Part shown: positions 1 through 64,000 of the stretch, one piece after another | Layout: each line of letters begins with the position of its first letter | How positions within the stretch are numbered: position 1 is the stretch's first letter | From: Lachnospiraceae bacterium | Lineage (GTDB): Bacteria; Bacillota; Clostridia; Lachnospirales; Lachnospiraceae | Direction: 5' to 3' | DNA length: 64,000 nt | Assembly: GCA_017399685.1 (NCBI GenBank) | Contig: JAFQBM010000001.1 | Coordinates: 1 to 64,000, forward strand | The notes under the pieces: model-generated | What the model was told of the DNA's origin: nothing | The model's input: the letters and a program-made list of their open reading frames with translations, nothing else | Database searches by the model: none | Program-made: the position numbers and the translations under genes

Positions 1-474
1 CTCTGCTGCTTCATCTTCTTCTCTCGATTCCTCGACTCTCTTCGCAATGCTGTGACTGATTATCGTCCAAGTGCGTGTTGCGGAATTTTACTCCATACAA
101 CATTTCTAGTATGACAATGATTTCTCATTGAATCTGTAATTACTATTCAGTTGTTCATCAGGTATCTTCCTGACTTGCATATAGTGTAACTCCACTTTTA
201 AAATTCCAGAATATTCTCTCGTGGTCGAAATGAATGAATTTATATTCTCTCACGGTCTTTTTGAAAAAAATTAGGACTTAGCATACCTGTTCCACTAAAA
301 CAAGCATATTCTAAGTCCTATCTTACATATATTTTGATTTTCACCTCACAATCCCAGAGCTATCCTATCTAATATGGATAACTGGCTATTGTAGGTATAG
401 ATTCGATCGGCGCCGTCCTTATCTTTACCTCAAATTGATAATAAAAAAATAGGACTTAAACCATTCAAAACCTT
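1..474. other. Non-coding left edge with degraded sequence and hairpins
   Basis: No intact gene is visible here. A 9-base direct repeat TATTCTCTC followed by a GGTC-ending block occurs at 212 and again at 243. Two hairpins built on TAGGACTTA follow at 272-320 and 441-508. On the minus strand an open frame leaves the left edge of the window (ISHSIAKRVEESREE and onward), but it has no visible start and cannot be identified. The region looks like the debris of an insertion or deletion event rather than a functional operon. Confidence 0.5.
272..320. repeat. Inverted repeat TAGGACTTAG/CTAAGTCCTA
   Basis: Perfect 10-base arms at 272-281 and 311-320 enclose a 29-base loop. On the minus strand the stem is followed by a T-rich run, so it may work as a terminator. 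The same core, TAGGACTTA, forms the next hairpin at 441-508, which suggests the two share an origin. Confidence 0.6.
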
Positions 475-508
475 TTATTTATTAGGTTTCTCTTGATTTA
501 GTCCTATT
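441..508 (-). terminator. Terminator-like hairpin after the truncated ATPase
   Basis: Read on the minus strand, an ATAGGACT arm pairs with an AGTCCTAT arm and is followed by a run of seven T. It overlaps the 3' end of the truncated AAA-ATPase frame. The arm sequence is shared with the hairpin at 272-320. Confidence 0.5.
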
Positions 509-597
509 TTAACGCAAGCCCCCGTGATAATCTTAATCATTCCGTTATCTTTTCTTATCTTTAACTGTTCAAGGTATGAATCTCTCTTAATTTCCAT
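475..597 (-). pseudogene. Truncated N-terminus of AAA-family ATPase (DUF4143-type)
   Basis: A 40-residue frame starts MEIKRDSYLEQL and continues RKDNGMIKIITG. This matches, from memory, the N-terminus of the AAA-family ATPases that carry a C-terminal DUF4143, where the next residues normally complete the Walker A loop (IRRCGKS). Here the family sequence breaks off right after Thr-Gly, and unrelated residues lead to a stop 15 codons later. A good ribosome binding site (AAGGAG, 601-610) and promoter remain upstream. The intact relatives run to roughly 400 residues, so this is a broken copy with its expression signals still present. The family call rests on a short stretch and is moderately sure. 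Confidence 0.55.
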
Positions 598-616
598 AGC
601 GTCACTCCTTGTTTTT

Positions 617-627
617 GTGCATTGCAC
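617..627. promoter_or_regulatory. Palindrome GTGCATTGCAC, possible operator
   Basis: This perfect 11-base palindrome lies downstream of the promoter at 644-672, in the presumed leader of the truncated ATPase. A near copy, GTGCATTTGCAC, sits upstream of the -35 box at 691-702. The pair brackets the promoter as operator sites often do. No regulator can be named. Confidence 0.4.
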
Positions 628-643
628 GAATTTTGGTAATGTT

Positions 644-672
644 ATTTTACCACTAAATTATTTTCACTTCAA
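644..672 (-). promoter_or_regulatory. SigmaA-type promoter for the truncated ATPase
   Basis: On the minus strand TTGAAG (672-667) and TAAAAT (649-644) are separated by 17 bases. It reads toward the ATPase remnant and is bracketed by the GTGCA palindromes. Confidence 0.6.
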
Positions 673-690
673 TAGCCATTACTATTTTTT

Positions 691-702
691 GTGCATTTGC
701 AC
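691..702. promoter_or_regulatory. Palindrome GTGCATTTGCAC, possible operator
   Basis: This 12-base palindrome lies 18 bases upstream of the -35 box and is a sister of the site at 617-627 (same GTGCA/TGCAC arms). The two may bind one dimeric regulator. Confidence 0.4.
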
Positions 703-808
703 TTTTTTATGTATTGAATCAAACAAAAAAAAGGATATCACCTCTATTTTGAAATGAGACCCCTTCCTTTTATCGGTTCATATTTTTCGTAGCCACCTAC
801 CCGCTAAT

Positions 809-1456
809 TTAAAACCCAAACAACTCTTTCAACTCCTCATACAGCTTAAACTTCACCACCACTTTCGGCTCCTCCTCAATCAGCATATTCTGATAGGCTT
901 CTTCTCCTACCTCTTCCTTTAGCACCTCTTTTCCATCTTCATCCACAATGACGGTACTGCCATCCACAAAACACAAAGGCGGGTAAATCAGACACCACCA
1001 GTTCTGTCCTGCAGCTTCTCCAATATCTACCCGCAAAGATTCATATTCTCCACTCGGAATCAGTATATCCCCATATTCCTTCATAGGAAAATCCTCAGTA
1101 CTAAAATAAATAGATACTGTATAGTCATATCCTTCCTCATGAATGGTCTCTAGAGCAATTTTTTCAAGTTCTTCCATCTCATCTTCTAATACCATTTTGG
1201 ACTCTTCTTTCGTACTGCATTGTTCCAAAAGTGGAGAAACATATGCCACCAGATTAGCTTTTACCTCTTCTTTTAACAACTGGTCCTCTTCCTCATCACT
1301 ATTTGCCCGAACATGAAATCGAATCACATGGTCACTTAATTCTTCCTGTTCACTTTTTCTTTCCTTATAATCTGCTGACACGTCCAAAACTGCTAAAAAA
1401 GTTCCTCCCAGCACCCCCAATAAAATTCCTAATATAGCACCTCTACCTAAATTCAT
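809..1456 (-). CDS. spoIIR: Stage II sporulation protein R (SpoIIR)
   Basis: This 215-residue protein has an N-terminal membrane or signal segment (residues 6-24, ILGILLGVLGGTFLAVL). The family blocks follow: VIRFHVRANSDEEEDQ near 44-59, then FPMKEYGDILIPSGEYESLRVDIG and GQNWWCLIYPPLCFVDGS. These are hallmarks of SpoIIR, the signalling protein made in the forespore that triggers SpoIIGA to process pro-sigmaE in the mother cell. Length fits the family. It is monocistronic-looking and separated from the germination operon by a 199-bp structured repeat. Its ribosome binding site is GGAAAGAGG. In Bacillus the gene is sigmaF-controlled; I could not pick out a convincing sigmaF promoter here. Confidence 0.93.
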   Translation of the reverse strand: MNLGRGAILGILLGVLGGTFLAVLDVSADYKERKSEQEELSDHVIRFHVRANSDEEEDQLLKEEVKANLVAYVSPLLEQCSTKEESKMVLEDEMEELEKIALETIHEEGYDYTVSIYFSTEDFPMKEYGDILIPSGEYESLRVDIGEAAGQNWWCLIYPPLCFVDGSTVIVDEDGKEVLKEEVGEEAYQNMLIEEEPKVVVKFKLYEELKELFGF

Positions 1457-1489
1457 AGTTCTTCCTCTTTCCTTAAAATATAATCAGGC

Positions 1490-1688
1490 AATTGCGAAAC
1501 TACCATAACTTATATTAAGTGATTCAAAAGAAATAAATACATTAGCAGGTGCTTGGACGGCCGTCGGTACTTAATGAGCGTCTCGTCGCGAATTTAGTAC
1601 CGCTACGAGCCGGACGCAGCGAGAGCGTACCTGCGTTGTTTTATTTCTTTTGAATCACTCTCATATAGAATATTATAGTTTCGCAATT
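1490..1688. repeat. Dispersed inverted-repeat element, copy A, with RNA-like core
   Basis: The ends AATTGCGAAACTA and TAGTTTCGCAATT are inverted repeats, and the next ~30 bases (TTAAGTGATTCAAAAGAAAT and its complement) continue the pairing. The core at 1545-1635 opens with GCAGGT and closes with ACCTGC. Inside are smaller stems: GCG-TCTCGT-CGC, CGGTACT/AGTACCG and ACGC/GCGT. A second full copy is at 24417-24613 and a core-less copy at 47413-47509. It lies between spoIIR and the short gerC-like gene. It could be a non-autonomous mobile element, a structured RNA, or both. No open frame is present. Confidence 0.8.
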
Positions 1689-1713
1689 ACCAACCAACTA
1701 ACCATTGCTCTTT

Positions 1714-2286
1714 TTAAGGATTGACAGAAATATCCGCTTTTATACCCTTCTCATCCAATCTCACCAAAGGTGCTTCCTTCTCGTCCTCCCCATCTGCAAA
1801 CAAATCCACCAACTGCACTCTTTCTTTCTTCTTTTCCCCAACAAATCCCTGATACAAAAGAGTGGTAAGACCAAACGGCTCCGAGGCTTCCTTTTCTAAT
1901 ATTTCCTTGGCATCTGCTGCCTGATAAACATAACAAAGATAAGGAATGTCCTCTTTTAACAGTTCCTCTAACATCTTATTTTTCTTATCCTCTTGTAATA
2001 AACTCTCTCCTATTAAAACTGCCTTTATATGCCCAAGCTCCAGATTTTTATATGCCATTTTATTATACTGTTTCTCAATTTCAGTAAAATCATCCCCCTT
2101 CAAAGAAAGTACCTTTTTCTCTTCTTTCGTACCGTCCTGGTACAAATAAGTAAGAACATACCCACCCTGGGCATTTTCATCAATTCCCAAAACCATGACA
2201 TAATTTTCATCCTCGATATCCCTGGCCCCCCCAAAGATACCGGTAAAACAAAAAATCAAAATCATTACAACCAATTCCTTCTTCAT
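1714..2286 (-). CDS. Short Ger(x)C-type germination protein (N-terminal domain only)
   Basis: The 190-residue protein has an N-terminal hydrophobic segment (residues 3-19) and a GARDIEDENYVMVLGID block. That block corresponds to the start of the mature N-domain of Ger(x)C proteins, lipoprotein subunits of nutrient germinant receptors in the spore inner membrane. Usual family length is about 350-400, so the C-terminal half is missing. The stop lies 25 bases from the repeat element at 1490-1688, which may have replaced the rest. A cysteine at residue 13 is present but not in a clear lipobox. Its start overlaps the gerAB stop (ATGA), so the two are translationally coupled. It could be a genuine short form. 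Confidence 0.7.
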   Translation of the reverse strand: MKKELVVMILIFCFTGIFGGARDIEDENYVMVLGIDENAQGGYVLTYLYQDGTKEEKKVLSLKGDDFTEIEKQYNKMAYKNLELGHIKAVLIGESLLQEDKKNKMLEELLKEDIPYLCYVYQAADAKEILEKEASEPFGLTTLLYQGFVGEKKKERVQLVDLFADGEDEKEAPLVRLDEKGIKADISVNP

Positions 2287-3365
2287 TCCCTTTGTCCCTC
2301 CTTCTTTCGTTTTCTTGTATAAACAATCAATGGGAGAATGATTGCCAAGATTACATCCACATATTTCATATACATGATATAAACCTCATAAGAATCCTGT
2401 AGTTTACTCCCATTACTTGCCAGTAAAAGCACCAACAACAAAAACAAAATTTCTATCTTAAACTCTTTCCATTTAGGAACCATAACCGAAAACATTTTTG
2501 CACCATAAAAGGAATATGCCCCCATCAAGGCAAACATCCCTAGCATCCAGAACAATAAAAGAAATAATTCAAATCTCTGCAAAAAACCTCCCGGAAGCGG
2601 AATAAAGGAAAGACTTTGAAATCCCGGCCAAAGCGTCATTAAAGTCAAATTTTCTCCTAAAGTCCCCATGGTTATCAGATAAATACCACACATAAAAACC
2701 GCAATCAGAAAAAATACCCCAAACAATCCCCTTGCCCGTCCCTTTCCTTTGGTATGTGGCAAAGACAAAAGTAAAAATTCACAAGGTAAAAACATACAAA
2801 ATAGTTCCCAGCCTCCACCAAGCCCCGAAAGAAACGAAAAATCTCCCTGCGGAACGACTTTATCCCAGGAAATCTGCCCTATTCCCAGAAATAAAACAAG
2901 CAAAAACGGGAAAACCATCCACCAATACAAAAACTCAAGGGTTTTCGCCCTTTTCACCCATCCACCATAATTTGCAAATAAAATCACCCCAAACAGACAA
3001 AGCAAAATCAAAAAACTACTGCCTTTGGGAAGAAGATATTTTTTAGCAAGGGCGGCAAAATATTCTGCTGCAAAGATTCCCCGAAGCAAAAAACGTACTC
3101 CATAAACTGCCCCCACCACCTTACCAAAAAACACATCCCTGTTCTCTTTCAGCCACACATCATACCCTTCCGGAAACAAATTAGAAACCAGAAAAAAATA
3201 AACTCCAAAAAAGAACAACAATGCCAAGCCTAAAAGCAATACATAAATTCCCTTTTTTCCACCATATAACGTAGTAACATAGGGCATAATAAATGCCGCC
3301 AAAGAAAACAATTCCATAAAAATCATTCGTTTCGTCTGCCGTAACACCAACTGTTTTTCTTCCAT
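2283..3365 (-). CDS. GerAB-type germinant receptor permease subunit
   Basis: This 360-residue, very hydrophobic protein has about ten membrane segments and no large soluble domain, as in the GerAB/spore germination permease branch of the APC superfamily. It lies between a clear GerAA homologue and a Ger(x)C-like gene, in the classical A-B-C order, which strengthens a call that sequence alone would leave weaker. It probably forms part of the germinant-sensing site in the spore inner membrane. The 16-bp gap to gerAA and the 4-bp overlap with the next gene indicate one operon. The ligand cannot be told from the sequence. Confidence 0.82.
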   Translation of the reverse strand: MEEKQLVLRQTKRMIFMELFSLAAFIMPYVTTLYGGKKGIYVLLLGLALLFFFGVYFFLVSNLFPEGYDVWLKENRDVFFGKVVGAVYGVRFLLRGIFAAEYFAALAKKYLLPKGSSFLILLCLFGVILFANYGGWVKRAKTLEFLYWWMVFPFLLVLFLGIGQISWDKVVPQGDFSFLSGLGGGWELFCMFLPCEFLLLSLPHTKGKGRARGLFGVFFLIAVFMCGIYLITMGTLGENLTLMTLWPGFQSLSFIPLPGGFLQRFELFLLLFWMLGMFALMGAYSFYGAKMFSVMVPKWKEFKIEILFLLLVLLLASNGSKLQDSYEVYIMYMKYVDVILAIILPLIVYTRKRKKEGQRE

Positions 3366-3381
3366 TTTTCTTTCCTATTCC

Positions 3382-4917
3382 TTATTTTTCTCTCTTTTTT
3401 AATCGGGTTTTCTCCTTCGGTCTTGCAAAGATAGGTCTTTTTCTCAAATCCCAAATCGGATATTTTAAAACAAAATCTTTTTTATCTTCCTTTGGTTCAT
3501 ATTTTCCAGACACTGCCGGCATCATATATGGCACTCCGAAGCTCTCGAATCCACTTAAATGAATGGCTAATACCAGCAATCCAAGGAAAAATCCATAAAG
3601 CCCCAGCACCCCCGCAGCAAGAATAAATAGAAACTTAAGCAGTCGGAATGCCTGAGCAAAAGCCTCATTTGGTATGGCAAAAGAGGCAATGGCAGTCAGT
3701 GCCACCACAATCACCACAATGGTGCTGACTAATCCTGCCTCCACTGCAGCCTGTCCTACAATTAAACCTCCTACCACACCGATGGTATTTCCCATCTGCC
3801 CCGGAAGCCGAATTCCTGCCTCACGGAGAAGTTCAAAGGCAATTTCCATCATAAGAACTTCCATCAAAATAGGAAAAGGAACTGTTTCTCTTGCCTTGGC
3901 AATTTTTAACACTAAATCCGTTGGAAGTACCTGATTATGAAAAGTACTGACTGCCACATAAAATCCCGGAAAACCAATGGCAATGACTGCCGCAATATAT
4001 CGTAATATTCGGGCAAATCCAGCCACCATAAATCGGGAATAATAATCATCCGCCGCCTGAAAAAAAGTATTAAAGGTAGCTGGTGCAATGAGACATTCCG
4101 GGGAATTGTCAAATAAAATCACCACTCTGCCTTCCATAATGGCAGATGCTGCTTTATCCGGTCTTTGTGTACTCTGCAAGGTTGGGAAGGGAGAATACCA
4201 CTTCTTTTCAATTAACTGCTCCACCATTCCTCCATCCAGTATTCCATCAATTTCAAAAGACTCCAAATCCTTTTTTACCCTTTGTACCAGACTGTCCTTC
4301 GCCACATCCTCCAGATAAAGTACTGCATAGTCCGTATAAGAACGCTCCCCTATTTTTCCCTGTTCTACTCTTAGTTTTGTATCTCGGATTCTTCTTCGAA
4401 TCAAAGCCGTAGAAGTCCGGATTCCCTCATCAAAACAATCCCTTGGCCCACGCATGGAATTCTCTTTTTGCACCTCTCCCACGCCACGCAAAGGCAATTT
4501 TTTAGAAGAAATGGTAACACAATGATTTACACCATCCAAAAACAATGCTGCATTTCCGGAAGTCAACTGAACCATTGCATCCTGCATGGTTTCCTGCTTT
4601 GAAAAATCAATGGTACTCAAACAGCTTTTTTCCACCTGTTCTCCCCATTCCCCTTCATAACGAAGTAATGGCTGAATCACAGACCGCTCCACCATAAAAC
4701 CATCCGTAAGTCCATCCACATAAACCACAAAAAAGGAATTTCCACCCCCACTGCATAATTCCTTCATAACAATATCCTTATCCCCCCGAAACACCGTTTT
4801 AATAAACGCAATGTTTAAAGAAAGATTCTCCGATATTTCCCCCACCAGCTGATTCTTATCATCATATTCGATTTTCACACCCACTTGTGCATCTTCTTTT
4901 ACATCCTCTTTTTCCAT
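3382..4917 (-). CDS. GerAA-type spore germination receptor subunit
   Basis: The protein has about 510 residues. A soluble N-terminal half carries the family blocks YLEDVAKDSLVQRVKKDLE, FPTLQSTQRPD and GRVVILFDNSPECLIAP. A membrane half follows with PGFYVAVSTFHNQVLPTDL, RLPGQMGNTIGVVGGLIVG and a final hydrophobic stretch, then a basic tail. This is the A subunit of GerA-type germinant receptors. An upstream ATG at 4941 has no ribosome binding site and sits on the hairpin at 4944-4982. The ATG at 4917 follows AAGGAAG and is preferred. A sigmaG-like promoter lies at 4981-5009. Confidence 0.9.
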   Translation of the reverse strand: MEKEDVKEDAQVGVKIEYDDKNQLVGEISENLSLNIAFIKTVFRGDKDIVMKELCSGGGNSFFVVYVDGLTDGFMVERSVIQPLLRYEGEWGEQVEKSCLSTIDFSKQETMQDAMVQLTSGNAALFLDGVNHCVTISSKKLPLRGVGEVQKENSMRGPRDCFDEGIRTSTALIRRRIRDTKLRVEQGKIGERSYTDYAVLYLEDVAKDSLVQRVKKDLESFEIDGILDGGMVEQLIEKKWYSPFPTLQSTQRPDKAASAIMEGRVVILFDNSPECLIAPATFNTFFQAADDYYSRFMVAGFARILRYIAAVIAIGFPGFYVAVSTFHNQVLPTDLVLKIAKARETVPFPILMEVLMMEIAFELLREAGIRLPGQMGNTIGVVGGLIVGQAAVEAGLVSTIVVIVVALTAIASFAIPNEAFAQAFRLLKFLFILAAGVLGLYGFFLGLLVLAIHLSGFESFGVPYMMPAVSGKYEPKEDKKDFVLKYPIWDLRKRPIFARPKEKTRLKKREK

Positions 4918-4943
4918 CTCTTCCTTCACATCCTCTAACATAA

Positions 4944-4982
4944 TAAAAAAGACCCAAAAGATTTCTCTTTTAAGTCTTTTTA
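4944..4982. terminator. Hairpin between aspartokinase and the gerA operon
   Basis: AAAAAGAC...CAAAAGA pairs with TCTTTT..GTCTTTTT. T-runs follow on both strands. It most likely ends the aspartokinase transcript. A transcript starting at the sigmaG-like promoter would begin inside the stem, so it would not form the full hairpin. Confidence 0.65.
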
Positions 4983-5009
4983 GTATGTGTAAATAGATTC
5001 AAATTATAA
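4981..5009 (-). promoter_or_regulatory. Possible sigmaG-type promoter for the gerA operon
   Basis: On the minus strand CATACTA (4987-4981) matches the sigmaG -10 consensus. A TTATA block lies 17 bases upstream (5009-5005), overlapping the aspartokinase stop codon. SigmaG control of gerA operons is established in Bacillus; its use here is inferred. Confidence 0.4.
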
Positions 5010-6323
5010 CTGAACTGTTACAAAAATATCATAAATTGCCTTAATGGCAGTTTCAAAATCACGATTATCCACACCAATGATAATATTTAACTCAGAAGAA
5101 CCCTGGTCAATCATCTTAACGTTTACGTTTACATGAGCAAGGGCTGCAAAAATACGGGCTGCAGTACCACGGTTTGACTTCATACCACGACCTACTACTG
5201 CGATTAATCCAAGATTTGGTTCGATATCGATAGAATCCGGCTGGGTTAATCTATGAATTTCTGCCAATACCTGTTGTTCTTTTCCTTCAAATTCTTCCTG
5301 ATGTACAAAAACTGTCATGGTGTCAATACCAGAAGGAACATGTTCAAAAGAAATTCCATGGTCTTCAAATGACTGAAGCACACGACGTCCAAAACCAATT
5401 TCAGAGTTCATCATATCTTTTTCAATATTTACAGAAACAAATCCCTTCTTACCAGCAATACCGGTAATGGTGTACTTAGGTAACTTACAGGTAGATTCCA
5501 CAATCATGGTACCTGGGTCTTCCGGTGCATTGGTATTCTTAATATTAATAGGAATTCCTTCCTTACGAACCGGGAAAATAGCATCTTCATGAAGAACGGT
5601 TGCTCCCATGTAAGATAATTCTCGAAGTTCTTTATAAGTAATAGTCTGAATTACTTCCGGCTTATCAATAATTCTTGGATCTGCTACTAAGAATCCTGAT
5701 ACATCGGTCCAGTTTTCATATAAATCCGCCTGCACTGCTTTTGCAACGATGGAACCGGTGACATCGGAACCACCTCTTGAGAAGGTCTTCACCACACCAT
5801 TTTCATAAGCACCATAAAATCCAGGAACGACTGCTCTTTCTACATTTTCTAATCTCTTTCCTAACACCTGATTCGTCTTATCTGCATCAAAACTTCCATC
5901 TTCTTTAAAGAAAATAACCGTAGCAGAATCGATGAATTCATAACCAAGATAATTTGCCATGATGATACCATTTAAATACTCACCACGGGATGCCGCATAA
6001 TCAGAACCGGCTTTTGCCTTAAATTGTTCCTTGATTACCTTAAATTCCTCTTCTAAAGATAAAGAAAGTCCTAAACCGCTGATAATCTCATCGTAACGCT
6101 CTTTGATTTTCTTTAATAAATCATCAAACTTTTTCCCTTCCTGAGCCACTGCGTAACATTGATATAACATATCTGTTACCTTTGTATCACTGTCAAATCT
6201 TTTTCCAGGAGCGGATGGCACAACAAACTTACGAGACTCATCACTACGGATAATATCTCCCACCTTCTTAAACTGTTGTGCACTTGCAAGAGAACTACCA
6301 CCAAATTTAACTACTTTCTTCAT
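5004..6323 (-). CDS. lysC: Aspartate kinase (aspartokinase)
   Basis: This 439-residue enzyme phosphorylates L-aspartate, the first step toward lysine, threonine, methionine and diaminopimelate. Visible are KFGGSSLA at residues 6-13, the kinase block VVPGFYGAYENG...FSRGGSDVTGS, and a C-terminal pair of ACT regulatory modules (from about residue 295, ending VKMIDQGSSELNIIIGV). I chose the internal ATG at 6323 because GGAGGAAG lies just upstream and the product then starts MKKVVKFGG; a longer frame would add 20 unrelated residues. A strong promoter and a perfect hairpin lie in the leader. I do not see a lysine riboswitch in the ~120 bases upstream. Confidence 0.95.
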   Translation of the reverse strand: MKKVVKFGGSSLASAQQFKKVGDIIRSDESRKFVVPSAPGKRFDSDTKVTDMLYQCYAVAQEGKKFDDLLKKIKERYDEIISGLGLSLSLEEEFKVIKEQFKAKAGSDYAASRGEYLNGIIMANYLGYEFIDSATVIFFKEDGSFDADKTNQVLGKRLENVERAVVPGFYGAYENGVVKTFSRGGSDVTGSIVAKAVQADLYENWTDVSGFLVADPRIIDKPEVIQTITYKELRELSYMGATVLHEDAIFPVRKEGIPINIKNTNAPEDPGTMIVESTCKLPKYTITGIAGKKGFVSVNIEKDMMNSEIGFGRRVLQSFEDHGISFEHVPSGIDTMTVFVHQEEFEGKEQQVLAEIHRLTQPDSIDIEPNLGLIAVVGRGMKSNRGTAARIFAALAHVNVNVKMIDQGSSELNIIIGVDNRDFETAIKAIYDIFVTVQL

Positions 6324-6375
6324 AATATATTTCTTCCTCCATAAAACTGTCACTATCTCGAAATGTCTTTCTCTG

Positions 6376-6391
6376 AAAGACAAATGTCTTT
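6376..6391. promoter_or_regulatory. Perfect hairpin in the aspartokinase leader
   Basis: AAAGACA and TGTCTTT flank two bases, directly downstream of the promoter at 6396-6423. It would sit at the very 5' end of the transcript, where such a hairpin can stabilise the mRNA or act as an operator. Confidence 0.45.
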
Positions 6392-6395
6392 TTGC

Positions 6396-6423
6396 ATTAT
6401 AACATCTTTTTCTAATATTTCAA
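6396..6423 (-). promoter_or_regulatory. Promoter of the aspartokinase gene
   Basis: TTGAAA (6423-6418) and TATAAT (6401-6396) are spaced by 16 bases on the minus strand, about 75 bases before the lysC start. Confidence 0.7.
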
Positions 6424-6439
6424 GTATAAAATTTAATAC

Positions 6440-6505
6440 AATGATACCATGGGCAAAAGGTCACAAATTGGATGCTCTCAAATCCGAGTCATTCGTAGTA
6501 TCATT
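6440..6505. repeat. 66-bp stem-loop element between the symporter and lysC
   Basis: AATGATAC and GTATCATT form the outer stem. Inside, GGAT/ATCC can pair and a CTTTTGCCCATGG block follows on the minus strand. It lies upstream of the lysC promoter, so it belongs to the symporter 3' region rather than the lysC leader. It lacks a clear T-run. I have the impression that this sequence recurs in related genomes, but I cannot verify that here. Confidence 0.45.
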
Positions 6506-6516
6506 TACTCCTGAAA

Positions 6517-7851
6517 TTACCCAATAATATTCGTAACCAGAATAATCAGGGTAAACAATGGTGCCAGATATTTTATCATGACAACATACAACTTTTCACT
6601 TTTAAACTTACCTTCCGGTTTAATATCTTTGATAAAATTCTTAGGTTTCATAACATAACCGATGAATACACAGGTTAAGAATGCTACCACCGGCATAATC
6701 AGGCTGTTGCTGACATAATCAAAGAAATCCAAAAGTCCATATCCTAAAGGTTTCACATTCTTTAGTACTCCGAATCCCAACGAAGAAGGAATTGCCGCAA
6801 CAGCACCGTAAACTCCTACCAAAATACAAGCTTTCGTTCTTCCCATATGAAACTTCTCCTGCACCCACATAACAATGGTTTCCATAATAGAAATAGAAGA
6901 AGTAAGCGCTGCAAACAATACCAAAAAGAAAAATAATCCACCAATCAAAGCCCCGCCCTTCATGCCTTCAAATACCTTTGGCAGAGTAATAAACATCAGC
7001 TTTGGTCCGCTGGATAAAGTAGTGTCAATGTCACTAGAGAATACAAACACTGCACTGATAATGATAAGACCATACAAAAATGCAATTCCTGTATCAAATA
7101 ATTCGATACTTCTTACAGTACTTTCTGCATCTTCCTTTTCATTCAGGTGTGCACCATAAGTAATCATAATTCCCATACCCAGCGACATAGAATAAAACAT
7201 CTGCCCCATAGCCGCAAACACAGCCTCTTTGGATAATTTATCCATATCAAACTGAAAATAATAACGAATTCCTTCCGTTGCCCCTGGCTGCATTAATACA
7301 TACACCAGCAAGAATATGGAAAATACTAAAAGAATCGGCATTATCACTTTACTTGCCTTTTCAATTCCCTTTTGTACTCCCATTAACACAATCACAAAAG
7401 TTAATACCAAAAACACCATCATCCAGATTAAAGGCTCTACCGTAGTACTGGTAAAAGAATTAAAATAATCACTTTCTGCAGCTGCCTTAGCACCACCAGT
7501 AAGGTAAACTGCGGTATATTTTGTTACCCATCCACCAATGACACAGTAATAAGGAAGAATAATGACCGGTACAATGGCCGCTAAAATCCCTAAAAATCCC
7601 CATTTTGGATGTAATTCTTTAAAGGCAAACAATACACTTTTTCTTGTCTTTCTACCAATTACAATTTCCGTCAACATCAAAGTAAATCCAAAGGTAACTA
7701 CCAGAATGAGGTATACCATTAAAAAGGTACCTCCCCCATACTTTGCTGCTAAATGAGGGAATCTCCATATATTCCCCAAGCCCACAGCAGAACCTGCCGC
7801 AGCTAAAATAAATCCTAGTTTACTTGAAAATCCAACTTCTTTTTTCTCCAT
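6517..7851 (-). CDS. Sodium-dependent neurotransmitter:sodium symporter family transporter
   Basis: This 444-residue membrane protein begins with FSSKLGFILAAAGSAVGLGNIWRFP (residues 8-32), the first-helix signature of the NSS (LeuT/MhsT) family that couples sodium to amino-acid uptake. About eleven helices can be drawn, which is usual for bacterial members of the MhsT/Tyt1 type. The GNIWRFP bend that shapes the substrate and Na+ sites is intact. It is followed by aspartokinase on the same strand, but a promoter in between argues against a strict operon. Substrate cannot be read from sequence. RBS AGAAGG precedes the ATG. Confidence 0.9.
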   Translation of the reverse strand: MEKKEVGFSSKLGFILAAAGSAVGLGNIWRFPHLAAKYGGGTFLMVYLILVVTFGFTLMLTEIVIGRKTRKSVLFAFKELHPKWGFLGILAAIVPVIILPYYCVIGGWVTKYTAVYLTGGAKAAAESDYFNSFTSTTVEPLIWMMVFLVLTFVIVLMGVQKGIEKASKVIMPILLVFSIFLLVYVLMQPGATEGIRYYFQFDMDKLSKEAVFAAMGQMFYSMSLGMGIMITYGAHLNEKEDAESTVRSIELFDTGIAFLYGLIIISAVFVFSSDIDTTLSSGPKLMFITLPKVFEGMKGGALIGGLFFFLVLFAALTSSISIMETIVMWVQEKFHMGRTKACILVGVYGAVAAIPSSLGFGVLKNVKPLGYGLLDFFDYVSNSLIMPVVAFLTCVFIGYVMKPKNFIKDIKPEGKFKSEKLYVVMIKYLAPLFTLIILVTNIIG

Positions 7852-7960
7852 TTTGCACCTTCTTTTTCATTTTTTTCGAATTGTTCTTCCTTGGAACCAG
7901 ATAAAAAATTACGCACATACTTACTTTTCGTTTTTCAAGATACCAATACTTCTTAACAAA

Positions 7961-8011
7961 CAAAAAAAGCACTTTCCCAACGCTCACATGTCGCCAAAAA
8001 AGTACTTTGAG
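7961..8011 (-). terminator. Probable tRNA-Lys terminator
   Basis: Downstream of the tRNA on the minus strand, a GC-containing segment ends in AAAGTGC and a run of seven T. The pairing partner (GCACT) overlaps the tRNA 3' flank, so the stem is short. The call is tentative. Confidence 0.4.
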
Positions 8012-8084
8012 TGCGCCTCCAGAGGCTCGAACTCTGGACACCCTGATTAAGAGTCAGGTGCTCTACCAACTGAGCTAGAAGCGC
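8012..8084 (-). tRNA. tRNA-Lys (anticodon CTT)
   Basis: The cloverleaf folds fully: acceptor GCGCTTC with GAGGCGC, D-arm with AGCTCAGTTGGTAGAGC, anticodon stem CCTGA/TCAGG around CTCTTAA (anticodon CTT), and T-arm CCAGAGTTCGAGCCTCTGG. Discriminator is A. CCA is not encoded. An excellent promoter lies 40 bases upstream. Confidence 0.95.
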
Positions 8085-8126
8085 TTATTATCTAATTTCC
8101 AACCCGTTATCTCTAACGCAAGATTG

Positions 8127-8155
8127 ATTATATATGATTCTTTTATGAATGTCAA
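8127..8155 (-). promoter_or_regulatory. Consensus promoter of tRNA-Lys
   Basis: TTGACA (8155-8150) and TATAAT (8132-8127) are both perfect and spaced by 17 bases on the minus strand. Confidence 0.85.
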
Positions 8156-8251
8156 CACTTTTTTTAAAATTTTTTCGATTTTTTTGAATTGTTTTAAAAA
8201 ATTCGCCAAAACCCTTGTAAATAAGCCAAAAAAACATATTGAATCATTAAC

Positions 8252-8345
8252 CTTAAGCCAGAAATGTGGTAATTTAGTAACTGTTCACACGTGAACAGTT
8301 ACATAATTTACAATGATACCTTCCTAACCTCATTTCCGGCTTAAG
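8252..8345. repeat. 94-bp inverted repeat with nested palindrome
   Basis: CTTAAGCC at 8252-8259 pairs with GGCTTAAG at 8338-8345, and the pairing continues through GAAATG/CATTTC. Nested inside is the palindrome at 8279-8300. There is no coding potential. It lies between the tRNA promoter and a small frame downstream of trmB. It could be a transcript end structure or a small mobile repeat. Confidence 0.55.
8279..8300. promoter_or_regulatory. Palindrome with AACTGTTCA/TGAACAGTT arms
   Basis: Perfect 9-base arms surround a 4-base centre (CACG). The same arms with another centre (CGCA) occur at 40480-40501, so this is a recurring sequence in the window. Weaker relatives appear near 19984, 40334 and 44304. 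Confidence 0.5.
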
Positions 8346-8364
8346 TCCATATATCATTCCGTTT

Positions 8365-8520
8365 TTATTTTCCATTTAATAACTTTTTTATTTCTTCTAA
8401 TGATTGATAAGACTGTTTCACTGGTTTTAATAATTTTCTCTTCTGATAGGTAAATGCATTAATTCGAAGTTTCGTCTTCTTCTTCACTGTTTTACTCCTA
8501 TCTCCATTTTTCCGAAACAT
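8365..8520 (-). CDS. Possible small basic protein downstream of trmB
   Basis: This is an open frame of 51 codons (start MFRKNGDRSKTVKKKTKLRI, end LEEIKKLLNGK) that begins 46 bases after trmB stops, on the same strand. It is rich in lysine and arginine. A weak GGAAG precedes the ATG by four bases. I recognise no family. It could be a small nucleic-acid-binding protein or chance; nothing overlaps it on the other strand. Confidence 0.3.
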   Translation of the reverse strand: MFRKNGDRSKTVKKKTKLRINAFTYQKRKLLKPVKQSYQSLEEIKKLLNGK

Positions 8521-8566
8521 TATCTTCCACAGACACAAAAAACTTATACTAAACTGCTAAATTCCA

Positions 8567-9205
8567 TTATCGATATGCCACCAGCTTACAAATCGGTTTG
8601 CCCTCACCTACAAACTTTGTCTCATACTCTGTCATAACATTCCCTTCCACATATTCACTATGGTGCAAATCATAAGTATGATACTCTAACTTCCAGCCTG
8701 CCAATGGAATCTGCTCCAAGGAAAAATCAAACAAGTCCTTGTTGTCTGTTTTGAACATAACCAATCCATCCTGTTTTAGTATATGATGATACCGGCTAAA
8801 AAATTCCTTACTGGTAAGTCTTCTTTTGGCATGGCGGTCCTTTGGCCATGGATCAGAAAAATTAAGATAAATCTGATCCACTTCCTGTTCCTCAAATACT
8901 TCTTCTATATTCTCTGCATCCATTCTGATAAAGATAACATTGGAAAGTTCCTGTTCCTTTCTCTTTTCAATGGCTCTTACCAACACACTGGAATACTTTT
9001 CAATTCCTATATAATTAATATCCGGATTCATGGCTGCCAGTTCCATGATAAATTTACCCTTTCCCATACCTATTTCTATATGAATAGGATTTTCATTCCC
9101 AAACACTTCCTTTTTCCAGTTCCCTTTGAACTGATTCGGTTCATTTATGGTAAATTCACTTGCCGCAATGGTTTCTCTGGAACCCTTCACATTTCTAAGT
9201 CTCAT
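8567..9205 (-). CDS. trmB: tRNA (guanine-N7)-methyltransferase
   Basis: This 212-residue class I methyltransferase makes m7G46 in tRNA using S-adenosylmethionine. Motif I EIGMGKGKF is at about 44-52. The family block NFSDPWPKDRHAKRRL follows in the middle, with EYETKF near the C-terminus. A longer frame reaches 9271, but the ATG at 9205 follows GGAGG by five bases and the product then starts MRLRNVKG as usual for the family. It is probably its own unit, since the V-ATPase operon diverges on the other strand. Confidence 0.93.
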   Translation of the reverse strand: MRLRNVKGSRETIAASEFTINEPNQFKGNWKKEVFGNENPIHIEIGMGKGKFIMELAAMNPDINYIGIEKYSSVLVRAIEKRKEQELSNVIFIRMDAENIEEVFEEQEVDQIYLNFSDPWPKDRHAKRRLTSKEFFSRYHHILKQDGLVMFKTDNKDLFDFSLEQIPLAGWKLEYHTYDLHHSEYVEGNVMTEYETKFVGEGKPICKLVAYR

Positions 9206-9347
9206 AACTTCCTCCACTTCACTGTAACGATTCATTTTTCTTAACGTATCACATTTTCTTCCAAGTGTCAAACAATCTTAATTTCTCACAAAAAAACGAT
9301 GATTTTTTGTGGCTTTTTAGAAAAGAAATTTTTTCTGAAAAAAAGTA

Positions 9348-9375
9348 TTTACTTTTTAAATTTTTGTAGTATCCT
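9348..9375 (+). promoter_or_regulatory. Likely promoter of the V-type ATPase operon
   Basis: TTTACT and TATCCT are spaced by 16 bases, 35 bases before the first gene's start codon. It matches consensus only moderately, and no operator is evident. Confidence 0.4.
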
Positions 9376-9410
9376 AAGTAATAGCCAAAATAAATATAGG
9401 AGGATTTTTT

Positions 9411-9731
9411 ATGGAAAAGCTATTAGAAACCTTGGCCGAGATTGAAGAAAAGGCAAATCGAATTATGGATCATGCCCACTCCTATAAATCTACCTTAGAC
9501 CAGGAAAAGAAAGAAAAATTACAACAATTGGAGGAAGAATCCAAAAAAAATCTGGACGAAAAGGTTGCTGCACTAAAAGCAAAGACTGACTCTGAAATCG
9601 CAAAAAGCAAAGAGAAGTTACAGGCTGATACCATGAAGCAGTTAAACACGCTGAATCTTATCAATGACGCTGAACTGGAACGTATGTCAGATAAGATTGT
9701 AGCAGGCATTTTGGAAGGTGCTGTTATATGA
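9411..9731 (+). CDS. V-type ATPase peripheral stalk subunit G/H-like
   Basis: This 106-residue, highly charged protein is almost all coiled coil (roughly residues 5-85, rich in K/E/Q). It matches the G/H (NtpF-type) peripheral-stalk subunit that pairs with subunit E to hold the V1 head against subunit I. It is the first gene of the nine-gene operon, with AGGAGG ahead of the ATG. Its stop overlaps the next gene's start by four bases (ATGA), so translation is coupled. The sequence itself is low-complexity; the position is what makes the call firm. Confidence 0.8.
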   Translation: MEKLLETLAEIEEKANRIMDHAHSYKSTLDQEKKEKLQQLEEESKKNLDEKVAALKAKTDSEIAKSKEKLQADTMKQLNTLNLINDAELERMSDKIVAGILEGAVI

Positions 9732-10777
9732 TGACCAAAATGCTGAAATACAGTGCTATTGCTACTAAAATAAAATCTATGGAAAGCCAGTTGATTGATG
9801 CTGACGACTTAATTAAAATCTGTTCGCTGCATTCAACTGCTGAATTTGTTTCTTATATTAAGAATGTTTATGACTACAGAGAAATTTTTACCCATATGGA
9901 TGAAACCAGTCTTCATAGAGGCACCATAGAATCTATGTTGACTTATTCTAAATATATGGACTTTCTTAAAATATATAAGTTTGTGGACTTAAAGACCAGA
10001 GCATTTTTAGATATTTTCTTTCTGCGTTTTGAAATTGATGCCATTAAGGAATGTCTTCGTTGTGCTATTGACCCTGATTTATTTGAATTTGATGCGAAGG
10101 TATTTCAGGACTTCTTCTTAAACCACACCTGTATTAATCCACAACAGTTGCTGGATGCACCAACCGTCACAGATTTTATTCAATGCCTTAGTGGTACCAT
10201 TTATCATGATATTTTAACAAAATTTCCTGCTGACAATGACCATTTGTTTGAAATGGAAACCGCATTGGATTTATACTATTATAAAACCTATTGGAAGTAT
10301 CACAAAAAATACTTACATGGTTCGGAACAAAAAAACATACGTGAAATGATTGGTGCTGAAATTGATTTAATGAATATTAGCTGGATTTATCGAATGAAAC
10401 ATTTTTTTCAAATACCGACAGCCACCATTTATTCCCATATCATTCCAATCTGCACCCATTTAAAGAAGTCACAGCTACAACAATTAATTGAGGCTTCTTC
10501 TATGACTGAGTTGGATGATATTTTGTCAAAGACTGCTTATGGTAAATATTTACCTGTCTTTACGGAGCAGTTAGATAATGCTGTTGAAATTATTTTATCT
10601 CGGATACAGAATAAGAAGCTACGGGAAAATCCTTATTCCATTGCCTGCATATTAAAATTCATATACCAAAAATCATTGGAAATTCATACCTTGACTACAG
10701 CACTGGAATGTATCCGTTATCAGTTACCGCCAAATGAAATACTAGAATATTTGAAGGACGGAGGACAAAAATTATGA
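9728..10777 (+). CDS. V-type ATPase subunit C (AC39/d type)
   Basis: This 349-residue, mostly helical soluble protein corresponds to subunit C/d, the funnel-shaped socket that links the central stalk to the membrane rotor ring. Length fits the family (about 330-350). The sequence is divergent, with helical segments such as MLKYSAIATKIKSMESQLI at the start. It overlaps both neighbours by four bases, which is typical of a coupled operon. The assignment rests on length, helical content and exact operon position between the G-like and I subunits. Confidence 0.85.
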   Translation: MMTKMLKYSAIATKIKSMESQLIDADDLIKICSLHSTAEFVSYIKNVYDYREIFTHMDETSLHRGTIESMLTYSKYMDFLKIYKFVDLKTRAFLDIFFLRFEIDAIKECLRCAIDPDLFEFDAKVFQDFFLNHTCINPQQLLDAPTVTDFIQCLSGTIYHDILTKFPADNDHLFEMETALDLYYYKTYWKYHKKYLHGSEQKNIREMIGAEIDLMNISWIYRMKHFFQIPTATIYSHIIPICTHLKKSQLQQLIEASSMTELDDILSKTAYGKYLPVFTEQLDNAVEIILSRIQNKKLRENPYSIACILKFIYQKSLEIHTLTTALECIRYQLPPNEILEYLKDGGQKL

Positions 10778-12708
10778 TTGAAAAAATGACCTTCGTTACC
10801 CTGACTGGTCCTAAATATACCATTGACCAGACAGTGGAGCGATATCTTACGAAATATGACATTCACCTGGAAAATGCCATGGTGGAGTTAAGTGGAGTTA
10901 CTACTTTAAAACCTTTTGTTGAAGTAAATCCTTATAAAGATAAGGCCGCTGCCTTAAAAGACTACATTTCAAAAATTCCGGATGCCAAAAAAAACTCAAA
11001 AACTCTTAATAAAGAAGAAAGTCTTAAGGTTCTTCAAGACATCCGCTCTGAAATTACGTCTTTGGAGACACAAAGAGAGGAACTTTTAGCGGAACAAAGA
11101 AAACAGGAAGAATTACTAGATAAGATAGAACCATTCCGAAAATTGCAATATGATATCCATAGCATTTTAGATTTTCGTTTTATAAAATTCCGTTTTGGAC
11201 GTATTCCTCATGAACATTTTTCTGCTTTTAGTAAATATGTAATTGAGAATAATGATGCTATTTTCTTTGAATGTGACAGCGACAGCAACTATGTATGGGG
11301 CGTTTATTTCCTTCCGGCTGGAATGAGAACAAAAACCGATGCGATTTATTCCTCCCTACATTTTGAACGCGTATATATCCCGGATGAATATCAGGGTACA
11401 CCAGCCCAGGCCTATGAACAAATTAAAGAAAAGCTGGAAGCATTAAATCATTCCATGGAACTGATTTCAAACAATATTCTTTCTATTTTAGAAAGCAACC
11501 AAGAGGATTTACTTGCCGCTTATCAAACACTTTCCACCTTGAACGAGACCTTTGACATACGTAAGCTTGCTGCCTGTACTAAAGAAAATAACCAAGTATT
11601 TTACATTCTTTGTGGCTGGATGGGTAAATCTGATTTTGAGAAATTTGAAAAAGAAGCTTCCAAAGATGCAGATTTGATTTATTTTGTAGATGATGATTTC
11701 AAGGAACGTTTTGCCAAAACTCCGACAAGACTGAAAAATCCGAAGTTTTTTAAACCATTTGAACTGCTTCTTAGAATGTATGGTATGCCTGCCTACCATG
11801 AATTTGATCCGACGATTTTCGTTGCTATTTCCTATGCCTTCATTTTTGGTTTTATGTTTGGAGACGTAGGTCAGGGACTTTTCCTTGTAGTAGGAGGCTT
11901 TTTACTTTATAAATTCAAGAAAATGGACCTTGCGGCAGTCGTAAGTTTTGCTGGTGTTTTCTCTACCATGTTCGGCTTCCTCTTCGGAAGTGTCTTTGGA
12001 TTTGAGAATGTCATCGATGCCCTATGGCTGCACCCTATGAAACACATGACCCAGATTCCATTGATTGGTAATCTAAACACCGTATTTATTGTTACCATTG
12101 CTTTTGGTATGGGACTTACTTTATTAACTATGATTTTCCATATTATCAATGGTATTAAGGCAAAAGATATGGAAAGCATCTTTTTTGATGCGAATGGTGT
12201 AGCAGGACTTGTCTTTTATGGTGCCCTTGTACTTTGCATCGTGCTTTATATGACCAGCAATCCACTTCCTGCAACCATTGTTTTAGTGGTGATGTTTGTC
12301 ATTCCTTTGATTATGATTGCATTTAAGGAGCCAATTATGGCTGCCATTGAAAAGAAAGCAGAAATTTTCCCTAAGGAAAAAGGAATGTTTTTCGTTCAGA
12401 TGTTTTTTGAACTGTTTGAAATTATGTTAAGCTATTTCTCCAATACGCTTTCTTTTGTCCGTATTGGTGCTTTTGCAGTCAGCCATGCGGCAATGATGGA
12501 AGTCGTATTAATGCTTGCAGGTGCAGAAAATGGAGCCTCTCCTAACTGGCTTGTGGTGGTTCTTGGAAACCTGTTTGTCTGTGGTATGGAAGGACTGATT
12601 GTTGGTATTCAGGTACTTCGTCTGGAATACTACGAATTGTTCAGCCGTTTCTATAAAGGTACCGGAAAGGTATTTAAGCCATTTTTTGCAAAAAAAGAGA
12701 ACTCATAA
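10774..12708 (+). CDS. V-type ATPase membrane subunit I (a subunit)
   Basis: The 644-residue stator subunit forms the ion half-channels against the K ring. A soluble, partly coiled-coil N-terminal arm (about residues 1-330) is followed by seven or eight membrane helices from PTIFVAISYAFIFGFMFGDVGQG onward. The family block near the end, SYFSNTLSFVRIGAFAVSHAAM, contains the arginine expected to face the rotor glutamate. Length is normal for bacterial NtpI. After it comes a 130-bp gap, the only sizeable one in the operon, before the rotor subunit. Confidence 0.95.
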   Translation: MIEKMTFVTLTGPKYTIDQTVERYLTKYDIHLENAMVELSGVTTLKPFVEVNPYKDKAAALKDYISKIPDAKKNSKTLNKEESLKVLQDIRSEITSLETQREELLAEQRKQEELLDKIEPFRKLQYDIHSILDFRFIKFRFGRIPHEHFSAFSKYVIENNDAIFFECDSDSNYVWGVYFLPAGMRTKTDAIYSSLHFERVYIPDEYQGTPAQAYEQIKEKLEALNHSMELISNNILSILESNQEDLLAAYQTLSTLNETFDIRKLAACTKENNQVFYILCGWMGKSDFEKFEKEASKDADLIYFVDDDFKERFAKTPTRLKNPKFFKPFELLLRMYGMPAYHEFDPTIFVAISYAFIFGFMFGDVGQGLFLVVGGFLLYKFKKMDLAAVVSFAGVFSTMFGFLFGSVFGFENVIDALWLHPMKHMTQIPLIGNLNTVFIVTIAFGMGLTLLTMIFHIINGIKAKDMESIFFDANGVAGLVFYGALVLCIVLYMTSNPLPATIVLVVMFVIPLIMIAFKEPIMAAIEKKAEIFPKEKGMFFVQMFFELFEIMLSYFSNTLSFVRIGAFAVSHAAMMEVVLMLAGAENGASPNWLVVVLGNLFVCGMEGLIVGIQVLRLEYYELFSRFYKGTGKVFKPFFAKKENS

Positions 12709-12838
12709 GTTTTTTAACAAATGAACTCTTTCTAAAAAGAAGGTACTTAATAAAACCTGATAAATGATTTTTTTACTACTATTTCAAAAGATTTTTAATT
12801 TATTATACATTTATGTTTCATTAAGGAGGATATTTATC

Positions 12839-13288
12839 ATGAACACAGTAACACAAATCACTTTTATTGTTGCATTATTGCTTAGCATTGTAATTCCATT
12901 TGGAAGTTTTCTTCTTTCTTCAAAGAACAAGGCAAAAGATCAGAAGAAACGTTATAAGCTGACCCTTGCAACCAACGTATTTTTCTTCTTTTCCACTATG
13001 CTTTTAGCTTCTATCGTAATGCTTAGCTCTACTCCTGCTTTCGCAGCTACAGAAGAAACAGCAGCTGCCGGTTCTGCAGTTGGTCTTGGATACCTTGCTG
13101 CCGGTCTTGCAGTTGGTCTTTCTTGTGTTGGTGGTGGTATTGCCGTTTCCTCTGCTGCTTCTGCTGCCCTTGGAGCAATCAGCGAAGACTCTTCATTATT
13201 AGGTAAATCCTTAATTTATGTTGGTCTTGCAGAAGGTGTTTGTTTGTACGGTTTGATTATTTCTTTCATGATTCTTGGTAGACTATAA
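12839..13288 (+). CDS. V-type ATPase rotor subunit K with atypical N-terminal hairpin
   Basis: This 149-residue proteolipid has four hydrophobic segments. Only the last two are a proper c-subunit hairpin: a glycine-rich helix (GLGYLAAGLAVGLSCVGGG) and then YVGLAEGVCLYGLI, which holds the ion-carrying glutamate. The first two (residues 4-27 and 42-63) do not resemble a c hairpin. The second ends in SSTPAFAATEE, much like a signal-peptidase site. I chose the ATG at 12839 for its AAGGAGGA. H+ versus Na+ use cannot be decided from sequence. The stretch may be a leader, a cleaved pro-region, or a degenerated duplicate. Confidence 0.88.
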   Translation: MNTVTQITFIVALLLSIVIPFGSFLLSSKNKAKDQKKRYKLTLATNVFFFFSTMLLASIVMLSSTPAFAATEETAAAGSAVGLGYLAAGLAVGLSCVGGGIAVSSAASAALGAISEDSSLLGKSLIYVGLAEGVCLYGLIISFMILGRL

Positions 13289-13303
13289 GGATGGCGAATA
13301 CTT

Positions 13304-13612
13304 ATGCGTATGTACTTGATTAGTGACAATGTAGATACTTACACCGGACTAAGACTGGCTGGAATTGAAGGAACGGTCGTCCATGAAGAAGCGGAATTAA
13401 AGGAAGCACTTACCCGTGCGTTTTCTGATAAATCCATTGGAATTGTACTGCTGACGGAAAAATTCGGCAGACTTTTCCCTGAAATCATTGACGATGTAAA
13501 GCTAAACCGGAAACAGCCTCTCATCGTAGAAATTCCTGACCGACATGGTACAGGTCGTAAGGCAGACTTCATTACTTCTTATGTAAATGAAGCCATTGGA
13601 TTAAAGTTATAA
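13304..13612 (+). CDS. V-type ATPase subunit F
   Basis: This 102-residue protein has a Rossmann-like fold: MYLISDNVDTYTGLRLAGI at the N-terminus, IGIVLLTEKF in the middle, and PLIVEIPDRHG. This is subunit F of the central rotor stalk, which binds subunit D and tunes ATP hydrolysis. Length matches the family. It sits 15 bases after the K subunit and 16 before subunit E. RBS is weak (GGATGG). Confidence 0.92.
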   Translation: MRMYLISDNVDTYTGLRLAGIEGTVVHEEAELKEALTRAFSDKSIGIVLLTEKFGRLFPEIIDDVKLNRKQPLIVEIPDRHGTGRKADFITSYVNEAIGLKL

Positions 13613-13628
13613 TTCAGGAGGAAAACTC

Positions 13629-14210
13629 ATGACACTAGAAGAAAAACTGGAAAATATATCACAGGCTGCCATCGAAGATGCTACCCAGCAAAGCGAAGCC
13701 TTGATTCAGGAATATCAGCAGGATATTAATAAAGTAATTAAAATCCACGAAGAGGAAATTCAAAAAAGAAACATAGCAGAATACGAATACCAGTATGCAA
13801 AAATGGAACGAGAAAAGAATAAGGCCATTTCACAGGCTATGTTAGAATCAAAAATGACCATTGCCAAAAAAACGCAGGAGCTTTCAGACAAACTTTTTGA
13901 ACTGGTAAAGACAAAATTATCTGCTTATAAACAAACTCCGGAATATGAATCTTATCTGTTAAAACTCATTCAATCTGCAATAGATTTCAGTAATGGAAAT
14001 GAGATTATGATTTATATTGACCCTTCCGACGCATCCTTAAAAGAAGCTTTGGAGAAAAAATCCGGCAAAACAATAACCATTAGTACCGAAGAATTTTTTG
14101 GTGGTATCCGTGCAATCATTACAGAAAAAAACATCTTAATCGACGAATCCTTTGCCACTAAGATTTCCGAAGAAAAAGAACAAAAAAGCGGAGGGATACT
14201 TTCATGTTAA
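13629..14210 (+). CDS. V-type ATPase peripheral stalk subunit E
   Basis: The 193-residue protein has a long N-terminal charged helix (about residues 1-95) and a small C-terminal globular domain with SGGILSC at the end. This is the usual architecture of subunit E, the partner of the G-like subunit in the peripheral stalk. AGGAGG precedes the ATG. The last codons overlap the catalytic A subunit gene by seven bases. Confidence 0.9.
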   Translation: MTLEEKLENISQAAIEDATQQSEALIQEYQQDINKVIKIHEEEIQKRNIAEYEYQYAKMEREKNKAISQAMLESKMTIAKKTQELSDKLFELVKTKLSAYKQTPEYESYLLKLIQSAIDFSNGNEIMIYIDPSDASLKEALEKKSGKTITISTEEFFGGIRAIITEKNILIDESFATKISEEKEQKSGGILSC

Positions 14211-15970
14211 AGAAAGGAATTATTTACGGTATCAACGGCCCTGTTATTTACCTAAAGGGGAATACCGGATTTAAGATGTCTGAAATGGTATTGGTTGGCG
14301 AAGAAAAGTTGGTGGGTGAAGTCATTGCCCTTACCAAAGATACCACTACCATTCAGGTTTTTGAAGAAACCACAGGTTTGAAACCAGGAGAAGAAGTAGT
14401 GGCTACAGGTGATGCCATCTGTGTGACTCTTGGCCCTGGTATCATCAGCAATATTTTTGATGGTATCGAACGTCCTTTGGACCGTATCAAGGACTCCCAG
14501 GGTGCGTTTATTTCCAGAGGTATCAGTGTGGATTCTCTGGATATGGAAAAGAAATGGGATGTTACCCTAAAAGTAAAGGAAGGGGAACTGGTAGAAGGCG
14601 GCACCATTATTGCCACTACTGTAGAAACCACTGCTATTGTGCATAAATCCATGGTACCTCCTAATATTTCCGGTACTGTTACTTTTGTGGCTCCAAACGG
14701 AGAATATACCTTAAAAGATACTTTAGTTATTGTTACAGATACAGCTGGTGTGGAACATCCCATTGGCTTAATGCAAAAATGGCCGATTCGTGTTCCAAGA
14801 CCTACAAAAAATCGTTACCCGGCTTCCATGCCACTGATAACCGGGCAGAGAATCTTAGACACCCTTTTCCCAATTGCAAAGGGTGGTACTGCTTCAATCC
14901 CTGGCGGATTCGGAACCGGTAAAACCATGACCCAGCATCAGCTGGCAAAATGGTGCGATGCAGATATTATCGTTTATATTGGATGTGGAGAACGTGGAAA
15001 TGAAATGACTCAGGTTTTGGAAGACTTTTCAAAACTGGTAGACCCAAAATCCGGAAATCCATTGATGGCAAGAACTACATTAATTGCCAATACATCTAAC
15101 ATGCCGGTAGCTGCCAGAGAAGCAAGTATTTACACTGGTATTACCTTAGCAGAATACTATCGTGATATGGGATATCATGTTGCCATTATGGCAGACTCTA
15201 CTTCCCGTTGGGCAGAGGCTTTAAGAGAACTTTCCGGACGTCTGGAAGAAATGCCTGCGGAAGAAGGTTTCCCGGCTTACCTTGCTTCCAGACTTTCTAA
15301 GTTCTACGAACGTGCAGGATATATGGAAAACTTAAACCACACCAAGGGTTCCGTTTCTATCATCGGTGCAGTATCTCCACAGGGTGGTGATTTTTCCGAA
15401 CCTGTTACCCAGAATACCAAACGTTTCGTACGTTGTTTCTGGGCTTTGGATAAGGCGCTTGCTTATGCCAGACATTTCCCTGCCATTAACTGGCTTACCA
15501 GCTACAGCGAGTACTTAACAGACCTTGCTCCTTGGTATCGCGAAAACGTTGGAGAAAATTTTATAACATGCAGAAATCAGATACTTGCTCTTTTAAATGA
15601 AGAAAGCAAGCTAAATGAAATCGTAAAATTAATTGGTAGCGATGTCCTTCCGGACGACCAGAAACTGGTACTTGAAATTTCCAAGGTAATCCGTTTAGGT
15701 TTCGTTCAACAAAATGCTTATCATCCAAGCGATACTTATGTACCACTGGAAAAGCAGTTAAAAATGATGCAGATTATTCTATATTTGTATACGAAATGTA
15801 AGGAATTGATTTCTTACAATTTACCAATTTCTACATTAAGAGAACAAGGGATTTTCGAAAAAATTACTTCCATTAAGTATGATGTACCAAATGATCAATT
15901 ACAGTTACTGGATGGATACTTAGAACAAATTGATGAATTTTACACTACCGTAAAAAATCAATACATTTAA
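14204..15970 (+). CDS. V-type ATPase catalytic subunit A
   Basis: This 588-residue catalytic subunit hydrolyses or makes ATP in the V1 head. Walker A is GGFGTGKT at residues 234-241, a slight variant of the usual [17 protein letters not shown]-like sequence follows ([13 protein letters not shown]), then the Walker B region [17 protein letters not shown]. The A-type non-homologous insertion (about residues 110-190) is present, which separates it from subunit B and from F-type beta. Length is normal. The next gene begins 18 bases after the stop. Confidence 0.97.
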
Positions 15971-15988
15971 TTGAGAAGGAGGACTATT

Positions 15989-17371
15989 ATGGCAATTGAA
16001 TATTTAGGACTTGATGAAATCAATGGACCTTTGGTGGTCTTAGATGGCGTCCAAAATGCTTCCTTTGAAGAAATTATAGAAATTACGGTAGACAATAAGG
16101 AAAAAAAATTAGGACGTATTGTAGAATTATATAATGAAAAAGCAGTGGTACAGGTATTTGAAGGTACAGAAAATATGTCCCTGAATAATACAAAGAGCCG
16201 TCTGACCGGACACCCTATGGAACTGGATTTATCTCCGGAGATTTTAGGACGTGTATTTAACGGAATCGGTCAGCCATTAGACGGACTTAGTCCCATTGTA
16301 CCGGAACAACGGGTAAACGTAAATGGAAAGCCTTTAAATCCTGTTTCAAGAGAATATCCAAGAAATTATATCCATACCGGTATTTCTGCCATTGATGGAT
16401 TAACTACTTTGATTCGTGGACAGAAGCTTCCTATTTTCTCCGGAAACGGTCTTCCTCACGACCAACTGGCTGCACAAATCGTAAAACAGGCTTCTTTAGG
16501 AGATCATTCCGATGAAGATTTTGCCATTGTTTTTGCAGCCATGGGTGTAAAATATGATGTGGCTGACTTTTTTAAACGTACTTTCGAAGAAAGTGGTGCC
16601 ATGGACCACGTTGTTATGTACTTGAATCTTGCAAATGACCCTGTAGTAGAAAGACTGATTACTCCAAAGGTTGCTTTGACTGCGGCTGAATATCTTGCTT
16701 TTGAAAAGGGCATGCACATTCTGGTAATCTTAACGGATATGACTTCTTTTGCGGAAGCCATGCGTGAAGTTTCTTCTTCTAAGGGTGAAATCCCTTCCAG
16801 AAAAGGTTATCCGGGATATTTATACAGTGAACTGGCTACGATTTATGAACGTGCCGGTATTGTGTCAGGTAAAAATGGTTCTGTTACCCAGATTCCGATT
16901 TTATCCATGCCAAATGATGATATTACCCACCCAATCCCTGACTTAACAGGATACATTACGGAAGGACAGATTGTTTTGGAACGTTCCTTACATCAAAAAG
17001 CAGTTTATCCTCCAATTAATGTGTTACCATCGTTATCAAGATTGATGAAGGATGGTATCGGAAAGGGATTTACCAGAGAAGACCATCAGGATCTTGCAAA
17101 CCAGCTTTTTTCTTCCTATGCGAAGGTGGGAGAAGCCCGTGCATTAGCTTCGGTTATCGGTGAAGATGAATTATCTCCTATTGATAAAAAATACCTATCT
17201 TTTGGTGAAGCCTTTGAAAAAGAATTCATCTGTCAGTCTGTCATTGAAAACCGCAGCATGATGCAAACTCTTGATTTAGGATGGAAACTACTTCATATTC
17301 TTCCAAGAGAGGAATTAGACCGTATCGATACTAAGATTTTGGATCAGTATTATCCTAAAAATGAGGCGTAA
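15989..17371 (+). CDS. V-type ATPase regulatory subunit B
   Basis: The 460-residue non-catalytic nucleotide-binding subunit of the head lacks a real P-loop: the corresponding stretch is [15 protein letters not shown]. It has [27 protein letters not shown] and, later, [34 protein letters not shown], both strong B-subunit signatures. The frame opens six codons earlier, but the ATG at 15989 lies behind GAAGGAGGA and gives the normal start MAIEYLGL. It directly precedes subunit D. Confidence 0.97.
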
Positions 17372-17389
17372 GGGGAAGGGAGTGATTAC

Positions 17390-18004
17390 ATGGATCCAAA
17401 TACCTTTCCCACCAAGGGAAATCTGATTTTAGCCAAGAATTCTCTGGCTCTGGCGAAACAGGGTTATGAGCTGATGGATAAAAAACGGAATATATTAATC
17501 AAAGAACTTATGGATTTGATTGAACAGGCAAAGGATATCCAGTCTGAAATCGATGCAACCTTTTCTGACGCTTATAAGGCTCTGCAACGTGCCAACATCA
17601 AAATGGGAATTCATAATGTAGAAGAAATCTGTTATACCGTTCCTATTGATGATAACATCGTCATAAAAACAAGAAGTATTATGGGCACAGAAATTCCACT
17701 TGTAGAATATAACAAACAGACAGATTTGTTACCTTATTCCCTTCAAGGAACTTCTGTTGCGTTAGATGTTGCGTATAAACATTTTGAAAAAGTAAAACAA
17801 TTAACCATCCGGCTTTCCATGGTAGAAAATTCTGCAATTCGTCTGGCGACTTCCATTAAGAAAACCCAGAAACGTGCCAACGCACTGCAGAACATTACCA
17901 TTCCCCGCTATACGGAACTGGTAACTTCCATTACCAATGCATTAGAGGAAAAGGAAAGAGAAGAATTTACCAGATTAAAGGTAATTAAAAGAACTCATGG
18001 TTAA
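17390..18004 (+). CDS. V-type ATPase central stalk subunit D
   Basis: The 204-residue subunit forms the rotating shaft of V1. It starts with PTKGNLILAKNSLALAKQGYELMDKKRNIL, the conserved N-terminal helix. Its C-terminal helix has KKTQKRANALQNITIPRY. These two helices make the antiparallel coiled coil that turns inside the A3B3 ring. It is the last gene of the operon and is followed at once by a strong terminator. Confidence 0.96.
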   Translation: MDPNTFPTKGNLILAKNSLALAKQGYELMDKKRNILIKELMDLIEQAKDIQSEIDATFSDAYKALQRANIKMGIHNVEEICYTVPIDDNIVIKTRSIMGTEIPLVEYNKQTDLLPYSLQGTSVALDVAYKHFEKVKQLTIRLSMVENSAIRLATSIKKTQKRANALQNITIPRYTELVTSITNALEEKEREEFTRLKVIKRTHG

Positions 18005-18008
18005 AATA

Positions 18009-18096
18009 AAAAAGAAGACGTCATGAAGTGCATCCCAGATGTTAGACAAAAGATATCTAACATTTACGGTTTCATTCCTTCGTCTTCTTTTTTTTG
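18009..18096 (+). terminator. Large terminator hairpin after the V-ATPase operon
   Basis: AAAGAAGACG pairs with CGTCTTCTTT, followed by a long T-run. A nested inner stem, GATGTTAGA/TCTAACAT, fills the loop. The nesting is larger than a minimal terminator needs. Confidence 0.85.
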
Positions 18097-18160
18097 ATAG
18101 AAAAAACTGAATTAGTTTTGTATTCATATTGCTTTTCTTTAAATTTTATCGTATATTTTA

Positions 18161-18289
18161 ATGAGGAATGCCAGCAACATTCCTGAACTTAATGTTAAAC
18201 AAAACATGGATGAAGTAATATCTCTTTCAACCATGGTATTTAAGCAATATCCGGGTTTACATGAGATATTGCATGGAGGATTCATATGA
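18161..18289 (+). CDS. Possible 42-residue upstream ORF coupled to the DD-carboxypeptidase
   Basis: This frame runs from an ATG at 18161 (MRNASNIPELNVKQNMDEVI) to a TGA that overlaps the ATG of the next gene (ATGA). The overlap is the usual sign of translational coupling, and the downstream ribosome binding site GGAGG lies inside it. There is no visible ribosome binding site of its own, and the first codons overlap a hairpin (AGGAATG/CATTCCT). I recognise no family. It may be a regulatory upstream frame or chance. Confidence 0.3.
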   Translation: MRNASNIPELNVKQNMDEVISLSTMVFKQYPGLHEILHGGFI

Positions 18290-19671
18290 AAAAGAAATGT
18301 ATGGTATATCTTCTCTGTTTTCTATGCCTGATTTCTTCCTTCACACCACATTCTGTTTTTGCAGAAAATACTGAGGAAGATAACGAAAACATTGAAATAA
18401 CGAATATAAAAAGTACGACAGCCCCACCGGATATCGTGGCAGAATCTGCGATTGTCATGGATTTAAAGACCGGTGCCATTCTTTATGAAAAAGATGCCAC
18501 CTCATTGCGTTATCCTGCCAGTATCACGAAAATTATGTCCTGTCTGGTAGCCATTGAGCAAATTGAAGATTTTGATGCTACCCTTACGGTTTCAGAAGGT
18601 GCTGTTGCTGCCATCCCGGAAGATGGGTCTAACATTGGATTAATGCCGGGAGAAATATTAAATGTGGAAGATTGTGTGTATGCGGTTCTTTTAGCTTCCG
18701 CTAATGAAGGTGCCAATGCCATGGCGGAATATGTGGCTGGTGATGTTGCCTCTTTTGTGGACTTAATGAACCAGAAAGCAGAAGAATTAGGCGTTGTGAA
18801 TACCCATTTTGAAAATCCACATGGTTTACATGAAGATAATCATTATGTATGTGCCTATGATATGGCTCTGATTGCAAAAGCAGCTTACGAAAATGAACAT
18901 TTTCGTAAAATAGTTACTACTCCATATTATACGATTCTTGCTACCAACCTTTATTTAGAAGAACGTCCCATGTATAACCACCATAAAATGATGTTTAATA
19001 CCTCAGAATACTTTTATTCCAAGGCATTGGGTGGTAAGACCGGTTCTACGGATATGGCTCAAAAAACCCTTGTGACTTATGCCAAAGAAGGGGATAAAGA
19101 ATTTGTCAGCGTTGTATTAAAATCCATTGACGGCGAAGTTTATAATGATACCAGAAAAATTCTAGAATATTGTTTTTCTGAATATGATTATGTATCCCCA
19201 AATATAGATTTATCCTATATCACTCAGATTTCAGAAAATGATGATATCTTACTTAAGAATTATGGTAAGATTTTTAATCCGGATATTTTTCATTTTGAAT
19301 ATAATAGCAATGTTTCTTTGCTATTTCCTAATTCCATTCCTGTTTCTTCCTTAAAGCAGGAAATTGTAGTCAGCAATTCCTCCACCATGGGGGAAGGAAC
19401 CTTAATTCTTAGATATGAAGACAAAGTGGTGGGAGCATATCCTATTACCTACGACAATTATCATCCGGTAGTAGAAGCGGGTTTTATAGAACGAAGTACC
19501 CAAGCCATTAAAAAAATTGATGTTCGTTATTTTATTTTGGCAGGAGCCATTGTGTTATTCATCGTTCTTATCATTATCTACTACATTTACCGGAATGGAA
19601 TGCACAATACCATATTCTTTAAAAGAAACAGAAGATACAGCCATTCCAAAAACAATAAATTACATTGGTAA
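18286..19671 (+). CDS. D-alanyl-D-alanine carboxypeptidase (PBP5/DacF family)
   Basis: The 461-residue class A low-molecular-weight PBP trims the terminal D-alanine of peptidoglycan stem peptides outside the membrane. It has a signal peptide (residues 1-26, ending SVFAE). The active-site motifs are SITK with Ser79, SAN in LLASANEGANAMAEY, and KTG in GGKTGSTD. A C-terminal domain follows, and then a real membrane helix (FILAGAIVLFIVLIIIYYIY, near 420-440) instead of the usual amphipathic anchor, with a basic tail. DacF-type enzymes are often sporulation-linked; I see no proof of that here. RBS is GGAGG. Confidence 0.93.
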   Translation: MKKKCMVYLLCFLCLISSFTPHSVFAENTEEDNENIEITNIKSTTAPPDIVAESAIVMDLKTGAILYEKDATSLRYPASITKIMSCLVAIEQIEDFDATLTVSEGAVAAIPEDGSNIGLMPGEILNVEDCVYAVLLASANEGANAMAEYVAGDVASFVDLMNQKAEELGVVNTHFENPHGLHEDNHYVCAYDMALIAKAAYENEHFRKIVTTPYYTILATNLYLEERPMYNHHKMMFNTSEYFYSKALGGKTGSTDMAQKTLVTYAKEGDKEFVSVVLKSIDGEVYNDTRKILEYCFSEYDYVSPNIDLSYITQISENDDILLKNYGKIFNPDIFHFEYNSNVSLLFPNSIPVSSLKQEIVVSNSSTMGEGTLILRYEDKVVGAYPITYDNYHPVVEAGFIERSTQAIKKIDVRYFILAGAIVLFIVLIIIYYIYRNGMHNTIFFKRNRRYSHSKNNKLHW

Positions 19672-19748
19672 TGCTTTACCATAACATTTCATTCATAAGC
19701 AAATAGATAGAATGCTATACACCATTCTATGTTTTATAAACAAAAAAC

Positions 19749-19848
19749 CGTGGATAAATAACAATATTTCGTTACTTATCCACAGTTTTTTTCACATAAC
19801 AACAGACTTATCCACATTCATTTTATTGAATTATCCCACTTATCCACA
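19749..19848. promoter_or_regulatory. Cluster of DnaA boxes away from oriC
   Basis: Three perfect TTATCCACA boxes lie at 19776-19784, 19808-19816 and 19840-19848, all in the same orientation. One reversed TTATCCACG lies at 19749-19757, and a near-match TTATCCCAC at 19831-19839. The first two boxes are arms of a terminator hairpin with a run of seven T. That many exact boxes within 100 bp is far above chance. It is 35 kb from dnaA. Confidence 0.75.
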
Positions 19849-19850
19849 AA

Positions 19851-19884
19851 GATACCCACAATTTAGGGATAAATTGTGGGTATC
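19851..19884. terminator. Strong 14-bp stem after the DnaA boxes
   Basis: GATACCCACAATTT at 19851-19864 pairs perfectly with AAATTGTGGGTATC at 19871-19884 around a six-base loop. There is no clear T-run on either strand, so it may be structural rather than a terminator. Confidence 0.45.
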
Positions 19885-20004
19885 TCATCTATCATACCAA
19901 CGTCAGATGGTTTGATTTCCATAATTTCAGAAAAAAGTTTGTACTCATTCCTCTTTATCCGTAATCAGACATCCATTGTCCGGTTACTGTGTAAACAGTA
20001 ATCT

Positions 20005-20916
20005 TTATTCTTCACTTTTTGGCACGATGATTTTTACTGCTTTTGGAGCTACTTCTATGGTAACCGGTAATTCTCCGAAACATTCTCCATCATAATCCAC
20101 AACCACCTTAGAATCATCTAAAATATTAATATCGATTTTCTTGGTCTGGAAATACTCTACATTTGGATGATTAATATGGTCTCCTTGCACTATTTTTAAT
20201 AATAGATTAGATAATTGCCCTACTTCCACCTTCTTTAGAATTAAAACATCTAACAACCCGTCAGAAACCGATGCTAAAGGTGCCGCATTCCGGAATCCTC
20301 CTACGCTTTGTGAATTCGCCACGATAAACAGCAGACATTCACACTCCTCAGAAAATTCTTCTGTTTCGATAGAAAGCGGTATGGAGTGAAATAAATTTCT
20401 CGGAATATCCATGGCACCTTCCACATAATAAGCTAATTTTCCGAAAATGGCCTTTAGCTCCTTGGGTACTTTATATCCTACATCAGACAAAAGTCCTCCT
20501 GCCAATACATTCATAAAATAAGTACCATCGATTCTTCCAAGGTCTACTTCTTTTACATTGAAATCTTTGATTAAATCACAAAATTCATCGATTCCCTGAG
20601 GCAATGAAAGATAATTTGCAAAATCATTTACGGTACCGGCAGAAATAACTGCAATGGGAGTCTCGTTTTTTCCCAATACTACACCATTTACGACTTCATT
20701 TAACGTTCCATCTCCACCAATGGCAACTACAAAATCGTATTCCCCTTTTTTCATGTTCATGGCTGCATTTTTCGCATCATCCTGTTTTTCTGTATAAAAT
20801 ACATCCACATGATTTACAACCTGATCCATGATAAGTTTTCCAATCATTCCCTCAATGGTTTTTAAAAAGTTCTGCCTTCCCGAAGAAGGATTAATGATAA
20901 ATTTTGCCTTTTTCAT
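20005..20916 (-). CDS. Diacylglycerol/lipid kinase family protein (YegS/DgkB type)
   Basis: The 303-residue protein has the DAGK catalytic signature: IINPSSGR near residue 6, then VVAIGGDGTLNEVVNGV near 62-78 with the nucleotide-binding GGDG. A later block is GRIDGTYFMNVLAGG. The family phosphorylates diacylglycerol or related lipids; DgkB recycles diacylglycerol left after lipoteichoic acid synthesis. The true substrate is open. I chose the ATG at 20916, nine bases after AAAGGAG, over a TTG three codons earlier. The next gene upstream encodes an exonuclease and is separated by 90 bases. Confidence 0.9.
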   Translation of the reverse strand: MKKAKFIINPSSGRQNFLKTIEGMIGKLIMDQVVNHVDVFYTEKQDDAKNAAMNMKKGEYDFVVAIGGDGTLNEVVNGVVLGKNETPIAVISAGTVNDFANYLSLPQGIDEFCDLIKDFNVKEVDLGRIDGTYFMNVLAGGLLSDVGYKVPKELKAIFGKLAYYVEGAMDIPRNLFHSIPLSIETEEFSEECECLLFIVANSQSVGGFRNAAPLASVSDGLLDVLILKKVEVGQLSNLLLKIVQGDHINHPNVEYFQTKKIDINILDDSKVVVDYDGECFGELPVTIEVAPKAVKIIVPKSEE

Positions 20917-21006
20917 ACTCCACAACTCCTTTTTCTGTGTCCTTATATCCTACATATCTTAAACCAGACTTCAATCCTTCCATTCTGAAATATGTTAGAA
21001 TTTCAT

Positions 21007-21966
21007 TTACATTGTGCCAGTATCCTGTTTACTTTCGCTTTTTTCTTTTAATTCCTGATATCGTTGTAACACCCGGTTTACCACCTCATCCTCTGCCAGC
21101 GTAACCGTACGAACCACAAAATATCCCCCGTTTTCCCTGGACTTAAGCTTAAGCTTTCCTAAAAGCATTCCATGTGTTTTACACTGAGCCAGTGCGTAAT
21201 ATACTGTAGGACTGCTTTGAAACCATCGCAAACGTTTGTTAGGCATTTGCTGACATAAAAAACATTGTATCTTTCTGACTTTTCGATCCGATGCCGCTTC
21301 CTTTTTGGTCTGAAACTCTCTGGTGATATACTCGGTTCCTTCTAAATGCAGTAAACTGATTTCTTCCTTGCTGTTGCTTGGAATTTTATAATAATCAAGA
21401 CTGGTGTAGGAAAGAAAATTCTTTTTACTTAGATTCATCTTTCCCATAATCATTGCTGTATATCTGGCATCATTTAATGCCATATGATACTCATAATCCT
21501 GTGGCAGTTCTAACTCTTCCACAGCCTTATATAATGCCAGCACATCCTGTTTATGATAATTATGTGCAAAAATTCCCTGAATATCATAATAGTACAAAGG
21601 AAAATCCAATGTTTTTAATTTATGGTATTCTAAATTTCGCTGTAGCTGGGTTAAATCTTCCGTCCCCCAGGTACAAAACACATAATTTTCACCACACCAT
21701 TCAAAAAAGGTATCTATTGCCTTAGAAAATGTCAGACCCTCTGCTAACTTTTTTTCATCATAAGCTAACAGTTCCCTTACATGTGCCTGCAGTTTTTTAT
21801 GTACCACTGGCTTTATAAAACACTGAAATTCCGATATTTTCTGATATCTCTCATTTAATTTTACTGCACCTATCTCAATAATCTCATAAGAAAGTATTTT
21901 CTTCTTCTTTGAGCTGCCTTCGTAAGATGCCTGATTCCATTCTAAATCCAGAACTATATAATTCAT
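21007..21966 (-). CDS. DEDDh 3'-5' exonuclease domain protein
   Basis: The ~319-residue protein begins MNYIVLDLEWNQ, with the DLE of exonuclease motif I. Motif II (FCTWGTEDLTQLQRNL) and a C-terminal motif III HMALNDARYTAMIM with the HxxxxD arrangement follow. This is the DnaQ-like/KapD-type exonuclease fold over about 190 residues. The remaining C-terminal part has a CFLCQQMPNKRLRW segment and is not recognised; its paired cysteines could bind a metal. A GTG 24 bases upstream could extend it, but the ATG is the better start. RNA or DNA preference is unknown. Confidence 0.85.
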   Translation of the reverse strand: MNYIVLDLEWNQASYEGSSKKKKILSYEIIEIGAVKLNERYQKISEFQCFIKPVVHKKLQAHVRELLAYDEKKLAEGLTFSKAIDTFFEWCGENYVFCTWGTEDLTQLQRNLEYHKLKTLDFPLYYYDIQGIFAHNYHKQDVLALYKAVEELELPQDYEYHMALNDARYTAMIMGKMNLSKKNFLSYTSLDYYKIPSNSKEEISLLHLEGTEYITREFQTKKEAASDRKVRKIQCFLCQQMPNKRLRWFQSSPTVYYALAQCKTHGMLLGKLKLKSRENGGYFVVRTVTLAEDEVVNRVLQRYQELKEKSESKQDTGTM

Positions 21967-22128
21967 TTTCTGCACTATCTCCGATTCCACACTATCTAAA
22001 CATTCTTGACTTCAAGCATTCATCATGTATCTTTCATAATTTTGCTTGGTTTTGAACCGTTACATTTTATTATAATAACACAAACCTTATTGTAGTACAA
22101 TCTTTTGGAAGAATTTTCAACAACGAAC

Positions 22129-22151
22129 AAAAGCTCCTGATTGGAGCTTTT
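22129..22151. terminator. Hairpin after the diguanylate cyclase
   Basis: AAAAGCTCC and GGAGCTTTT pair around a short loop, just beyond the gene's stop. The T-run on the minus strand is short. Confidence 0.55.
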
Positions 22152-22159
22152 GCAAAATT

Positions 22160-23266
22160 CTATGAATACAAATTATTACTTTCATTCTTTAAGACTTTCT
22201 TTCGTTTCTTTTCCTGTTTATTTTCATACATATTAGCATCAGACTGTGAAAGTGCCTTTTCAAAATTCATGGCTGGCTCATAAGATACCATTCCCCATGC
22301 AATCTGATAAGGTGTTTTACTTAATTCCAGTTCCACCTGTTCTAATTTAGAAGCAACCAGTTCTTCCTTTACCTTAGGGCATACTATAACGAACTCATCT
22401 CCACCGATACGATAAAGCTTGCCCACATTGGCAAACACACTCTGTAATGTTTTAGCCACCGTAATAATCGCCAAATCTCCCTTGGCATGCCCTTGTGTAT
22501 CGTTGATTACTTTCAGGTCATTCATATCCACAGAAACAAGAACGGTAGCTATTTTTTCATACTCCTCGCAATCCATATAAAAAGTGTGACGATTCAGCGC
22601 CTGGGTAAGTGCATCCCTTGTATAGGTCTGAGTATGTAAAAATAAATAATAAAATACACTGGAAATTGCTCCTATTCCATTTAAAATAAATTTAAAGTGA
22701 AACAAGGATTCCATTCCTGTAGCAACCACAGACATAAAAACGATAAACACCATAATACTTCCTTCTTTTTTATAACCCAGCTGATATCGTTTAATCGACC
22801 AATATAACAAACAGCCAAGATATATTCCACTGATAATGAAAGGAAGTGCCCCTAAAGGACCTCTGTGAAACTCATTCTTTTCATCAAAATAGAACATCCA
22901 TTTTGTAAAAATACTGGTATATGCAATCACTGCATTTAAAACAAGAGGAACCGCTAAAATTTTATATTTTATCTTTTCTTCCCGTTTTAAGATGGTAGCA
23001 AGCAACATAATCGGTGTCGGTCTTAAAACATACCCCGTTGCGGAAGTCATATAACGTAACGCATGCGGTACTGTATCCTGGGCAAGATAATAATCGATAC
23101 TATCTGCCACAATCAAAATATTTACTGCTACTGCCACTGTCAAAAATGCCCGGTTAATCTCTTTTGGCATGGTACGGTTTGTCAGCAGAAAAATATATAA
23201 AAATATCACTATGGAAAAATCAATAAAATTCGTCTGTACTAAATAAAACGATATAGAAGTAGACAT
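22160..23266 (-). CDS. Membrane-anchored diguanylate cyclase (GGDEF)
   Basis: The 368-residue protein has about seven membrane helices in its first 215 residues, an integral-membrane sensor region of no recognised type. A complete GGDEF domain follows: DALTQALNRHTFY, then VDMNDLKVINDTQGHAKGD with metal-binding Asp, and RIGGDEF with the catalytic loop at 288-292. The RxxD product-inhibition site expected just before the loop is absent, so feedback inhibition is unlikely. It makes c-di-GMP. An HD-GYP gene lies 1.4 kb away and a c-di-GMP riboswitch 6 kb away, so this may be a local signalling group. Confidence 0.93.
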   Translation of the reverse strand: MSTSISFYLVQTNFIDFSIVIFLYIFLLTNRTMPKEINRAFLTVAVAVNILIVADSIDYYLAQDTVPHALRYMTSATGYVLRPTPIMLLATILKREEKIKYKILAVPLVLNAVIAYTSIFTKWMFYFDEKNEFHRGPLGALPFIISGIYLGCLLYWSIKRYQLGYKKEGSIMVFIVFMSVVATGMESLFHFKFILNGIGAISSVFYYLFLHTQTYTRDALTQALNRHTFYMDCEEYEKIATVLVSVDMNDLKVINDTQGHAKGDLAIITVAKTLQSVFANVGKLYRIGGDEFVIVCPKVKEELVASKLEQVELELSKTPYQIAWGMVSYEPAMNFEKALSQSDANMYENKQEKKRKKVLKNESNNLYS

Positions 23267-23384
23267 ATAAAGGCACTCCTTTCATGATATCTCATTGCTG
23301 TAATTTTATTTTTATTCCTTGCAGTCATTATACAACCTAAAAATTGCTAATACAAGTTCGAATTCTTTTCCATTTATGTCATTA

Positions 23385-23416
23385 ATAAAAAAGAGCCATC
23401 ACTTACGACGGCCCTT
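23385..23416 (-). terminator. Terminator of tRNA-Arg
   Basis: AGGGCCGTC pairs with GATGGCTCT (two G-U pairs) followed by six T on the minus strand, directly after the tRNA. Confidence 0.8.
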
Positions 23417-23419
23417 TCA

Positions 23420-23493
23420 TGTTCCCGAGGCGATTCGAACGCCCGACCCTTCGCTTAGGAGGCGAATGCTCTATCCTGCTGAGCTACGGAAAC
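23420..23493 (-). tRNA. tRNA-Arg (anticodon CCT)
   Basis: The cloverleaf is complete: acceptor GTTTCCG/CGGGAAC, D-arm AGCTCAGCAGGATAGAGC, anticodon stem TTCGC/GCGAA around CTCCTAA (anticodon CCT), and T-arm with GGGCGTTCGAATCGCC. Discriminator is A. CCA is not encoded. A terminator follows. Confidence 0.95.
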
Positions 23494-23519
23494 CAACATC
23501 TATAGTTATAACAGATTTT

Positions 23520-24398
23520 TTATAAAAAATCAACCTTTCCCTGAAGCCAGATGACACCCTTAAATCTTCTTCCAGCCAAAGGTTCTCCCAATAAATCAAT
23601 GGAATTGATACAAACATCAAAAATTACCTGATTACAATCAATCAATAATGAATACAGCATTTCCCCTGTTTCCACATTATAAATCGGAGTTACATTTAAA
23701 ATACTTCCAATAATAGCATAATGGTCGCTTTCAATTCCATAAGGGATAAAGGTAGAGTCTACAATGGATAAAATATCTTCTTTTTTCACCCTTTTAGAAA
23801 CAATAGAATACATATCCATATCTTCCAATGTAAGACTCTCTAATGCCTCAATATTACCTTCTTTCGCTGCCCGTATCAACTGGTTCCGGTTCTCATTTCC
23901 AGCTTGCTCCAATTCCATTTGGGATTCATTTTTCTGAATGGGTAAAATCACCTTTCCCTCTTTGGAAAGACCTGCCAACACAACCCTGGCAACCTCATTA
24001 TGATAAGAACGGTACATATACCGCTGTACATACTCCCCCAGATTCTGCAAATAAAAAATCATGGAAACACCAAGATTAATGTTCTCGCAGATACCGGAAT
24101 ATGCCTCCTTATCCGTATGACGTTCAATTAAAATATCATTATAATTTACGCCATACCCTCCCCTTAGATAAGGAAAGGTATACTCCACATTTAAAAATCC
24201 CTTTTCATCGTATTCCCCTACCACACTTAATCCAATTCCAGGGCCAAAATCTTTATTTACCTGCACTAAGGTATGTTTCTCTCCAACCTTTGCAGATTTC
24301 TTTTCTGTAGGTAAATGAAGTGCCTTGCCAATCAATACATCCATTTCCTTTTTTGTGCTTATTTTACTAAATCCAATTGCTCTCATATAATGATTCAA
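23520..24398 (-). CDS. DUF3881 family protein
   Basis: The ~292-residue soluble protein starts, in my reading, at a TTG codon (24398) eight bases after AGGAGG, giving MNHYMRAIGFSK. That resembles the family's usual start better than the internal ATG at 24386. Blocks such as GPGIGLSVVGEYDEKGFLNVEYTFPYLRG and TPIYNVETGEMLYSLLIDCN resemble what I remember of DUF3881, a family of clostridial proteins with no known function. There is no membrane segment. The repeat element copy B lies immediately upstream, separating it from the HD-GYP gene. Confidence 0.7.
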   Translation of the reverse strand: MNHYMRAIGFSKISTKKEMDVLIGKALHLPTEKKSAKVGEKHTLVQVNKDFGPGIGLSVVGEYDEKGFLNVEYTFPYLRGGYGVNYNDILIERHTDKEAYSGICENINLGVSMIFYLQNLGEYVQRYMYRSYHNEVARVVLAGLSKEGKVILPIQKNESQMELEQAGNENRNQLIRAAKEGNIEALESLTLEDMDMYSIVSKRVKKEDILSIVDSTFIPYGIESDHYAIIGSILNVTPIYNVETGEMLYSLLIDCNQVIFDVCINSIDLLGEPLAGRRFKGVIWLQGKVDFL

Positions 24399-24416
24399 CA
24401 ATAACACCTCCTAAAT

Positions 24417-24613
24417 ATTGCGGAACAATCAAATACATATATTAAGTGATTCAAAAAATCAAATACATAAGCAGGTGCTTGTTCGCCCGTCAGCACTTAA
24501 TGAGAGGTTTACCTCGAATTTAGTACCGCTACGAGGCGAACGCACCGAAAGTGTGCCTGCGGTGTTTTGATTCTTTTGAATCACATCCATATAGTAAATT
24601 ATAGCTTCGCAAT
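24417..24613. repeat. Dispersed inverted-repeat element, copy B, with RNA-like core
   Basis: The ends ATTGCGGAAC and GCTTCGCAAT are near-inverted repeats. The flanks TTAAGTGATTCAAAA and TTTTGAATCAC pair as in copy A. The core, 24471-24561, again runs from GCAGGTGC to GCCTGC. Where copy A has the stem GCG-TCTCGT-CGC, this copy has GAGG-TTTA-CCTC: different bases, same pairing. TTAATGAG and GAATTTAGTACCGCTACGAG are conserved around that stem. GTTCGCC/GGCGAAC forms a further 7-bp stem. It lies between DUF3881 and HD-GYP genes. Confidence 0.8.
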
Positions 24614-24621
24614 CTTATGAC

Positions 24622-25686
24622 TTAAATACTCTCTACACTATCTACAATAAACAAAGACAGCTCCTTCATTAAATCCTTTAAGATATACTTATTATAAACT
24701 TCGCCCTGCTGATTCTTTATCAGACGAAGAAGTGGTCTTGCAGGATATCCCTTATTCTGTCTATGTACCATGGCAGTATCCCCTTCACTGGTTATCACAA
24801 TACTTCCGGTAGGATAAAGTGCCACAGAATCCATAAACGCCTTCACAACCTTTTCATCAAAGAGTTTACCACAATTACCTTGAATATATTCTATGGCTTC
24901 ATATACTCTGGAACGATCTGAAACTCCGAAAACCATGCCATCAAAAGTATCACATACTGCAACGATACGGCTTCCACGGTCAATATTGGTTCCAAATAAT
25001 CCGGAAGGATAACCGGAACCGTCAATCCGTTCATGATGATTTCTTACAATATCCAATACCAAATCGGAATACATGTCTTTCTTCCTTAAATGATCCAATC
25101 CGTAAAAAACATGATTCTTCACTACTTCTACCTTGCTGTTTCCTAAATCATCATCAAACTCATTTCGAAACACAGAAGGAACAAAAGTCATACCAATATC
25201 ATGCAGCAATGCTCCAATGGCATATTCCTTCACAGAATGTCTTGGAATACTTAATTTCAAAGCCACAATGGTAGATAATGCTGCAACATTAATAGCATGT
25301 TCATAGGCCGCATGATCACTGTTACGAATCTTATTCACATTAATGAACACTTCTTCCTGATTCATAACACTCTGTAAAATCTCTTCGGTAACTCTTCCTA
25401 TCTCTACATCTTCTGCCGAAGTCCCCTTGGTCTGGTTCTTCACAATATCTTTAATCAGATGGTAACATTCTTCCTTTACTTCCTCGTCTACCATCTCATC
25501 ATAATCCACGCCAACATATAATTCATCTTTAATCTGAATTTCCTCTATTCCCAAATCCAGAAAAGTCTGAATATAGTCTGTTTTTATTACCGTTCCATCC
25601 GGTATTAACATAACGCCATTACTATTAAAAATAGGTTTGGCCAGTATTTCTTTTCCTTGTATATTTCTGACCTTTATGGTCCTCAT
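24622..25686 (-). CDS. HD-GYP domain protein (putative c-di-GMP phosphodiesterase)
   Basis: The 354-residue protein has a ~110-residue N-terminal region and then an HD-GYP domain. HDIG lies in GALLHDIGMTFVP, and HHERIDGSGYPSGL supplies the GYP motif and metal-binding histidines. A short C-terminal beta region ends it. HD-GYP proteins commonly cleave c-di-GMP. It faces the same way as the diguanylate cyclase 1.4 kb downstream, with a tRNA and a repeat between them. I chose the ATG at 25686, seven bases after GGGAGGG, over one five codons earlier. Confidence 0.92.
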   Translation of the reverse strand: MRTIKVRNIQGKEILAKPIFNSNGVMLIPDGTVIKTDYIQTFLDLGIEEIQIKDELYVGVDYDEMVDEEVKEECYHLIKDIVKNQTKGTSAEDVEIGRVTEEILQSVMNQEEVFINVNKIRNSDHAAYEHAINVAALSTIVALKLSIPRHSVKEYAIGALLHDIGMTFVPSVFRNEFDDDLGNSKVEVVKNHVFYGLDHLRKKDMYSDLVLDIVRNHHERIDGSGYPSGLFGTNIDRGSRIVAVCDTFDGMVFGVSDRSRVYEAIEYIQGNCGKLFDEKVVKAFMDSVALYPTGSIVITSEGDTAMVHRQNKGYPARPLLRLIKNQQGEVYNKYILKDLMKELSLFIVDSVESI

Positions 25687-25854
25687 AAACGTCCCTCCCA
25701 TCTGCCGCTCTCGTAATGTCTGGTTATTTATTATTTTATCAAATTTTCTGAATTATACAAGTATTTCATATGTATAAATTACAACAGTTTTAGTAAAAAA
25801 CAGTTTGTTCTTTGAATAAATTGCCGATTCTTTCGTATTTTTATGGATTTATGA

Positions 25855-25883
25855 TTGACATAGCAATTAGAATCGTTTATAAT
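25855..25883 (+). promoter_or_regulatory. Strong promoter of adhE
   Basis: TTGACA and TATAAT are both perfect and spaced by 17 bases, 56 bases before the adhE start codon. Confidence 0.85.
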
Positions 25884-25894
25884 GTCATTAATAA

Positions 25895-25912
25895 TTGTTA
25901 AAAATTTATCAA
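25895..25912 (+). promoter_or_regulatory. Rex-type operator upstream of adhE
   Basis: TTGTTAAAAATTTATCAA matches the Rex operator pattern (TTGTTAA, four bases, TTAACAA) with one mismatch in the right arm. It lies just after the -10 box over the likely transcription start, where a bound Rex would block initiation until NADH rises. Rex control of adhE is well established in clostridia. Confidence 0.7.
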
Positions 25913-25938
25913 TTTCAAATTACAGGAGGAAACCCATT

Positions 25939-28563
25939 ATGTCAAAGACTGAAACTGCAGAAGTTAAAAACTTCGCAATCGTTGATAGCGCAGAATCTCT
26001 TGAAGCTAAAATCGCTGAAGTAAAAGAAGCTCAAAAGATTTTCGCTACCTACACTCAAGAACAAGTAGATAAGATTTTTAAAGCCGCAGCAATGGCTGCT
26101 AACAAGCAAAGAATTCCACTAGCTAAGATGGCTGTAGAAGAAACTGGCATGGGTATCGTAGAAGATAAGGTTATTAAGAATCACTACGCTGCAGAATACA
26201 TCTACAATGCATACAAGAACACTAAGACTTGTGGTGTAATTGAAGAAGATAAATCTTACGGAATTAAGAAAGTTGCTGAACCTATCGGTTTAGTTGGTGC
26301 TGTTATTCCTACTACAAACCCAACTTCAACTGCTATCTTCAAGACTTTAATTTCTTTAAAGACTAGAAACGGTATCATCATTTCCCCACATCCACGTGCT
26401 AAAAACAGCACAATTGCAGCTGCTAAAGTTGTTTTAGATGCTGCGGTAGAAGCTGGTGCACCAGCTGGTATCATTGGATGGATTGATGTTCCTTCTCTTG
26501 AACTTACAAATATGATTATGGCTGAATCAGACATCATCTTAGCTACTGGTGGTCCTGGTATGGTTAAGGCTGCTTACTCTTCAGGAACTCCTGCTTTAGG
26601 TGTAGGTGCTGGTAATACTCCTGTAATTATGGATGAATCTTGTGATGTTAGATTAGCTGTTAACTCTTTAATTCATTCTAAGACTTTCGATAACGGTATG
26701 ATTTGTGCTTCTGAACAATCTGTTATCGTTGACCAGAAGATTTACAAAGAAGTTAAGAAAGAATTCCAGGATAGAGGATGTTACTTCTGTAATCCAGAAG
26801 AAACTGAAAAGGTTAGAAAGACTATCCTTATCAATGGTGCTTTAAATGCAAAGATCGTTGGTCAAAAGCCTGTTACTATCGCTAAGTTAGCTGGATTTGA
26901 TATTCCTGCTGAAACTAAGGTATTAATCGGTGAAGTTGAATCTGTTGCATTAGAAGAAGAATTTGCACATGAAAAATTATCTCCAGTATTAGCAATGTAC
27001 AAATCAAAGGATTTCGATGATGCTCTTGCTAAAGCTGAAGTTTTAGTAGCTGATGGTGGTTACGGACATACTTCTTCTTTATATATTAACTTAGGAACCG
27101 GACAAGAAAAGATTGCTAAATTCCAGGCTGCTATGAAGACTTGTCGTATCCTTATCAATACTCCTTCTTCACAAGGTGGTATCGGTGACTTATATAACTT
27201 TAAGTTAGCTCCTTCTTTAACCTTAGGATGTGGTTCTTGGGGTGGAAACTCTGTTTCTGAAAACGTTGGTGTAAAACACTTAATCAATATTAAGACAGTA
27301 GCTGAAAGGAGAGAAAACATGCTTTGGTTTAGAGCACCTGAAAAGGTATACTTCAAGAAGGGCTGTCTTCCAGTAGCTCTTGATGAATTAGGAACTATTA
27401 TGAATAAGAAGAAAGCCTTCGTTGTAACTGACTCTTTCTTATATAAGAGTGGAGCAACTAAGTGCATTACTGATAAATTAGATGAAATGGGTATTCAACA
27501 TACTACATTCTTTGAAGTAGCTCCAGATCCAAACCTTGCTTCTGCAACTGCTGGTGCTAAGGCTATGAGAGCATTCGAACCAGACGTTATCATCGCTGTT
27601 GGTGGTGGTTCTGCAATGGATGCCGGTAAGATTATGTGGGTATTATATGAACATCCAGAAGTTGACTTCTTAGATATGGCTATGAGATTTATGGATATCC
27701 GTAAGAGAGTTTACACTTTCCCTAAGATGGGTGAAAAGGCATACTTTGTTGCTATCCCTACTTCTTCAGGTACTGGTTCAGAAGTTACTCCTTTCGCAGT
27801 TATCACTGACGAAAAGACTGGTCACAAGTATCCACTTGCTGATTACGAATTACTTCCTAACATGTCAATCATTGATGCTGACATGATGATGGGACAACCT
27901 AAGGGATTAACTTCCGCTTCAGGTATTGATGCTTTAACTCATGCATTAGAAGCATATGCTTCTATCATGGCAACTGATTACACAGATGGTTTAGCATTAA
28001 AAGCTATGAAGAACATCTTCGCATATTTACCAAATGCTTATAACTTAGGAGCAGAAGATCCAATCGCTCGTGAAAAGATGGCAGATGCTTCTACTATGGC
28101 TGGTATGGCATTCGCTAATGCATTCTTAGGTGTATGTCACTCTATGGCTCATAAGTTAGGTGCTTTCCACCACTTACCACACGGTGTTGCTAACGCATTA
28201 CTTATCACTGAAGTTATGAAGTTCAATGCTGCTCACGTTCCTACTAAGATGGGTACTTTCTCTCAATATCAATACCCACATGCATTCGAAAGATACGTTG
28301 AATGTGCTAACTTCTTAGGAATCGCTGGTAAGAATGACCAAGAAAAATTCGATAACCTTCTTAAAGCTATCGAAGATCTTAAGACTACTGTTGGTATTAA
28401 GAAGAGCATCGCTGAATACGGCGTAGATGAAAAGTACTTCTTAGACAACTTAGATGCAATGGTTGAACAAGCATTTGATGACCAATGTACAGGTGCAAAC
28501 CCTCGTTATCCATTAATGGAAGAAATGAAGGCTATGTACTTAAAGGTTTACTACGGAAAGTAA
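25939..28563 (+). CDS. adhE: Bifunctional acetaldehyde-CoA/alcohol dehydrogenase
   Basis: The 874-residue fermentation enzyme turns acetyl-CoA into ethanol while reoxidising two NADH. An aldehyde dehydrogenase domain (about 10-440) has the catalytic Cys256 in GMICASEQS. An iron-dependent alcohol dehydrogenase domain (about 455-870) has GGGSAMDAGK at 555-564 and the metal histidines in HSMAHKLGAFHHLPHG near 734-749. I chose the ATG at 25939 for its AGGAGGA. Codon choice is strikingly narrow (GCT for Ala, ACT for Thr, AAG for Lys), unlike the neighbours, as in very highly expressed genes. It runs toward oriC, against the replication fork. Confidence 0.97.
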   Translation: MSKTETAEVKNFAIVDSAESLEAKIAEVKEAQKIFATYTQEQVDKIFKAAAMAANKQRIPLAKMAVEETGMGIVEDKVIKNHYAAEYIYNAYKNTKTCGVIEEDKSYGIKKVAEPIGLVGAVIPTTNPTSTAIFKTLISLKTRNGIIISPHPRAKNSTIAAAKVVLDAAVEAGAPAGIIGWIDVPSLELTNMIMAESDIILATGGPGMVKAAYSSGTPALGVGAGNTPVIMDESCDVRLAVNSLIHSKTFDNGMICASEQSVIVDQKIYKEVKKEFQDRGCYFCNPEETEKVRKTILINGALNAKIVGQKPVTIAKLAGFDIPAETKVLIGEVESVALEEEFAHEKLSPVLAMYKSKDFDDALAKAEVLVADGGYGHTSSLYINLGTGQEKIAKFQAAMKTCRILINTPSSQGGIGDLYNFKLAPSLTLGCGSWGGNSVSENVGVKHLINIKTVAERRENMLWFRAPEKVYFKKGCLPVALDELGTIMNKKKAFVVTDSFLYKSGATKCITDKLDEMGIQHTTFFEVAPDPNLASATAGAKAMRAFEPDVIIAVGGGSAMDAGKIMWVLYEHPEVDFLDMAMRFMDIRKRVYTFPKMGEKAYFVAIPTSSGTGSEVTPFAVITDEKTGHKYPLADYELLPNMSIIDADMMMGQPKGLTSASGIDALTHALEAYASIMATDYTDGLALKAMKNIFAYLPNAYNLGAEDPIAREKMADASTMAGMAFANAFLGVCHSMAHKLGAFHHLPHGVANALLITEVMKFNAAHVPTKMGTFSQYQYPHAFERYVECANFLGIAGKNDQEKFDNLLKAIEDLKTTVGIKKSIAEYGVDEKYFLDNLDAMVEQAFDDQCTGANPRYPLMEEMKAMYLKVYYGK

Positions 28564-28593
28564 GATTTGCTTAAAAGCATAATGGGATAAAAG

Positions 28594-28630
28594 AACCCCC
28601 TCTGGAATCAATGTTCCAGAGGGGGTTTTG
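28594..28630 (+). terminator. Very strong terminator of adhE
   Basis: AACCCCCTCTGGAA pairs perfectly with TTCCAGAGGGGGTT around a six-base loop, then TTTG. A close relative lies 7.1 kb away at 35687-35728. Confidence 0.9.
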
Positions 28631-28772
28631 TTTAAACATTTTATAATTTTATCTTCTGTATTTTGATTCAATTTCCAGTAGTCTTATCTGCTAATAATAA
28701 TGGTATATCTTTAGTCTTTATTCTTATAATATTTAACACATACCGTTATAAGACAAAACATTCATACCATCT

Positions 28773-29249
28773 TTAGTTATGAACATGTTCTATATATTGA
28801 CTTTCAAATATCTTTTGATTTCTTGCAGAAACTTTTAACTCCATTCCATCTATATAAATCATTCCATTCCGATACTCATCTACCCATTCCATATTGATAA
28901 GATAACTCCTATTAATCCGGAAAAAATTTTTATATGCTATGTTACTTTCCAACTGCGTTAACGACGTTTCTTTTCGATATTTTCCATTTTCCGTTATTAC
29001 TTCTACATAGCTATCTATCGCTGTAATATATTTTACATTTGTTAAATCAATTTCATGTTTTTTTCGTCCTTTATATACCTCTATCCTTTCTGTAGCAAAA
29101 AAATCCATATATACTTTCTGTAATACTTCTTTCACTTCTTCTTTTGAGTAAAAAAATTCATCCTGTCTCTTTCTACCCACCTCATTCATGCACTCCTGAA
29201 TCAATACCACTAAAAAATTCATTGTCATAGTATTATACTCAAGCCTCAT
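28773..29249 (-). CDS. LytTR-domain DNA-binding regulator behind a c-di-GMP riboswitch
   Basis: The 158-residue protein has a helical N-terminal part and a C-terminal LytTR DNA-binding domain (about 70-155). Blocks that show it are YITAIDSYVEVITENGKYRKETSLTQLE and FFRINRSYLINMEWVDEY. No response-receiver domain is fused, so it is a one-component LytTR. I chose the ATG at 29249 for its GGGAGG; an upstream ATG would add 14 residues. A promoter, c-di-GMP-I aptamer and terminator precede it, so transcription probably depends on c-di-GMP. Possible LytTR-type direct repeats occur at 31114 and 35544. Similar regulators control bacteriocin and competence genes elsewhere. Confidence 0.88.
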   Translation of the reverse strand: MRLEYNTMTMNFLVVLIQECMNEVGRKRQDEFFYSKEEVKEVLQKVYMDFFATERIEVYKGRKKHEIDLTNVKYITAIDSYVEVITENGKYRKETSLTQLESNIAYKNFFRINRSYLINMEWVDEYRNGMIYIDGMELKVSARNQKIFESQYIEHVHN

Positions 29250-29331
29250 CTTAGGTACCTCCCTACTCTTTTGTTTTTCTCCATTCGTCATATTACCATA
29301 CTTTTCCCCAACTTCTTTGTCTATTTAAGAA

Positions 29332-29368
29332 CAAAAAAAAGCAATCAAAGTATGTTTCTTTGATTGCA
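29332..29368 (-). terminator. Intrinsic terminator of the c-di-GMP riboswitch
   Basis: GCAATCAAAG pairs perfectly with CTTTGATTGC, followed by eight T on the minus strand. Its first arm overlaps the 3' end of the aptamer (GGTTGC), as expected for a transcriptional switch. It lies between the aptamer and the LytTR gene. Confidence 0.85.
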
Positions 29369-29447
29369 ACCGAACTATCATAGCATTATGCCGTAGACTT
29401 CCAGCTTTGTGCCCCTATATTTCTATAAGTTTACCCTTGTCATACAA
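29365..29447 (-). ncRNA. Cyclic di-GMP-I (GEMM) riboswitch aptamer
   Basis: Minus-strand landmarks in order are GACAAGGGTAAAC, a GAAA-capped hairpin (ACTTATAGAAATATAGGG), GGGCACAAAGC, CTACGGC..., a second hairpin (GCATAATGC), and TAGTTCGGTTGC. This is the arrangement of GEMM-I, which senses c-di-GMP: AGGGYAAA, the GNNA tetraloop and its receptor side, CRCAAAGC, and the closing GGTTGC. It starts within a few bases of the promoter and runs straight into a terminator. Whether ligand turns the gene on or off needs structure calculation; the overlap of GGTTGC with the terminator arm would favour ligand-bound read-through. Confidence 0.82.
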
Positions 29448-29476
29448 ATTATACTATAATAGGTCTCATTTTTCAA
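29448..29476 (-). promoter_or_regulatory. Promoter of the riboswitch-LytTR transcript
   Basis: TTGAAA (29476-29471) and TATAAT (29453-29448) are spaced by 17 bases on the minus strand. The aptamer begins just after. Confidence 0.8.
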
Positions 29477-29621
29477 CATTTTTTTATTTTTACAAACTTT
29501 TCATGAAAATTTTATATCTGTAATTAACATTCTTATCTTCTCATTCTTATTTTTTTCTCGAACCAACATGTATGTAACTGACTCTCTTAAAATTTGTTAT
29601 GATGAATTTTTCCACTTCACC

Positions 29622-30287
29622 TTATTCACTTTCTTTCTCGTCACCCCAGTATACCAAAAGCCCTTTTACTCCGCCACTAAAGAAGAAGTAGAATATACTA
29701 ACTATGATTAATAAAAATCCTGTGGTAAATTTCTTCGTATCAATTTCAAAAGAATCTTGTATTATAAAATAATCCGAAATCACCACTTCATCAATTTCTT
29801 CTTTAGACTCGATACCTAATGCATTTTGATACCAATCATCCTCTAATTCATCCCCTGGTAAGGCTTTTACCACCTTTCCTTCGAAATAAGCAGAATTTCC
29901 TTTCCCTTCGACATAACTCTCTAATTCTTTTATTAGTTTCCAGTCTTCTTCATTCACAAATATATTAATATATTTCTCCCCATCTATTTTTACTGTAAAA
30001 TACTTATATGTCTCTCCTCCTAAAATAGATGCTCCTGGAGTACAATAAAATCTATATTCATATCCAACATATTTATAATATCCCGCAATTTCATGTATGA
30101 CTCCCCTTACATATTGTCCATCTTTTATCTGAGACTCTTTTAATTCGCTAATAGACAATGCATTTTGCCCTTTCTTAAATCCTAAGTAAGTCAAAAAGCC
30201 CCAAAGTAACATCAAAATTCCTAACATAAATATAACAGCTGTTATAATATAACCTTTTGTCGCATTGACGGTAAATCTTCTCTTCAT
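29622..30287 (-). CDS. Uncharacterised two-helix membrane protein
   Basis: The 221-residue protein has one membrane helix near the N-terminus (about 12-35) and one near the C-terminus (about 186-210). They bracket a roughly 145-residue domain, probably extracytoplasmic, with the blocks YVRGVIHEIAGYYKYVGYEYRFYC and YFTVKIDGEKYINIFVNEEDW. I do not recognise the family. The arrangement resembles proteins that present a small beta-rich domain outside the cell. GGGAGAG precedes the start. It lies between the riboswitch promoter and the first of two paralogous membrane proteins, all on one strand. Confidence 0.65.
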   Translation of the reverse strand: MKRRFTVNATKGYIITAVIFMLGILMLLWGFLTYLGFKKGQNALSISELKESQIKDGQYVRGVIHEIAGYYKYVGYEYRFYCTPGASILGGETYKYFTVKIDGEKYINIFVNEEDWKLIKELESYVEGKGNSAYFEGKVVKALPGDELEDDWYQNALGIESKEEIDEVVISDYFIIQDSFEIDTKKFTTGFLLIIVSIFYFFFSGGVKGLLVYWGDEKESE

Positions 30288-30351
30288 GATTCTCTCCCAT
30301 ATTTTATCTAAAATCCATTTTTAAAAAAAAAGAACATCTGTCACTTATCAT

Positions 30352-30987
30352 TTATATCACTATTAGAAATATAACAAAAACCATAGCCGCAAGATTACAA
30401 ATAATCTTATGTTTCTCAAAAACAGTAAAGACTTTATGTTCTGCTCTTCGATCTATATAAACTATTTCACTATATCGACTTTTCATTTTTTCATTCATAT
30501 CTGTCTCTGCTTCTATTTCCTTAAGCATATTTTTTAAACTTGAAATCTGTTCCATACAAAATCTTTGTTCTGATCTTATGGTAAATATTTTATTTTTTGC
30601 TTTATAATTCATAAAAGCCGGTGTTTCATTGTTTACATTAAACTCAAAGATTCTTTCTATCAGCCCAAATGCACTTTTAACAAATAAAAAGCCTGCTACC
30701 ATAAAGCCAATCCATATTCCCCAGGCTCCCGGATAATGTATGGAAATTTGACTCCTAAGCGAAAGAAAAAATACCTCCGCCACAGTAACTGCAATAAACA
30801 TCAAAATATATAGATACATTTCATTCCGCTTACTGTTTAGTCTTATATGTGTACTTTTTTCCTGTTCTTCATACTGATAAATAACAAAATTTAATTTATC
30901 ATAGTAAGGATATTTACTGGCATCAAAAAAAACATCATTCGGTACATTTTTATGTATTTTGTTCTCTGGTGTTTCAAACATTTTCAA
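30352..30987 (-). CDS. Uncharacterised membrane protein, paralogue 1
   Basis: The 211-residue protein has a charged N-terminus, two adjacent helices (about 57-77 and 88-110), a ~75-residue coiled or helical stretch, and a final helix at the very C-terminus (ICNLAAMVFVIFLIVI). By eye it is about 60% identical to the protein at 35784-36413; shared blocks include NFVIYQYEEQEKST, RLNSKR and FEFNVNNET. The start is TTG at 30987 behind GGAGAG (the paralogue has ATG there); an ATG two codons later is possible. No known family. Its position beside an exporter suggests immunity or accessory roles, which is inference. Confidence 0.6.
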   Translation of the reverse strand: MKMFETPENKIHKNVPNDVFFDASKYPYYDKLNFVIYQYEEQEKSTHIRLNSKRNEMYLYILMFIAVTVAEVFFLSLRSQISIHYPGAWGIWIGFMVAGFLFVKSAFGLIERIFEFNVNNETPAFMNYKAKNKIFTIRSEQRFCMEQISSLKNMLKEIEAETDMNEKMKSRYSEIVYIDRRAEHKVFTVFEKHKIICNLAAMVFVIFLIVI

Positions 30988-31067
30988 TTTCTCTCCATTG
31001 ACTTAACATTTTACTTATTCAAATTTTTTATTACTATTTACCAATCACTAAAAAAAGTAATCCATTA

Positions 31068-31230
31068 TTATCTCTTAAACTCTCATATGATAACACATTA
31101 CAATTTCAACCATAACTCCGTAAGCGTCGACTTAACTTCGTAAACGTAATACTATTGCAAGATTTCTGCCAACAAATATAAATATATACATATTAATCTA
31201 TGGCTTTTTTGCACAAATAACATCTTATTT
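31068..31230. repeat. Duplicated intergenic block, copy 1, with 20-bp direct repeats
   Basis: About 160 bases here match 35492-35660 at roughly 80-85% by eye. Inside, AACTCCGTAAGCGTCG (from 31114) is repeated 20 bases later as AACTTCGTAAACGTAA (from 31134). The 20-bp period, about two helical turns, is preserved in copy 2 and is the kind of spacing seen for tandem regulator sites such as LytTR boxes. Confidence 0.7.
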
Positions 31231-31341
31231 TTTCATCACTTTGATTTTTTTCAATACCTGTCATTTCCTTGTAATCAGCTACATAAAAAATCCAAAATAT
31301 TTATTTGTTTTATTTTTATTATTTGTATATAAAGAAAGGGG

Positions 31342-31430
31342 CTGTGGCATTAAGCATATATCACACAAGATATGGAAAAAATTTTGATATATAGTTCCAT
31401 ATTTTGTTGAAATTTTTCTTAGTGCGACAG
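31342..31430. terminator. Inverted repeat downstream of the ABC transporter operon
   Basis: CTGTGGCATTAAG and CTTAGTGCGACAG pair with two mismatches around a 63-base loop, with T-rich sequence beyond each arm. It may terminate the exporter transcript, 100 bases after the last gene. Confidence 0.4.
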
Positions 31431-31531
31431 ACTCATTTTTTTATAAAAATTTTTCTAAATAAAGTATTATATCAATAAATTAAAACCAATCAAATATATA
31501 ATACTTTACTTAACTCTATACAGTTTAATTT

Positions 31532-32188
31532 TTAATCAATAATTTTTCCATCTTCTATATGGATAACTCTCTTGCAACGATTTGCAATATTAATATCATG
31601 CGTAATTAATATTACCGTCTTTCCATTCTTATTAATTTCCTCGAAACATTTCATAATTTCATTTCCAGTATTCTGATCCAATGCCCCGGTAGGCTCGTCT
31701 GCCAGTAAAACTGGAGTATCTGCAGCCAATGCTCTGGCAATGGCACAACGTTGTTGTTGTCCACCGGATAAATGAGAAGGAATTTTATTTTTTAAATCAG
31801 CAATTCCCATTTTCTCAAGATAGTCCATTACAATTGATTTACGATGTTTTATATGTCTTGCAATTAAAGGCATTTCTACGTTTTCATAAACAGTATATTT
31901 ATCCATTAGGGCAAAGTTTTGAAATACAAAACTAATATTTTCTTTCCGGAATTCATGTAACTCTTTTAAATCACATGCAGTAATTTCCCTATCGTGAAAC
32001 ATATACTTTCCGGATGTTGCATAATCCATGGCACCTATAATATTAAGTAACGTAGATTTTCCAGAACCAGAAGTTCCCACGATTGCCACAAATTCTCCAT
32101 CCTGTATCGTTACATTGATTCCTCTTAACGCATGGGTAACCTGTTCCTTATTCGTATAATCTTTTGTTATATCTTTCAGTATAATCAT
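31532..32188 (-). CDS. ABC transporter ATP-binding protein (MacB/LolD type)
   Basis: The 218-residue ATPase has Walker A GTSGSGKST (about 38-46), Q-loop FVFQNFALMDKYTVYENV, signature LSGGQQQRCAIARALA, and Walker B VLLADEPTGALD. It belongs to the MacB/LolD/YknY group, which powers FtsX-like permeases and mechanically pushes substrates out rather than pumping through a pore. It is the last gene of the set secreted protein, permease, permease, ATPase. RBS is GAGAGG. The gap of 127 bases to the permease gene is longer than usual. Confidence 0.93.
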   Translation of the reverse strand: MIILKDITKDYTNKEQVTHALRGINVTIQDGEFVAIVGTSGSGKSTLLNIIGAMDYATSGKYMFHDREITACDLKELHEFRKENISFVFQNFALMDKYTVYENVEMPLIARHIKHRKSIVMDYLEKMGIADLKNKIPSHLSGGQQQRCAIARALAADTPVLLADEPTGALDQNTGNEIMKCFEEINKNGKTVILITHDINIANRCKRVIHIEDGKIID

Positions 32189-32315
32189 CTTATATCCTCT
32201 CTAAGCCTCAATTATTCGCTACACTTCTTATATATCACAATCAAAGTGACTCTGCGACACCTTTACCTATCACTTTTATATATTACCTTTATGTATTGCC
32301 TGATTTCAAAAAACA

Positions 32316-33566
32316 TCATACCACTTTATTCTGAATCAGTTTTACTGGTGTGAATCTCCTTAAAACAGTAACTGTTATCATCTGCATAATAACTACAATT
32401 ACGATTTCCACTGTAATTGCTATCGGAAATACATAATGTATCAATAATGTTTTTATCATGTAACTCATATCGTCCGTTGAAAACCGATACTTTGCAACCA
32501 ATACGCATAAAGGTGCTGTCAGAACAAGTGAGCTAACCGCTGTGATGATATGTTTCCAAAGCAACATTTTATTCACTTCCTTAGGAGAAAAACCAACTAC
32601 ATACATCACACCATAAGCTTTCGCATTCTCCAACATAGTTACTATCTGTGTGGTAATTATCATCAATAAAGAGGCTGCTATAACAATACCAAGCAGTTTT
32701 GCCAAATAAGATAACAGTAAATCAACATCTTCTTCATCCTGTTCATACATATTTGCTAATGTTTCATATGAAAAACTAATATCATATTTGTCTCCCACTT
32801 CTTTTGCTGCATCTATTGCTTGTTCTATCGTATATCCATCTTCTGCACTAATCCATAATCCCCCCGAATATACATCATAATTTCCTACCATAAATATTCC
32901 ATAGCTACAATCAACAGAACAATCCAAACGTTCAGAATTATATCCATTTTCCACATTAGAATCCACCCATCGCTGCTGTTCCTCCATTCTTCCTGCCACG
33001 ATAAATTTGGTTCCGTTTTTTTCTATAAATTCAGACCCTACTTCCACACTATCATAAGCTGCTCCAATATATAAATAAAACATTTTTTCAGATTCATCAA
33101 ATTCCAGTTTTTTAGGAGATATTCCTTCTTCCAGTTTAAGATCACACAAAAAGGCAGCACCCAGATTCATGCAATTTATTTCCAACAAACCGCCTTGTAA
33201 CGCTAATTCATAATCCTGCGTATGACCTTTTTGTATTTCATATAATTCTTCTAACGACTCATAATAACACCCATACTCCACCATATTTCCAACGGAGTAA
33301 ATTTCTTTTCTTTCATATGCCTCTTTAAAAAACGCTTTCACACCTTTCACATTCAAAAACGAATCTTCATCCAAACGTAAAATCGCCGTTCCCTCTATTC
33401 CTTTACTTAATATATCATCACAAGATATATAAGAATATTGTTTCCCTTTATAAATCATCACTGAAAACATAATTAGAAGAAGTGAAATCACCATAAGCAC
33501 TACTGTCAAAAGAAACTTTTTAAACTGCATTGCAATCATATCAAAAGCAAATCTTAATATCCTCAA
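32316..33566 (-). CDS. FtsX-like ABC permease, second copy
   Basis: The 416-residue permease has one N-terminal helix (about 14-38), a ~230-residue extracytoplasmic domain, and three C-terminal helices, the MacB/FtsX topology. The start is a TTG codon at 33566 behind GGGGGATG; no ATG fits. It begins 15 bases after the preceding permease gene and probably forms a heterodimer with it. The extracytoplasmic domain has the conserved-looking CSYGIFMVGNYDVYSGGLWISAEDG but no named family. Export of a peptide, or resistance to one, is the likely job. Confidence 0.85.
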   Translation of the reverse strand: MRILRFAFDMIAMQFKKFLLTVVLMVISLLLIMFSVMIYKGKQYSYISCDDILSKGIEGTAILRLDEDSFLNVKGVKAFFKEAYERKEIYSVGNMVEYGCYYESLEELYEIQKGHTQDYELALQGGLLEINCMNLGAAFLCDLKLEEGISPKKLEFDESEKMFYLYIGAAYDSVEVGSEFIEKNGTKFIVAGRMEEQQRWVDSNVENGYNSERLDCSVDCSYGIFMVGNYDVYSGGLWISAEDGYTIEQAIDAAKEVGDKYDISFSYETLANMYEQDEEDVDLLLSYLAKLLGIVIAASLLMIITTQIVTMLENAKAYGVMYVVGFSPKEVNKMLLWKHIITAVSSLVLTAPLCVLVAKYRFSTDDMSYMIKTLLIHYVFPIAITVEIVIVVIMQMITVTVLRRFTPVKLIQNKVV

Positions 33567-33581
33567 GCTAGCATCCCCCTT

Positions 33582-34715
33582 CTAATTTTCTGTCAATACG
33601 GATACCGGTGAAACCTTTTTTATATGCTGTATCATATGCAAAGCATTTAATATCGCAATTAATATCATTCCCATACATACAAATAGAATTTTCATAAACA
33701 TCTGTCCCGTAAAAACATCTCCTCCAACTATATTTATATAGAGCAATTGCACCAACTCTGCTAAAATACATGCCGGTATACAAAGCTTCATAATATCTTT
33801 CATCATCATTCCTGTTATTTGCAATGAGCTATATCCATATGCCTTGCGTATTGCCAATTCCTTTTTTCTGCTAATTATCCATAAATATGATACAGTGAAA
33901 CAATTAAAGATAGATAAAATCAAGCTAATTCCCATAAAGATAGAATTATAAAAACGATACCAGTAATTTTGATAATCACCATTATACTTTGCTTCTATTA
34001 TAATATTTCTAAATCCTATGGCTTCCATATCAGAAATAAATGTCTGATAGGATTTTGATATATCTGACTGGCTTCTATAATTAAATTTCAAAAGAATTCT
34101 GATTTCATTTGATATTATTCCACTCAAATATTCCTTTACCTGTTCATCGCAATTATCCCAAAAAATATATATGCTATGATCCACTCCACCTGCCATTTCA
34201 TTTTTCATAACTCCGATTACTTTCATGGTGTTTCCACCTATCTCTATGGTTTTTATACCATCTTTATCCCTTACTAATTCTATCAGGCTTTCTCCAATAA
34301 TAATTCCATTTTTTTCATTCACATTATAATCTGTGCCACAATCAATCCTCGCATCTTCATTTAACTGCATTACAACATTTGCTGTATAGGTATCTATTTT
34401 CTCAGCTACCTTTACCTTAAGTTCCAAATAAGTATTACCAACCGCCTCTTCTGATAACCTTGATACTACCATGTCAGCAAGTTGATCGGCTGCTGCCATC
34501 TGGTCTTCATAATTACTAAGCGCTTCTTCGCCATCCAGATAAGAATATGCTGAATACTTAAAACTATTTAACACATTGTTTTCTTTATTTATCTTTTCTA
34601 TTAAATCAGCAACATTAATTAATATAAAACAAGAAATCGTTAAACCTAATACAAACAATACGCTGGTTGCTGATTCCCTAAAAATCTTTTGTAAAAATCG
34701 CTTATATAAATTCAT
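33582..34715 (-). CDS. FtsX-like ABC permease, first copy
   Basis: The 377-residue permease has an N-terminal helix (about 13-35), an extracytoplasmic domain to about residue 245, and three C-terminal helices. The first of these is followed by ISRKKELAIRKAYGYSSLQITGMM, the cytoplasmic loop typical of FtsX/MacB permeases that contacts the ATPase. RBS is GAGG. A strong 18-bp hairpin lies between it and the preceding secreted-protein gene, so the two may be transcribed at different levels. Confidence 0.87.
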   Translation of the reverse strand: MNLYKRFLQKIFRESATSVLFVLGLTISCFILINVADLIEKINKENNVLNSFKYSAYSYLDGEEALSNYEDQMAAADQLADMVVSRLSEEAVGNTYLELKVKVAEKIDTYTANVVMQLNEDARIDCGTDYNVNEKNGIIIGESLIELVRDKDGIKTIEIGGNTMKVIGVMKNEMAGGVDHSIYIFWDNCDEQVKEYLSGIISNEIRILLKFNYRSQSDISKSYQTFISDMEAIGFRNIIIEAKYNGDYQNYWYRFYNSIFMGISLILSIFNCFTVSYLWIISRKKELAIRKAYGYSSLQITGMMMKDIMKLCIPACILAELVQLLYINIVGGDVFTGQMFMKILFVCMGMILIAILNALHMIQHIKKVSPVSVLTEN

Positions 34716-34737
34716 AAATTCTTACCTCGTATAAATT

Positions 34738-34782
34738 TATATAAAAGTATCTGTATATCATAGATACAGATACTTTTATATA
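34738..34782 (-). terminator. 18-bp perfect hairpin between the secreted protein and exporter genes
   Basis: Arms at 34738-34755 and 34765-34782 pair perfectly around nine bases. On the minus strand the stem ends in a TTTTATATAAATTT stretch. It may act as a leaky terminator, giving more secreted-protein mRNA than exporter mRNA, or stabilise the upstream 3' end. Confidence 0.6.
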
Positions 34783-34790
34783 CTATGATC

Positions 34791-35216
34791 CTATGGATAC
34801 GATTTTACGGTTTCTGTCGTATCTACACAAAACATCGCTAATTTTCCATAAGACCCACCATAGCCACAACTTATCTTACTTCCTGAACGCATTCTGTGAC
34901 AATCATCAAGATATACTGGATTTAGTGAATTTTCATCAGTACCAGGAATTACATATACCATTTTGCCACCTGAATTTTCTGAAGGATCTGAACTATGAGG
35001 AATTGAACTTACATCTACTCCAGATATACTTGCACTGTACCATACTTTATCCGTAATCCAATATGGTCCTTCAACAAAATCAATATAACCATAGAGATTT
35101 ACATCTGAATATTTTGATGAAATTCTTTTACTGGCTGAAGCAAACACCGATGCCCCTCCTACTAATGTTGACATAATCATTATTATAGCTATAGCTACCA
35201 TTCTCTTCACTTTCAT
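34791..35216 (-). CDS. Small secreted protein of unknown function
   Basis: The 141-residue protein has a clear signal peptide (residues 1-27, KVKRMVAIAIIMIMSTLVGG and then ASVFASA). The mature part of ~114 residues is rich in Ser, Gly and Tyr and has three cysteines (in DDCHRMRSG, KISCGYGG and AMFCVDT). I recognise no family. RBS AAGGAG is strong. Its place directly ahead of a MacB-type exporter, and near a LytTR regulator, resembles secreted peptide or bacteriocin loci, but a signal-peptide substrate would not need the exporter. The exporter could instead give immunity. Function is open. Confidence 0.6.
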   Translation of the reverse strand: MKVKRMVAIAIIMIMSTLVGGASVFASASKRISSKYSDVNLYGYIDFVEGPYWITDKVWYSASISGVDVSSIPHSSDPSENSGGKMVYVIPGTDENSLNPVYLDDCHRMRSGSKISCGYGGSYGKLAMFCVDTTETVKSYP

Positions 35217-35309
35217 TTTTTATCTCCTTTTTCGTAATTTAGGTGTTTTCTTAATTACTGTTCATACAACCAGTAACATTTTCTAATATTACACCATAAA
35301 TAAATTTTA

Positions 35310-35338
35310 TTTACACTTATCCGAAAAAGTGATATACT
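35310..35338 (+). promoter_or_regulatory. Promoter of the putative antisense small RNA
   Basis: TTTACA (35310-35315) and TATACT (35333-35338) are spaced by 17 bases on the plus strand. The stretch downstream ends in a good terminator. Confidence 0.65.
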
Positions 35339-35344
35339 TTACCT

Positions 35345-35420
35345 AGGTACTTTTTCGTAAGTGCTATGAGTTTTGGGACTCTGATGGTTTTCGCAGACTT
35401 TATCAGAGTCCTCTTTTTAT
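35345..35420 (+). ncRNA. Candidate ~75-nt small RNA opposite the secreted-protein leader
   Basis: A plus-strand promoter leads into two hairpins. The first is GTACTT/AAGTGC around TTTCG. The second is a perfect 10-bp stem, GGACTCTGAT/ATCAGAGTCC, followed by TCTTTTTAT, a textbook terminator. No open frame of note lies within. It is transcribed against the direction of the secreted-protein gene. If that gene starts near 35445, the RNA would be fully complementary to its leader and could control it. Confidence 0.6.
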
Positions 35421-35491
35421 ATAAAACACTCCAACATTTGTCAAACTGCATTATATCATACCATTTTTCCAAAAGAAAATACTATTCTCTT

Positions 35492-35660
35492 TTATCTCTT
35501 GGCCTCTCATATGGTAACACATTACAATTACTATTGCAACCATAACTCCGTGAACGTCGATTTAACTCCGTGAACGTAATACTATTACAAAAATTTCTTC
35601 CAATAAATATAAATTTATACATATTAATCTATATCTTTTTTACACAAACAACATCTTATT
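35492..35660. repeat. Duplicated intergenic block, copy 2, with 20-bp direct repeats
   Basis: It matches 31068-31230. The tandem units AACTCCGTGAACGTCG (from 35544) and AACTCCGTGAACGTAA (from 35564) are even closer to each other than in copy 1. A 10-base insertion near 35527-35537 is the main difference between the copies. Both copies sit in the same orientation relative to neighbouring genes. Confidence 0.7.
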
Positions 35661-35686
35661 ATTTTTTTATCGTTAATATATAAAGA

Positions 35687-35728
35687 AATCCCCCTAGAAC
35701 TAATGTTCCAGAGGGGTTTTATTTTTTA
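35687..35728. terminator. Terminator-like hairpin related to the adhE terminator
   Basis: CCCCCTAGAAC pairs with GTTCCAGAGGGG, followed by TTTTATTTTTTA on the plus strand. GTTCCAGAGGGG and the preceding AATG are shared with the terminator at 28594-28630. There is no plus-strand protein gene for it to end, though a T-containing run also follows on the minus strand. Confidence 0.6.
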
Positions 35729-35783
35729 TTATAAACAATCTATCCGTTTTCATACTATTTTTTAATGATTGCAATCATCTTTA

Positions 35784-36413
35784 CTATATCATAAGCAGGA
35801 ATATAACAAATATTATAATCATAATATTACTGATAATCTTATGGTCTTCAAAGAAAGTAAATGCTTTTTGGTCCGCTCTTCGTTCTATATACTTTACTTC
35901 CTTATATTGATTTAGCACTTCTGTATTAAGACCTGCTTGTAGTTCCTTAATTGCATTTTTTAAATTTGAAATCTGTTCCCTGCAATATCTTTGTTCTGCC
36001 TTGATGGTGAAAATACCTTTTTTTACTTTATAACTCATAAAAGCTGAAGTTTCATTATTTACATGAAACTCAAAAATATTTTCTATCATTCGAAATATAC
36101 TTTTCACAAATACAATGCCCACTATAATAAAAGCAATCCAAACTCCAAATGCACCAGGATAAAATATGGAAAATTCACTTCCTAAATAAAGAAAAAACAA
36201 CTCTGGTACAGAGGCTACTAAAAAAATGAAAATTGATAAATACATTCCATCACGCTTACTGTTTAATCTTTCCTTTGTACTTTTTTCCTGTTCTTCATAC
36301 TGATAAATCACAAAATTAAATTTATCATAATTTAAATATTTACTGGCATCATAAAAATTATCATCCAATACATTTTTTTGTGTTTTATCTTCTGTTGTTT
36401 CAAACATCTTCAT
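35784..36413 (-). CDS. Uncharacterised membrane protein, paralogue 2
   Basis: The 209-residue protein is a sister of the one at 30352-30987, with the same three-helix layout and the same conserved blocks (NFVIYQYEEQEKST, FEFHVNNET, EQRYCREQISNLK). Its upstream DNA also resembles that of the first copy, so gene and leader were duplicated together. The start is ATG at 36413. The protein probably has its middle, helical 75 residues in the cytoplasm. Function is unknown. It closes the accessory region before the conserved parAB block. Confidence 0.6.
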   Translation of the reverse strand: MKMFETTEDKTQKNVLDDNFYDASKYLNYDKFNFVIYQYEEQEKSTKERLNSKRDGMYLSIFIFLVASVPELFFLYLGSEFSIFYPGAFGVWIAFIIVGIVFVKSIFRMIENIFEFHVNNETSAFMSYKVKKGIFTIKAEQRYCREQISNLKNAIKELQAGLNTEVLNQYKEVKYIERRADQKAFTFFEDHKIISNIMIIIFVIFLLMI

Positions 36414-36567
36414 TCTCTCACCATTAATCTAATATTTTTATATATTCATAAGTTTTTATCGCTATTTACTCCATTTACCAATTACTTAAAATCTATTTTT
36501 TTATTAACCTATGGACTTTTCATTATCCTTTACTTTTTTTTGCTCATTAACCTTATAAATCATATTT

Positions 36568-37086
36568 TTACATATGTATCGTTCTTACTTCCACCGCCGT
36601 CTCAATGGCTTCTTCTTCCTCTCCCGAAAGTGGCATAAATGACTTTCCACCCAACACTTCTTTGGAATAAATATAACATCCACCATCTCTTCCATGAATA
36701 CTGGTTAATACAAAGCCATCATTTCTATCATTTAAGATTGCCATAGAAAAGCTTAGTTTTCCTTTTACATCTTCTCCAAAAGCATCATAATGTATCAGTC
36801 CAATCTTGGAATAAGCATATTGCTTTTCCTCCATTAACAGTTCAATATCTTCCCGGTTCTTCTTTATTTGATTAATGTTAGCATCTATCTCCATAAATTT
36901 TTGAATCAGACACTCTTCCAGGGAAAGTGCATCTTTCCCGCTTAAAAAGGTTTCATAATTCTTTTTCATTTTCTTGATTTGCCTTGTATTTACGATATTT
37001 AATATCAGCAAAACAAGAGCAAATCCAAAAAGGGCAATGATAAGATACCCCTCGTCAATTCCTAATTTATCAAATATGTGTTGCAT
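36568..37086 (-). CDS. DUF4446 family protein
   Basis: The 172-residue protein has one N-terminal membrane helix (about 14-33), a coiled-coil stretch (about 35-90) and a compact C-terminal domain with YAYSKIGLIHYDAFGEDVKGKLSFSMAILNDRNDGFVLTSI. This is the DUF4446 signature. The family is usually found next to parB in clostridia, as here (parB starts 190 bases upstream). Function is unknown. RBS is AGGAG. Confidence 0.85.
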   Translation of the reverse strand: MQHIFDKLGIDEGYLIIALFGFALVLLILNIVNTRQIKKMKKNYETFLSGKDALSLEECLIQKFMEIDANINQIKKNREDIELLMEEKQYAYSKIGLIHYDAFGEDVKGKLSFSMAILNDRNDGFVLTSIHGRDGGCYIYSKEVLGGKSFMPLSGEEEEAIETAVEVRTIHM

Positions 37087-37134
37087 ATCTTTTAACTCCT
37101 AATGATTCTTGGTATCGTTAAATAGTTAGGATTA

Positions 37135-37167
37135 TTTACTTTTAATTTACTTTTAATTTACTTTTAA
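37135..37167. repeat. Three tandem copies of TTTACTTTTAA
   Basis: An 11-bp unit is repeated three times exactly, with a fourth degenerate copy following. It lies between parB and the DUF4446 gene. The 11-bp period matches one helical turn and could bend DNA, or may be simple slippage. Confidence 0.7.
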
Positions 37168-37278
37168 TCTATTTTTAGTTAAATCATAAACTTCCTAACA
37201 TATTTTATTTAAATTATGTTACCCCCACACAATCTAAATCTATGTTTTTTACTACATTCCTAGAACCATTTTCTTTAT

Positions 37279-38214
37279 TTAATGAATAGTATTCATTAAA
37301 TCTACGATTCGTTCCAATTCCTCCTGGGAATAATATTCAATTTCAATCTTTCCTTTGTCTTTATTCTTTTCTTTTATGGAAACCTTCGTACCAAACAATA
37401 ACTTCATCCGGTCCTCTGCCTCTTTATAGATTGCTTTATAATCTCTGACCGGAGTTTCTGTTACTTCTTCATCCGTTTTCACCTTTTCTGAACCATACTT
37501 TTTCACCAATTTTTCAGTTTCTCGTACGCTCAATTTATGATTAAATACCTTATCTGCAATTTCATATTGAATATCATGGTCGTCAATAGACAATATTGCT
37601 CTGGCGTGTCCACTGGTTATCATTTCATCAATCAGCATTTCCTGAACTCTTTGGTCTAATTTTAATAACCGCATGGAATTCGTTACGGCAGTTCTGCTTT
37701 TTGAAACTCTGCTTGCAACTTCATCCTGCTTCATACTGAATTCTTTCATCAATCTTTGATATGCCATTGCTTCTTCAATAGGATTCAAGTCTTCTCTTTG
37801 TATGTTTTCAATTAAAGCGATTTCTACAATTTCTTTCTCCGTATAATTCTTAATTACTACGGGAATTTCCTTAAGTCCTGCCAATCTGGCGGCTCTCCAT
37901 CTTCTTTCTCCGGCAATAATCTCATAAAATTCATCTCTCTTTTGAACTACCAATGGTTCAATGACTCCAAATTGTTTGATGGATTCTGCTAATTCTATCA
38001 AAGAATCTTCATTGAACTGCTTTCTTGGCTGTTCTCTGTTTGGTTCAATTTCATCAATATTTAATATGGTATTATCTTTTTCCTTGATGACTTCCTTAAT
38101 GACTTCTTTTACTTTTACCTGTTCTTTCTTCTCTTTTTCTTTTGTTTCCTCCTTTGAGGCTTCTACTGGAATTAATGTATTCAGTCCCCTGCCAAGACCT
38201 CTTTTTACTGCCAT
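37279..38214 (-). CDS. parB: Chromosome partitioning protein ParB (Spo0J)
   Basis: The 311-residue CTP-dependent clamp binds parS sites and spreads to load condensin. Its start MAVKRGLGRGLNTLIP is typical. A ~30-residue charged linker is followed by the ParB/sulfiredoxin domain (GERRWRAARLAGLKEIPVV, ENIQREDLNPIEEA) and the HTH (MKQDEVASRVSKSRTAVTNSMRLLKL). A C-terminal dimer domain ends it. It lies directly after parA with a 54-bp gap. Four parS sites are nearby. RBS is GGGAGG. Confidence 0.96.
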   Translation of the reverse strand: MAVKRGLGRGLNTLIPVEASKEETKEKEKKEQVKVKEVIKEVIKEKDNTILNIDEIEPNREQPRKQFNEDSLIELAESIKQFGVIEPLVVQKRDEFYEIIAGERRWRAARLAGLKEIPVVIKNYTEKEIVEIALIENIQREDLNPIEEAMAYQRLMKEFSMKQDEVASRVSKSRTAVTNSMRLLKLDQRVQEMLIDEMITSGHARAILSIDDHDIQYEIADKVFNHKLSVRETEKLVKKYGSEKVKTDEEVTETPVRDYKAIYKEAEDRMKLLFGTKVSIKEKNKDKGKIEIEYYSQEELERIVDLMNTIH

Positions 38215-38268
38215 TATTTTGTCCTCCCGTTTTTTCGACTATTTTTACTACTTCCGGTCAACCAATCC

Positions 38269-39033
38269 TTATGAATTTTCAATTACTTCCTCGGCCAATA
38301 ACCGATAACTTTCTGCACCTGCGGATTTGCTGTCATATAAATTAATTGGAAGCCCATGGCTAGGTGCTTCAGCCAAGCGGACATTTCTAGGTATGATAGT
38401 CTTATAAATGTTATGATTTAATGTATCTTTTACATTTTCTACTACCTGTAAAGATAAGTTTGTTCTGGAATCAAACATGGTAAATACCACACCTTCCATC
38501 CGCAAATCCTTATTCAAACTTTTTTGTATTAATTCAATGGTATACATTAATTGTGATAATCCATCTAAAGCATAAAATTCACATTGAATTGGTACTAACA
38601 CAGTATCTGCCGCTGTCATTGCATTCACCGTTAATAATCCCAATGCAGGAGGACAATCAATAACGATATAATCAAATTTATCTTTCACCTTATCTAAATG
38701 TTCCTTCAAAATATATTGCATCTTCTTTTCTGATGTTACCAGTTCAATCTCAGCACCAGCCAAATCTCTATTTGCAGGAATCAAATTTAAATTTTCGAAA
38801 ACATCAACAATCATGCATTCTCCAATATTACACTCTTCACTGATTAAATCATACATACTGATTTCTAAATTATTTTTATCCACCCCTAATCCACTGGTCA
38901 TGTTTCCCTGTGGATCCATATCAACTGCCAAAGTTTTCTTTCCCTTTTCTGCCAAACAGGCAGCAAGATTTACAGCGGTAGTTGTTTTACCAACTCCACC
39001 CTTTTGATTTGCAATCGCAATAATTCTACCCAT
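38269..39033 (-). CDS. parA: Chromosome partitioning ATPase ParA (Soj)
   Basis: The 254-residue deviant Walker ATPase has KGGVGKTTTAVNLAACLA at residues 10-27, VDMDPQGNMTSGLG, and DYIVIDCPPALGLLTVNAM. In Bacillus, Soj also acts on DnaA at the origin. It is first of the parA-parB-DUF4446 group. Upstream the 560-bp gap holds two parS sites. The ribosome binding site is poor. Confidence 0.96.
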   Translation of the reverse strand: MGRIIAIANQKGGVGKTTTAVNLAACLAEKGKKTLAVDMDPQGNMTSGLGVDKNNLEISMYDLISEECNIGECMIVDVFENLNLIPANRDLAGAEIELVTSEKKMQYILKEHLDKVKDKFDYIVIDCPPALGLLTVNAMTAADTVLVPIQCEFYALDGLSQLMYTIELIQKSLNKDLRMEGVVFTMFDSRTNLSLQVVENVKDTLNHNIYKTIIPRNVRLAEAPSHGLPINLYDSKSAGAESYRLLAEEVIENS

Positions 39034-39279
39034 ATATATTTTATACCCTATGCATAACTAAAAATTACCCCTTCGACTTTTTTCATGTTTCTGTCACTAC
39101 AGTAAGCACGTCCTGTTTACTATGGGATAAAATATATGAAGTTTGCATTTCATCCTTTCCATGTATTTTCTTATCATTATTATTAGTATTTTTTCACAGT
39201 AAATAAAATTTTTAAGATAGAGATATTTTATCACATCATATTTTATTATATCATCATTCATACCTATAATCTATAAAAA

Positions 39280-39295
39280 TGTTTCACGTGAAACA
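39280..39295. promoter_or_regulatory. parS site 1
   Basis: TGTTTCACGTGAAACA is an exact match to the ParB-binding consensus, 250 bases upstream of parA. Confidence 0.95.
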
Positions 39296-39525
39296 TTTTC
39301 AGAATATTTCATAAATATTTTTTTGTAATTCAATATATTTTATCCAAAATTGTTCACTTCATATATTATAAGAAAATGCTTAAATATGTTTTTACCCAAA
39401 TAAGTATTTTTTACAATTCACAATTCTATTAACACATTTCATAAACAGTTGAAAAACTTTATCTTCTAAACAAGTCAATAATAATAATAGTAATATGTAT
39501 CTTAGATTTTTTAAGTTTCTAGAAA

Positions 39526-39541
39526 TGTTTCACGTGAAACA
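39526..39541. promoter_or_regulatory. parS site 2
   Basis: This is an exact consensus parS, TGTTTCACGTGAAACA, 246 bases from site 1. Confidence 0.95.
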
Positions 39542-39591
39542 TTTCTGAAATACTAAGTCTAGATTATTCACAAATTATTAAAAATAAAGTC

Positions 39592-40233
39592 TTATTGTAA
39601 TATCCAAACGGCAGAATTCGCAGTTCCAATATTTAATAAATCTATCATTCCCACTTCCTCAATATAATATCCAATATATACCGTATCATGTTCTATTTCT
39701 TCCTCTTTTCCATCCATATAAAGAATATCATTATGTAATATAATACAATAAAATACATCTTTATCTACATCGTATGTTTCTGCATTAGAGTATTTCTCTC
39801 CAGTATAATTCTCTAACATATAAAACATCGAATTTTGTCCTGATACATCACCTAAACGATATCCGCTTTCTATAGTAGAATCTATTACACGGTCTATTTC
39901 TTCCTCTGTAATACCATATTGTTCCAAACTAACTACTTTATCTACTGCCTCCTGCCCATGATATGCTTCATAAGTTCCCTTATAATAATCTCCATCATAC
40001 TCCTCTTTAGTTCTATAATATATAAAACTTCCATCCTCGTCCATTTGGATTTCTGAATCATCATTTAACACAACAAATCGATTTCCTGTTACGATATTTT
40101 CATTAACTACTTCTATATTGTCCTCCATAACTTCCGACGTTGTTATTTCCTTACTATTTTTGTCACATGAACACATATTTATTGCAGTCAGACCACTTAA
40201 TAATAATATTGTAATCAATTTTTTAATTCTCAT
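39592..40233 (-). CDS. Putative lipoprotein of unknown function
   Basis: The 213-residue protein has a lipoprotein-like signal (KKLITILLLSGLTAINMCSCDK, cysteines at about 21 and 23). A flexible acidic linker follows, and then a ~150-residue domain with many aspartate, glutamate and tyrosine residues (YRTKEEYDGDYYKGTYEAYHG, HNDILYMDGKEEE). No family is recognised. RBS GAGGAG is good. It lies between parS sites 2 and 3. Confidence 0.6.
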   Translation of the reverse strand: MRIKKLITILLLSGLTAINMCSCDKNSKEITTSEVMEDNIEVVNENIVTGNRFVVLNDDSEIQMDEDGSFIYYRTKEEYDGDYYKGTYEAYHGQEAVDKVVSLEQYGITEEEIDRVIDSTIESGYRLGDVSGQNSMFYMLENYTGEKYSNAETYDVDKDVFYCIILHNDILYMDGKEEEIEHDTVYIGYYIEEVGMIDLLNIGTANSAVWILQ

Positions 40234-40419
40234 TTTTCTACTCTCCTCAACTTATCATTTATGACTAAATTATAACACAGCATCATTTCATTTACTATAT
40301 AAATCAAATTTAAATCTGAAGTTCACAACAATATCAGCTATTTTTCACACGAACAGTGACATATTGGTTCTGCATACAAATTCACTTTCCAAAACAGACA
40401 TCACCCCTGAATCATATTA

Positions 40420-40435
40420 TGTTTCACGTGAAACA
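40420..40435. promoter_or_regulatory. parS site 3
   Basis: This is an exact TGTTTCACGTGAAACA between the lipoprotein and the MIF-like gene. Confidence 0.95.
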
Positions 40436-40479
40436 TTTTCATTTATCCAAAACAATACTGTTGTAAAGAAATGACAAGC

Positions 40480-40501
40480 AACTGTTCACGCATGAACAGT
40501 T
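40480..40501. promoter_or_regulatory. Palindromic operator candidate ahead of the MIF-like gene
   Basis: The arms AACTGTTCA and TGAACAGTT surround CGCA and end exactly at a TATAAT (-10) box, so they would fill the promoter spacer. The same arms occur at 8279-8300. The position is typical for a repressor site. The regulator is unknown. Confidence 0.5.
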
Positions 40502-40608
40502 ATAATGATAAAATAAGTATTCCATTATTTTCAAATAAAGAATTGCAAAATAGTATAAAAAGAGATACAATAAAATTAGAAGAAGAAATATTTCAAAGGA
40601 GATTTAGC

Positions 40609-40953
40609 ATGCCATTTATTCAATCAAAAGTATCTGTTTCACTTACAGACACACAAAAGGACAACATAAAATCAAAACTAGGAAAAGCCATTTCTTTGAT
40701 TCCAGGCAAATCGGAACAATGGCTTATGGTAGAAATAAAAGATAACTGTTGTCTATATTTTCAAGGAAATCAGGATGCACCGACAGCATTTGTAGAAGTG
40801 AAAATATTTGGAAAGACATCTTCCCAAGTATATGATTCTCTTACAAATGAAATATGCAATATACTAAATTCCGAACTCTCTATCCCTAAAAATCGTATTT
40901 ATGTAAAATACGAAGAAGTAGCAAACTGGGGATGGAATGGAGGTAATTTCTAA
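40609..40953 (+). CDS. MIF/tautomerase superfamily protein
   Basis: The 114-residue protein starts MPFIQSKVSVSLTDTQKD. A proline right after the initiator Met is the catalytic residue of tautomerase-superfamily (MIF) proteins. Length and the block WLMVEIKDNCCLYFQG near residue 40 fit the MIF/D-dopachrome tautomerase branch, which forms trimers. Bacterial roles are unclear. I chose the ATG at 40609 because it follows AAAGGAG and exposes Pro2; a longer frame adds unrelated sequence. It is followed 18 bases later by the FliD-like gene. Confidence 0.85.
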   Translation: MPFIQSKVSVSLTDTQKDNIKSKLGKAISLIPGKSEQWLMVEIKDNCCLYFQGNQDAPTAFVEVKIFGKTSSQVYDSLTNEICNILNSELSIPKNRIYVKYEEVANWGWNGGNF

Positions 40954-40971
40954 CAGAAAGGAGATGATCCT

Positions 40972-41748
40972 ATGAATATTAATAATTTATCAAGTATATC
41001 GACTTTGTTTTCAAGTATGAATCAAACCAGTAGCAGCAACAATAATATGAATTTATATTCTGCATTTAGTGAATATTCCATTATTAAAAGCGGAGCATAT
41101 CGTAAATTAGTAAAATCATATTATGGTGAAACTGGAAATAGCAATAGTACTATAAAAGATAAATTATCTAAACTAAATTCTGATACGACTTCTACAGAAG
41201 CAAAACAGTATACAGAAATTAAAAGTGCTACTGACTCACTTTCAAAATCAGCTACTACCCTTGTGACCAAAGGAACGAAATCCTTATTTAAGACAATGGA
41301 AACTAAGAAAGTGGATGAGTCTACTGGGGAAGAAACTACGGTAAAAGAATATGATATGAAAGCAATTCATGAAGCAGTAAGTAGTTTTATTAAGGAATAC
41401 AACGATACTTTAGAAATTGCGTCTGAAACAGACAACCAGACTATTCTAAAAAATACCTTAAATATGACGAAACAAACTGCATCATATGAAACAAGCTTAG
41501 ATAAAATAGGAATTACCATCAACGAAGATAATACTCTGAGTTTAAATGAAGAAAAGTTTAATTCTGCAGATATTACTTCCATTAAATCACTGTTTAATGA
41601 TTCTCAATCATTTGCAGCGAAAACATTATATAAATCAAATCAAATCGGACAAAATGCTGTAAAAGCAGCTACAAATGCTTCGATTTACTCAAGTACAGGG
41701 ACATATTCTACAACCAATTATTCCTCTGTGTATAACTGGCTATTATAA
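40972..41748 (+). CDS. FliD C-terminal-like protein without flagellar context
   Basis: The 258-residue protein is rich in Ser, Thr and Asn. Its C-terminal half (about 125-240: FIKEYNDTLEIA, LDKIGITINEDNTLSLNEEKF, IKSLFNDSQSFAAKTLYKSNQIG) closely resembles the C-terminal part of the flagellar hook cap FliD. The N-terminal half is unlike FliD. There is no signal peptide and no flagellar gene in the window. It might be exported by a flagellar apparatus encoded elsewhere, or be a repurposed fragment. RBS AAAGGAG. Confidence 0.6.
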   Translation: MNINNLSSISTLFSSMNQTSSSNNNMNLYSAFSEYSIIKSGAYRKLVKSYYGETGNSNSTIKDKLSKLNSDTTSTEAKQYTEIKSATDSLSKSATTLVTKGTKSLFKTMETKKVDESTGEETTVKEYDMKAIHEAVSSFIKEYNDTLEIASETDNQTILKNTLNMTKQTASYETSLDKIGITINEDNTLSLNEEKFNSADITSIKSLFNDSQSFAAKTLYKSNQIGQNAVKAATNASIYSSTGTYSTTNYSSVYNWLL

Positions 41749-41806
41749 AATCTGAAATGTTGTCGGTTGCATCCTTGTAATTAAAAGTTAAGAAGGGAAA
41801 GAATAT

Positions 41807-42340
41807 ATGGAATTAAGCCAATGTATCAACGAAAGAAGAAGTATTAGAGACTATCAAACCAAAGAAGTTTCACGTGAAACAATTTTAGAATTAATCAATG
41901 CAGCCATAAAAGCTCCTTCATGGAAAAACTCCCAGGTATCCAGATACTATGTAACAGATACCTCCGAAAAAACGAAAGAATTTTTACCATGCATGGCGGA
42001 ATTCAATCAAAAAAACATTGCAAATGCTCCTGTTGTGATTGTATCAACAGTTGTAAAGGGAAGAAGCGGCTTTGAACGAGATGGAAGTTATACCACTCAC
42101 TTAAAAGATGGCTGGCAATATTTTGACAACGGACTTCAGGTGCAAAATATTTGCCTAAAAGCCTATGAATTAGGTCTTGGAACATTAATCATGGGAATTT
42201 ATCATGAACAAAAAATCAGAGAATTCTTCCAAATCCCAGATACAGAAGAAATCGTAGCAGTCATTGGAGTTGGGTATCCGAACATAAAACCAGAAATGCC
42301 AAAAAGAAAAACTGCGGAAGAAATTACAACGTTTAAATAA
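41807..42340 (+). CDS. Nitroreductase family protein
   Basis: The 177-residue FMN-dependent oxidoreductase starts MELSQCINERRSIRDYQTKEVS, with the RRSIRDY flavin-binding block. APSWKNSQVSRYYV follows, then GLGTLIMGIYHEQKIREFFQIP and IGVGYP. The substrate is unknown. Unusually, the coding sequence contains a parS-like site (41866-41881) read as VSRET. It is the last plus-strand gene before the convergent argS, with a shared terminator between. Confidence 0.9.
   Translation: MELSQCINERRSIRDYQTKEVSRETILELINAAIKAPSWKNSQVSRYYVTDTSEKTKEFLPCMAEFNQKNIANAPVVIVSTVVKGRSGFERDGSYTTHLKDGWQYFDNGLQVQNICLKAYELGLGTLIMGIYHEQKIREFFQIPDTEEIVAVIGVGYPNIKPEMPKRKTAEEITTFK
41866..41881. promoter_or_regulatory. parS site 4, inside the nitroreductase gene
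   Basis: AGTTTCACGTGAAACA differs from consensus by one terminal base. The 14-base core is perfect. Confidence 0.85.
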
Positions 42341-42396
42341 ATAATTCTAAAATATTTACTTTTCATTACCGATAAATAAATAGTATTTCCTGGTAA

Positions 42397-42446
42397 TAAA
42401 AAAGCCTGTGAATGTAATTATTATTACACTCACAGGCTTTTTATTA
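42397..42446. terminator. Bidirectional terminator between nitroreductase and argS
   Basis: AAAAAGCCTGTGA pairs with TCACAGGCTTTTT, with an inner TAAT/ATTA pairing. Runs of A and T flank both sides and serve both convergent genes. Confidence 0.9.
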
Positions 42447-42452
42447 TCTCGA

Positions 42453-44144
42453 CTACATTCTCTCCGGACACTGAATACCTAATAAATCCAAACCACTCTT
42501 TAATACATTCTTTGTAATACAAACAAGTTTTAATCTTGCCTTCTTCACCTTCTCATCTTCCACATTAATCTGGCAATTATTATAAAACTTATTAAATGCC
42601 TGAGCCACAGCAATGACATAACGAGCCACGATATATGGTTCCAATCTTTCACCTGCATCTGTTACTACCTGAGGGAATCTGCTAATTTCCTTCAACAATG
42701 CAAGAGAAAATTCATCGGATAATACCTCTGCATCAATATCATTGTCCACACTTTCCACTCCTGCTCTACGAAGAACACTGGCAGCTCTTGCATAAGTATA
42801 TTGTGCGTAAGGTCCTGTTTCTCCATCGAAGTTCAGAATCTTTTCCCACTTAAAGCTGACATCCTTAATTCTCTGATTATATAAATCATTGAAAATAATC
42901 GCACCCACACCAACTTTTTTTGCCACTTCTTCTTTATCCTCAAGATCCGGATTTTTTACTTCAATTACTTCTTTAATCTTATTAATGGCTTCATTTAAAA
43001 TATCTTCCGCATAAATAATGTTACCGCCTCTGGTAGATAATTTAGCACCTTCTAAACTTACCAATCCATAAGGAACATGAACCGGCTCAGTTTTTGCCCA
43101 GTCATAACCCATTAATTCAACAACCTTAAATACCTGACTAAAATGAAGTTTTTGCTCCTGGCCTGTAACATAAAGACACTTTGAAAAATCATAAGTTCTC
43201 TTACGATATAATAAAGCTGCTAAATCTCTGGTAGCATAAATAGTACTTCCATCTTTCTTCATAATCAAGCAAGGAGCCATATTATATTCTTCCAAATCAA
43301 CGATTTTAGCACCTTCACTCTCAACTAATAAGTTTTTATCTTTCAGTTCAGCTACCACATCATGACACATATCACGGTAAAAACTTTCTCCATTATAAGA
43401 ATCAAATCCAATTCCTAACAAATCATATACTCTCTTATATTCAATTAAACTGATATCCTTAAACCATTGCCAGATTGCAAGGGCTTCTTCGTTTCCCTGC
43501 TCCATCTTCGCAAACCATTCTCTTGCTTCATCTTCCAATTCAGGATTCTTTTCTGCTTCCTCATGGAATTTTACATAGATACGAAGTAGTTCGGCAATTC
43601 CTTCTTTTTCTACCTGTTCCTTGGAACTCCATGCCTTGTAAGCAACGATTAATTTACCAAACTGAGTTCCCCAGTCCCCTAAATGATTGATACGCTCTAC
43701 TTTATATCCTAACTTATCATGAATCTTATACAATGAATTTCCAATGATAGTGGTTCTTAAATGTCCTACATGGAAGTTCTTTGCAACGTTTGGAGAAGAA
43801 TAGTCGATACAAACGCATTTTCCACTTCCCTCTTTTGTGGATCCGAAATCTTCTTTGGAAGCTACATCAATGATTTGCTTAATAAAAGTAATCTTATCCA
43901 CAAAAAAGTTCAGATATCCACCATTCGCCTCTACCTTAGAAATAAAATCAACATTGTTGAACTTTTCCTTTAATTCCTCTGCAATCATTTGTGGTGCCTT
44001 TCGATACGCCTTTGCCAGACGGAAACAAGGAAATGCAAAATCTCCTAATTCCGGCTTCGGTGGTATTTCCAAAAGTCCTTCTATATCGCTTACTTCTAAA
44101 CCTTCTACTTCCTTTGCAATTAAATCAACAATCTTACTCTTCAT
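42453..44144 (-). CDS. argS: Arginyl-tRNA synthetase
   Basis: The 563-residue class I enzyme attaches arginine to its tRNA. The HIGH-like motif is HVGH in SPNVAKNFHVGHLRTT, about residues 115-130. The KMSKS position reads KLSTRGGN, typical for ArgRS, which often lacks a standard KMSKS. The N-terminal Add1 domain and C-terminal anticodon-binding domain are complete (YARAASVLRRAG in the latter). Length is normal. RBS is AAGGAA. Two opposed DnaA boxes lie upstream. Confidence 0.96.
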   Translation of the reverse strand: MKSKIVDLIAKEVEGLEVSDIEGLLEIPPKPELGDFAFPCFRLAKAYRKAPQMIAEELKEKFNNVDFISKVEANGGYLNFFVDKITFIKQIIDVASKEDFGSTKEGSGKCVCIDYSSPNVAKNFHVGHLRTTIIGNSLYKIHDKLGYKVERINHLGDWGTQFGKLIVAYKAWSSKEQVEKEGIAELLRIYVKFHEEAEKNPELEDEAREWFAKMEQGNEEALAIWQWFKDISLIEYKRVYDLLGIGFDSYNGESFYRDMCHDVVAELKDKNLLVESEGAKIVDLEEYNMAPCLIMKKDGSTIYATRDLAALLYRKRTYDFSKCLYVTGQEQKLHFSQVFKVVELMGYDWAKTEPVHVPYGLVSLEGAKLSTRGGNIIYAEDILNEAINKIKEVIEVKNPDLEDKEEVAKKVGVGAIIFNDLYNQRIKDVSFKWEKILNFDGETGPYAQYTYARAASVLRRAGVESVDNDIDAEVLSDEFSLALLKEISRFPQVVTDAGERLEPYIVARYVIAVAQAFNKFYNNCQINVEDEKVKKARLKLVCITKNVLKSGLDLLGIQCPERM

Positions 44145-44182
44145 AACTCATTTCCTTCCTTTTTCCCATTTAATAAAACCTT

Positions 44183-44218
44183 TGTGGATAAACCTTTATT
44201 TATTTTACCTTATCCACA
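44183..44218. promoter_or_regulatory. Two opposed DnaA boxes upstream of argS
   Basis: TGTGGATAA at 44183-44191 and TTATCCACA at 44210-44218 are both perfect boxes in opposite orientation, 40-75 bases upstream of the argS start. They might allow DnaA to affect argS transcription, or they could be another minor DnaA-binding site. Confidence 0.6.
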
Positions 44219-44328
44219 TTCCATGAGCGATATCCTGTAAATCCATCAGCATGGATTCCCAATAACACTGATTCGTCTCATTCCTGCATAAATCTTATAT
44301 TATAGTTCACACATAAACAGTATCTATC

Positions 44329-45585
44329 TTAAACTGGTATTAGAATATCAATAATTGTACCGGATGTCAAATCTCCCGAAATCTCAAAGGTTCCATTTAG
44401 CAGATAAATCCACTCTTCTATAAAATGCAGACCACTATGCCAGTTTGACTTTTCCAGATAATCTTCTGATATTCCAATTCCATTATCACTCATCTGCAAT
44501 GCAATTTCTTTTTCATTAAAATTCAAATAAACACTCATTCTGTTAGATTCCGAGTGTTTCCTAATATTTTCAAATAATTCATCCATAATTCGAAGTAATA
44601 ATAAAACAATAATGGGAGCAATACTCTGCTGGAAATTTTTCTGACTTACTTCATACTTAAAATCCCACTCCGTATAAATCTCCTGCTTCTGCTTCAAATA
44701 ACGCTCAAAATATACTTTTGCCGGCTCATTAAAATCTGTCTGTACCTGACGTTCTACACTTTGATTTTTAAAATTTCCCTGCCATTTCTTTAAAATCTTC
44801 TCCACCCGGTCCAAAGTAATTTTCGCCCGTTCCATATCTGAAAACATCATCCACTTAATTTTATCAATTTCCTGAAGACACTGATCCATTTCCTGTATCA
44901 ATTCTTCCGACAGATAATTCTGCAAACGAACCTTATCATACTCCCAAAGCATTAAAATATTACTATTATGTGCATGAATTTCAGATAAGTCCACAAAATT
45001 TTCAGACTTATTCGCATTATCCACAGAGTTTTCCACAATTTCTTTCTTTTCAATCATTTTATGATTCATTTTTTCCCGAATCATTGCATTTCTATCCACA
45101 ATTACTGCTGGAAGCTGGTCTTCTTCTTCAATAAAAATGAAATCTTCCTGCTCAAAAGCCTCAAAAAATTCTTCCTGCTGTCTGCTTTTTTCAAAGCAAT
45201 ACACCTTCAATTCATTCATGGATATTTCAAGCATTTGTAGGTTTTTATTGATTTCCCTTAGTAATTTTGTAGCATCCTCCCTCATTCCTAAAGTTCTCTC
45301 TTTTTCCTCACTAAGCTGCCTAATTTGCTTGTCAATGTACTCATTTTCCATACTATTGTCAGACAAATTCAAAGGAGAAAAAACATCTCTATAATGATGA
45401 GATTCTTTCGAATATAACTGCTTCGTTTTTTCTAATTGATCGATTTGTATGGCAAATTCTTTGATGCTGATGTCATATTCATTCATCTTTGCAACCACAT
45501 TTGCTTTTTCTTTTTGGAAATGATTCCATAATTTCTGATTAGTTGCAAGAACGCCTGAAAATGGCTTTTCTTTCGATAAATCCAT
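44329..45585 (-). CDS. Degenerate cytoplasmic histidine kinase-like ATPase (DegS-type)
   Basis: The 418-residue soluble protein has an N-terminal coiled-coil half (about 15-135). An ATPase domain of the GHKL kind lies at the C-terminus: N-box MDELFENIRKHSESN, DNGIGI, and SGLHFIEEWIYLLNGTFEISG. The layout resembles DegS. The block where DegS-type kinases have ReiHDgpaQ reads RLQNYLSEELIQE here, so the phosphate-accepting histidine is missing. No response regulator gene is adjacent. It may sense by ATP binding or be a relic. RBS is AGGAGGG. Confidence 0.7.
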   Translation of the reverse strand: MDLSKEKPFSGVLATNQKLWNHFQKEKANVVAKMNEYDISIKEFAIQIDQLEKTKQLYSKESHHYRDVFSPLNLSDNSMENEYIDKQIRQLSEEKERTLGMREDATKLLREINKNLQMLEISMNELKVYCFEKSRQQEEFFEAFEQEDFIFIEEEDQLPAVIVDRNAMIREKMNHKMIEKKEIVENSVDNANKSENFVDLSEIHAHNSNILMLWEYDKVRLQNYLSEELIQEMDQCLQEIDKIKWMMFSDMERAKITLDRVEKILKKWQGNFKNQSVERQVQTDFNEPAKVYFERYLKQKQEIYTEWDFKYEVSQKNFQQSIAPIIVLLLLRIMDELFENIRKHSESNRMSVYLNFNEKEIALQMSDNGIGISEDYLEKSNWHSGLHFIEEWIYLLNGTFEISGDLTSGTIIDILIPV

Positions 45586-45638
45586 ACGTTCTTCCCTCCT
45601 TTGTTTCTGTGACTTTTTTTGCCCCTATGAATCATTTC

Positions 45639-46589
45639 TTAAAAGAAAATATCACATACCTTCATAATCTGTTCCGGATACTCTAACTGAGGTAAACGCT
45701 TGGCATTTGGAATAATAGTAGTTTCCACTGCAGGATTTAAATTTTCATAAAACTTTAATGTTTCCTCATATCCATCTTCCCTGGAGCCAAAAACTATAAA
45801 AATAGAATGGTCTATTTGTTTTAAGGCATCCTTGATGTTCACATTTACATCATTATGAAACAAACTGGAAAATAAAAATTTACTGCATGACCCTTGTAAA
45901 TGAGCGGATTCATGAAAACAATCAATTAATTTATCTGAAATTTCATCTTCCCGGTGATAGTATAAAGTCTCAAATCGTTTTTTGATATTCTTCTTTCTCA
46001 TACAGTAAAGATAAATGCTGGTACCTAAAATCGGACATTCTAAAAGAATTTTTCCTAGTTTATGTTTTGCCCTTGGCACTCTGCATATGTTTTTCTTATT
46101 TTCCGGATTAATCAGACAAATCTTATCATAATACTCATTTTCAAAATGACAGGCCATTACCACGATACTGGCACTTTTTCCTGTTGCCATTACATTAGTC
46201 TTTTTTCCAATCACATTCTTAATAAAATCATTTAATAACTGTACATATAAAAAACTGGTATAAGTAATTTTAGGTTTATCAGAACGTCCACAACCTAACA
46301 AATCAATAGTGTATACAGTATGTTTTTTTGCCAGTTTATCCACAATGTAGGTCCATTCTTTTTCATTACTGTCACAACTGATATCATGAACAAGTAACAA
46401 AGGTTGTCCCTTTCCCTGTTTAGTATAAAAAATTTTACCAAAACGCCACTGATAATAGTTGCTGTTTTTCGAATATAAGTTTTCTTTTACGCAGTCCAGT
46501 TTAAAAATAAGATGATTCACAAAAGAAAAACCGGAAACTAAAGATGCTGTAGCAAAAGCAAGGTAACCAATTTTTTTATATCGATTCAT
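45639..46589 (-). CDS. Alpha/beta hydrolase with N-terminal membrane segment
   Basis: The 316-residue protein has a hydrophobic N-terminus (about 8-28) and an alpha/beta-hydrolase core. GQPLLLVHDISCDSNEKEW sets the oxyanion hole, followed by YTIDLLGCGRSDKP and the nucleophile elbow ATGKSASIVV. The elbow lacks the second glycine of GxSxG. Late in the sequence FIVFGSREDGYEE may give the acid, and a catalytic histidine is not obvious: the usual end block reads NAKRLPQLEYPEQI. The enzyme may be inactive or unusual. The hydrolase it resembles most is a plain lipase/esterase type. Confidence 0.75.
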   Translation of the reverse strand: MNRYKKIGYLAFATASLVSGFSFVNHLIFKLDCVKENLYSKNSNYYQWRFGKIFYTKQGKGQPLLLVHDISCDSNEKEWTYIVDKLAKKHTVYTIDLLGCGRSDKPKITYTSFLYVQLLNDFIKNVIGKKTNVMATGKSASIVVMACHFENEYYDKICLINPENKKNICRVPRAKHKLGKILLECPILGTSIYLYCMRKKNIKKRFETLYYHREDEISDKLIDCFHESAHLQGSCSKFLFSSLFHNDVNVNIKDALKQIDHSIFIVFGSREDGYEETLKFYENLNPAVETTIIPNAKRLPQLEYPEQIMKVCDIFF

Positions 46590-46675
46590 AAAAGTCCTCC
46601 ATTCTCCATCTTATACTACAATTCTGATGATTCAAGTCATAAGACTATACCTTAATCATTCACGACATACTTAAG

Positions 46676-47389
46676 CTACATTATCGGCTCCTTCGTCGGT
46701 AGTCCTGCCTTTCTTGGATACTTCTTTGGTGTTTGCTTCTCCTTCCTAATTCCAACAAAAGAACGCATATAATCCATCTGACACAAATTAAGATAATCCA
46801 CCTTTGCCACACTGCCGCCTAAAACAGAGATTGCCTTTTTCGCAGACTCTAATTCCTCTTCGATTTCGCCGGATTTATAAGAAATAAAATATCCTCCCAC
46901 CTTAACAAAAGGAAGACAATACTCACTTAAAGAAGCCAGATTCGCCACCGCTCTGGACACACAGATATCAAACTGTTCCCTGAATTCCACTTTTTTCGCA
47001 CCATCCTCAGCCCTAAAATGAACTGCCTGAATATCTTCAAGTTGTAACTCATCTATTACATCCTGTAAAAAAGAAACTCTCTTATTTAAAGAATCCAATA
47101 AAGTTACCTTTAAATTTGGAAAAGCTATTTTTAAAGGAATTCCAGGAAAACCTGCCCCTGTTCCTACGTCAATCAAAGATACCTCCTGATTTACAAAATC
47201 ATAACAGGAAGCCACTGCAATACTGTCTGCAAAATGTTTTACCATAACATCCTCTTTTTCTGTAATTGCAGTTAAATTCATGACTTTATTCTTTTCAATT
47301 AACATCTCATAATAGGTATGAAACTGATTCAGCTGTTCCTCACTTAGCAAAATCCCGTATTCTTTCGCATATTCCCGTAATTTCTCCAT
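46676..47389 (-). CDS. rsmG: 16S rRNA (guanine527-N7)-methyltransferase
   Basis: This 237-residue SAM-dependent methyltransferase modifies G527 of 16S rRNA. Motif I is DVGTGAGFPGIPLKIAFP; DSLNKRVSFL follows, and CVSRAVANLASLSEYCLPF is the substrate block. I chose the ATG at 47389, six bases downstream of AAGGAGGG. It is part of the classical mnmE-mnmG-rsmG set, but repeat copy C lies between it and mnmG. Confidence 0.94.
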   Translation of the reverse strand: MEKLREYAKEYGILLSEEQLNQFHTYYEMLIEKNKVMNLTAITEKEDVMVKHFADSIAVASCYDFVNQEVSLIDVGTGAGFPGIPLKIAFPNLKVTLLDSLNKRVSFLQDVIDELQLEDIQAVHFRAEDGAKKVEFREQFDICVSRAVANLASLSEYCLPFVKVGGYFISYKSGEIEEELESAKKAISVLGGSVAKVDYLNLCQMDYMRSFVGIRKEKQTPKKYPRKAGLPTKEPIM

Positions 47390-47412
47390 ATCAACCCTCC
47401 TTATCATACCAT

Positions 47413-47509
47413 CTTAGGTAATTGTGAAACCGTTAAAAACTTATTTTAAGTGTTTTATTTCTTTTCCATCACTTTCACATAACGTACTATAGTTTCGTAA
47501 TTACCTAAG
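47413..47509. repeat. Dispersed inverted-repeat element, shrunken copy C
   Basis: CTTAGGTAATTGTGAAAC and GTTTCGTAATTACCTAAG are near-perfect 18-base inverted ends. They match the ends of copies A (1490-1688) and B (24417-24613), as do the inner TTAAGTG and TTTTATTTCTTTT stretches. The 90-base structured core is missing. The copy lies between rsmG and mnmG. Confidence 0.7.
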
Positions 47510-47541
47510 AACTCATACTTATATATAATTCTAATTTTACA

Positions 47542-49428
47542 TTACTTATGAGCCTCTAAATAAACCAATAACATAGAAATATCCGCCGGAGACACCCCGG
47601 AAATTCTTGAAGCCTGTCCAATGTTAATCGGACGTATGGATTCCAGTTTTTGTCTTGCTTCTTTTCTTAAACTGTTTACTTCATTATAATCAATATCTTC
47701 CGGAATGGCTCTGCTTTCCATCACTTTAAACTTATTTACCTGGGATTTTTGCCTTTCGATATAACCATTATACTTTAAATGAATATCAATCTGTTCTATA
47801 ATTTCCTTTTCAAACTCTTCTCTTTCCTCATCGATATCCTGAATGATTTCATAGGAAAGTTCCGGTCTTCTTGCCAAATCTGCCAGGGTTGAAGCCGTTT
47901 TTAATGTTGCGCTTCCTACAGACTCTAAAAATGCCTGAACCTTAGCATTGGCTCCCACTTTCGTATTCTCAAGCCGTTCAATTTCCTGGTTAATAATTTC
48001 TTCTTTTCTTACTACCTTTTCATATCTTTCCTGATCAATCAGTCCAACCTCATACCCAATCTTACTCAAACGAATATCCGCATTGTCCTGACGAAGCAAT
48101 AAACGATATTCCGCACGGGAAGTCATCATTCGGTAAGGTTCAAAGGTCTCCTTGGTTACCAAATCATCAATTAACACTCCAATATACCCCTGAGAACGGT
48201 CTAATACAATAGCTTCTTTTCCCTGAATCTTACGGGCTGCGTTGATACCTGCCATTAAGCCCTGAGCTGCCGCCTCTTCATATCCTGAACTTCCATTAAA
48301 CTGTCCACCACTAAAGAGTCCCGATACCTTTTTAAATTCCAAAGAAGGTTTTAACTGCAATGCATTGATACAATCGTATTCGATGGCATAAGCATTTCTA
48401 ACAATTTTAGCATTCTCAAGCCCCTTTACAGAACGGTACATGGCATACTGTACATCCTCCGGCAAGGAACTTGACATGCCTCCGATATACATTTCATTGG
48501 TATATTCCCCCTCCGGCTCAATAAAGACCTGATGTCTTTCCTTATCCGGGAATTTTACTACCTTATCTTCGATGGAAGGACAATATCTTGGACCGGTTCC
48601 CTCAATAGCTCCGGAAAACAAAGGAGAACGGTCAATATTATCCTTTATTATCTTATGGGTTTCTTCATTGGTATAAGTAAGCCAGCAGGAAATCTGCTCT
48701 CTTTCAATGTCTTCTGCTTTGTTAGTAAAGGAAAAAGGAACAATTTCCTCGTCTCCCTTTTGCTCCTCCATTACGCTAAAATCAATGGAACGCTTATCAA
48801 TACGAGCCGGAGTACCTGTTTTAAATCTTCTTACCTCAATGCCTAAAGAAATCAAAGAATCGGTTAATTTCGTAGCCGCCATCAAACCATTTGGACCTGT
48901 AGGAGTACTAACATCTCCATAAATACAACGAGCCTTTAAATAAGTTCCGGTACAAAGAATCACTGCCTTTGCATAAAAAGTAGCACCAGACGTAATTTTA
49001 ACCCCTGTTACTTTCTTACTACCATCTACATCTTCTGCCAAGATTTCACAAACTTCAGCCTGTCTTAACGTAAGATGTTCTGTATCTTCCAACACCATTC
49101 TCATTTTTCTTGAATATTCTGCCTTGTCTGCCTGGGCTCTTAAGGAATGTACCGCAGGTCCCTTGGAACGATTTAACATTTTAGACTGCAGATAAGTCTT
49201 ATCGATATTTTTACCCATTTCACCGCCCAGGGCATCCAATTCACGCACCAAATGCCCCTTGGAACTACCCCCTACATTAGGATTACAAGGCATCAAAGCC
49301 ACGCTGTCCATGCTTACAGTAAAAATAATGGTTTCTAAACCCAGTCTGGCACAGGCCAGTGCAGCCTCACAACCGGCATGTCCCGCACCTACTACCACCA
49401 CATCGTATGATTCTTCTAAAAAAGGCAT
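47542..49428 (-). CDS. mnmG: tRNA uridine-34 5-carboxymethylaminomethyl modification enzyme MnmG
   Basis: The 628-residue FAD enzyme, partner of MnmE, builds cmnm5U34 in tRNAs. FAD-binding [20 protein letters not shown] is at about 10-29, and [29 protein letters not shown] and [25 protein letters not shown] follow. The C-terminal helical MnmE/tRNA-binding domain is complete. I chose the ATG at 49428 behind AAGGAG. The upstream mnmE gene ends 16 bases before. Confidence 0.97.
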
Positions 49429-49444
49429 TTCTAATAACTCCTTC

Positions 49445-50824
49445 CTACTTACCCATACAGAAAGAAGAAAAAATTTCATTCACTAAATCTTCTCCCAGGG
49501 ATTCACCAATAATGTATCCTAATTCTTCGTATGCAGCCATTAAATCAATAGAATAAAAGTCCTCCGGCATTTCATTTTCGATACTTGTAAGAACCTGCAA
49601 TAAATTATCCTTAGCGTTTAAAAGTGCCGTCTTATGACGCATATTCGTAATATAAATCTCATCATTAAAGGAAAAATTTCCATCAAAAAACATATCCTTT
49701 AACAAATCATATAATTCCTGCATTCCATCATTATGTTTCGCCGAAATTTCCACCACTGCCATGTCACTGAATACCCTGATATCCTCTTTCGAAATTACGG
49801 TGTCCAAATCCATCTTATTCATTAAGGCAATGACCTTTTTCTCTTTCAAAAGCTCCATAATATTTTTATCATCTTCATCCAGTTCCTTGGAAGCATCTAT
49901 CACATAAAGCACCAAATCTGCATCTTTTGCCATTTCTTTTGCTTTATTGACACCGATTTTTTCCACCACATCCTCTGTACTGCGGATTCCTGCGGTATCA
50001 ATGATATTTAAAGGAATACCATGAATGGAAACTGCCTCCTCCAAAGTATCCCTTGTGGTTCCTGCAATTTCCGTAACAATAGCACGTTCCTCCCCTAAAA
50101 TAGAATTTAAAAGGGTAGATTTTCCCGCATTTGGCTTTCCAATGATGGCAGTTTTAATTCCTTCTTTCAAAATCCGTCCATTGTCTGTGGATTCTAACAT
50201 TTTCTCAATTCGTTTTAATTCCTCTGTCACCACTACCTTTAAATTATCCGCATATCCATCCAAAGAAATATGCTCCGGATCATCCAAAGCAGACTCAATA
50301 AAAGCAATTTCATGTAAAATATTCTTTCTTAACCCTGTAATCTCTTCTTTTAAGGAACCTCTTAACTGCTTTAAGGAACTTTTTAATGCAAATTCATTCT
50401 TAGAATGAATAATATCCATTACAGATTCTGCCTGGGATAAATCAATTCTCCCATTTAAAAAAGCTCTCTTCGTAAATTCTCCCGGCTCTGCAGGTCTTGC
50501 TCCATTTCGAATCACCAGTTCCAAAACCTTTTTCATGACCATAACGCCGCCATGACAATCAATTTCCACCACATCTTCTTTTGTATAAGAATTTGGAGCC
50601 TTCATTAACAATACTACACACTCATCTACCATTTCCTCTCCATCATAAATAAAACCATAGTGAGCAGTATAAGTATTTCTGTCAGCCAGTTTTTTATTTC
50701 TATTCTTTGCAACAAAAATCTTATCCACAATAGAAATAGATTCCGGACCACTGACCCGGATAATTCCGATACCGGAATTTGTCATTGCTGTAGCAATCGA
50801 CGCAATCGTATCATTTAAAAACAT
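49445..50824 (-). CDS. mnmE: tRNA modification GTPase MnmE
   Basis: The 459-residue protein has an N-terminal formyl-THF-binding domain ([22 protein letters not shown]), a helical domain and an inserted G domain. In the latter [16 protein letters not shown] is the P-loop, DTAGIR is G3 and NKMD is G4. The protein ends with the CMGK tetrapeptide whose cysteine is catalytic. It works with MnmG. I chose the ATG at 50824 behind GGAGG. Co-oriented with jag and yidC, in the standard gene order. Confidence 0.97.
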
Positions 50825-50915
50825 ATCCTGCCTCCATAATTGAACACAACGGACAAATCCGCTCAAATTTCCTAGATTCTTCAACCTCATATAACATGTC
50901 TTTAAAACCCAAAAC

Positions 50916-50945
50916 AGGCTGTCTCAAAATTTCTTAAGACAGCCT
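50916..50945 (-). terminator. Hairpin between jag and mnmE
   Basis: AGGCTGTCT and AGACAGCCT pair perfectly, followed by GTTTTGGGTTTT on the minus strand. This gives a partial terminator. Confidence 0.6.
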
Positions 50946-50952
50946 AGCTTTA

Positions 50953-51579
50953 TTATTTTTTTAAATATATAACAACACGGCGATTTGGTTCTTCCCCTTC
51001 GCTCTTAGTTGCTACAAAACGGTCATTTTGTAATACCGTATGAATGATTCTTCTTTCATACGGAACCATAGGTTCCAGTGTAACAGGTTTTCTTGTTTTT
51101 TTCACCTTATATGCAATATTCGTTGCAAGATTTTCCAAGGTTTCTTTTCTACGTTTTCTGTAGTTTTCCGTATCCAGTTTTACTTTAATAAAAGTATCAC
51201 TTCCACGGTTCGCATACAGGCTTACAAGATGTTGAATTGCATCTAAAGTCTGACCTCTTTTTCCAATCAGAATGCCCATCTCACTACCTGATAATTCAAT
51301 GTCCATAAACTTCTTTTCTTCATTAAAATCAATCTTGATTTCAACTTCCATATTCATGGCACCAAACATCTCATTCATAAAATCCTTTACTCTGTCCACC
51401 AGATTTAACTTTACTCTGGCTTCAATAATACAAGGTCTTTTATTGATAAAACCAAGGATTCCGGCATTACCCTCATCAATTACCTTATATTCTAATTCAT
51501 CACTGGTAACACTTAATCCTATAGACGCATTTGTAACTGCTTCTTCCAATGTTTTTCCTTTAAATTCTCTGAACTCCAT
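50953..51579 (-). CDS. jag: RNA-binding protein Jag/KhpB (SpoIIIJ-associated)
   Basis: The 208-residue protein has three parts in order: an N-terminal Jag_N domain (FREFKGKTLEEAVTNA, EYKVIDEGNAGILGFI), a KH domain (ELSGSEMGILIGKRGQTLDAIQ with GKRG), and an R3H domain at the C-terminus (VPYERRIIHTVLQNDRFVATKSEGEEPNRRVVI). It is a regulatory RNA-binding protein that pairs with KhpA in Gram-positive bacteria. It is preceded by yidC at 13 bases. Confidence 0.95.
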   Translation of the reverse strand: MEFREFKGKTLEEAVTNASIGLSVTSDELEYKVIDEGNAGILGFINKRPCIIEARVKLNLVDRVKDFMNEMFGAMNMEVEIKIDFNEEKKFMDIELSGSEMGILIGKRGQTLDAIQHLVSLYANRGSDTFIKVKLDTENYRKRRKETLENLATNIAYKVKKTRKPVTLEPMVPYERRIIHTVLQNDRFVATKSEGEEPNRRVVIYLKK

Positions 51580-51592
51580 ACCAATGCCCCCT

Positions 51593-52894
51593 TTATTTCT
51601 TCGTATCCATGTATTTCAACATCATATTTGCCTTTGCTGCAATACTATTTGGATTGGAATTCATCTTTTCCTTCAACTGTGCTAATTCTTCTTCGGTATA
51701 ATTATTTGTAGTAGCTTCTTTCGAAGTCAATACCTTCTTTGTACTAATTGTTGCAATCTGGCTAATGGACTTCTTCTTTGCTTCATCCATTTCACTTTGA
51801 TACTGCTGATAATTTTCATTGGCATTCTGTTGCATTTCCAACATTCTTTCCATAAAAGACTTTTTATTCTTCTTTGCTGCCTTTTCCACATTCTTAGCAA
51901 TAATCTTATCCATATCTACATGGTTAAAATACATATTAGTGAGTACTTGTTGAAGAGTGCTGAACAAAGAACTTGCAATCCAGTAAATACCAAGACCGGC
52001 TGGTAATGTCATACCCATTACAAAAGACATAACCGGCATAAACATATTCATGGATTTCATCATTCCGGCTGCCGGATTATCTTTATCCATCTGTGAATTT
52101 GCATTCATGGTTTTAATTGATATAATACTTAAAATCAAAGACAATACAGGAATCAGTAAGTATGCATTAAACTGTAGTCCCGGTACCTGTCCCACATTAA
52201 TTCCAAGCATAAAATTATTATAATCATGTAAAGTTTCATAATTCGTTGAAATAATCTGCAATGCTTCAGAATCAGCTGAAAATAACTCAATAAAAGAATT
52301 CCAGTTATCTGTATTAAACTTACTTAATACATCAATGACCTGATTGGTTGTAGGATTTTCAGATAACTTTTCTAATCCATATCCGGTAACCTTTTCATTG
52401 GTAATAAAATCATTGATGGTATTTACATAATCACTATCTGATGCAACAATCGCTGCTACCATGTTATTATAAAGTAATTTTACTTTCGAAACATATGCCG
52501 GAATATTATTTAATAAACGATACAATGACCAAAGAATCGGCAACTGGATGAGTGTTGTCATACATCCGCCCGTCATGGAAGTTCCATACTTTTTATATAC
52601 AGCATTGATTTCCATGTTCATCTTCTGCATGGATTCATTGTCATTTTTTCCTCTGTATTTCTTCTGAATCTTACTGATTTCCGGTTGTATCATCTGATTA
52701 ATTTTCATACTCTTTTGTTGCTTTATGCTAAAAGGAAACAGTATAGCTTTCACAACAAAAGTAAAAATAATAATACAAATACCAATATTGAATACACCAA
52801 AATTGGCCAAAAGATCAAAAATAAGTTCAAATAACTTACCTAATACAATATAAATTGGTTTGGTAAGAAAATTTCCTTGCTGCGTAAGTAGCAT
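51593..52894 (-). CDS. yidC: Membrane protein insertase YidC/SpoIIIJ
   Basis: The 433-residue protein has the Gram-positive YidC core: five helices with FELIFDLLANFGVFNIGICIIIFTFVVKAILFPFSIKQQKSM, then the cytoplasmic hairpin with KIQKKYRG. A ~90-residue loop between helices 2 and 3 (about 155-245) is longer than in Bacillus YidC. A charged 120-residue tail with coiled coil ends it. I chose the ATG at 52894 behind GGAGGAG. No signal-peptide cysteine is visible. Confidence 0.93.
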   Translation of the reverse strand: MLLTQQGNFLTKPIYIVLGKLFELIFDLLANFGVFNIGICIIIFTFVVKAILFPFSIKQQKSMKINQMIQPEISKIQKKYRGKNDNESMQKMNMEINAVYKKYGTSMTGGCMTTLIQLPILWSLYRLLNNIPAYVSKVKLLYNNMVAAIVASDSDYVNTINDFITNEKVTGYGLEKLSENPTTNQVIDVLSKFNTDNWNSFIELFSADSEALQIISTNYETLHDYNNFMLGINVGQVPGLQFNAYLLIPVLSLILSIISIKTMNANSQMDKDNPAAGMMKSMNMFMPVMSFVMGMTLPAGLGIYWIASSLFSTLQQVLTNMYFNHVDMDKIIAKNVEKAAKKNKKSFMERMLEMQQNANENYQQYQSEMDEAKKKSISQIATISTKKVLTSKEATTNNYTEEELAQLKEKMNSNPNSIAAKANMMLKYMDTKK

Positions 52895-52911
52895 CTTGCT
52901 CCTCCATTCCA

Positions 52912-53133
52912 TTATGGAACCGGATCATATCCACCTTTTGAAAATGGATTACATCTTAATATTCTCCAAACTGCCAGCATAGTTCCCTTTATGGCACCAT
53001 GCTTTTCAATTGCCTCAATCGCATAAGCCGAACAAGTCGGATAGAATTTACAAGTTGGGGCTGCCTTTAATGGAGACAAATATTTCTGATAAAAACGAAT
53101 TCCATTTATTAATAAACTCTTTACAATTTTCAA
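52912..53133 (-). CDS. yidD: Membrane protein insertion efficiency factor YidD
   Basis: The 73-residue protein has the family hallmark [23 protein letters not shown], preceded by the amphipathic [11 protein letters not shown], and a second cysteine block [18 protein letters not shown]. It aids YidC in inserting membrane proteins. It overlaps rnpA by four bases (ATGA), so translation is coupled. Confidence 0.96.
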
Positions 53134-53489
53134 ATTTGTTCCACCTTTTTATGAGTAATCTCTATATGATGCAATCGAACCAAATGCATAAACGCACTTT
53201 CTATTTCCTTAAAGTTATGCCCCTTGGCATTTGGTCTTCCTACCACTACGATATCATATCCACATAGAATATTACTTTCATTTAAACGATAGCTTTCCCG
53301 AATCAATCTGGTTAATCTGTGTCTTATTACACTATTTCCAACTTTCTTACTGACTGAAATTCCAATTCTATTTTCTTTCCATTCATTCTCACAAATATAC
53401 ATTACTAAATATTTATTTGCGAAAGATGTTCCATTTTGATACACATTCGAAAACTCTTTAAAATTTTTCAGGGAACGAAACATTCTCAT
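53130..53489 (-). CDS. rnpA: Ribonuclease P protein component
   Basis: The 119-residue basic protein of RNase P helps the catalytic RNA cleave 5' leaders of tRNA precursors. The central RNR motif is present ([17 protein letters not shown] around 54-70), as is [18 protein letters not shown] at the start. Either ATG (53489 or 53483) could start it; the first is closer to AAGGA. It sits in the standard rpmH-rnpA-yidD-yidC order. Confidence 0.95.
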
Positions 53490-53561
53490 AAACGATCAAT
53501 CCTTTTCCATAGAGTGAGACCTCATTGTGAGAGAAAAGAAAAGGTCACAATTTATGCGACC

Positions 53562-53696
53562 TTATGCTGATAATTTATGTCTTCCTTTTGCTCTTCTGCT
53601 AGCTAAAACTTTTCTTCCATTAGCAGTGCTCATTCTCTTTCTAAAACCATGAACTTTAGATCTAGATCTTTTCTTAGGTTGAAATGTCATCTTCAT
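53562..53696 (-). CDS. rpmH: 50S ribosomal protein L34
   Basis: This 44-residue protein is too short for many gene callers but unmistakable: [20 protein letters not shown] at the start, and then [21 protein letters not shown]. It is a component of the large ribosomal subunit. RBS is AAGGAGG. A strong promoter is at 53780-53808. It starts the leftward leading-strand gene group beside oriC. Confidence 0.98.
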
Positions 53697-53779
53697 AATT
53701 AGGCACCTCCTTAAAATTATTTACTCAATGTTTCTTCTTCTTGTCCGCAAACCATAGATAATCTGCAAACATCACTCCT

Positions 53780-53808
53780 ATTGTATTGAATAAAGGGGGT
53801 TCTGTCAA
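53780..53808 (-). promoter_or_regulatory. Promoter of rpmH
   Basis: TTGACA (53808-53803) and TACAAT (53785-53780) are spaced by 17 bases on the minus strand. Confidence 0.8.
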
Positions 53809-53875
53809 TCTTTTTTTTATTTTTTTTTAGATAAAATTTTATCGTTTGGTTTATTTTGACCCCAAGTCAGAAAAG

Positions 53876-54162
53876 TTATCCACAATTTGTGAATAACTTG
53901 TTGATAACTTTTTAGTTTTTCACTTTTTTCTTTTATTTTAGCCATTTATTTTGTGGTATTATTTTTCAACAGCCTGTTTATACTATCATTCAAAAAATAT
54001 TATGTCAATCAAAAAAACGAGTTTCTTCTTATTTAAATGCAATGAAAAATTACTTTTTTTTATCCACAATTTCTTTTTCCACAAAATAAACATTTTTATT
54101 TTTCCTTTTTAAATCTGTGTTTTTAGACTTTTTTTGATTGATTTCTTATTTTTTTATCCACA
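53876..54162. promoter_or_regulatory. DnaA-box cluster upstream of dnaA (oriC left part)
   Basis: Boxes seen are TTATCCACA at 53876-53884, TGTGAATAA at 53888-53896 (reverse), TGTTGATAA at 53899-53907 (reverse), and TTATCCACA at 54060-54068 and 54154-54162. The first three are packed within 32 bases. This corresponds to the box cluster upstream of dnaA in other Firmicutes, where DnaA also represses its own gene. Confidence 0.85.
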
Positions 54163-54227
54163 TAAAATATCCACTTATCCGTTTTTCTCCACAAAAGTTT
54201 TGGAAAAGTTTTTTTCATTGTTTTTCC

Positions 54228-54256
54228 TTGAAAAAAAACTTACTTTATACTAAAAT
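54228..54256 (+). promoter_or_regulatory. Promoter of dnaA
   Basis: TTGAAA and TAAAAT are spaced by 17 bases, 133 bases before the dnaA start, just downstream of the DnaA boxes, which allows autoregulation. Confidence 0.65.
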
Positions 54257-54388
54257 ATATGTGTGTATCTATGCCTTTTTCATTGAACTCCTTTGAAAAC
54301 ATAAGATACGATACCAAAATGCCTACAGGCTTTCTGGTAAAATACTATTTTATCTTTAATGAATGAATTTGAAATGAGGTAATTTGCT

Positions 54389-55765
54389 ATGGTGAATCAA
54401 AAGATAATAGAAGAAAAATGGATGGAAATTTTAAATCTGATTGAAGTAGAACATAACTGCAGTCCAGTTGCGATAAACTCCTGGATTAAGCCTCTTACTA
54501 TCCATAAAATGGACAACTCTTCTATTACATTCCTGATAGGAGATAAATTTGACGAAAGAGCGATTCAGTTTATCAAATCAAAAATGTACGATTTTTATCT
54601 ACAATTAGCCATTGAAGAAGTTACCGGAAATCAATATGATATTAATTTTATTTTAGCTTCTGATATAAAAGAATCTCAATCTGAAATAACAGAAGAAAAA
54701 GAAAATCCTTCCCTAAAACAAAAAGAGCTTTCCTCTATTTATGCAGCGGGACTGAATCCAAGTTACACCTTTGATAATTTTGTCATTGGTGAAACCAATA
54801 AACATGCTCATGCAGCGGCAGTTGCAGTTGCAGAATCTCCTGCCAAGGCCTTTAATCCATTATTTTTATATTCCGGAGCAGGACTTGGAAAGACTCACCT
54901 TATGCATTCCATTGGAAATTATGTCATTAAAAATTATCCTGAACTTAAAGTTTTCTATGTTCCTAGTGACCATTTTACCAATGAAATCATTGAAGCCATT
55001 CGAAAGGGAAGAACCAAAGAATTCAGGGACAAGTATCGCCAAATTGACGTTATATTAATCGATGATATCCAGTTCTTAATTGGTAAAGAGAGAACCCAGG
55101 AAGAATTCTTCCATATCTTTAATTATCTAAGAGATAACGGAAAGCAGATTGTAATTTCATCTGATAAACCGCCAAAGGACATTGAAACTTTAGAAGAAAG
55201 ACTTCGTACCAGATTTGAATGGGGTGTAACCGTAGACATACAGCCCCCTGATTATGAGACCAGAATGGCGATTTTACAAAAGAAAGCAGAACTTGACGGT
55301 CTTGTCATTCCGAATGAAGTAATGCAGTATATTGCCACTAATATTAAGTCCAGCATTCGTGAAATAGAAGGCGCACTGAATAAGATATGTGTCTATGCAA
55401 ATTTAGAACGTGCTCCAATTACATTAGAATTAGCGCAGATTTCTTTAAAAGACTTAATTTCTAATGATGCCATTAAAGCTATCACTTTAGATTTTATCAT
55501 TAACACCGTAAGTGATCATTATAACGTATCTTACGAAGATTTATTATCTACGAAACGTAGTAAAGACATTGCATATCCAAGACAGGTTGCCATGTATTTA
55601 TGCAGACAAATGACTACCCACTCCTTACAGGAAATAGGCAATGCCCTGGGAGACAGAGACCACTCTACGGTTATGAACGGAATCCGTAAAATTGATTCTG
55701 ATAAGGAAATCAATGCTACCTTAAGAAACACTTTAGAAACCATAAAAAAGAAAATTTCAGGATAA
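54389..55765 (+). CDS. dnaA: Chromosomal replication initiator DnaA
   Basis: The 458-residue initiator has an N-terminal interaction domain, a linker (about 90-125), and the AAA+ domain from NPSYTFDNFVIGETNKHAHAAA. In the AAA+ domain Walker A is GAGLGKTHL, and Walker B is DVILIDDIQFLIGKE. The C-terminal HTH has the DnaA signature GNALGDRDHSTVMNGIRKI. It unwinds oriC, whose trio element lies right after this gene. Start is the ATG at 54389 with GAGG. Confidence 0.98.
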   Translation: MVNQKIIEEKWMEILNLIEVEHNCSPVAINSWIKPLTIHKMDNSSITFLIGDKFDERAIQFIKSKMYDFYLQLAIEEVTGNQYDINFILASDIKESQSEITEEKENPSLKQKELSSIYAAGLNPSYTFDNFVIGETNKHAHAAAVAVAESPAKAFNPLFLYSGAGLGKTHLMHSIGNYVIKNYPELKVFYVPSDHFTNEIIEAIRKGRTKEFRDKYRQIDVILIDDIQFLIGKERTQEEFFHIFNYLRDNGKQIVISSDKPPKDIETLEERLRTRFEWGVTVDIQPPDYETRMAILQKKAELDGLVIPNEVMQYIATNIKSSIREIEGALNKICVYANLERAPITLELAQISLKDLISNDAIKAITLDFIINTVSDHYNVSYEDLLSTKRSKDIAYPRQVAMYLCRQMTTHSLQEIGNALGDRDHSTVMNGIRKIDSDKEINATLRNTLETIKKKISG

Positions 55766-56110
55766 ATCTAAGTTTGATAAGAAATATATTTATAATATAG
55801 AAACATTTGTAATATATTTTTATCTCATTTACCTATATTTTAAATACCCATAGATAATGTTTATAACTTTGTGATTAAATTGTTCTTATTGTTTTCTTAA
55901 GTCGTGGATAATTGTTAATTCACATTTTTTTCCAGATGTTTTATTCACACTTTTTCACACTTAAGAATTCATTTTTACACCATGTTATACAACATTCTTG
56001 TCCTTGATTTTTAAGGGGTTAAAACACTTTTAAACAAATCAACACCCCCTACTACTATTACTACTAATTATTTTATATTTATAGATGTGCACAGAAAGGA
56101 AATTCACACA
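55766..56110. other. dnaA-dnaN intergenic region (right half of oriC)
   Basis: No gene is visible. It holds scattered DnaA boxes (55903-55911, 55941-55949 and weaker ones) and the trio/unwinding element at 56045-56080. The dnaN ribosome binding site AAAGGA ends it. Confidence 0.85.
55903..56080. other. Replication origin oriC: DnaA boxes, DnaA-trio and unwinding element
   Basis: CGTGGATAA (55903-55911, reverse) and TTATTCACA (55941-55949) are DnaA boxes, with a one-off TTTTTCACA at 55951-55959. At 56045-56048 a CCCC stretch is followed by CTACTACTATTACTACTAATT, a 3-base-periodic run that matches the DnaA-trio described in Bacillus subtilis (read TAG/TAA on the other strand). AT-rich sequence to 56080 would be the site of melting. 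The order boxes, GC cluster, trio, AT-rich is the same as in B. subtilis. Confidence 0.85.
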
Positions 56111-57214
56111 ATGAAGATAGTTTGTTCAAAATCAAAATTTTCCACAGCGATTTCTATTGTATTAAAAGCAGTATCAAATAAGACTACTATGCCAATCTTA
56201 GAATGTATCTTAATAGAAGCTCAGGGAAACAAAATCAAATTAACTGCAAACGATATGGAATTAGGGATTGAGACATACCTGGATGGTGAAGTGATTGAAC
56301 CAGGACGTATTGCATTAGAAGCAAAACTTTTATCTGAAATTGTTCGTAAATTACCAGATAATAATATTACCATTGAAACAGACGATACTTATCAGACTAT
56401 GATTCGTTGTGAAAAATCAAAATTTAAGATTTCAGGAAAAGAAGGAAGTGACTTTACAGAACTTCCAGAAATAGAAAAAGATAAATTTATCACCATTTCA
56501 CAATTTACCTTAAAAGAAGTTATCAGACAAACTATCTTTTCTACTTCTGATAACGAAAATAACATTTTAATGACTGGAGAATTATTTGAAATCAATGAAG
56601 ATAAATTAAAAGTGGTATCTTTAGACGGTCATAGAATTTCTATTCGAAATATCAACTTAAAAGAAAACTATGGATTTAACAAAGTAATCGTACCTGGAAA
56701 AACCTTAAGTGAAATCAGTAAGATTTTGACCGGAGAAATTGAAGATGAAGTTAAAATTTACTTTACTTCAAAACATATTTTATTCGAATTTGACCAAACC
56801 AGGGTATTATCCAGAGTATTAGAAGGGGAATACTATAAAATATCCCAAATGCTTTCTTCTGATTATGAAACAAAAATTGACATTAACAAAAAAGAATTTT
56901 TAGAATGTATCGATCGTTCTACTTTGTTAATTAAAGAATCAGACAAAAAACCAATTATCCTTAATATCACCTCTGATAATATTGAATTAAAGATAAATTC
57001 CACTATGGGTTCTCTAAAAGAAGAAGTGGAAATCAAAAAAGAGGGTAAAGATATTATGATAGGATTTAATCCTAGATTTTTAATGGATGCCCTTAAGGTA
57101 ATTGATGATGAAACCATATCTATTTACATGGTAAATCCAAAAGCACCATGTGTAATAAAAGATAACAAAGAAACTTATATTTATTTAATTTTACCTGTTA
57201 ATTTTAATATTTAG
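56111..57214 (+). CDS. dnaN: DNA polymerase III beta subunit (sliding clamp)
   Basis: The 367-residue clamp has three similar domains that form a dimeric ring around DNA. The start MKIVCSKSKFSTAISIVLKAVSNKTTMPILECILIEA is typical; later blocks include FDGHRIS-like SLDGHRISIRNINL and LNITSDNIELK. It ends LPVNFNI, close to the usual MPMR-like end region but without MPMR. I chose the ATG at 56111; a frame starting eight codons earlier lacks an RBS. Confidence 0.97.
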   Translation: MKIVCSKSKFSTAISIVLKAVSNKTTMPILECILIEAQGNKIKLTANDMELGIETYLDGEVIEPGRIALEAKLLSEIVRKLPDNNITIETDDTYQTMIRCEKSKFKISGKEGSDFTELPEIEKDKFITISQFTLKEVIRQTIFSTSDNENNILMTGELFEINEDKLKVVSLDGHRISIRNINLKENYGFNKVIVPGKTLSEISKILTGEIEDEVKIYFTSKHILFEFDQTRVLSRVLEGEYYKISQMLSSDYETKIDINKKEFLECIDRSTLLIKESDKKPIILNITSDNIELKINSTMGSLKEEVEIKKEGKDIMIGFNPRFLMDALKVIDDETISIYMVNPKAPCVIKDNKETYIYLILPVNFNI

Positions 57215-57227
57215 TAGAAAGGAAGGA

Positions 57228-57310
57228 TATGCTTAACCATTAAATTCTTTATATGATCCTTAATGATTCAGGTTTTGAATTATATTGATTTATTTTAAGT
57301 GTTAAGCATA
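57228..57310 (+). promoter_or_regulatory. Leader structure with mini-ORF before yaaA
   Basis: TATGCTTAAC (57228-57237) pairs perfectly with GTTAAGCATA (57301-57310). The left arm holds a four-codon frame, MLNH, at 57229-57243, right after a strong AAGGAAGG. The yaaA start codon itself (57318) lacks a ribosome binding site. Folding would bring the upstream site close to yaaA, so the hairpin could hand ribosomes over. Confidence 0.4.
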
Positions 57311-57317
57311 AAAGATT

Positions 57318-57527
57318 ATGGAAATCATTCAATTAAGAGACGAATACATTAAATTAGGTCAGGCATTAAAAGCAGCCGGACTTGTTTCTTCCGGAGTCGA
57401 TGCGAAGATGGTAATTCAGGATGGACTTGTAAAAGTAAATGGACAAGTAGAATTACAAAGAGGAAAAAAATTATACGAAAATGACATTGTTGAATTTGAA
57501 GAAGAACAAATTAAAATTGTAAAGTAG
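57318..57527 (+). CDS. yaaA: S4-domain RNA-binding protein YaaA
   Basis: The 69-residue protein is a single S4 fold: EIIQLRDEYIKLGQALKAAGLVSSG, then AKMVIQDGLVKVNGQVELQRGKKL. It is the small gene normally between dnaN and recF in Firmicutes, related to a ribosome assembly factor. It sits nine bases from recF. No proper ribosome binding site is seen. Confidence 0.93.
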   Translation: MEIIQLRDEYIKLGQALKAAGLVSSGVDAKMVIQDGLVKVNGQVELQRGKKLYENDIVEFEEEQIKIVK

Positions 57528-57536
57528 GAACCTTTT

Positions 57537-58628
57537 ATGATAGTAAAATCCTTACAGTTAGCTGATTTTCGTAACTATGATTTTTTAGATATTCATTTTA
57601 ATGAAAACACAAATATCTTATACGGAAACAATGCACAAGGAAAAACCAATATATTAGAAGCACTTTATATATGTGTTACCACAAAATCCCATAGAGGCGG
57701 TAAAGACAAAGAAATGATACGCTTTGGGAAAGAGGAAGCACATATTAAAGTCACACTAGAAAAAAAAGGAATTCCTAGAAAAATAGATATTCATTTAAAA
57801 AATCATAAATCCAAAGGAATTGCGATTGATGGAATTCCAATTAAAAAATCATCGGAATTGTTAGGATTGTTAAATATTGTGTTTTTCTCTCCGGAAGATT
57901 TAAGTATTATTAAAAATGGTCCTGCGGAGAGAAGGAAATTTATGGATGTAGAGTTATGTCAACTAAATAACATCTATTTTTATAACTTTTCTCAATATCA
58001 AAAGGTGTTAAATCAAAGAAACAATCTACTAAAACAACTTACAAGAGAACCTTATCTTATGGATACTTTAGAAATATGGGACAAACAGTTAATGGAACAT
58101 GGAAGTATCATGATTGAGGAAAGAGAAACATTTATCATAAAACTAAATGATATCATAAAAGAAATACATAAGAAATTAACCGGAGGCAAAGAGCAAATAG
58201 AAATTCTCTATGAAAAGAACACTACCAAGGAGCAGTTTGAAGAAAACTTAAATAAAAAAAGAGACAGTGATTTAAAAAGTTTAACTACACAGACAGGTCC
58301 CCACAGGGATGATATGGCTTTCATGGTAAATGGAATTGATATTCGTAAATATGGCTCCCAGGGACAGCAAAGAACCGTGGCTTTGTCTTTAAAACTTGCG
58401 GAAATACAATTAGTGAAGAGTATCATAAAAGATACTCCTATTCTATTATTGGATGATGTTATGAGTGAACTGGATCATGACAGAAAAAACTATTTATTAG
58501 AAAGTATCAAAGATATCCAAACTATGATTACCTGTACGGGTTTGGATGAATTTATAAACGGCAGGTTAAATATAGATAAAGTTTTTCAGGTAACAGAAGG
58601 GACTGTAACAGAAAAAAACTTAACTTGA
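57537..58628 (+). CDS. recF: DNA replication and repair protein RecF
   Basis: The 363-residue SMC-like ATPase loads RecA at gaps. Walker A is GNNAQGKTNILEAL at about 30-43; SPEDLSIIKNGPAERRKFMD, QTGPHRDDM and GSQGQQRT follow, and Walker B LLLDDVMSELD near residue 305 closes the ATP site. Length is normal. No strong ribosome binding site; translation may be coupled to yaaA. Confidence 0.96.
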   Translation: MIVKSLQLADFRNYDFLDIHFNENTNILYGNNAQGKTNILEALYICVTTKSHRGGKDKEMIRFGKEEAHIKVTLEKKGIPRKIDIHLKNHKSKGIAIDGIPIKKSSELLGLLNIVFFSPEDLSIIKNGPAERRKFMDVELCQLNNIYFYNFSQYQKVLNQRNNLLKQLTREPYLMDTLEIWDKQLMEHGSIMIEERETFIIKLNDIIKEIHKKLTGGKEQIEILYEKNTTKEQFEENLNKKRDSDLKSLTTQTGPHRDDMAFMVNGIDIRKYGSQGQQRTVALSLKLAEIQLVKSIIKDTPILLLDDVMSELDHDRKNYLLESIKDIQTMITCTGLDEFINGRLNIDKVFQVTEGTVTEKNLT

Positions 58629-58687
58629 GAAAAAACAGGTAATAGAAATATAGGATAGAGAATGTAAAGGTTGAATATAAAATTTAA

Positions 58688-60652
<1,965 letters not shown>

Positions 60653-60665
60653 TGAGGTGAAATAA

Positions 60666-63167
60666 ATGAACGAAGAGAACATCTTTGATAAGATTCAGGA
60701 AGTGGATCTTAAAAAGACAATGGAAAGCTCCTACATTGATTATGCCATGAGTGTAATTGCTGCAAGAGCATTGCCGGATGTAAGAGATGGTTTAAAGCCG
60801 GTTCAAAGAAGAATTCTTTATTCTATGATAGAGTTAAACAACGGCCCGGACAAGCCACATAGAAAATGTGCCCGTATCGTAGGAGACACCATGGGTAAAT
60901 ACCATCCACATGGTGACAGCTCCATTTATGATGCCATGGTTAAGTTAGCTCAGGAATGGAATACAAGATATAAACTGGTAGACGGTCACGGAAATTTTGG
61001 TTCTGTGGATGGAGACGGTGCCGCTGCCATGCGTTACACTGAAGCAAGACTTTCCAAGATATCCATGGAAATGCTGGCAGACATTAATAAAGATACCGTT
61101 GATTTTGCGCCGAACTTTGATGAAACCGAAAAAGAACCAATGGTGCTACCATCTAAGTTTCCAAACTTACTGGTAAACGGTACTTCCGGTATTGCAGTAG
61201 GTATGGCTACCAATATACCTCCACATAATTTAAGAGAAATCATAAATGCAGTGGTAAAAATCATTGATAACAGGGTATTGGAAGATAGAGAAACAGAACT
61301 GGAAGAATTATTAGAAATTGTAAAAGGTCCTGACTTCCCAACCGGTGCCCAGATTTTAGGTACTCATGGAATTGAAGAAGCTTACCGCACCGGACGTGGA
61401 AAAATAAAAGTGCGTGCTATCACCAATATCGAACCAATGCAAAATGGAAAGCAAAGAATCGTTATTACTGAGCTTCCATACATGGTAAACAAAGCCAGAC
61501 TCATCGAGAAAATCGCAGATTTGGTAAAGGATAAGAAAGTAGAAGGAATTACAGAAATCCGTGATGAATCCGACCGTACAGGTATGCGTGTAGTCATTGA
61601 ATTAAAGAGAGACTGTAATGCCAATGTATTATTAAATCAATTATACAAACATACCCAGTTACAGGATACCTTTGGTGTTATCATGCTGGCGTTGGTAAAT
61701 AACGAACCAAAAGTTTTAAACTTATACCAGATGTTATACTATTATCTGGAACATCAAAAAGAAGTAATAACCAGAAGAACCAGATATGAATTAAATAAGG
61801 CGCAGGAACGCGCTCACATTTTACAAGGTTTAATGGTTGCTTTGGATCATATTGATGAAGTCATTTCCATTATTCGTTCTTCTAAGAATGTACAGGAAGC
61901 AAAGGATAGATTAATTCAAAGATTTGAATTAACGGATGCTCAGGCACAAGCTATTGTGGACATGAGACTTCGTGCATTAACAGGACTGGAAAGAGAAAAA
62001 ATCGAGAGCGAATTGCGTGAATTGATGGAAAAAATCAAAGAATTAGAAGCAATTTTAGCAGATGGAAAGATTCTCTTAAGAACCATTAAAGAAGAATTAT
62101 TAATTGTAGTAGAAAAATTTGGTGATGAAAGAAGAACTTCCATCGGATACGATGAAGAAGAAATCGACCTTGAAGACATGATAAAAAGAGAAACTACGGT
62201 CATTGCCATGACAAAACTCGGCTATATCAAGAGAATGACAGTAAATAACTTCAAGAGTCAGCACCGAGGCGGTAAAGGAATTAAGGGGATGCAGACCTTA
62301 GAAGAAGATTACATAGAAGATTTGGTTATGACCACAACTCACCACTATGTATTATTCTTTACCAATAAAGGTCGTGTATACCGTCTGAAAGCCTACGAAA
62401 TACCGGAATCCAGCAGAACTACCAGAGGAACTGCCATTATTAACTTACTTCAGTTACAGCCGGATGAAAATATCACTGCCCTGATAACTTTGAAAGACTA
62501 CAAGGGTGGCAAGTATTTATTTATGACCACAAAGAATGGTTTAGTAAAGAAAACAGATATCTCCGAATACCAGAACATCAGAAAATCCGGAATTACCGGA
62601 ATTAATCTGAGAGAAGGCGATGAATTAATCGAAGTAAAAGCTACCGATAACAAACATGATGTTATCTTAGTAACCAAATATGGTATGTGCATCCGGTTCA
62701 AAGAAACAGACGTAAGATGTACAGGACGTAATTCCATGGGTGTCATTGGTATGAACTTATCTGAAGGTGACGAAGTAGTAGGAATGCAGTTAGATACCCA
62801 AGGTAAAGATTTATTAATTGTATCCGAAAATGGTATGGGTAAGAGAACTTCCTTAGATGAATTTACCCCACAACACCGTGGAGGAAAAGGTGTAAAATGT
62901 TATAAGATTCTTGAGAAAACAGGAAATGTAGTAGGATTTAAAGCGGTAAACGACGAAAATGAAATTATGCTGATTACCACGCAGGGAATCATTATCCGTT
63001 TAGAAGTAGATAAGATTTCTGAACTAGGAAGAATTACTTCCGGAGTGAAATTGATTAACATGGAAAATGATATCTCTGTTGCAAGTATTGCAAAAGTAAA
63101 AGAAAATGCCTCAGAAAAAGAATTAAAAGAGATGGAAGAAAATCTCGAACAGGAAGAGGAATCATAA
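60666..63167 (+). CDS. gyrA: DNA gyrase subunit A
   Basis: The 833-residue subunit has the catalytic Tyr124 in [10 protein letters not shown]. The quinolone region [17 protein letters not shown] has the serine and aspartate of sensitive enzymes. The C-terminal domain is a beta-pinwheel with repeats and the GyrA-box [11 protein letters not shown] that wraps DNA. The acidic tail ([11 protein letters not shown]) is common in gyrases. RBS is GAGGTG. Confidence 0.97.
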
Positions 63168-63301
63168 AAAGATATATAATCATTGATGATTCATAACATA
63201 TTTTGTAAACTGATATTAGTGTGGCAGATGACACTTGTTTATAAATGATGTAAATGAAATTATGAATCATTTCAAAAAAATAAATGGGTAAATTACCTGA
63301 T

Positions 63302-63367
63302 AGCCTCCGGCGGATTGCGAAAAATAACCAGCTTTTATAACTACTTTTTGCAAAATGTCAGGAGGCA
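63302..63367. repeat. Nested hairpin upstream of the fumarase gene
   Basis: AGCCTCC (63302-63308) pairs with GGAGGC(A) (63361-63367), and inside TTGCGAAAAA pairs with TTTTTGCAA. It may end the gyrA transcript or lie in the fumarase leader. There is no clear T-run. Confidence 0.5.
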
Positions 63368-63409
63368 TTCTTGAATTAAAATGATAATAAATAAAGCAGG
63401 AGGTTTAAA

Positions 63410-64000
63410 ATGCGTACCATACATACCGATGAAATCGTAAAAAATATAAAAGAAATGTGTATCCAGGCAAACTATTATTTGTCTCCGGACATGGAATCCG
63501 CTATTAAAAGTGCAAAAGAACAGGAAAATAGTGCACTTGGAAAACAAATCTTAGGACAACTTTGTGAAAATATGAACATTGCAAAAGAAGACCAGATACC
63601 AATCTGTCAGGATACCGGAATGGCAATCGTTTTCCTAAAAGTAGGACAGGATGTTCATTTTGAAGGACAGAATATCACAGATGCCATCAATGAAGGAGTA
63701 AGACAAGGATATCAGGAAGGATATTTAAGAAAGTCAGTGGTAAATGACCCACTTTTAAGAGTAAATACTAAAGACAATACCCCGGCAATCATTCATTATG
63801 AAATCATACCAGGAGAAAATGTAGAAATCACAGTAGCTCCAAAAGGTTTTGGAAGTGAAAATATGAGTCGTGTCTTTATGCTGAAACCTGCAGATGGTGC
63901 TGAAGGAGTAAAAAAGAGTGTCATTCAGGCAGTGAAAGATGCAGGCCCTAACGCCTGTCCTCCAATGGTAGTAGGAGTAGGAATCGGAGGAGATTTTGAA
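63410..64000 (+). CDS. Fumarate hydratase (class I) alpha subunit, partial
   Basis: The first 197 residues are present and the rest is cut by the window end. MRTIHTDEIVKNIKEMC begins it. IPICQDTGMAIVF holds the first cluster cysteine of the Fe-S hydro-lyase family. VNDPLLRVNTKDNTPAIIHYE, APKGFGSENMSRVFMLKPADG and NACPPMVVGVGIGGDFE follow, as in FumA/TtdA alpha. It interconverts malate and fumarate, or acts as L-tartrate dehydratase; fumarase is the more likely. RBS is AGGAGG. Confidence 0.93.
   Translation, partial: MRTIHTDEIVKNIKEMCIQANYYLSPDMESAIKSAKEQENSALGKQILGQLCENMNIAKEDQIPICQDTGMAIVFLKVGQDVHFEGQNITDAINEGVRQGYQEGYLRKSVVNDPLLRVNTKDNTPAIIHYEIIPGENVEITVAPKGFGSENMSRVFMLKPADGAEGVKKSVIQAVKDAGPNACPPMVVGVGIGGDFE

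Follow-up and report, generated by a model that had tools for sequence, protein, structure and literature searches.

Structured RNAs inside mobile DNA are known from IS200/IS605 and IscB elements, in which omegaRNAs and HEARO RNAs go with a tnpB or iscB gene. We know of no ordinary MITE that carries a conserved, covarying RNA domain. The bcr repeats of the Bacillus cereus group (bcr1–bcr18) are MITE-like intergenic repeats of 100–400 bp found in a single bacterial group; bcr1 reaches up to 130 copies per genome, and several bcr repeats have a conserved RNA secondary structure and form part of transcripts (PMC6542083, PMC3446304). REP sequences and REPINs, which go with RAYT transposases, are high-copy intergenic palindromes that often lie in inverted neighbouring pairs (PMC3116915, PMC2817692, PMC3733652). 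Individual REPs measure 20–40 bp and are tagged at one end by GTAG or CGTC (PMC3733652).

Here, we describe an element dispersed through Lachnospiraceae genomes, starting from a 64,000-nucleotide stretch of one of them, which we refer to as the window. The original prediction, made on the window alone, placed two long copies there with inverted ends and a shared core of ~90 bases, and this was confirmed by the sequence and by covariance model R2. Copy A occupies 1487–1691. Its left terminal inverted repeat (GGCAATTGCGAAACTA; 1487–1502, + strand) has one mismatch to GGTAATTGCGAAACTA, while the right one (1676–1691, − strand) matches it exactly. Inside these lie the left palindromic arm (1518–1544), which extends stem P1 outward and is predicted to pair with the right arm (1635–1659), and between the arms the structured core (1545–1634, + strand; R2 score 91.1 bits, E = 1.5e-23), whose pairs covary. 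Copy B, at about 24415–24615, has the same parts: degenerate terminal inverted repeats at 24415–24430 (+ strand; this end is less certain than that of copy A) and 24600–24615 (− strand), arms at 24444–24470 and 24561–24584, and a core at 24471–24560 (+ strand; 78.2 bits, E = 7.4e-20). A third copy had also been proposed. This element C (47417–47505, with its right end at 47490–47505) proved to be a coreless relative instead, retaining the terminal inverted repeats and part of the arms without a match to R2. A Pfam check of the neighbours placed copy A between spoIIR and a gerAC-like gene, copy B between a DUF3881 gene and an HD-domain gene, and element C between mnmG and rsmG; the cores of copies A and B are antisense to both flanking genes. 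The window also holds a c-di-GMP-I riboswitch (29362–29445, − strand; 65.4 bits) and tRNAs at 8012–8084 and 23420–23493. We consider it likely that copies A and B belong to a non-autonomous MITE-type element with a structured RNA apex under selection at the RNA level; insertion of this element with duplications in its own genome, and the transposase of a relative with shared ends, are computed results.

When folded as RNA, copy A is predicted to form a single long hairpin (−91.7 kcal/mol, z = −10.9 against dinucleotide shuffles). The pairing within the core was worked out by aligning copies from the window's own genome (G000) with copies from other genera. P1 closes the core, P1b and P2 carry the stem on, and a 2-nt YU bulge on the 3′ side (CU at 1603–1604, + strand, in copy A) sits between P2 and P3. 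P3 itself is GGUACU/AGUACC, lengthened by a C-G or U-A pair. Beyond it come a U.U mismatch, three pairs (AAU/AUU in copy A), a tandem G.A/A.G, and a variable tip stem, P4 (1578–1589, + strand, within a hairpin that spans 1566–1601 on the + strand in copy A). P5, a small hairpin with a GNRA loop (GC-GAGA-GC at 1619–1626, + strand), is inserted in the 3′ strand where P1b gives way to P1, and makes the fold a three-way junction. Across 151 unique core copies the stems vary, and the YU bulge was kept in all 151, the U.U mismatch in 147, and the G.A/A.G tandem in 133. The P5 loop was GNRA in 132 of the 141 copies where the P5 stem was found, and its third base was a purine in 140 of them (G 70, A 70, U 1). 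Two of the differences between copies that had originally been remarked upon are real and keep the pairing, namely the tip stem reading GCG/CGC or GAGG/CCTC and the exchange of G-C in copy A for C-G in copy B, which falls in P2. The loops described as almost unchanged are indeed conserved, but they consist mostly of paired bases: TTAATGA and GAATTTA form a stem that is broken by the U.U mismatch and the tandem G.A pairs. In two variant copies, L110:1082–1160 (− strand) and L162 (G203), a longer hairpin takes the place of P5 and its GNRA loop.

Two copies alone could not have established covariation; about 150 copies from dozens of genomes do. Over 31 pairs in 89 distinct copies, 91.0% of cells were able to pair, against 71.3% in shuffles. 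Changes on both sides of a pair were found for 30 of the 31 pairs and made up 572 cells, compared with 151 ± 16 in shuffles and at most 120 when the partners were slid by 1 to 3 columns. Because this alignment had previously been fitted to 23 of the 31 tested pairs, we added a separate tree-based test, an R-scape-like implementation of our own run on 43 copies (one per genome), in which substitutions are redistributed on a FastTree tree and columns are scored with an APC-corrected G statistic. Its E-values are approximate, given that the implementation is our own and the tail was fitted with an exponential. E < 0.05 was reached by nine of the 3655 column pairs, all of them consistent with the structure. 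Seven were already in the structure given to the test, and the other two, columns 8–136 and 9–135, are adjoining P1b pairs that were absent from it; the composition of pair 8–136 was CG 30, AU 16, GC 15, and UA 13. The proposed selection on structure was thus borne out by both analyses. Throughout one bacterial family, and within palindromic arms of several types, the three-way junction is held while its base pairs exchange. We regard it as well established, with very little room for doubt, that the core represents a genuine structured family.

The suggestion that the element has spread as a mobile one also held up, on the strength of shared terminal inverted repeats, ~10-bp target duplications, and an intact transposase in a relative with the same ends. 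In G000, GGTAATTGCGAAACTA is found with few mismatches at both ends of most copies. Flanks matching at 8 or more of 10 positions, as a target duplication of ~10 bp would leave, were observed for 9 of 22 G000 copies where 0.66 were expected, and flank matches totalled 138, against 91 ± 6.6 with the right flanks shuffled. The register of the duplication was fixed after some copies had been viewed; an earlier try in another register gave no signal, and copies A and B themselves have no clear target duplication. The exact 16-mer end AGGTAATTGCGAAACT was found in 37 of 348 genomes of the family, with zero control matches. In one of these genomes, G342, the 16-mer terminates an element with a 498-aa open transposase frame, present in six copies that are 98–100% identical. 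This transposase matches Pfam DUF772 and, weakly, a DDE domain; its nearest NCBIfam model is IS1182 at 79.7 bits against a cut-off of 270, so it can be called IS1182-like only. By eye, the same ends with long duplications were seen around the core at L260, L257, and also L274, and the same ends with target duplications but no core at L275, L276, and L278 (G123, G199, and G196). The core is not itself an IS end, because these ends are also found on elements that lack it. Other palindromic centres replace the core at these last three loci.

The distribution of the ends and of the core do not fully coincide. Exact AGGTAATTGCGAAACT is absent from the core-rich genomes G203, G230, G284, and G353, no match to the G342-type transposase was found in G016, G084, G211, or G348, and G000 has no intact transposase of this type, only a distant match (28% identity) and a short fragment. 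Palindromic arms of other kinds contain the core too. For the core-rich genomes that lack AGGTAATTGCGAAACT, this leaves two possibilities: divergence of the ends, or carriage of the core by more than one type of element. Several candidate carriers were examined and set aside. In G084, none of 20 end matches bounded a transposon-sized stretch and no transposase match was found; a 5.2-kb stretch between exact end repeats in G000 (contig C40) had ORFs that look by eye like host genes; and the intervals between divergent cores, considered as composite transposons, were unrelated unique sequence or ordinary-looking genes (by eye). That the carrier in G000 is a mobile element we also hold to be well established, with a little more reserve than for the core family.

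About 19 full-length copies are present in G000 (3.25 Mb in 65 contigs), along with many fragments and two copies (L021 and L022, on contigs C60 and C23) whose core centre is swapped for a multi-hairpin stretch of ~120 nt that is much alike in both. With covariance model R1, the core was found in 149 of 397 Lachnospiraceae genomes, representing 132 of 334 genera, and the per-genome counts are lower bounds in many genomes. G016 alone has at least 150 copies, as the best 150 of 1207 candidates all match. Wider samples, drawn from the order (196 genomes), the class (291), and the phylum (299), yielded no core match outside this family; the matches obtained in them fall only within it. As anticipated, the core has no known Rfam family: Rfam 15 gave no match to it at the gathering score and none to copy A even at E up to 5, and the one weak match overlapping a core copy was to a model of a plant miRNA, with a score well short of the cut-off; the other weak matches lie elsewhere and have no bearing on the core. 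No published description of the core was found in the open literature, although most subscription journals were outside the search. A phage or plasmid origin was not supported, as neither of two core patterns was matched exactly in viral contigs and no plasmid match was obtained. The sole phage hit, MT836025.1 (L298), is a scaffold named Bacteriophage sp. on which two divergent cores adjoin genes that by eye look bacterial (ldh, dinB, and an ABC transporter), and it is probably a mislabelled bacterial scaffold.

Complementarity within palindromes could in principle arise with no structural selection at all, if hairpin-mediated repair or gene conversion between the arms mimicked covariation. 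The outer arms do behave in this way. In G110 (loci L168–L177), the cores are 95% identical between copies and the left arms only 63% (54% for random sequence), and yet the two arms within each copy are 80% complementary. A like but weaker tendency was seen in G203, where arm complementarity is 0.68 within a copy and 0.57 when arms are crossed between copies, and arm segments in G016 vary yet stay complementary within single copies. In the core, however, the irregularities that such repair would erase, the U.U mismatch, the G.A/A.G tandem, and the YU bulge, rank among the most conserved features, and the GNRA hairpin is present on one strand only. The held mismatches, the one-sided hairpin, and the GNRA rule speak strongly against hairpin repair as the sole cause of the complementarity, and an origin without structural selection seems to us very improbable. 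The same conserved fold might instead work as a single-stranded DNA hairpin bound by a transposase or recombinase, with no part played by RNA, on the model of IS200/IS605 ends, REP sequences, and attC sites. This would suit a carrier that is mobile DNA, G.T wobbles and sheared G.A pairs form in DNA too, and the lack of a clear orientation bias relative to genes would be expected if transcription did not matter. Yet the purine at the third loop position is an RNA habit, as is an excess of G.U over A.C pairs, and the mobility route that was found relies on the outer ends, where a DDE transposase acts, rather than on a hairpin. Summed over the stems of the 151-copy alignment, the + strand has 67 G.U against 16 A.C when pair 24–69 is left out; this pair contributes 39 C.A and zero U.G, and its inclusion brings the comparison to 67 against 55. 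The strand argument is weakened accordingly, being good at most positions but not unanimous. Judged from sequence patterns, RNA is favoured over single-stranded DNA by the GNRA rule, by the restriction of that hairpin to one strand, and by the retained mismatches. We consider selection on RNA likely, in the absence of transcript data, and a purely DNA hairpin unlikely.

The core might also have been kept to serve the host, for example by forming a hairpin at the 3′ ends of transcripts that protects or terminates them, or by supplying a set of small RNAs. Hundreds of intergenic copies would fit such a role, as would the observations that the 3′ side of the core in G016 often ends near the stop codon of the facing gene and that two species of one genus share the position of some insertions (L111 and L112). 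In the orientation survey, which relied on a simple ORF caller and not a gene finder, 89 copies had readable neighbours; 37 were antisense to both, 29 sense to both, and 13 and 10 mixed, with 3 copies inside a long ORF. Half of the copies would therefore show the wrong strand for a host role, and the presence of the core is patchy (149 of 397 genomes) beside neighbours that are unrelated to one another. Pfam searches covering the genes beside A, B, and C, and beside four further copies in other genomes, returned only ordinary, unrelated genes, with no tnpB or iscB among them. We find a host role unlikely on this evidence. A cis-regulatory RNA such as a riboswitch or leader was rejected as well, since the intergenic placement, mixed orientation, and unrelated neighbours argue against it. 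Inspection by eye lent no support to promoter-like boxes to the left of the G016 copies. In G284, two antisense cores lie in gaps of an operon that by eye resembles one for purine biosynthesis (L114), and in G203 about 115 nt separate a core copy from a TwoAYGGAY RNA (L091, 1225–1386, − strand).

Close neighbouring cores are nearly always divergent, with their 5′ sides facing. This held for 8 of 8 pairs within 700 nt among the best 150 hits in G016 and for about a dozen more pairs in other genomes (L104, L108, L109, L110, L115, L116, L130, L134, L142, L151, L160, and L298), with tandem exceptions at L113 and L116. Genomes with divergent neighbouring cores include G016, G203, G084, and G284 (see also loci L235–L242). 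One possible reading is that the RNA core is itself a mobile or homing module, its fold being recognised by an RNP that acts in trans and inserts the core into palindromic DNA. If true, this would explain why one core occurs in many copy-specific arms and with different transposon ends, and perhaps also the divergent pairing of neighbours, but we think it rather improbable. Our first choice, an inference without a known partner that we put forward only tentatively, is that the RNA is a binding module for a trans-acting factor that serves the element. The + strand would be transcribed, by read-through or from a promoter of its own, although no transcript has been seen. The folded RNA would then bind a protein or RNP acting in trans, for which no candidate is known, and this binding may favour the spread or persistence of the element and not the regulation of a neighbouring gene.

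The core appears to be an undescribed structured RNA family belonging to one of the major families of gut bacteria, where over a third of the genomes sampled contain it. Its occurrence here indicates that mobile DNA is able to carry a complex, strictly conserved RNA fold without an adjacent protein gene. With the covariance model and the obvious point mutants, the role of an RNA in a DNA transposon can be investigated. Hairpins of this type sit in many of the intergenic regions of these genomes, a point that matters for annotation and for RNA-seq.

With the omegaRNA and HEARO RNAs, the core shares the property of being a structured RNA inside mobile DNA. It differs in that no tnpB or iscB was found beside the copies checked and that no Rfam family matches it; a guide RNA of IS200/IS605 or IscB elements was rejected given the ordinary genes that neighbour these copies. 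REPs and REPINs are likewise high-copy intergenic palindromes that often lie in inverted neighbouring pairs. A tagged palindrome of 20–40 bp cannot be equated with a multi-helix core of ~90 nt in elements of ~200 bp (~205 bp), which in G000 have DDE-type ends and target duplications, and identity with REPs was rejected. The likeness to the MITEs of IS families is closer: the elements are short and gene-less, with terminal inverted repeats, target duplications, ends in common with an intact transposase-bearing element, and many intergenic copies. Unlike ordinary MITEs, same-ended elements occur here both with and without an RNA core. The bcr repeats share the MITE-like intergenic placement, the restriction to one group, the high copy number, and the structure. 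Their mobility is tied to TTTAT repeats, in contrast to the ~10-bp duplications and IS1182-like transposon ends found here, and in our samples the matches are confined to the window's family, so membership in the bcr repeats was ruled out. The host family also differs, and the fold described here is larger, of the junction type, and set in several kinds of arm. Judged by the published descriptions and not by a comparison of sequences, the element nevertheless resembles the bcr repeats in kind.

Follow-up and report, generated by a model that had tools for sequence, protein, structure and literature searches.

The locus lies on the minus strand of the window, by which we mean the whole stretch of 64,000 nucleotides that was analysed (on contig C41 of a 3.25-Mb genome). 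A promoter, an RF01051 aptamer, a terminator and a LytTR gene follow one another in that order on this strand, just as the initial annotation had described, and genes for an HD-GYP and a GGDEF protein lie nearby:

29448..29476, minus strand: sigma-70 promoter TTGAAA-17-TATAAT, 11/12 matches
29362..29445, minus strand: c-di-GMP-I (GEMM-I) aptamer, full RF01051 model 1-87, G20/A47/C92 conserved
29333..29367, minus strand: intrinsic terminator GCAATCAAAG-AAACATA-CTTTGATTGC-T8, whose 5' arm holds C92 and the P1 3' strand
29257..29263, minus strand: Shine-Dalgarno sequence GGGAGG for ATG 29249, from the sequence
28773..29249, minus strand: LytTR DNA-binding regulator of 158 aa without receiver domain (Pfam LytTR)
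24622..25701, minus strand: HD-GYP-type phosphodiesterase (Pfam HD_5, 8.8e-23; motif HHERxDGxGYPxGL)
22160..23266, minus strand: GGDEF protein without RxxD I-site (ANVG in place of the RxxD inhibition site)

The promoter ranks first among 10 promoter-like sites (11/12 matches against 9-10 for the rest), and its expected +1, at about 29441, falls at the 5' edge of the aptamer. In a covariance search the aptamer matches RF01051 at 65.4 bits (E 1.5e-10 over the window), 30 bits above the gathering score of 35 bits, so that the refuting outcome named in the initial annotation, a subthreshold score, did not occur. By this measure, the segment 29445-29362 on the minus strand is confirmed as a class-I c-di-GMP riboswitch. 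At the model columns matching the ligand-contact bases G20, A47 and C92 in Vc2 numbering, it carries G, A and C. G20 is the position tied to c-di-GMP recognition, and the three bases are as expected for an aptamer that would sense c-di-GMP rather than cGAMP. The terminator (29367-29341, a 10-bp stem plus T8) is the sole terminator-like site in 1.7 kb, with 0.1 such sites expected in shuffles. Its 5' arm GCAATCAAAG, which begins one position ahead of C92, includes the P1 3' strand and leaves P2 and P3 untouched.

The regulator gene likely starts at ATG 29249, behind GGGAGG (29263-29258), and not at the upstream ATG 29291. With the start at 29249, about 227 nt separate it from the promoter. The LytTR domain (PF04397) is recognized with a Pfam E of 3.2e-16, and a Pfam search of the protein for a Response_reg domain gave no match. 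The product is a LytTR DNA-binding protein and nothing more, without a sensing part, which qualifies its earlier description as a LytTR one-component regulator. A phmmer search found no PDB match, and a search for homologues in the genome_contigs collection found none. The most similar protein, with 40% identity over 125 aa, is a response regulator of the same genome, encoded on contig C33 beside an ABC exporter and a subtilase; the similarity covers its C-terminal part and starts behind its receiver. The closest homologues in 397 family genomes are open frames of ~220-300 aa, the size of full response regulators, and no riboswitch was found near them. The regulator thus resembles a derivative that has no receiver and whose amount the riboswitch would set. 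Among 74 riboswitches in 30 genomes, this is the sole case with a LytTR domain within 3 kb downstream, which bears out the view that such an arrangement is uncommon. No LytTR direct repeats (9-bp, 11-13 bp apart, 4-11 bp upstream of the -35) are recognisable at the gene's own promoter, and the membrane inhibitor gene that shares an operon with the LytTR gene in LytTR regulatory systems (LRS) is absent; the next gene is a convergent adhE (25882-28563, plus strand).

The cyclase without inhibition site and the HD-GYP protein exist as the initial annotation reported. However, their proximity had also been offered as support for a circuit, and we dropped this argument because the genome contains 21 GGDEF genes in 3.25 Mb, one every 155 kb, which makes it weak evidence; the two genes are probably coincidental neighbours without a specific link to the riboswitch. 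Elsewhere in the window, a MIF (macrophage migration inhibitory factor) domain protein is encoded at 40471-40953 on the plus strand (Pfam E 2e-12), in a genome of gut Lachnospiraceae type.

About 6 kb from the LytTR gene lies a candidate target that the initial annotation had overlooked, an operon (35216-31532, minus strand) encoding a secreted 141-aa protein, two FtsX-type permeases and an ABC ATPase:

35549..35577, minus strand: direct repeat ACGTTCACG-11-ACGTTCACG, with a longer exact repeat ACGTTCACGGAGTTA and a 20-bp period; candidate LytTR site
35511..35539, minus strand: promoter TTGCAA-17-TACCAT, 9 bp downstream of the repeat
35310..35416, minus strand: structured RNA leader with two hairpins, no Rfam match
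34791..35216, minus strand: secreted 141-aa protein, bacteriocin-like by context only
33582..34715, minus strand: FtsX/MacB-type permease
32316..33566, minus strand: FtsX-type permease
31532..32188, minus strand: ABC transporter ATPase
31120..31147, minus strand: degenerate copy of the direct repeat, upstream of 30987-30352

Each half of the 35.5 kb repeat is 15 bp long. When intergenic regions were scanned for the consensus LytTR half-site, the matches were mostly AT-rich noise, and the GC-containing 35.5 kb repeat alone stood out. Good matches to this repeat number only three genome-wide: the 35.5 kb site itself, its degenerate 31147 copy, and a site on contig C25 that has the same geometry (11, 9 and 17 bp) and the same A-to-G change in both halves. 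The window and C25 leaders, neither of which has a riboswitch in cis, share a repeat whose 9-mers are separated by 11 bp and lie 9 bp upstream of TTGCAA, spacings that fall inside the ranges of LytTR-activated promoters, where 9-bp repeats are 11-13 bp apart and 4-11 bp upstream of the -35 (PMC6193735). Three other riboswitch-free leader loci (G008, L190 and L185) have near-perfect repeats of 20-21-bp period and other sequence. An extended -10 element, TGATATAAT, between repeat and leader could be a constitutive promoter. The 141-aa protein has no family match, and a lactococcin-972 identity was considered and set aside on the same ground. The secreted-protein/ABC operon is flanked by two ~210-aa membrane paralogues without Pfam match (36413-35784 and 30987-30352); the DNA flanking their genes is homologous and includes the direct repeat.

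Downstream of both repeat promoters, at 35.5 kb and on C25, lies a leader of ~106 nt, and the third copy in the genome belongs to a bacteriocin operon on contig C14. Compensatory changes affect 11 of 29 leader pairs across 6 sequences and 13 of 23 when 17 are compared, and a comparison with Rfam 15 gave no match up to E 5. A covariance model found 18 copies in 11 of the 397 family genomes, and a pattern scan of named genomes added 10 loci, only in Lachnospiraceae/Clostridiales, many of them gut or rumen organisms and including Lactobacillus rogosae ATCC 27753, for a total of 28 Lachnospiraceae loci. Besides the window copy, the 18 include those at L138 3061-3166 and L139 6454-6560; viral contigs contained none. 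For most copies, the gene directly downstream encodes a double-glycine bacteriocin-like peptide or a small secreted protein, and at most loci the leader ends ~30-90 nt upstream of the start codon.

The leader keeps company with two kinds of regulator. Seven of the 18 copies found by the covariance model, in five genera, have a same-strand RF01051 riboswitch 69-555 nt upstream, and in five of these seven pairs no full-length gene intervenes; even at the highest riboswitch density seen, the chance of seven such pairs is ~1e-17. The added set contributes three more among its 10 loci, so that a c-di-GMP-I riboswitch lies just upstream at 10 of the 28. Half of the 18 leaders without a riboswitch in cis (9/18) have a same-strand LytTR gene within ~6.5 kb, more often than expected by chance, and in three of these nine (G362, G007 and L177) it lies within ~300 nt upstream. 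Riboswitch and LytTR gene do not occur together in cis at any of the 28 loci (Fisher p 0.01, whether or not the window locus is counted). The LytTRs linked to leaders belong to different lineages and therefore look like repeated recruitment. A phylogenetic link between the window LytTR and the leader-adjacent ones was sought and not found, the protein grouping instead with the C33 response regulator. Chaining of both inputs, from riboswitch to LytTR gene to repeat promoter to leader, was seen in the window alone.

The genome contains nine c-di-GMP-I riboswitches, of which the window example is the one before a LytTR gene. The C14 riboswitch precedes a 152-aa gene, a leader, two double-glycine peptides and a C39 peptidase-ABC exporter; all parts of this cassette (L013/L139, 26.2-27.2 kb) point in one direction. 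On C61 the riboswitch precedes a secreted RHS/YD-repeat protein (L014 8670-12254), and on C20 a secreted 546-aa protein. Downstream of the riboswitches on C29 (three), C43 and C46 are arrays of small paralogous proteins (L010, L011 and L012), which have no family match and whose arrangement suggests an immunity-like role. A 1118-aa GGDEF-domain protein (L010 9966-13322) adjoins the three cassettes on C29. Among other genomes, G205 (L141) retains only remnants of the gene that separates riboswitch from leader, and tandem c-di-GMP-I aptamers, 44 nt apart, stand before one gene at L074 285-497 (G017:C3 47284-47496).

How might these elements work together? We propose, with a probability of roughly 0.6, that the riboswitch is an ON switch which raises a receiver-less LytTR regulator and, through it, turns on bacteriocin-like operons as c-di-GMP rises. 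The regulator would be controlled by its amount and not by phosphorylation; it would bind direct repeats of 9 bp that lie shortly before weak -35 boxes and activate leader-bearing bacteriocin-like operons, namely the one at 35.5-31.5 kb of the window and its relative on C25. Elsewhere in the genome, high c-di-GMP would switch on genes of interbacterial competition directly, namely the C14 bacteriocins, the RHS protein and the immunity-like cassettes, while in the window it would act on such genes through the LytTR relay. On balance, we also lean towards regarding the leader as a new cis-regulatory RNA class of Lachnospiraceae bacteriocin-like genes, with promoters connected alternatively to a LytTR activator or, in cis, to a c-di-GMP-I ON riboswitch. 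In this genome the two inputs would be fused into a relay through which c-di-GMP commands a competition regulon made up of bacteriocins, an RHS protein and immunity-like genes.

The alternative that survives best accepts the riboswitch and its ON direction and gives the LytTR protein other target genes; the leader operon would answer to another LytTR or another factor, and its proximity would be a coincidence. The genome has 21 LytTR genes, 20 besides the one in the window, and a different member of this set may bind the 35.5 kb repeat; in addition, the LytTRs linked to leaders come from several lineages, and the nearest paralogue, on C33, adjoins a different cluster of exporter and subtilase. 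We nevertheless consider this alternative unlikely. Two of the three good repeats of the genome are within 6.5 kb of the window LytTR gene, same-strand LytTR genes occur near riboswitch-free leaders above chance frequency, and the mutual exclusion of riboswitch and LytTR persists when the window is left out.

The direction of the switch is inferred from RNA anatomy. Because the 5' arm of the terminator takes C92 and the P1 3' strand, the complete terminator and the ligand-bound aptamer cannot form at the same time, which predicts a transcriptional ON switch. When c-di-GMP is scarce, the RNA beyond aptamer position 82 would fold into a terminator that takes C92. When the ligand is bound, C92 would pair with it, the terminator would lose its closing pairs and the LytTR gene would be transcribed. 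The ON switch pilM is arranged in the same way, its terminator capturing C75, the base that pairs with the ligand, and so excluding the aptamer (PMC9262584). Overlap of terminator and aptamer, often deeper, is also present at most of the genome's other riboswitches, namely C14, C29 (two), C46 and C61, and in other genera (G205, G235, G149, G009 and others), and at these overlaps the 3' arms of the terminators follow the changed 5' arms. The window switch could leak, as its terminator overlaps C92 and P1 only, not P3, and the predicted P1 is weak. An OFF switch, in which c-di-GMP binding promotes termination and lowers LytTR, has precedents among class-I riboswitches, for example Cd1 before flgB in C. 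difficile (PMC9262584, PMC8844915), but it seems improbable here: Cd1 lets aptamer and terminator form side by side and has a separate, competing antiterminator, whereas in the window C92 lies within the terminator 5' arm and no separate antiterminator is seen at the riboswitch. Very improbable is an aptamer that is degenerate or tuned differently, for instance to cGAMP, and does not sense c-di-GMP in the cell, since, although GEMM-I includes cGAMP variants and the window aptamer combines a C22-to-U change with its weak P1, the G20 position is G, 65.4 bits is a typical family score in the genomes examined and 21 GGDEF proteins are encoded in this one.

The proposed ON relay resembles several known systems in part. 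In V. cholerae, the class-I riboswitch Vc2 lies in the 5' UTR of tfoY, a transcription factor gene for interbacterial killing by the T6SS (PMC4858559); there, however, control does not operate through a terminator, low c-di-GMP induces TfoY, the regulator belongs to another family, the host is Gram-negative and the T6SS takes the place of bacteriocin-like operons. In C. difficile, another Gram-positive gut anaerobe, c-di-GMP raises transcription of the DNA-binding regulators of cmrRST through the riboswitch Cdi-2-2 (PMC8844915), but the aptamer is class-II, the regulators are OmpR-family response regulators with a kinase, an invertible switch lies downstream and there is no bacteriocin link. 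The GEMM-I riboswitch of Geobacter pilM shares the ON direction and the terminator that takes the ligand-pairing C (PMC9262584), yet it responds to cGAMP and does not precede a LytTR regulator. The LytTR regulatory systems HdrRM and BrsRM of S. mutans likewise have a small LytTR lacking a receiver, bacteriocin gene targets and, a short way upstream of the -35, 9-bp direct repeats with 11-13 bp between them (PMC6193735). Unlike them, the window LytTR is followed by the convergent adhE instead of a membrane inhibitor gene, has no repeat at its own promoter and takes its input from a c-di-GMP riboswitch. Transcription factors under c-di-GMP riboswitches are thus already known from tfoY and cmrRST, while the LytTR/bacteriocin version and the leader appear new; none of the papers searched describes a c-di-GMP riboswitch on a LytTR gene or on bacteriocin-like operons, an absence that is no proof.

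What are the implications of such an arrangement? The LytTR relay, from RNA sensor to DNA-binding protein to promoter, needs three parts and could be reconstructed in a laboratory host, and the structured leader without Rfam match would represent a testable new RNA class. The second messenger c-di-GMP is usually tied to the decision between motile and sessile life. In commensal Lachnospiraceae of the gut and rumen, class-I riboswitches are repeatedly attached to bacteriocin-like operons, an RHS protein and immunity-like genes, which suggests that c-di-GMP also decides when these bacteria fight their neighbours.
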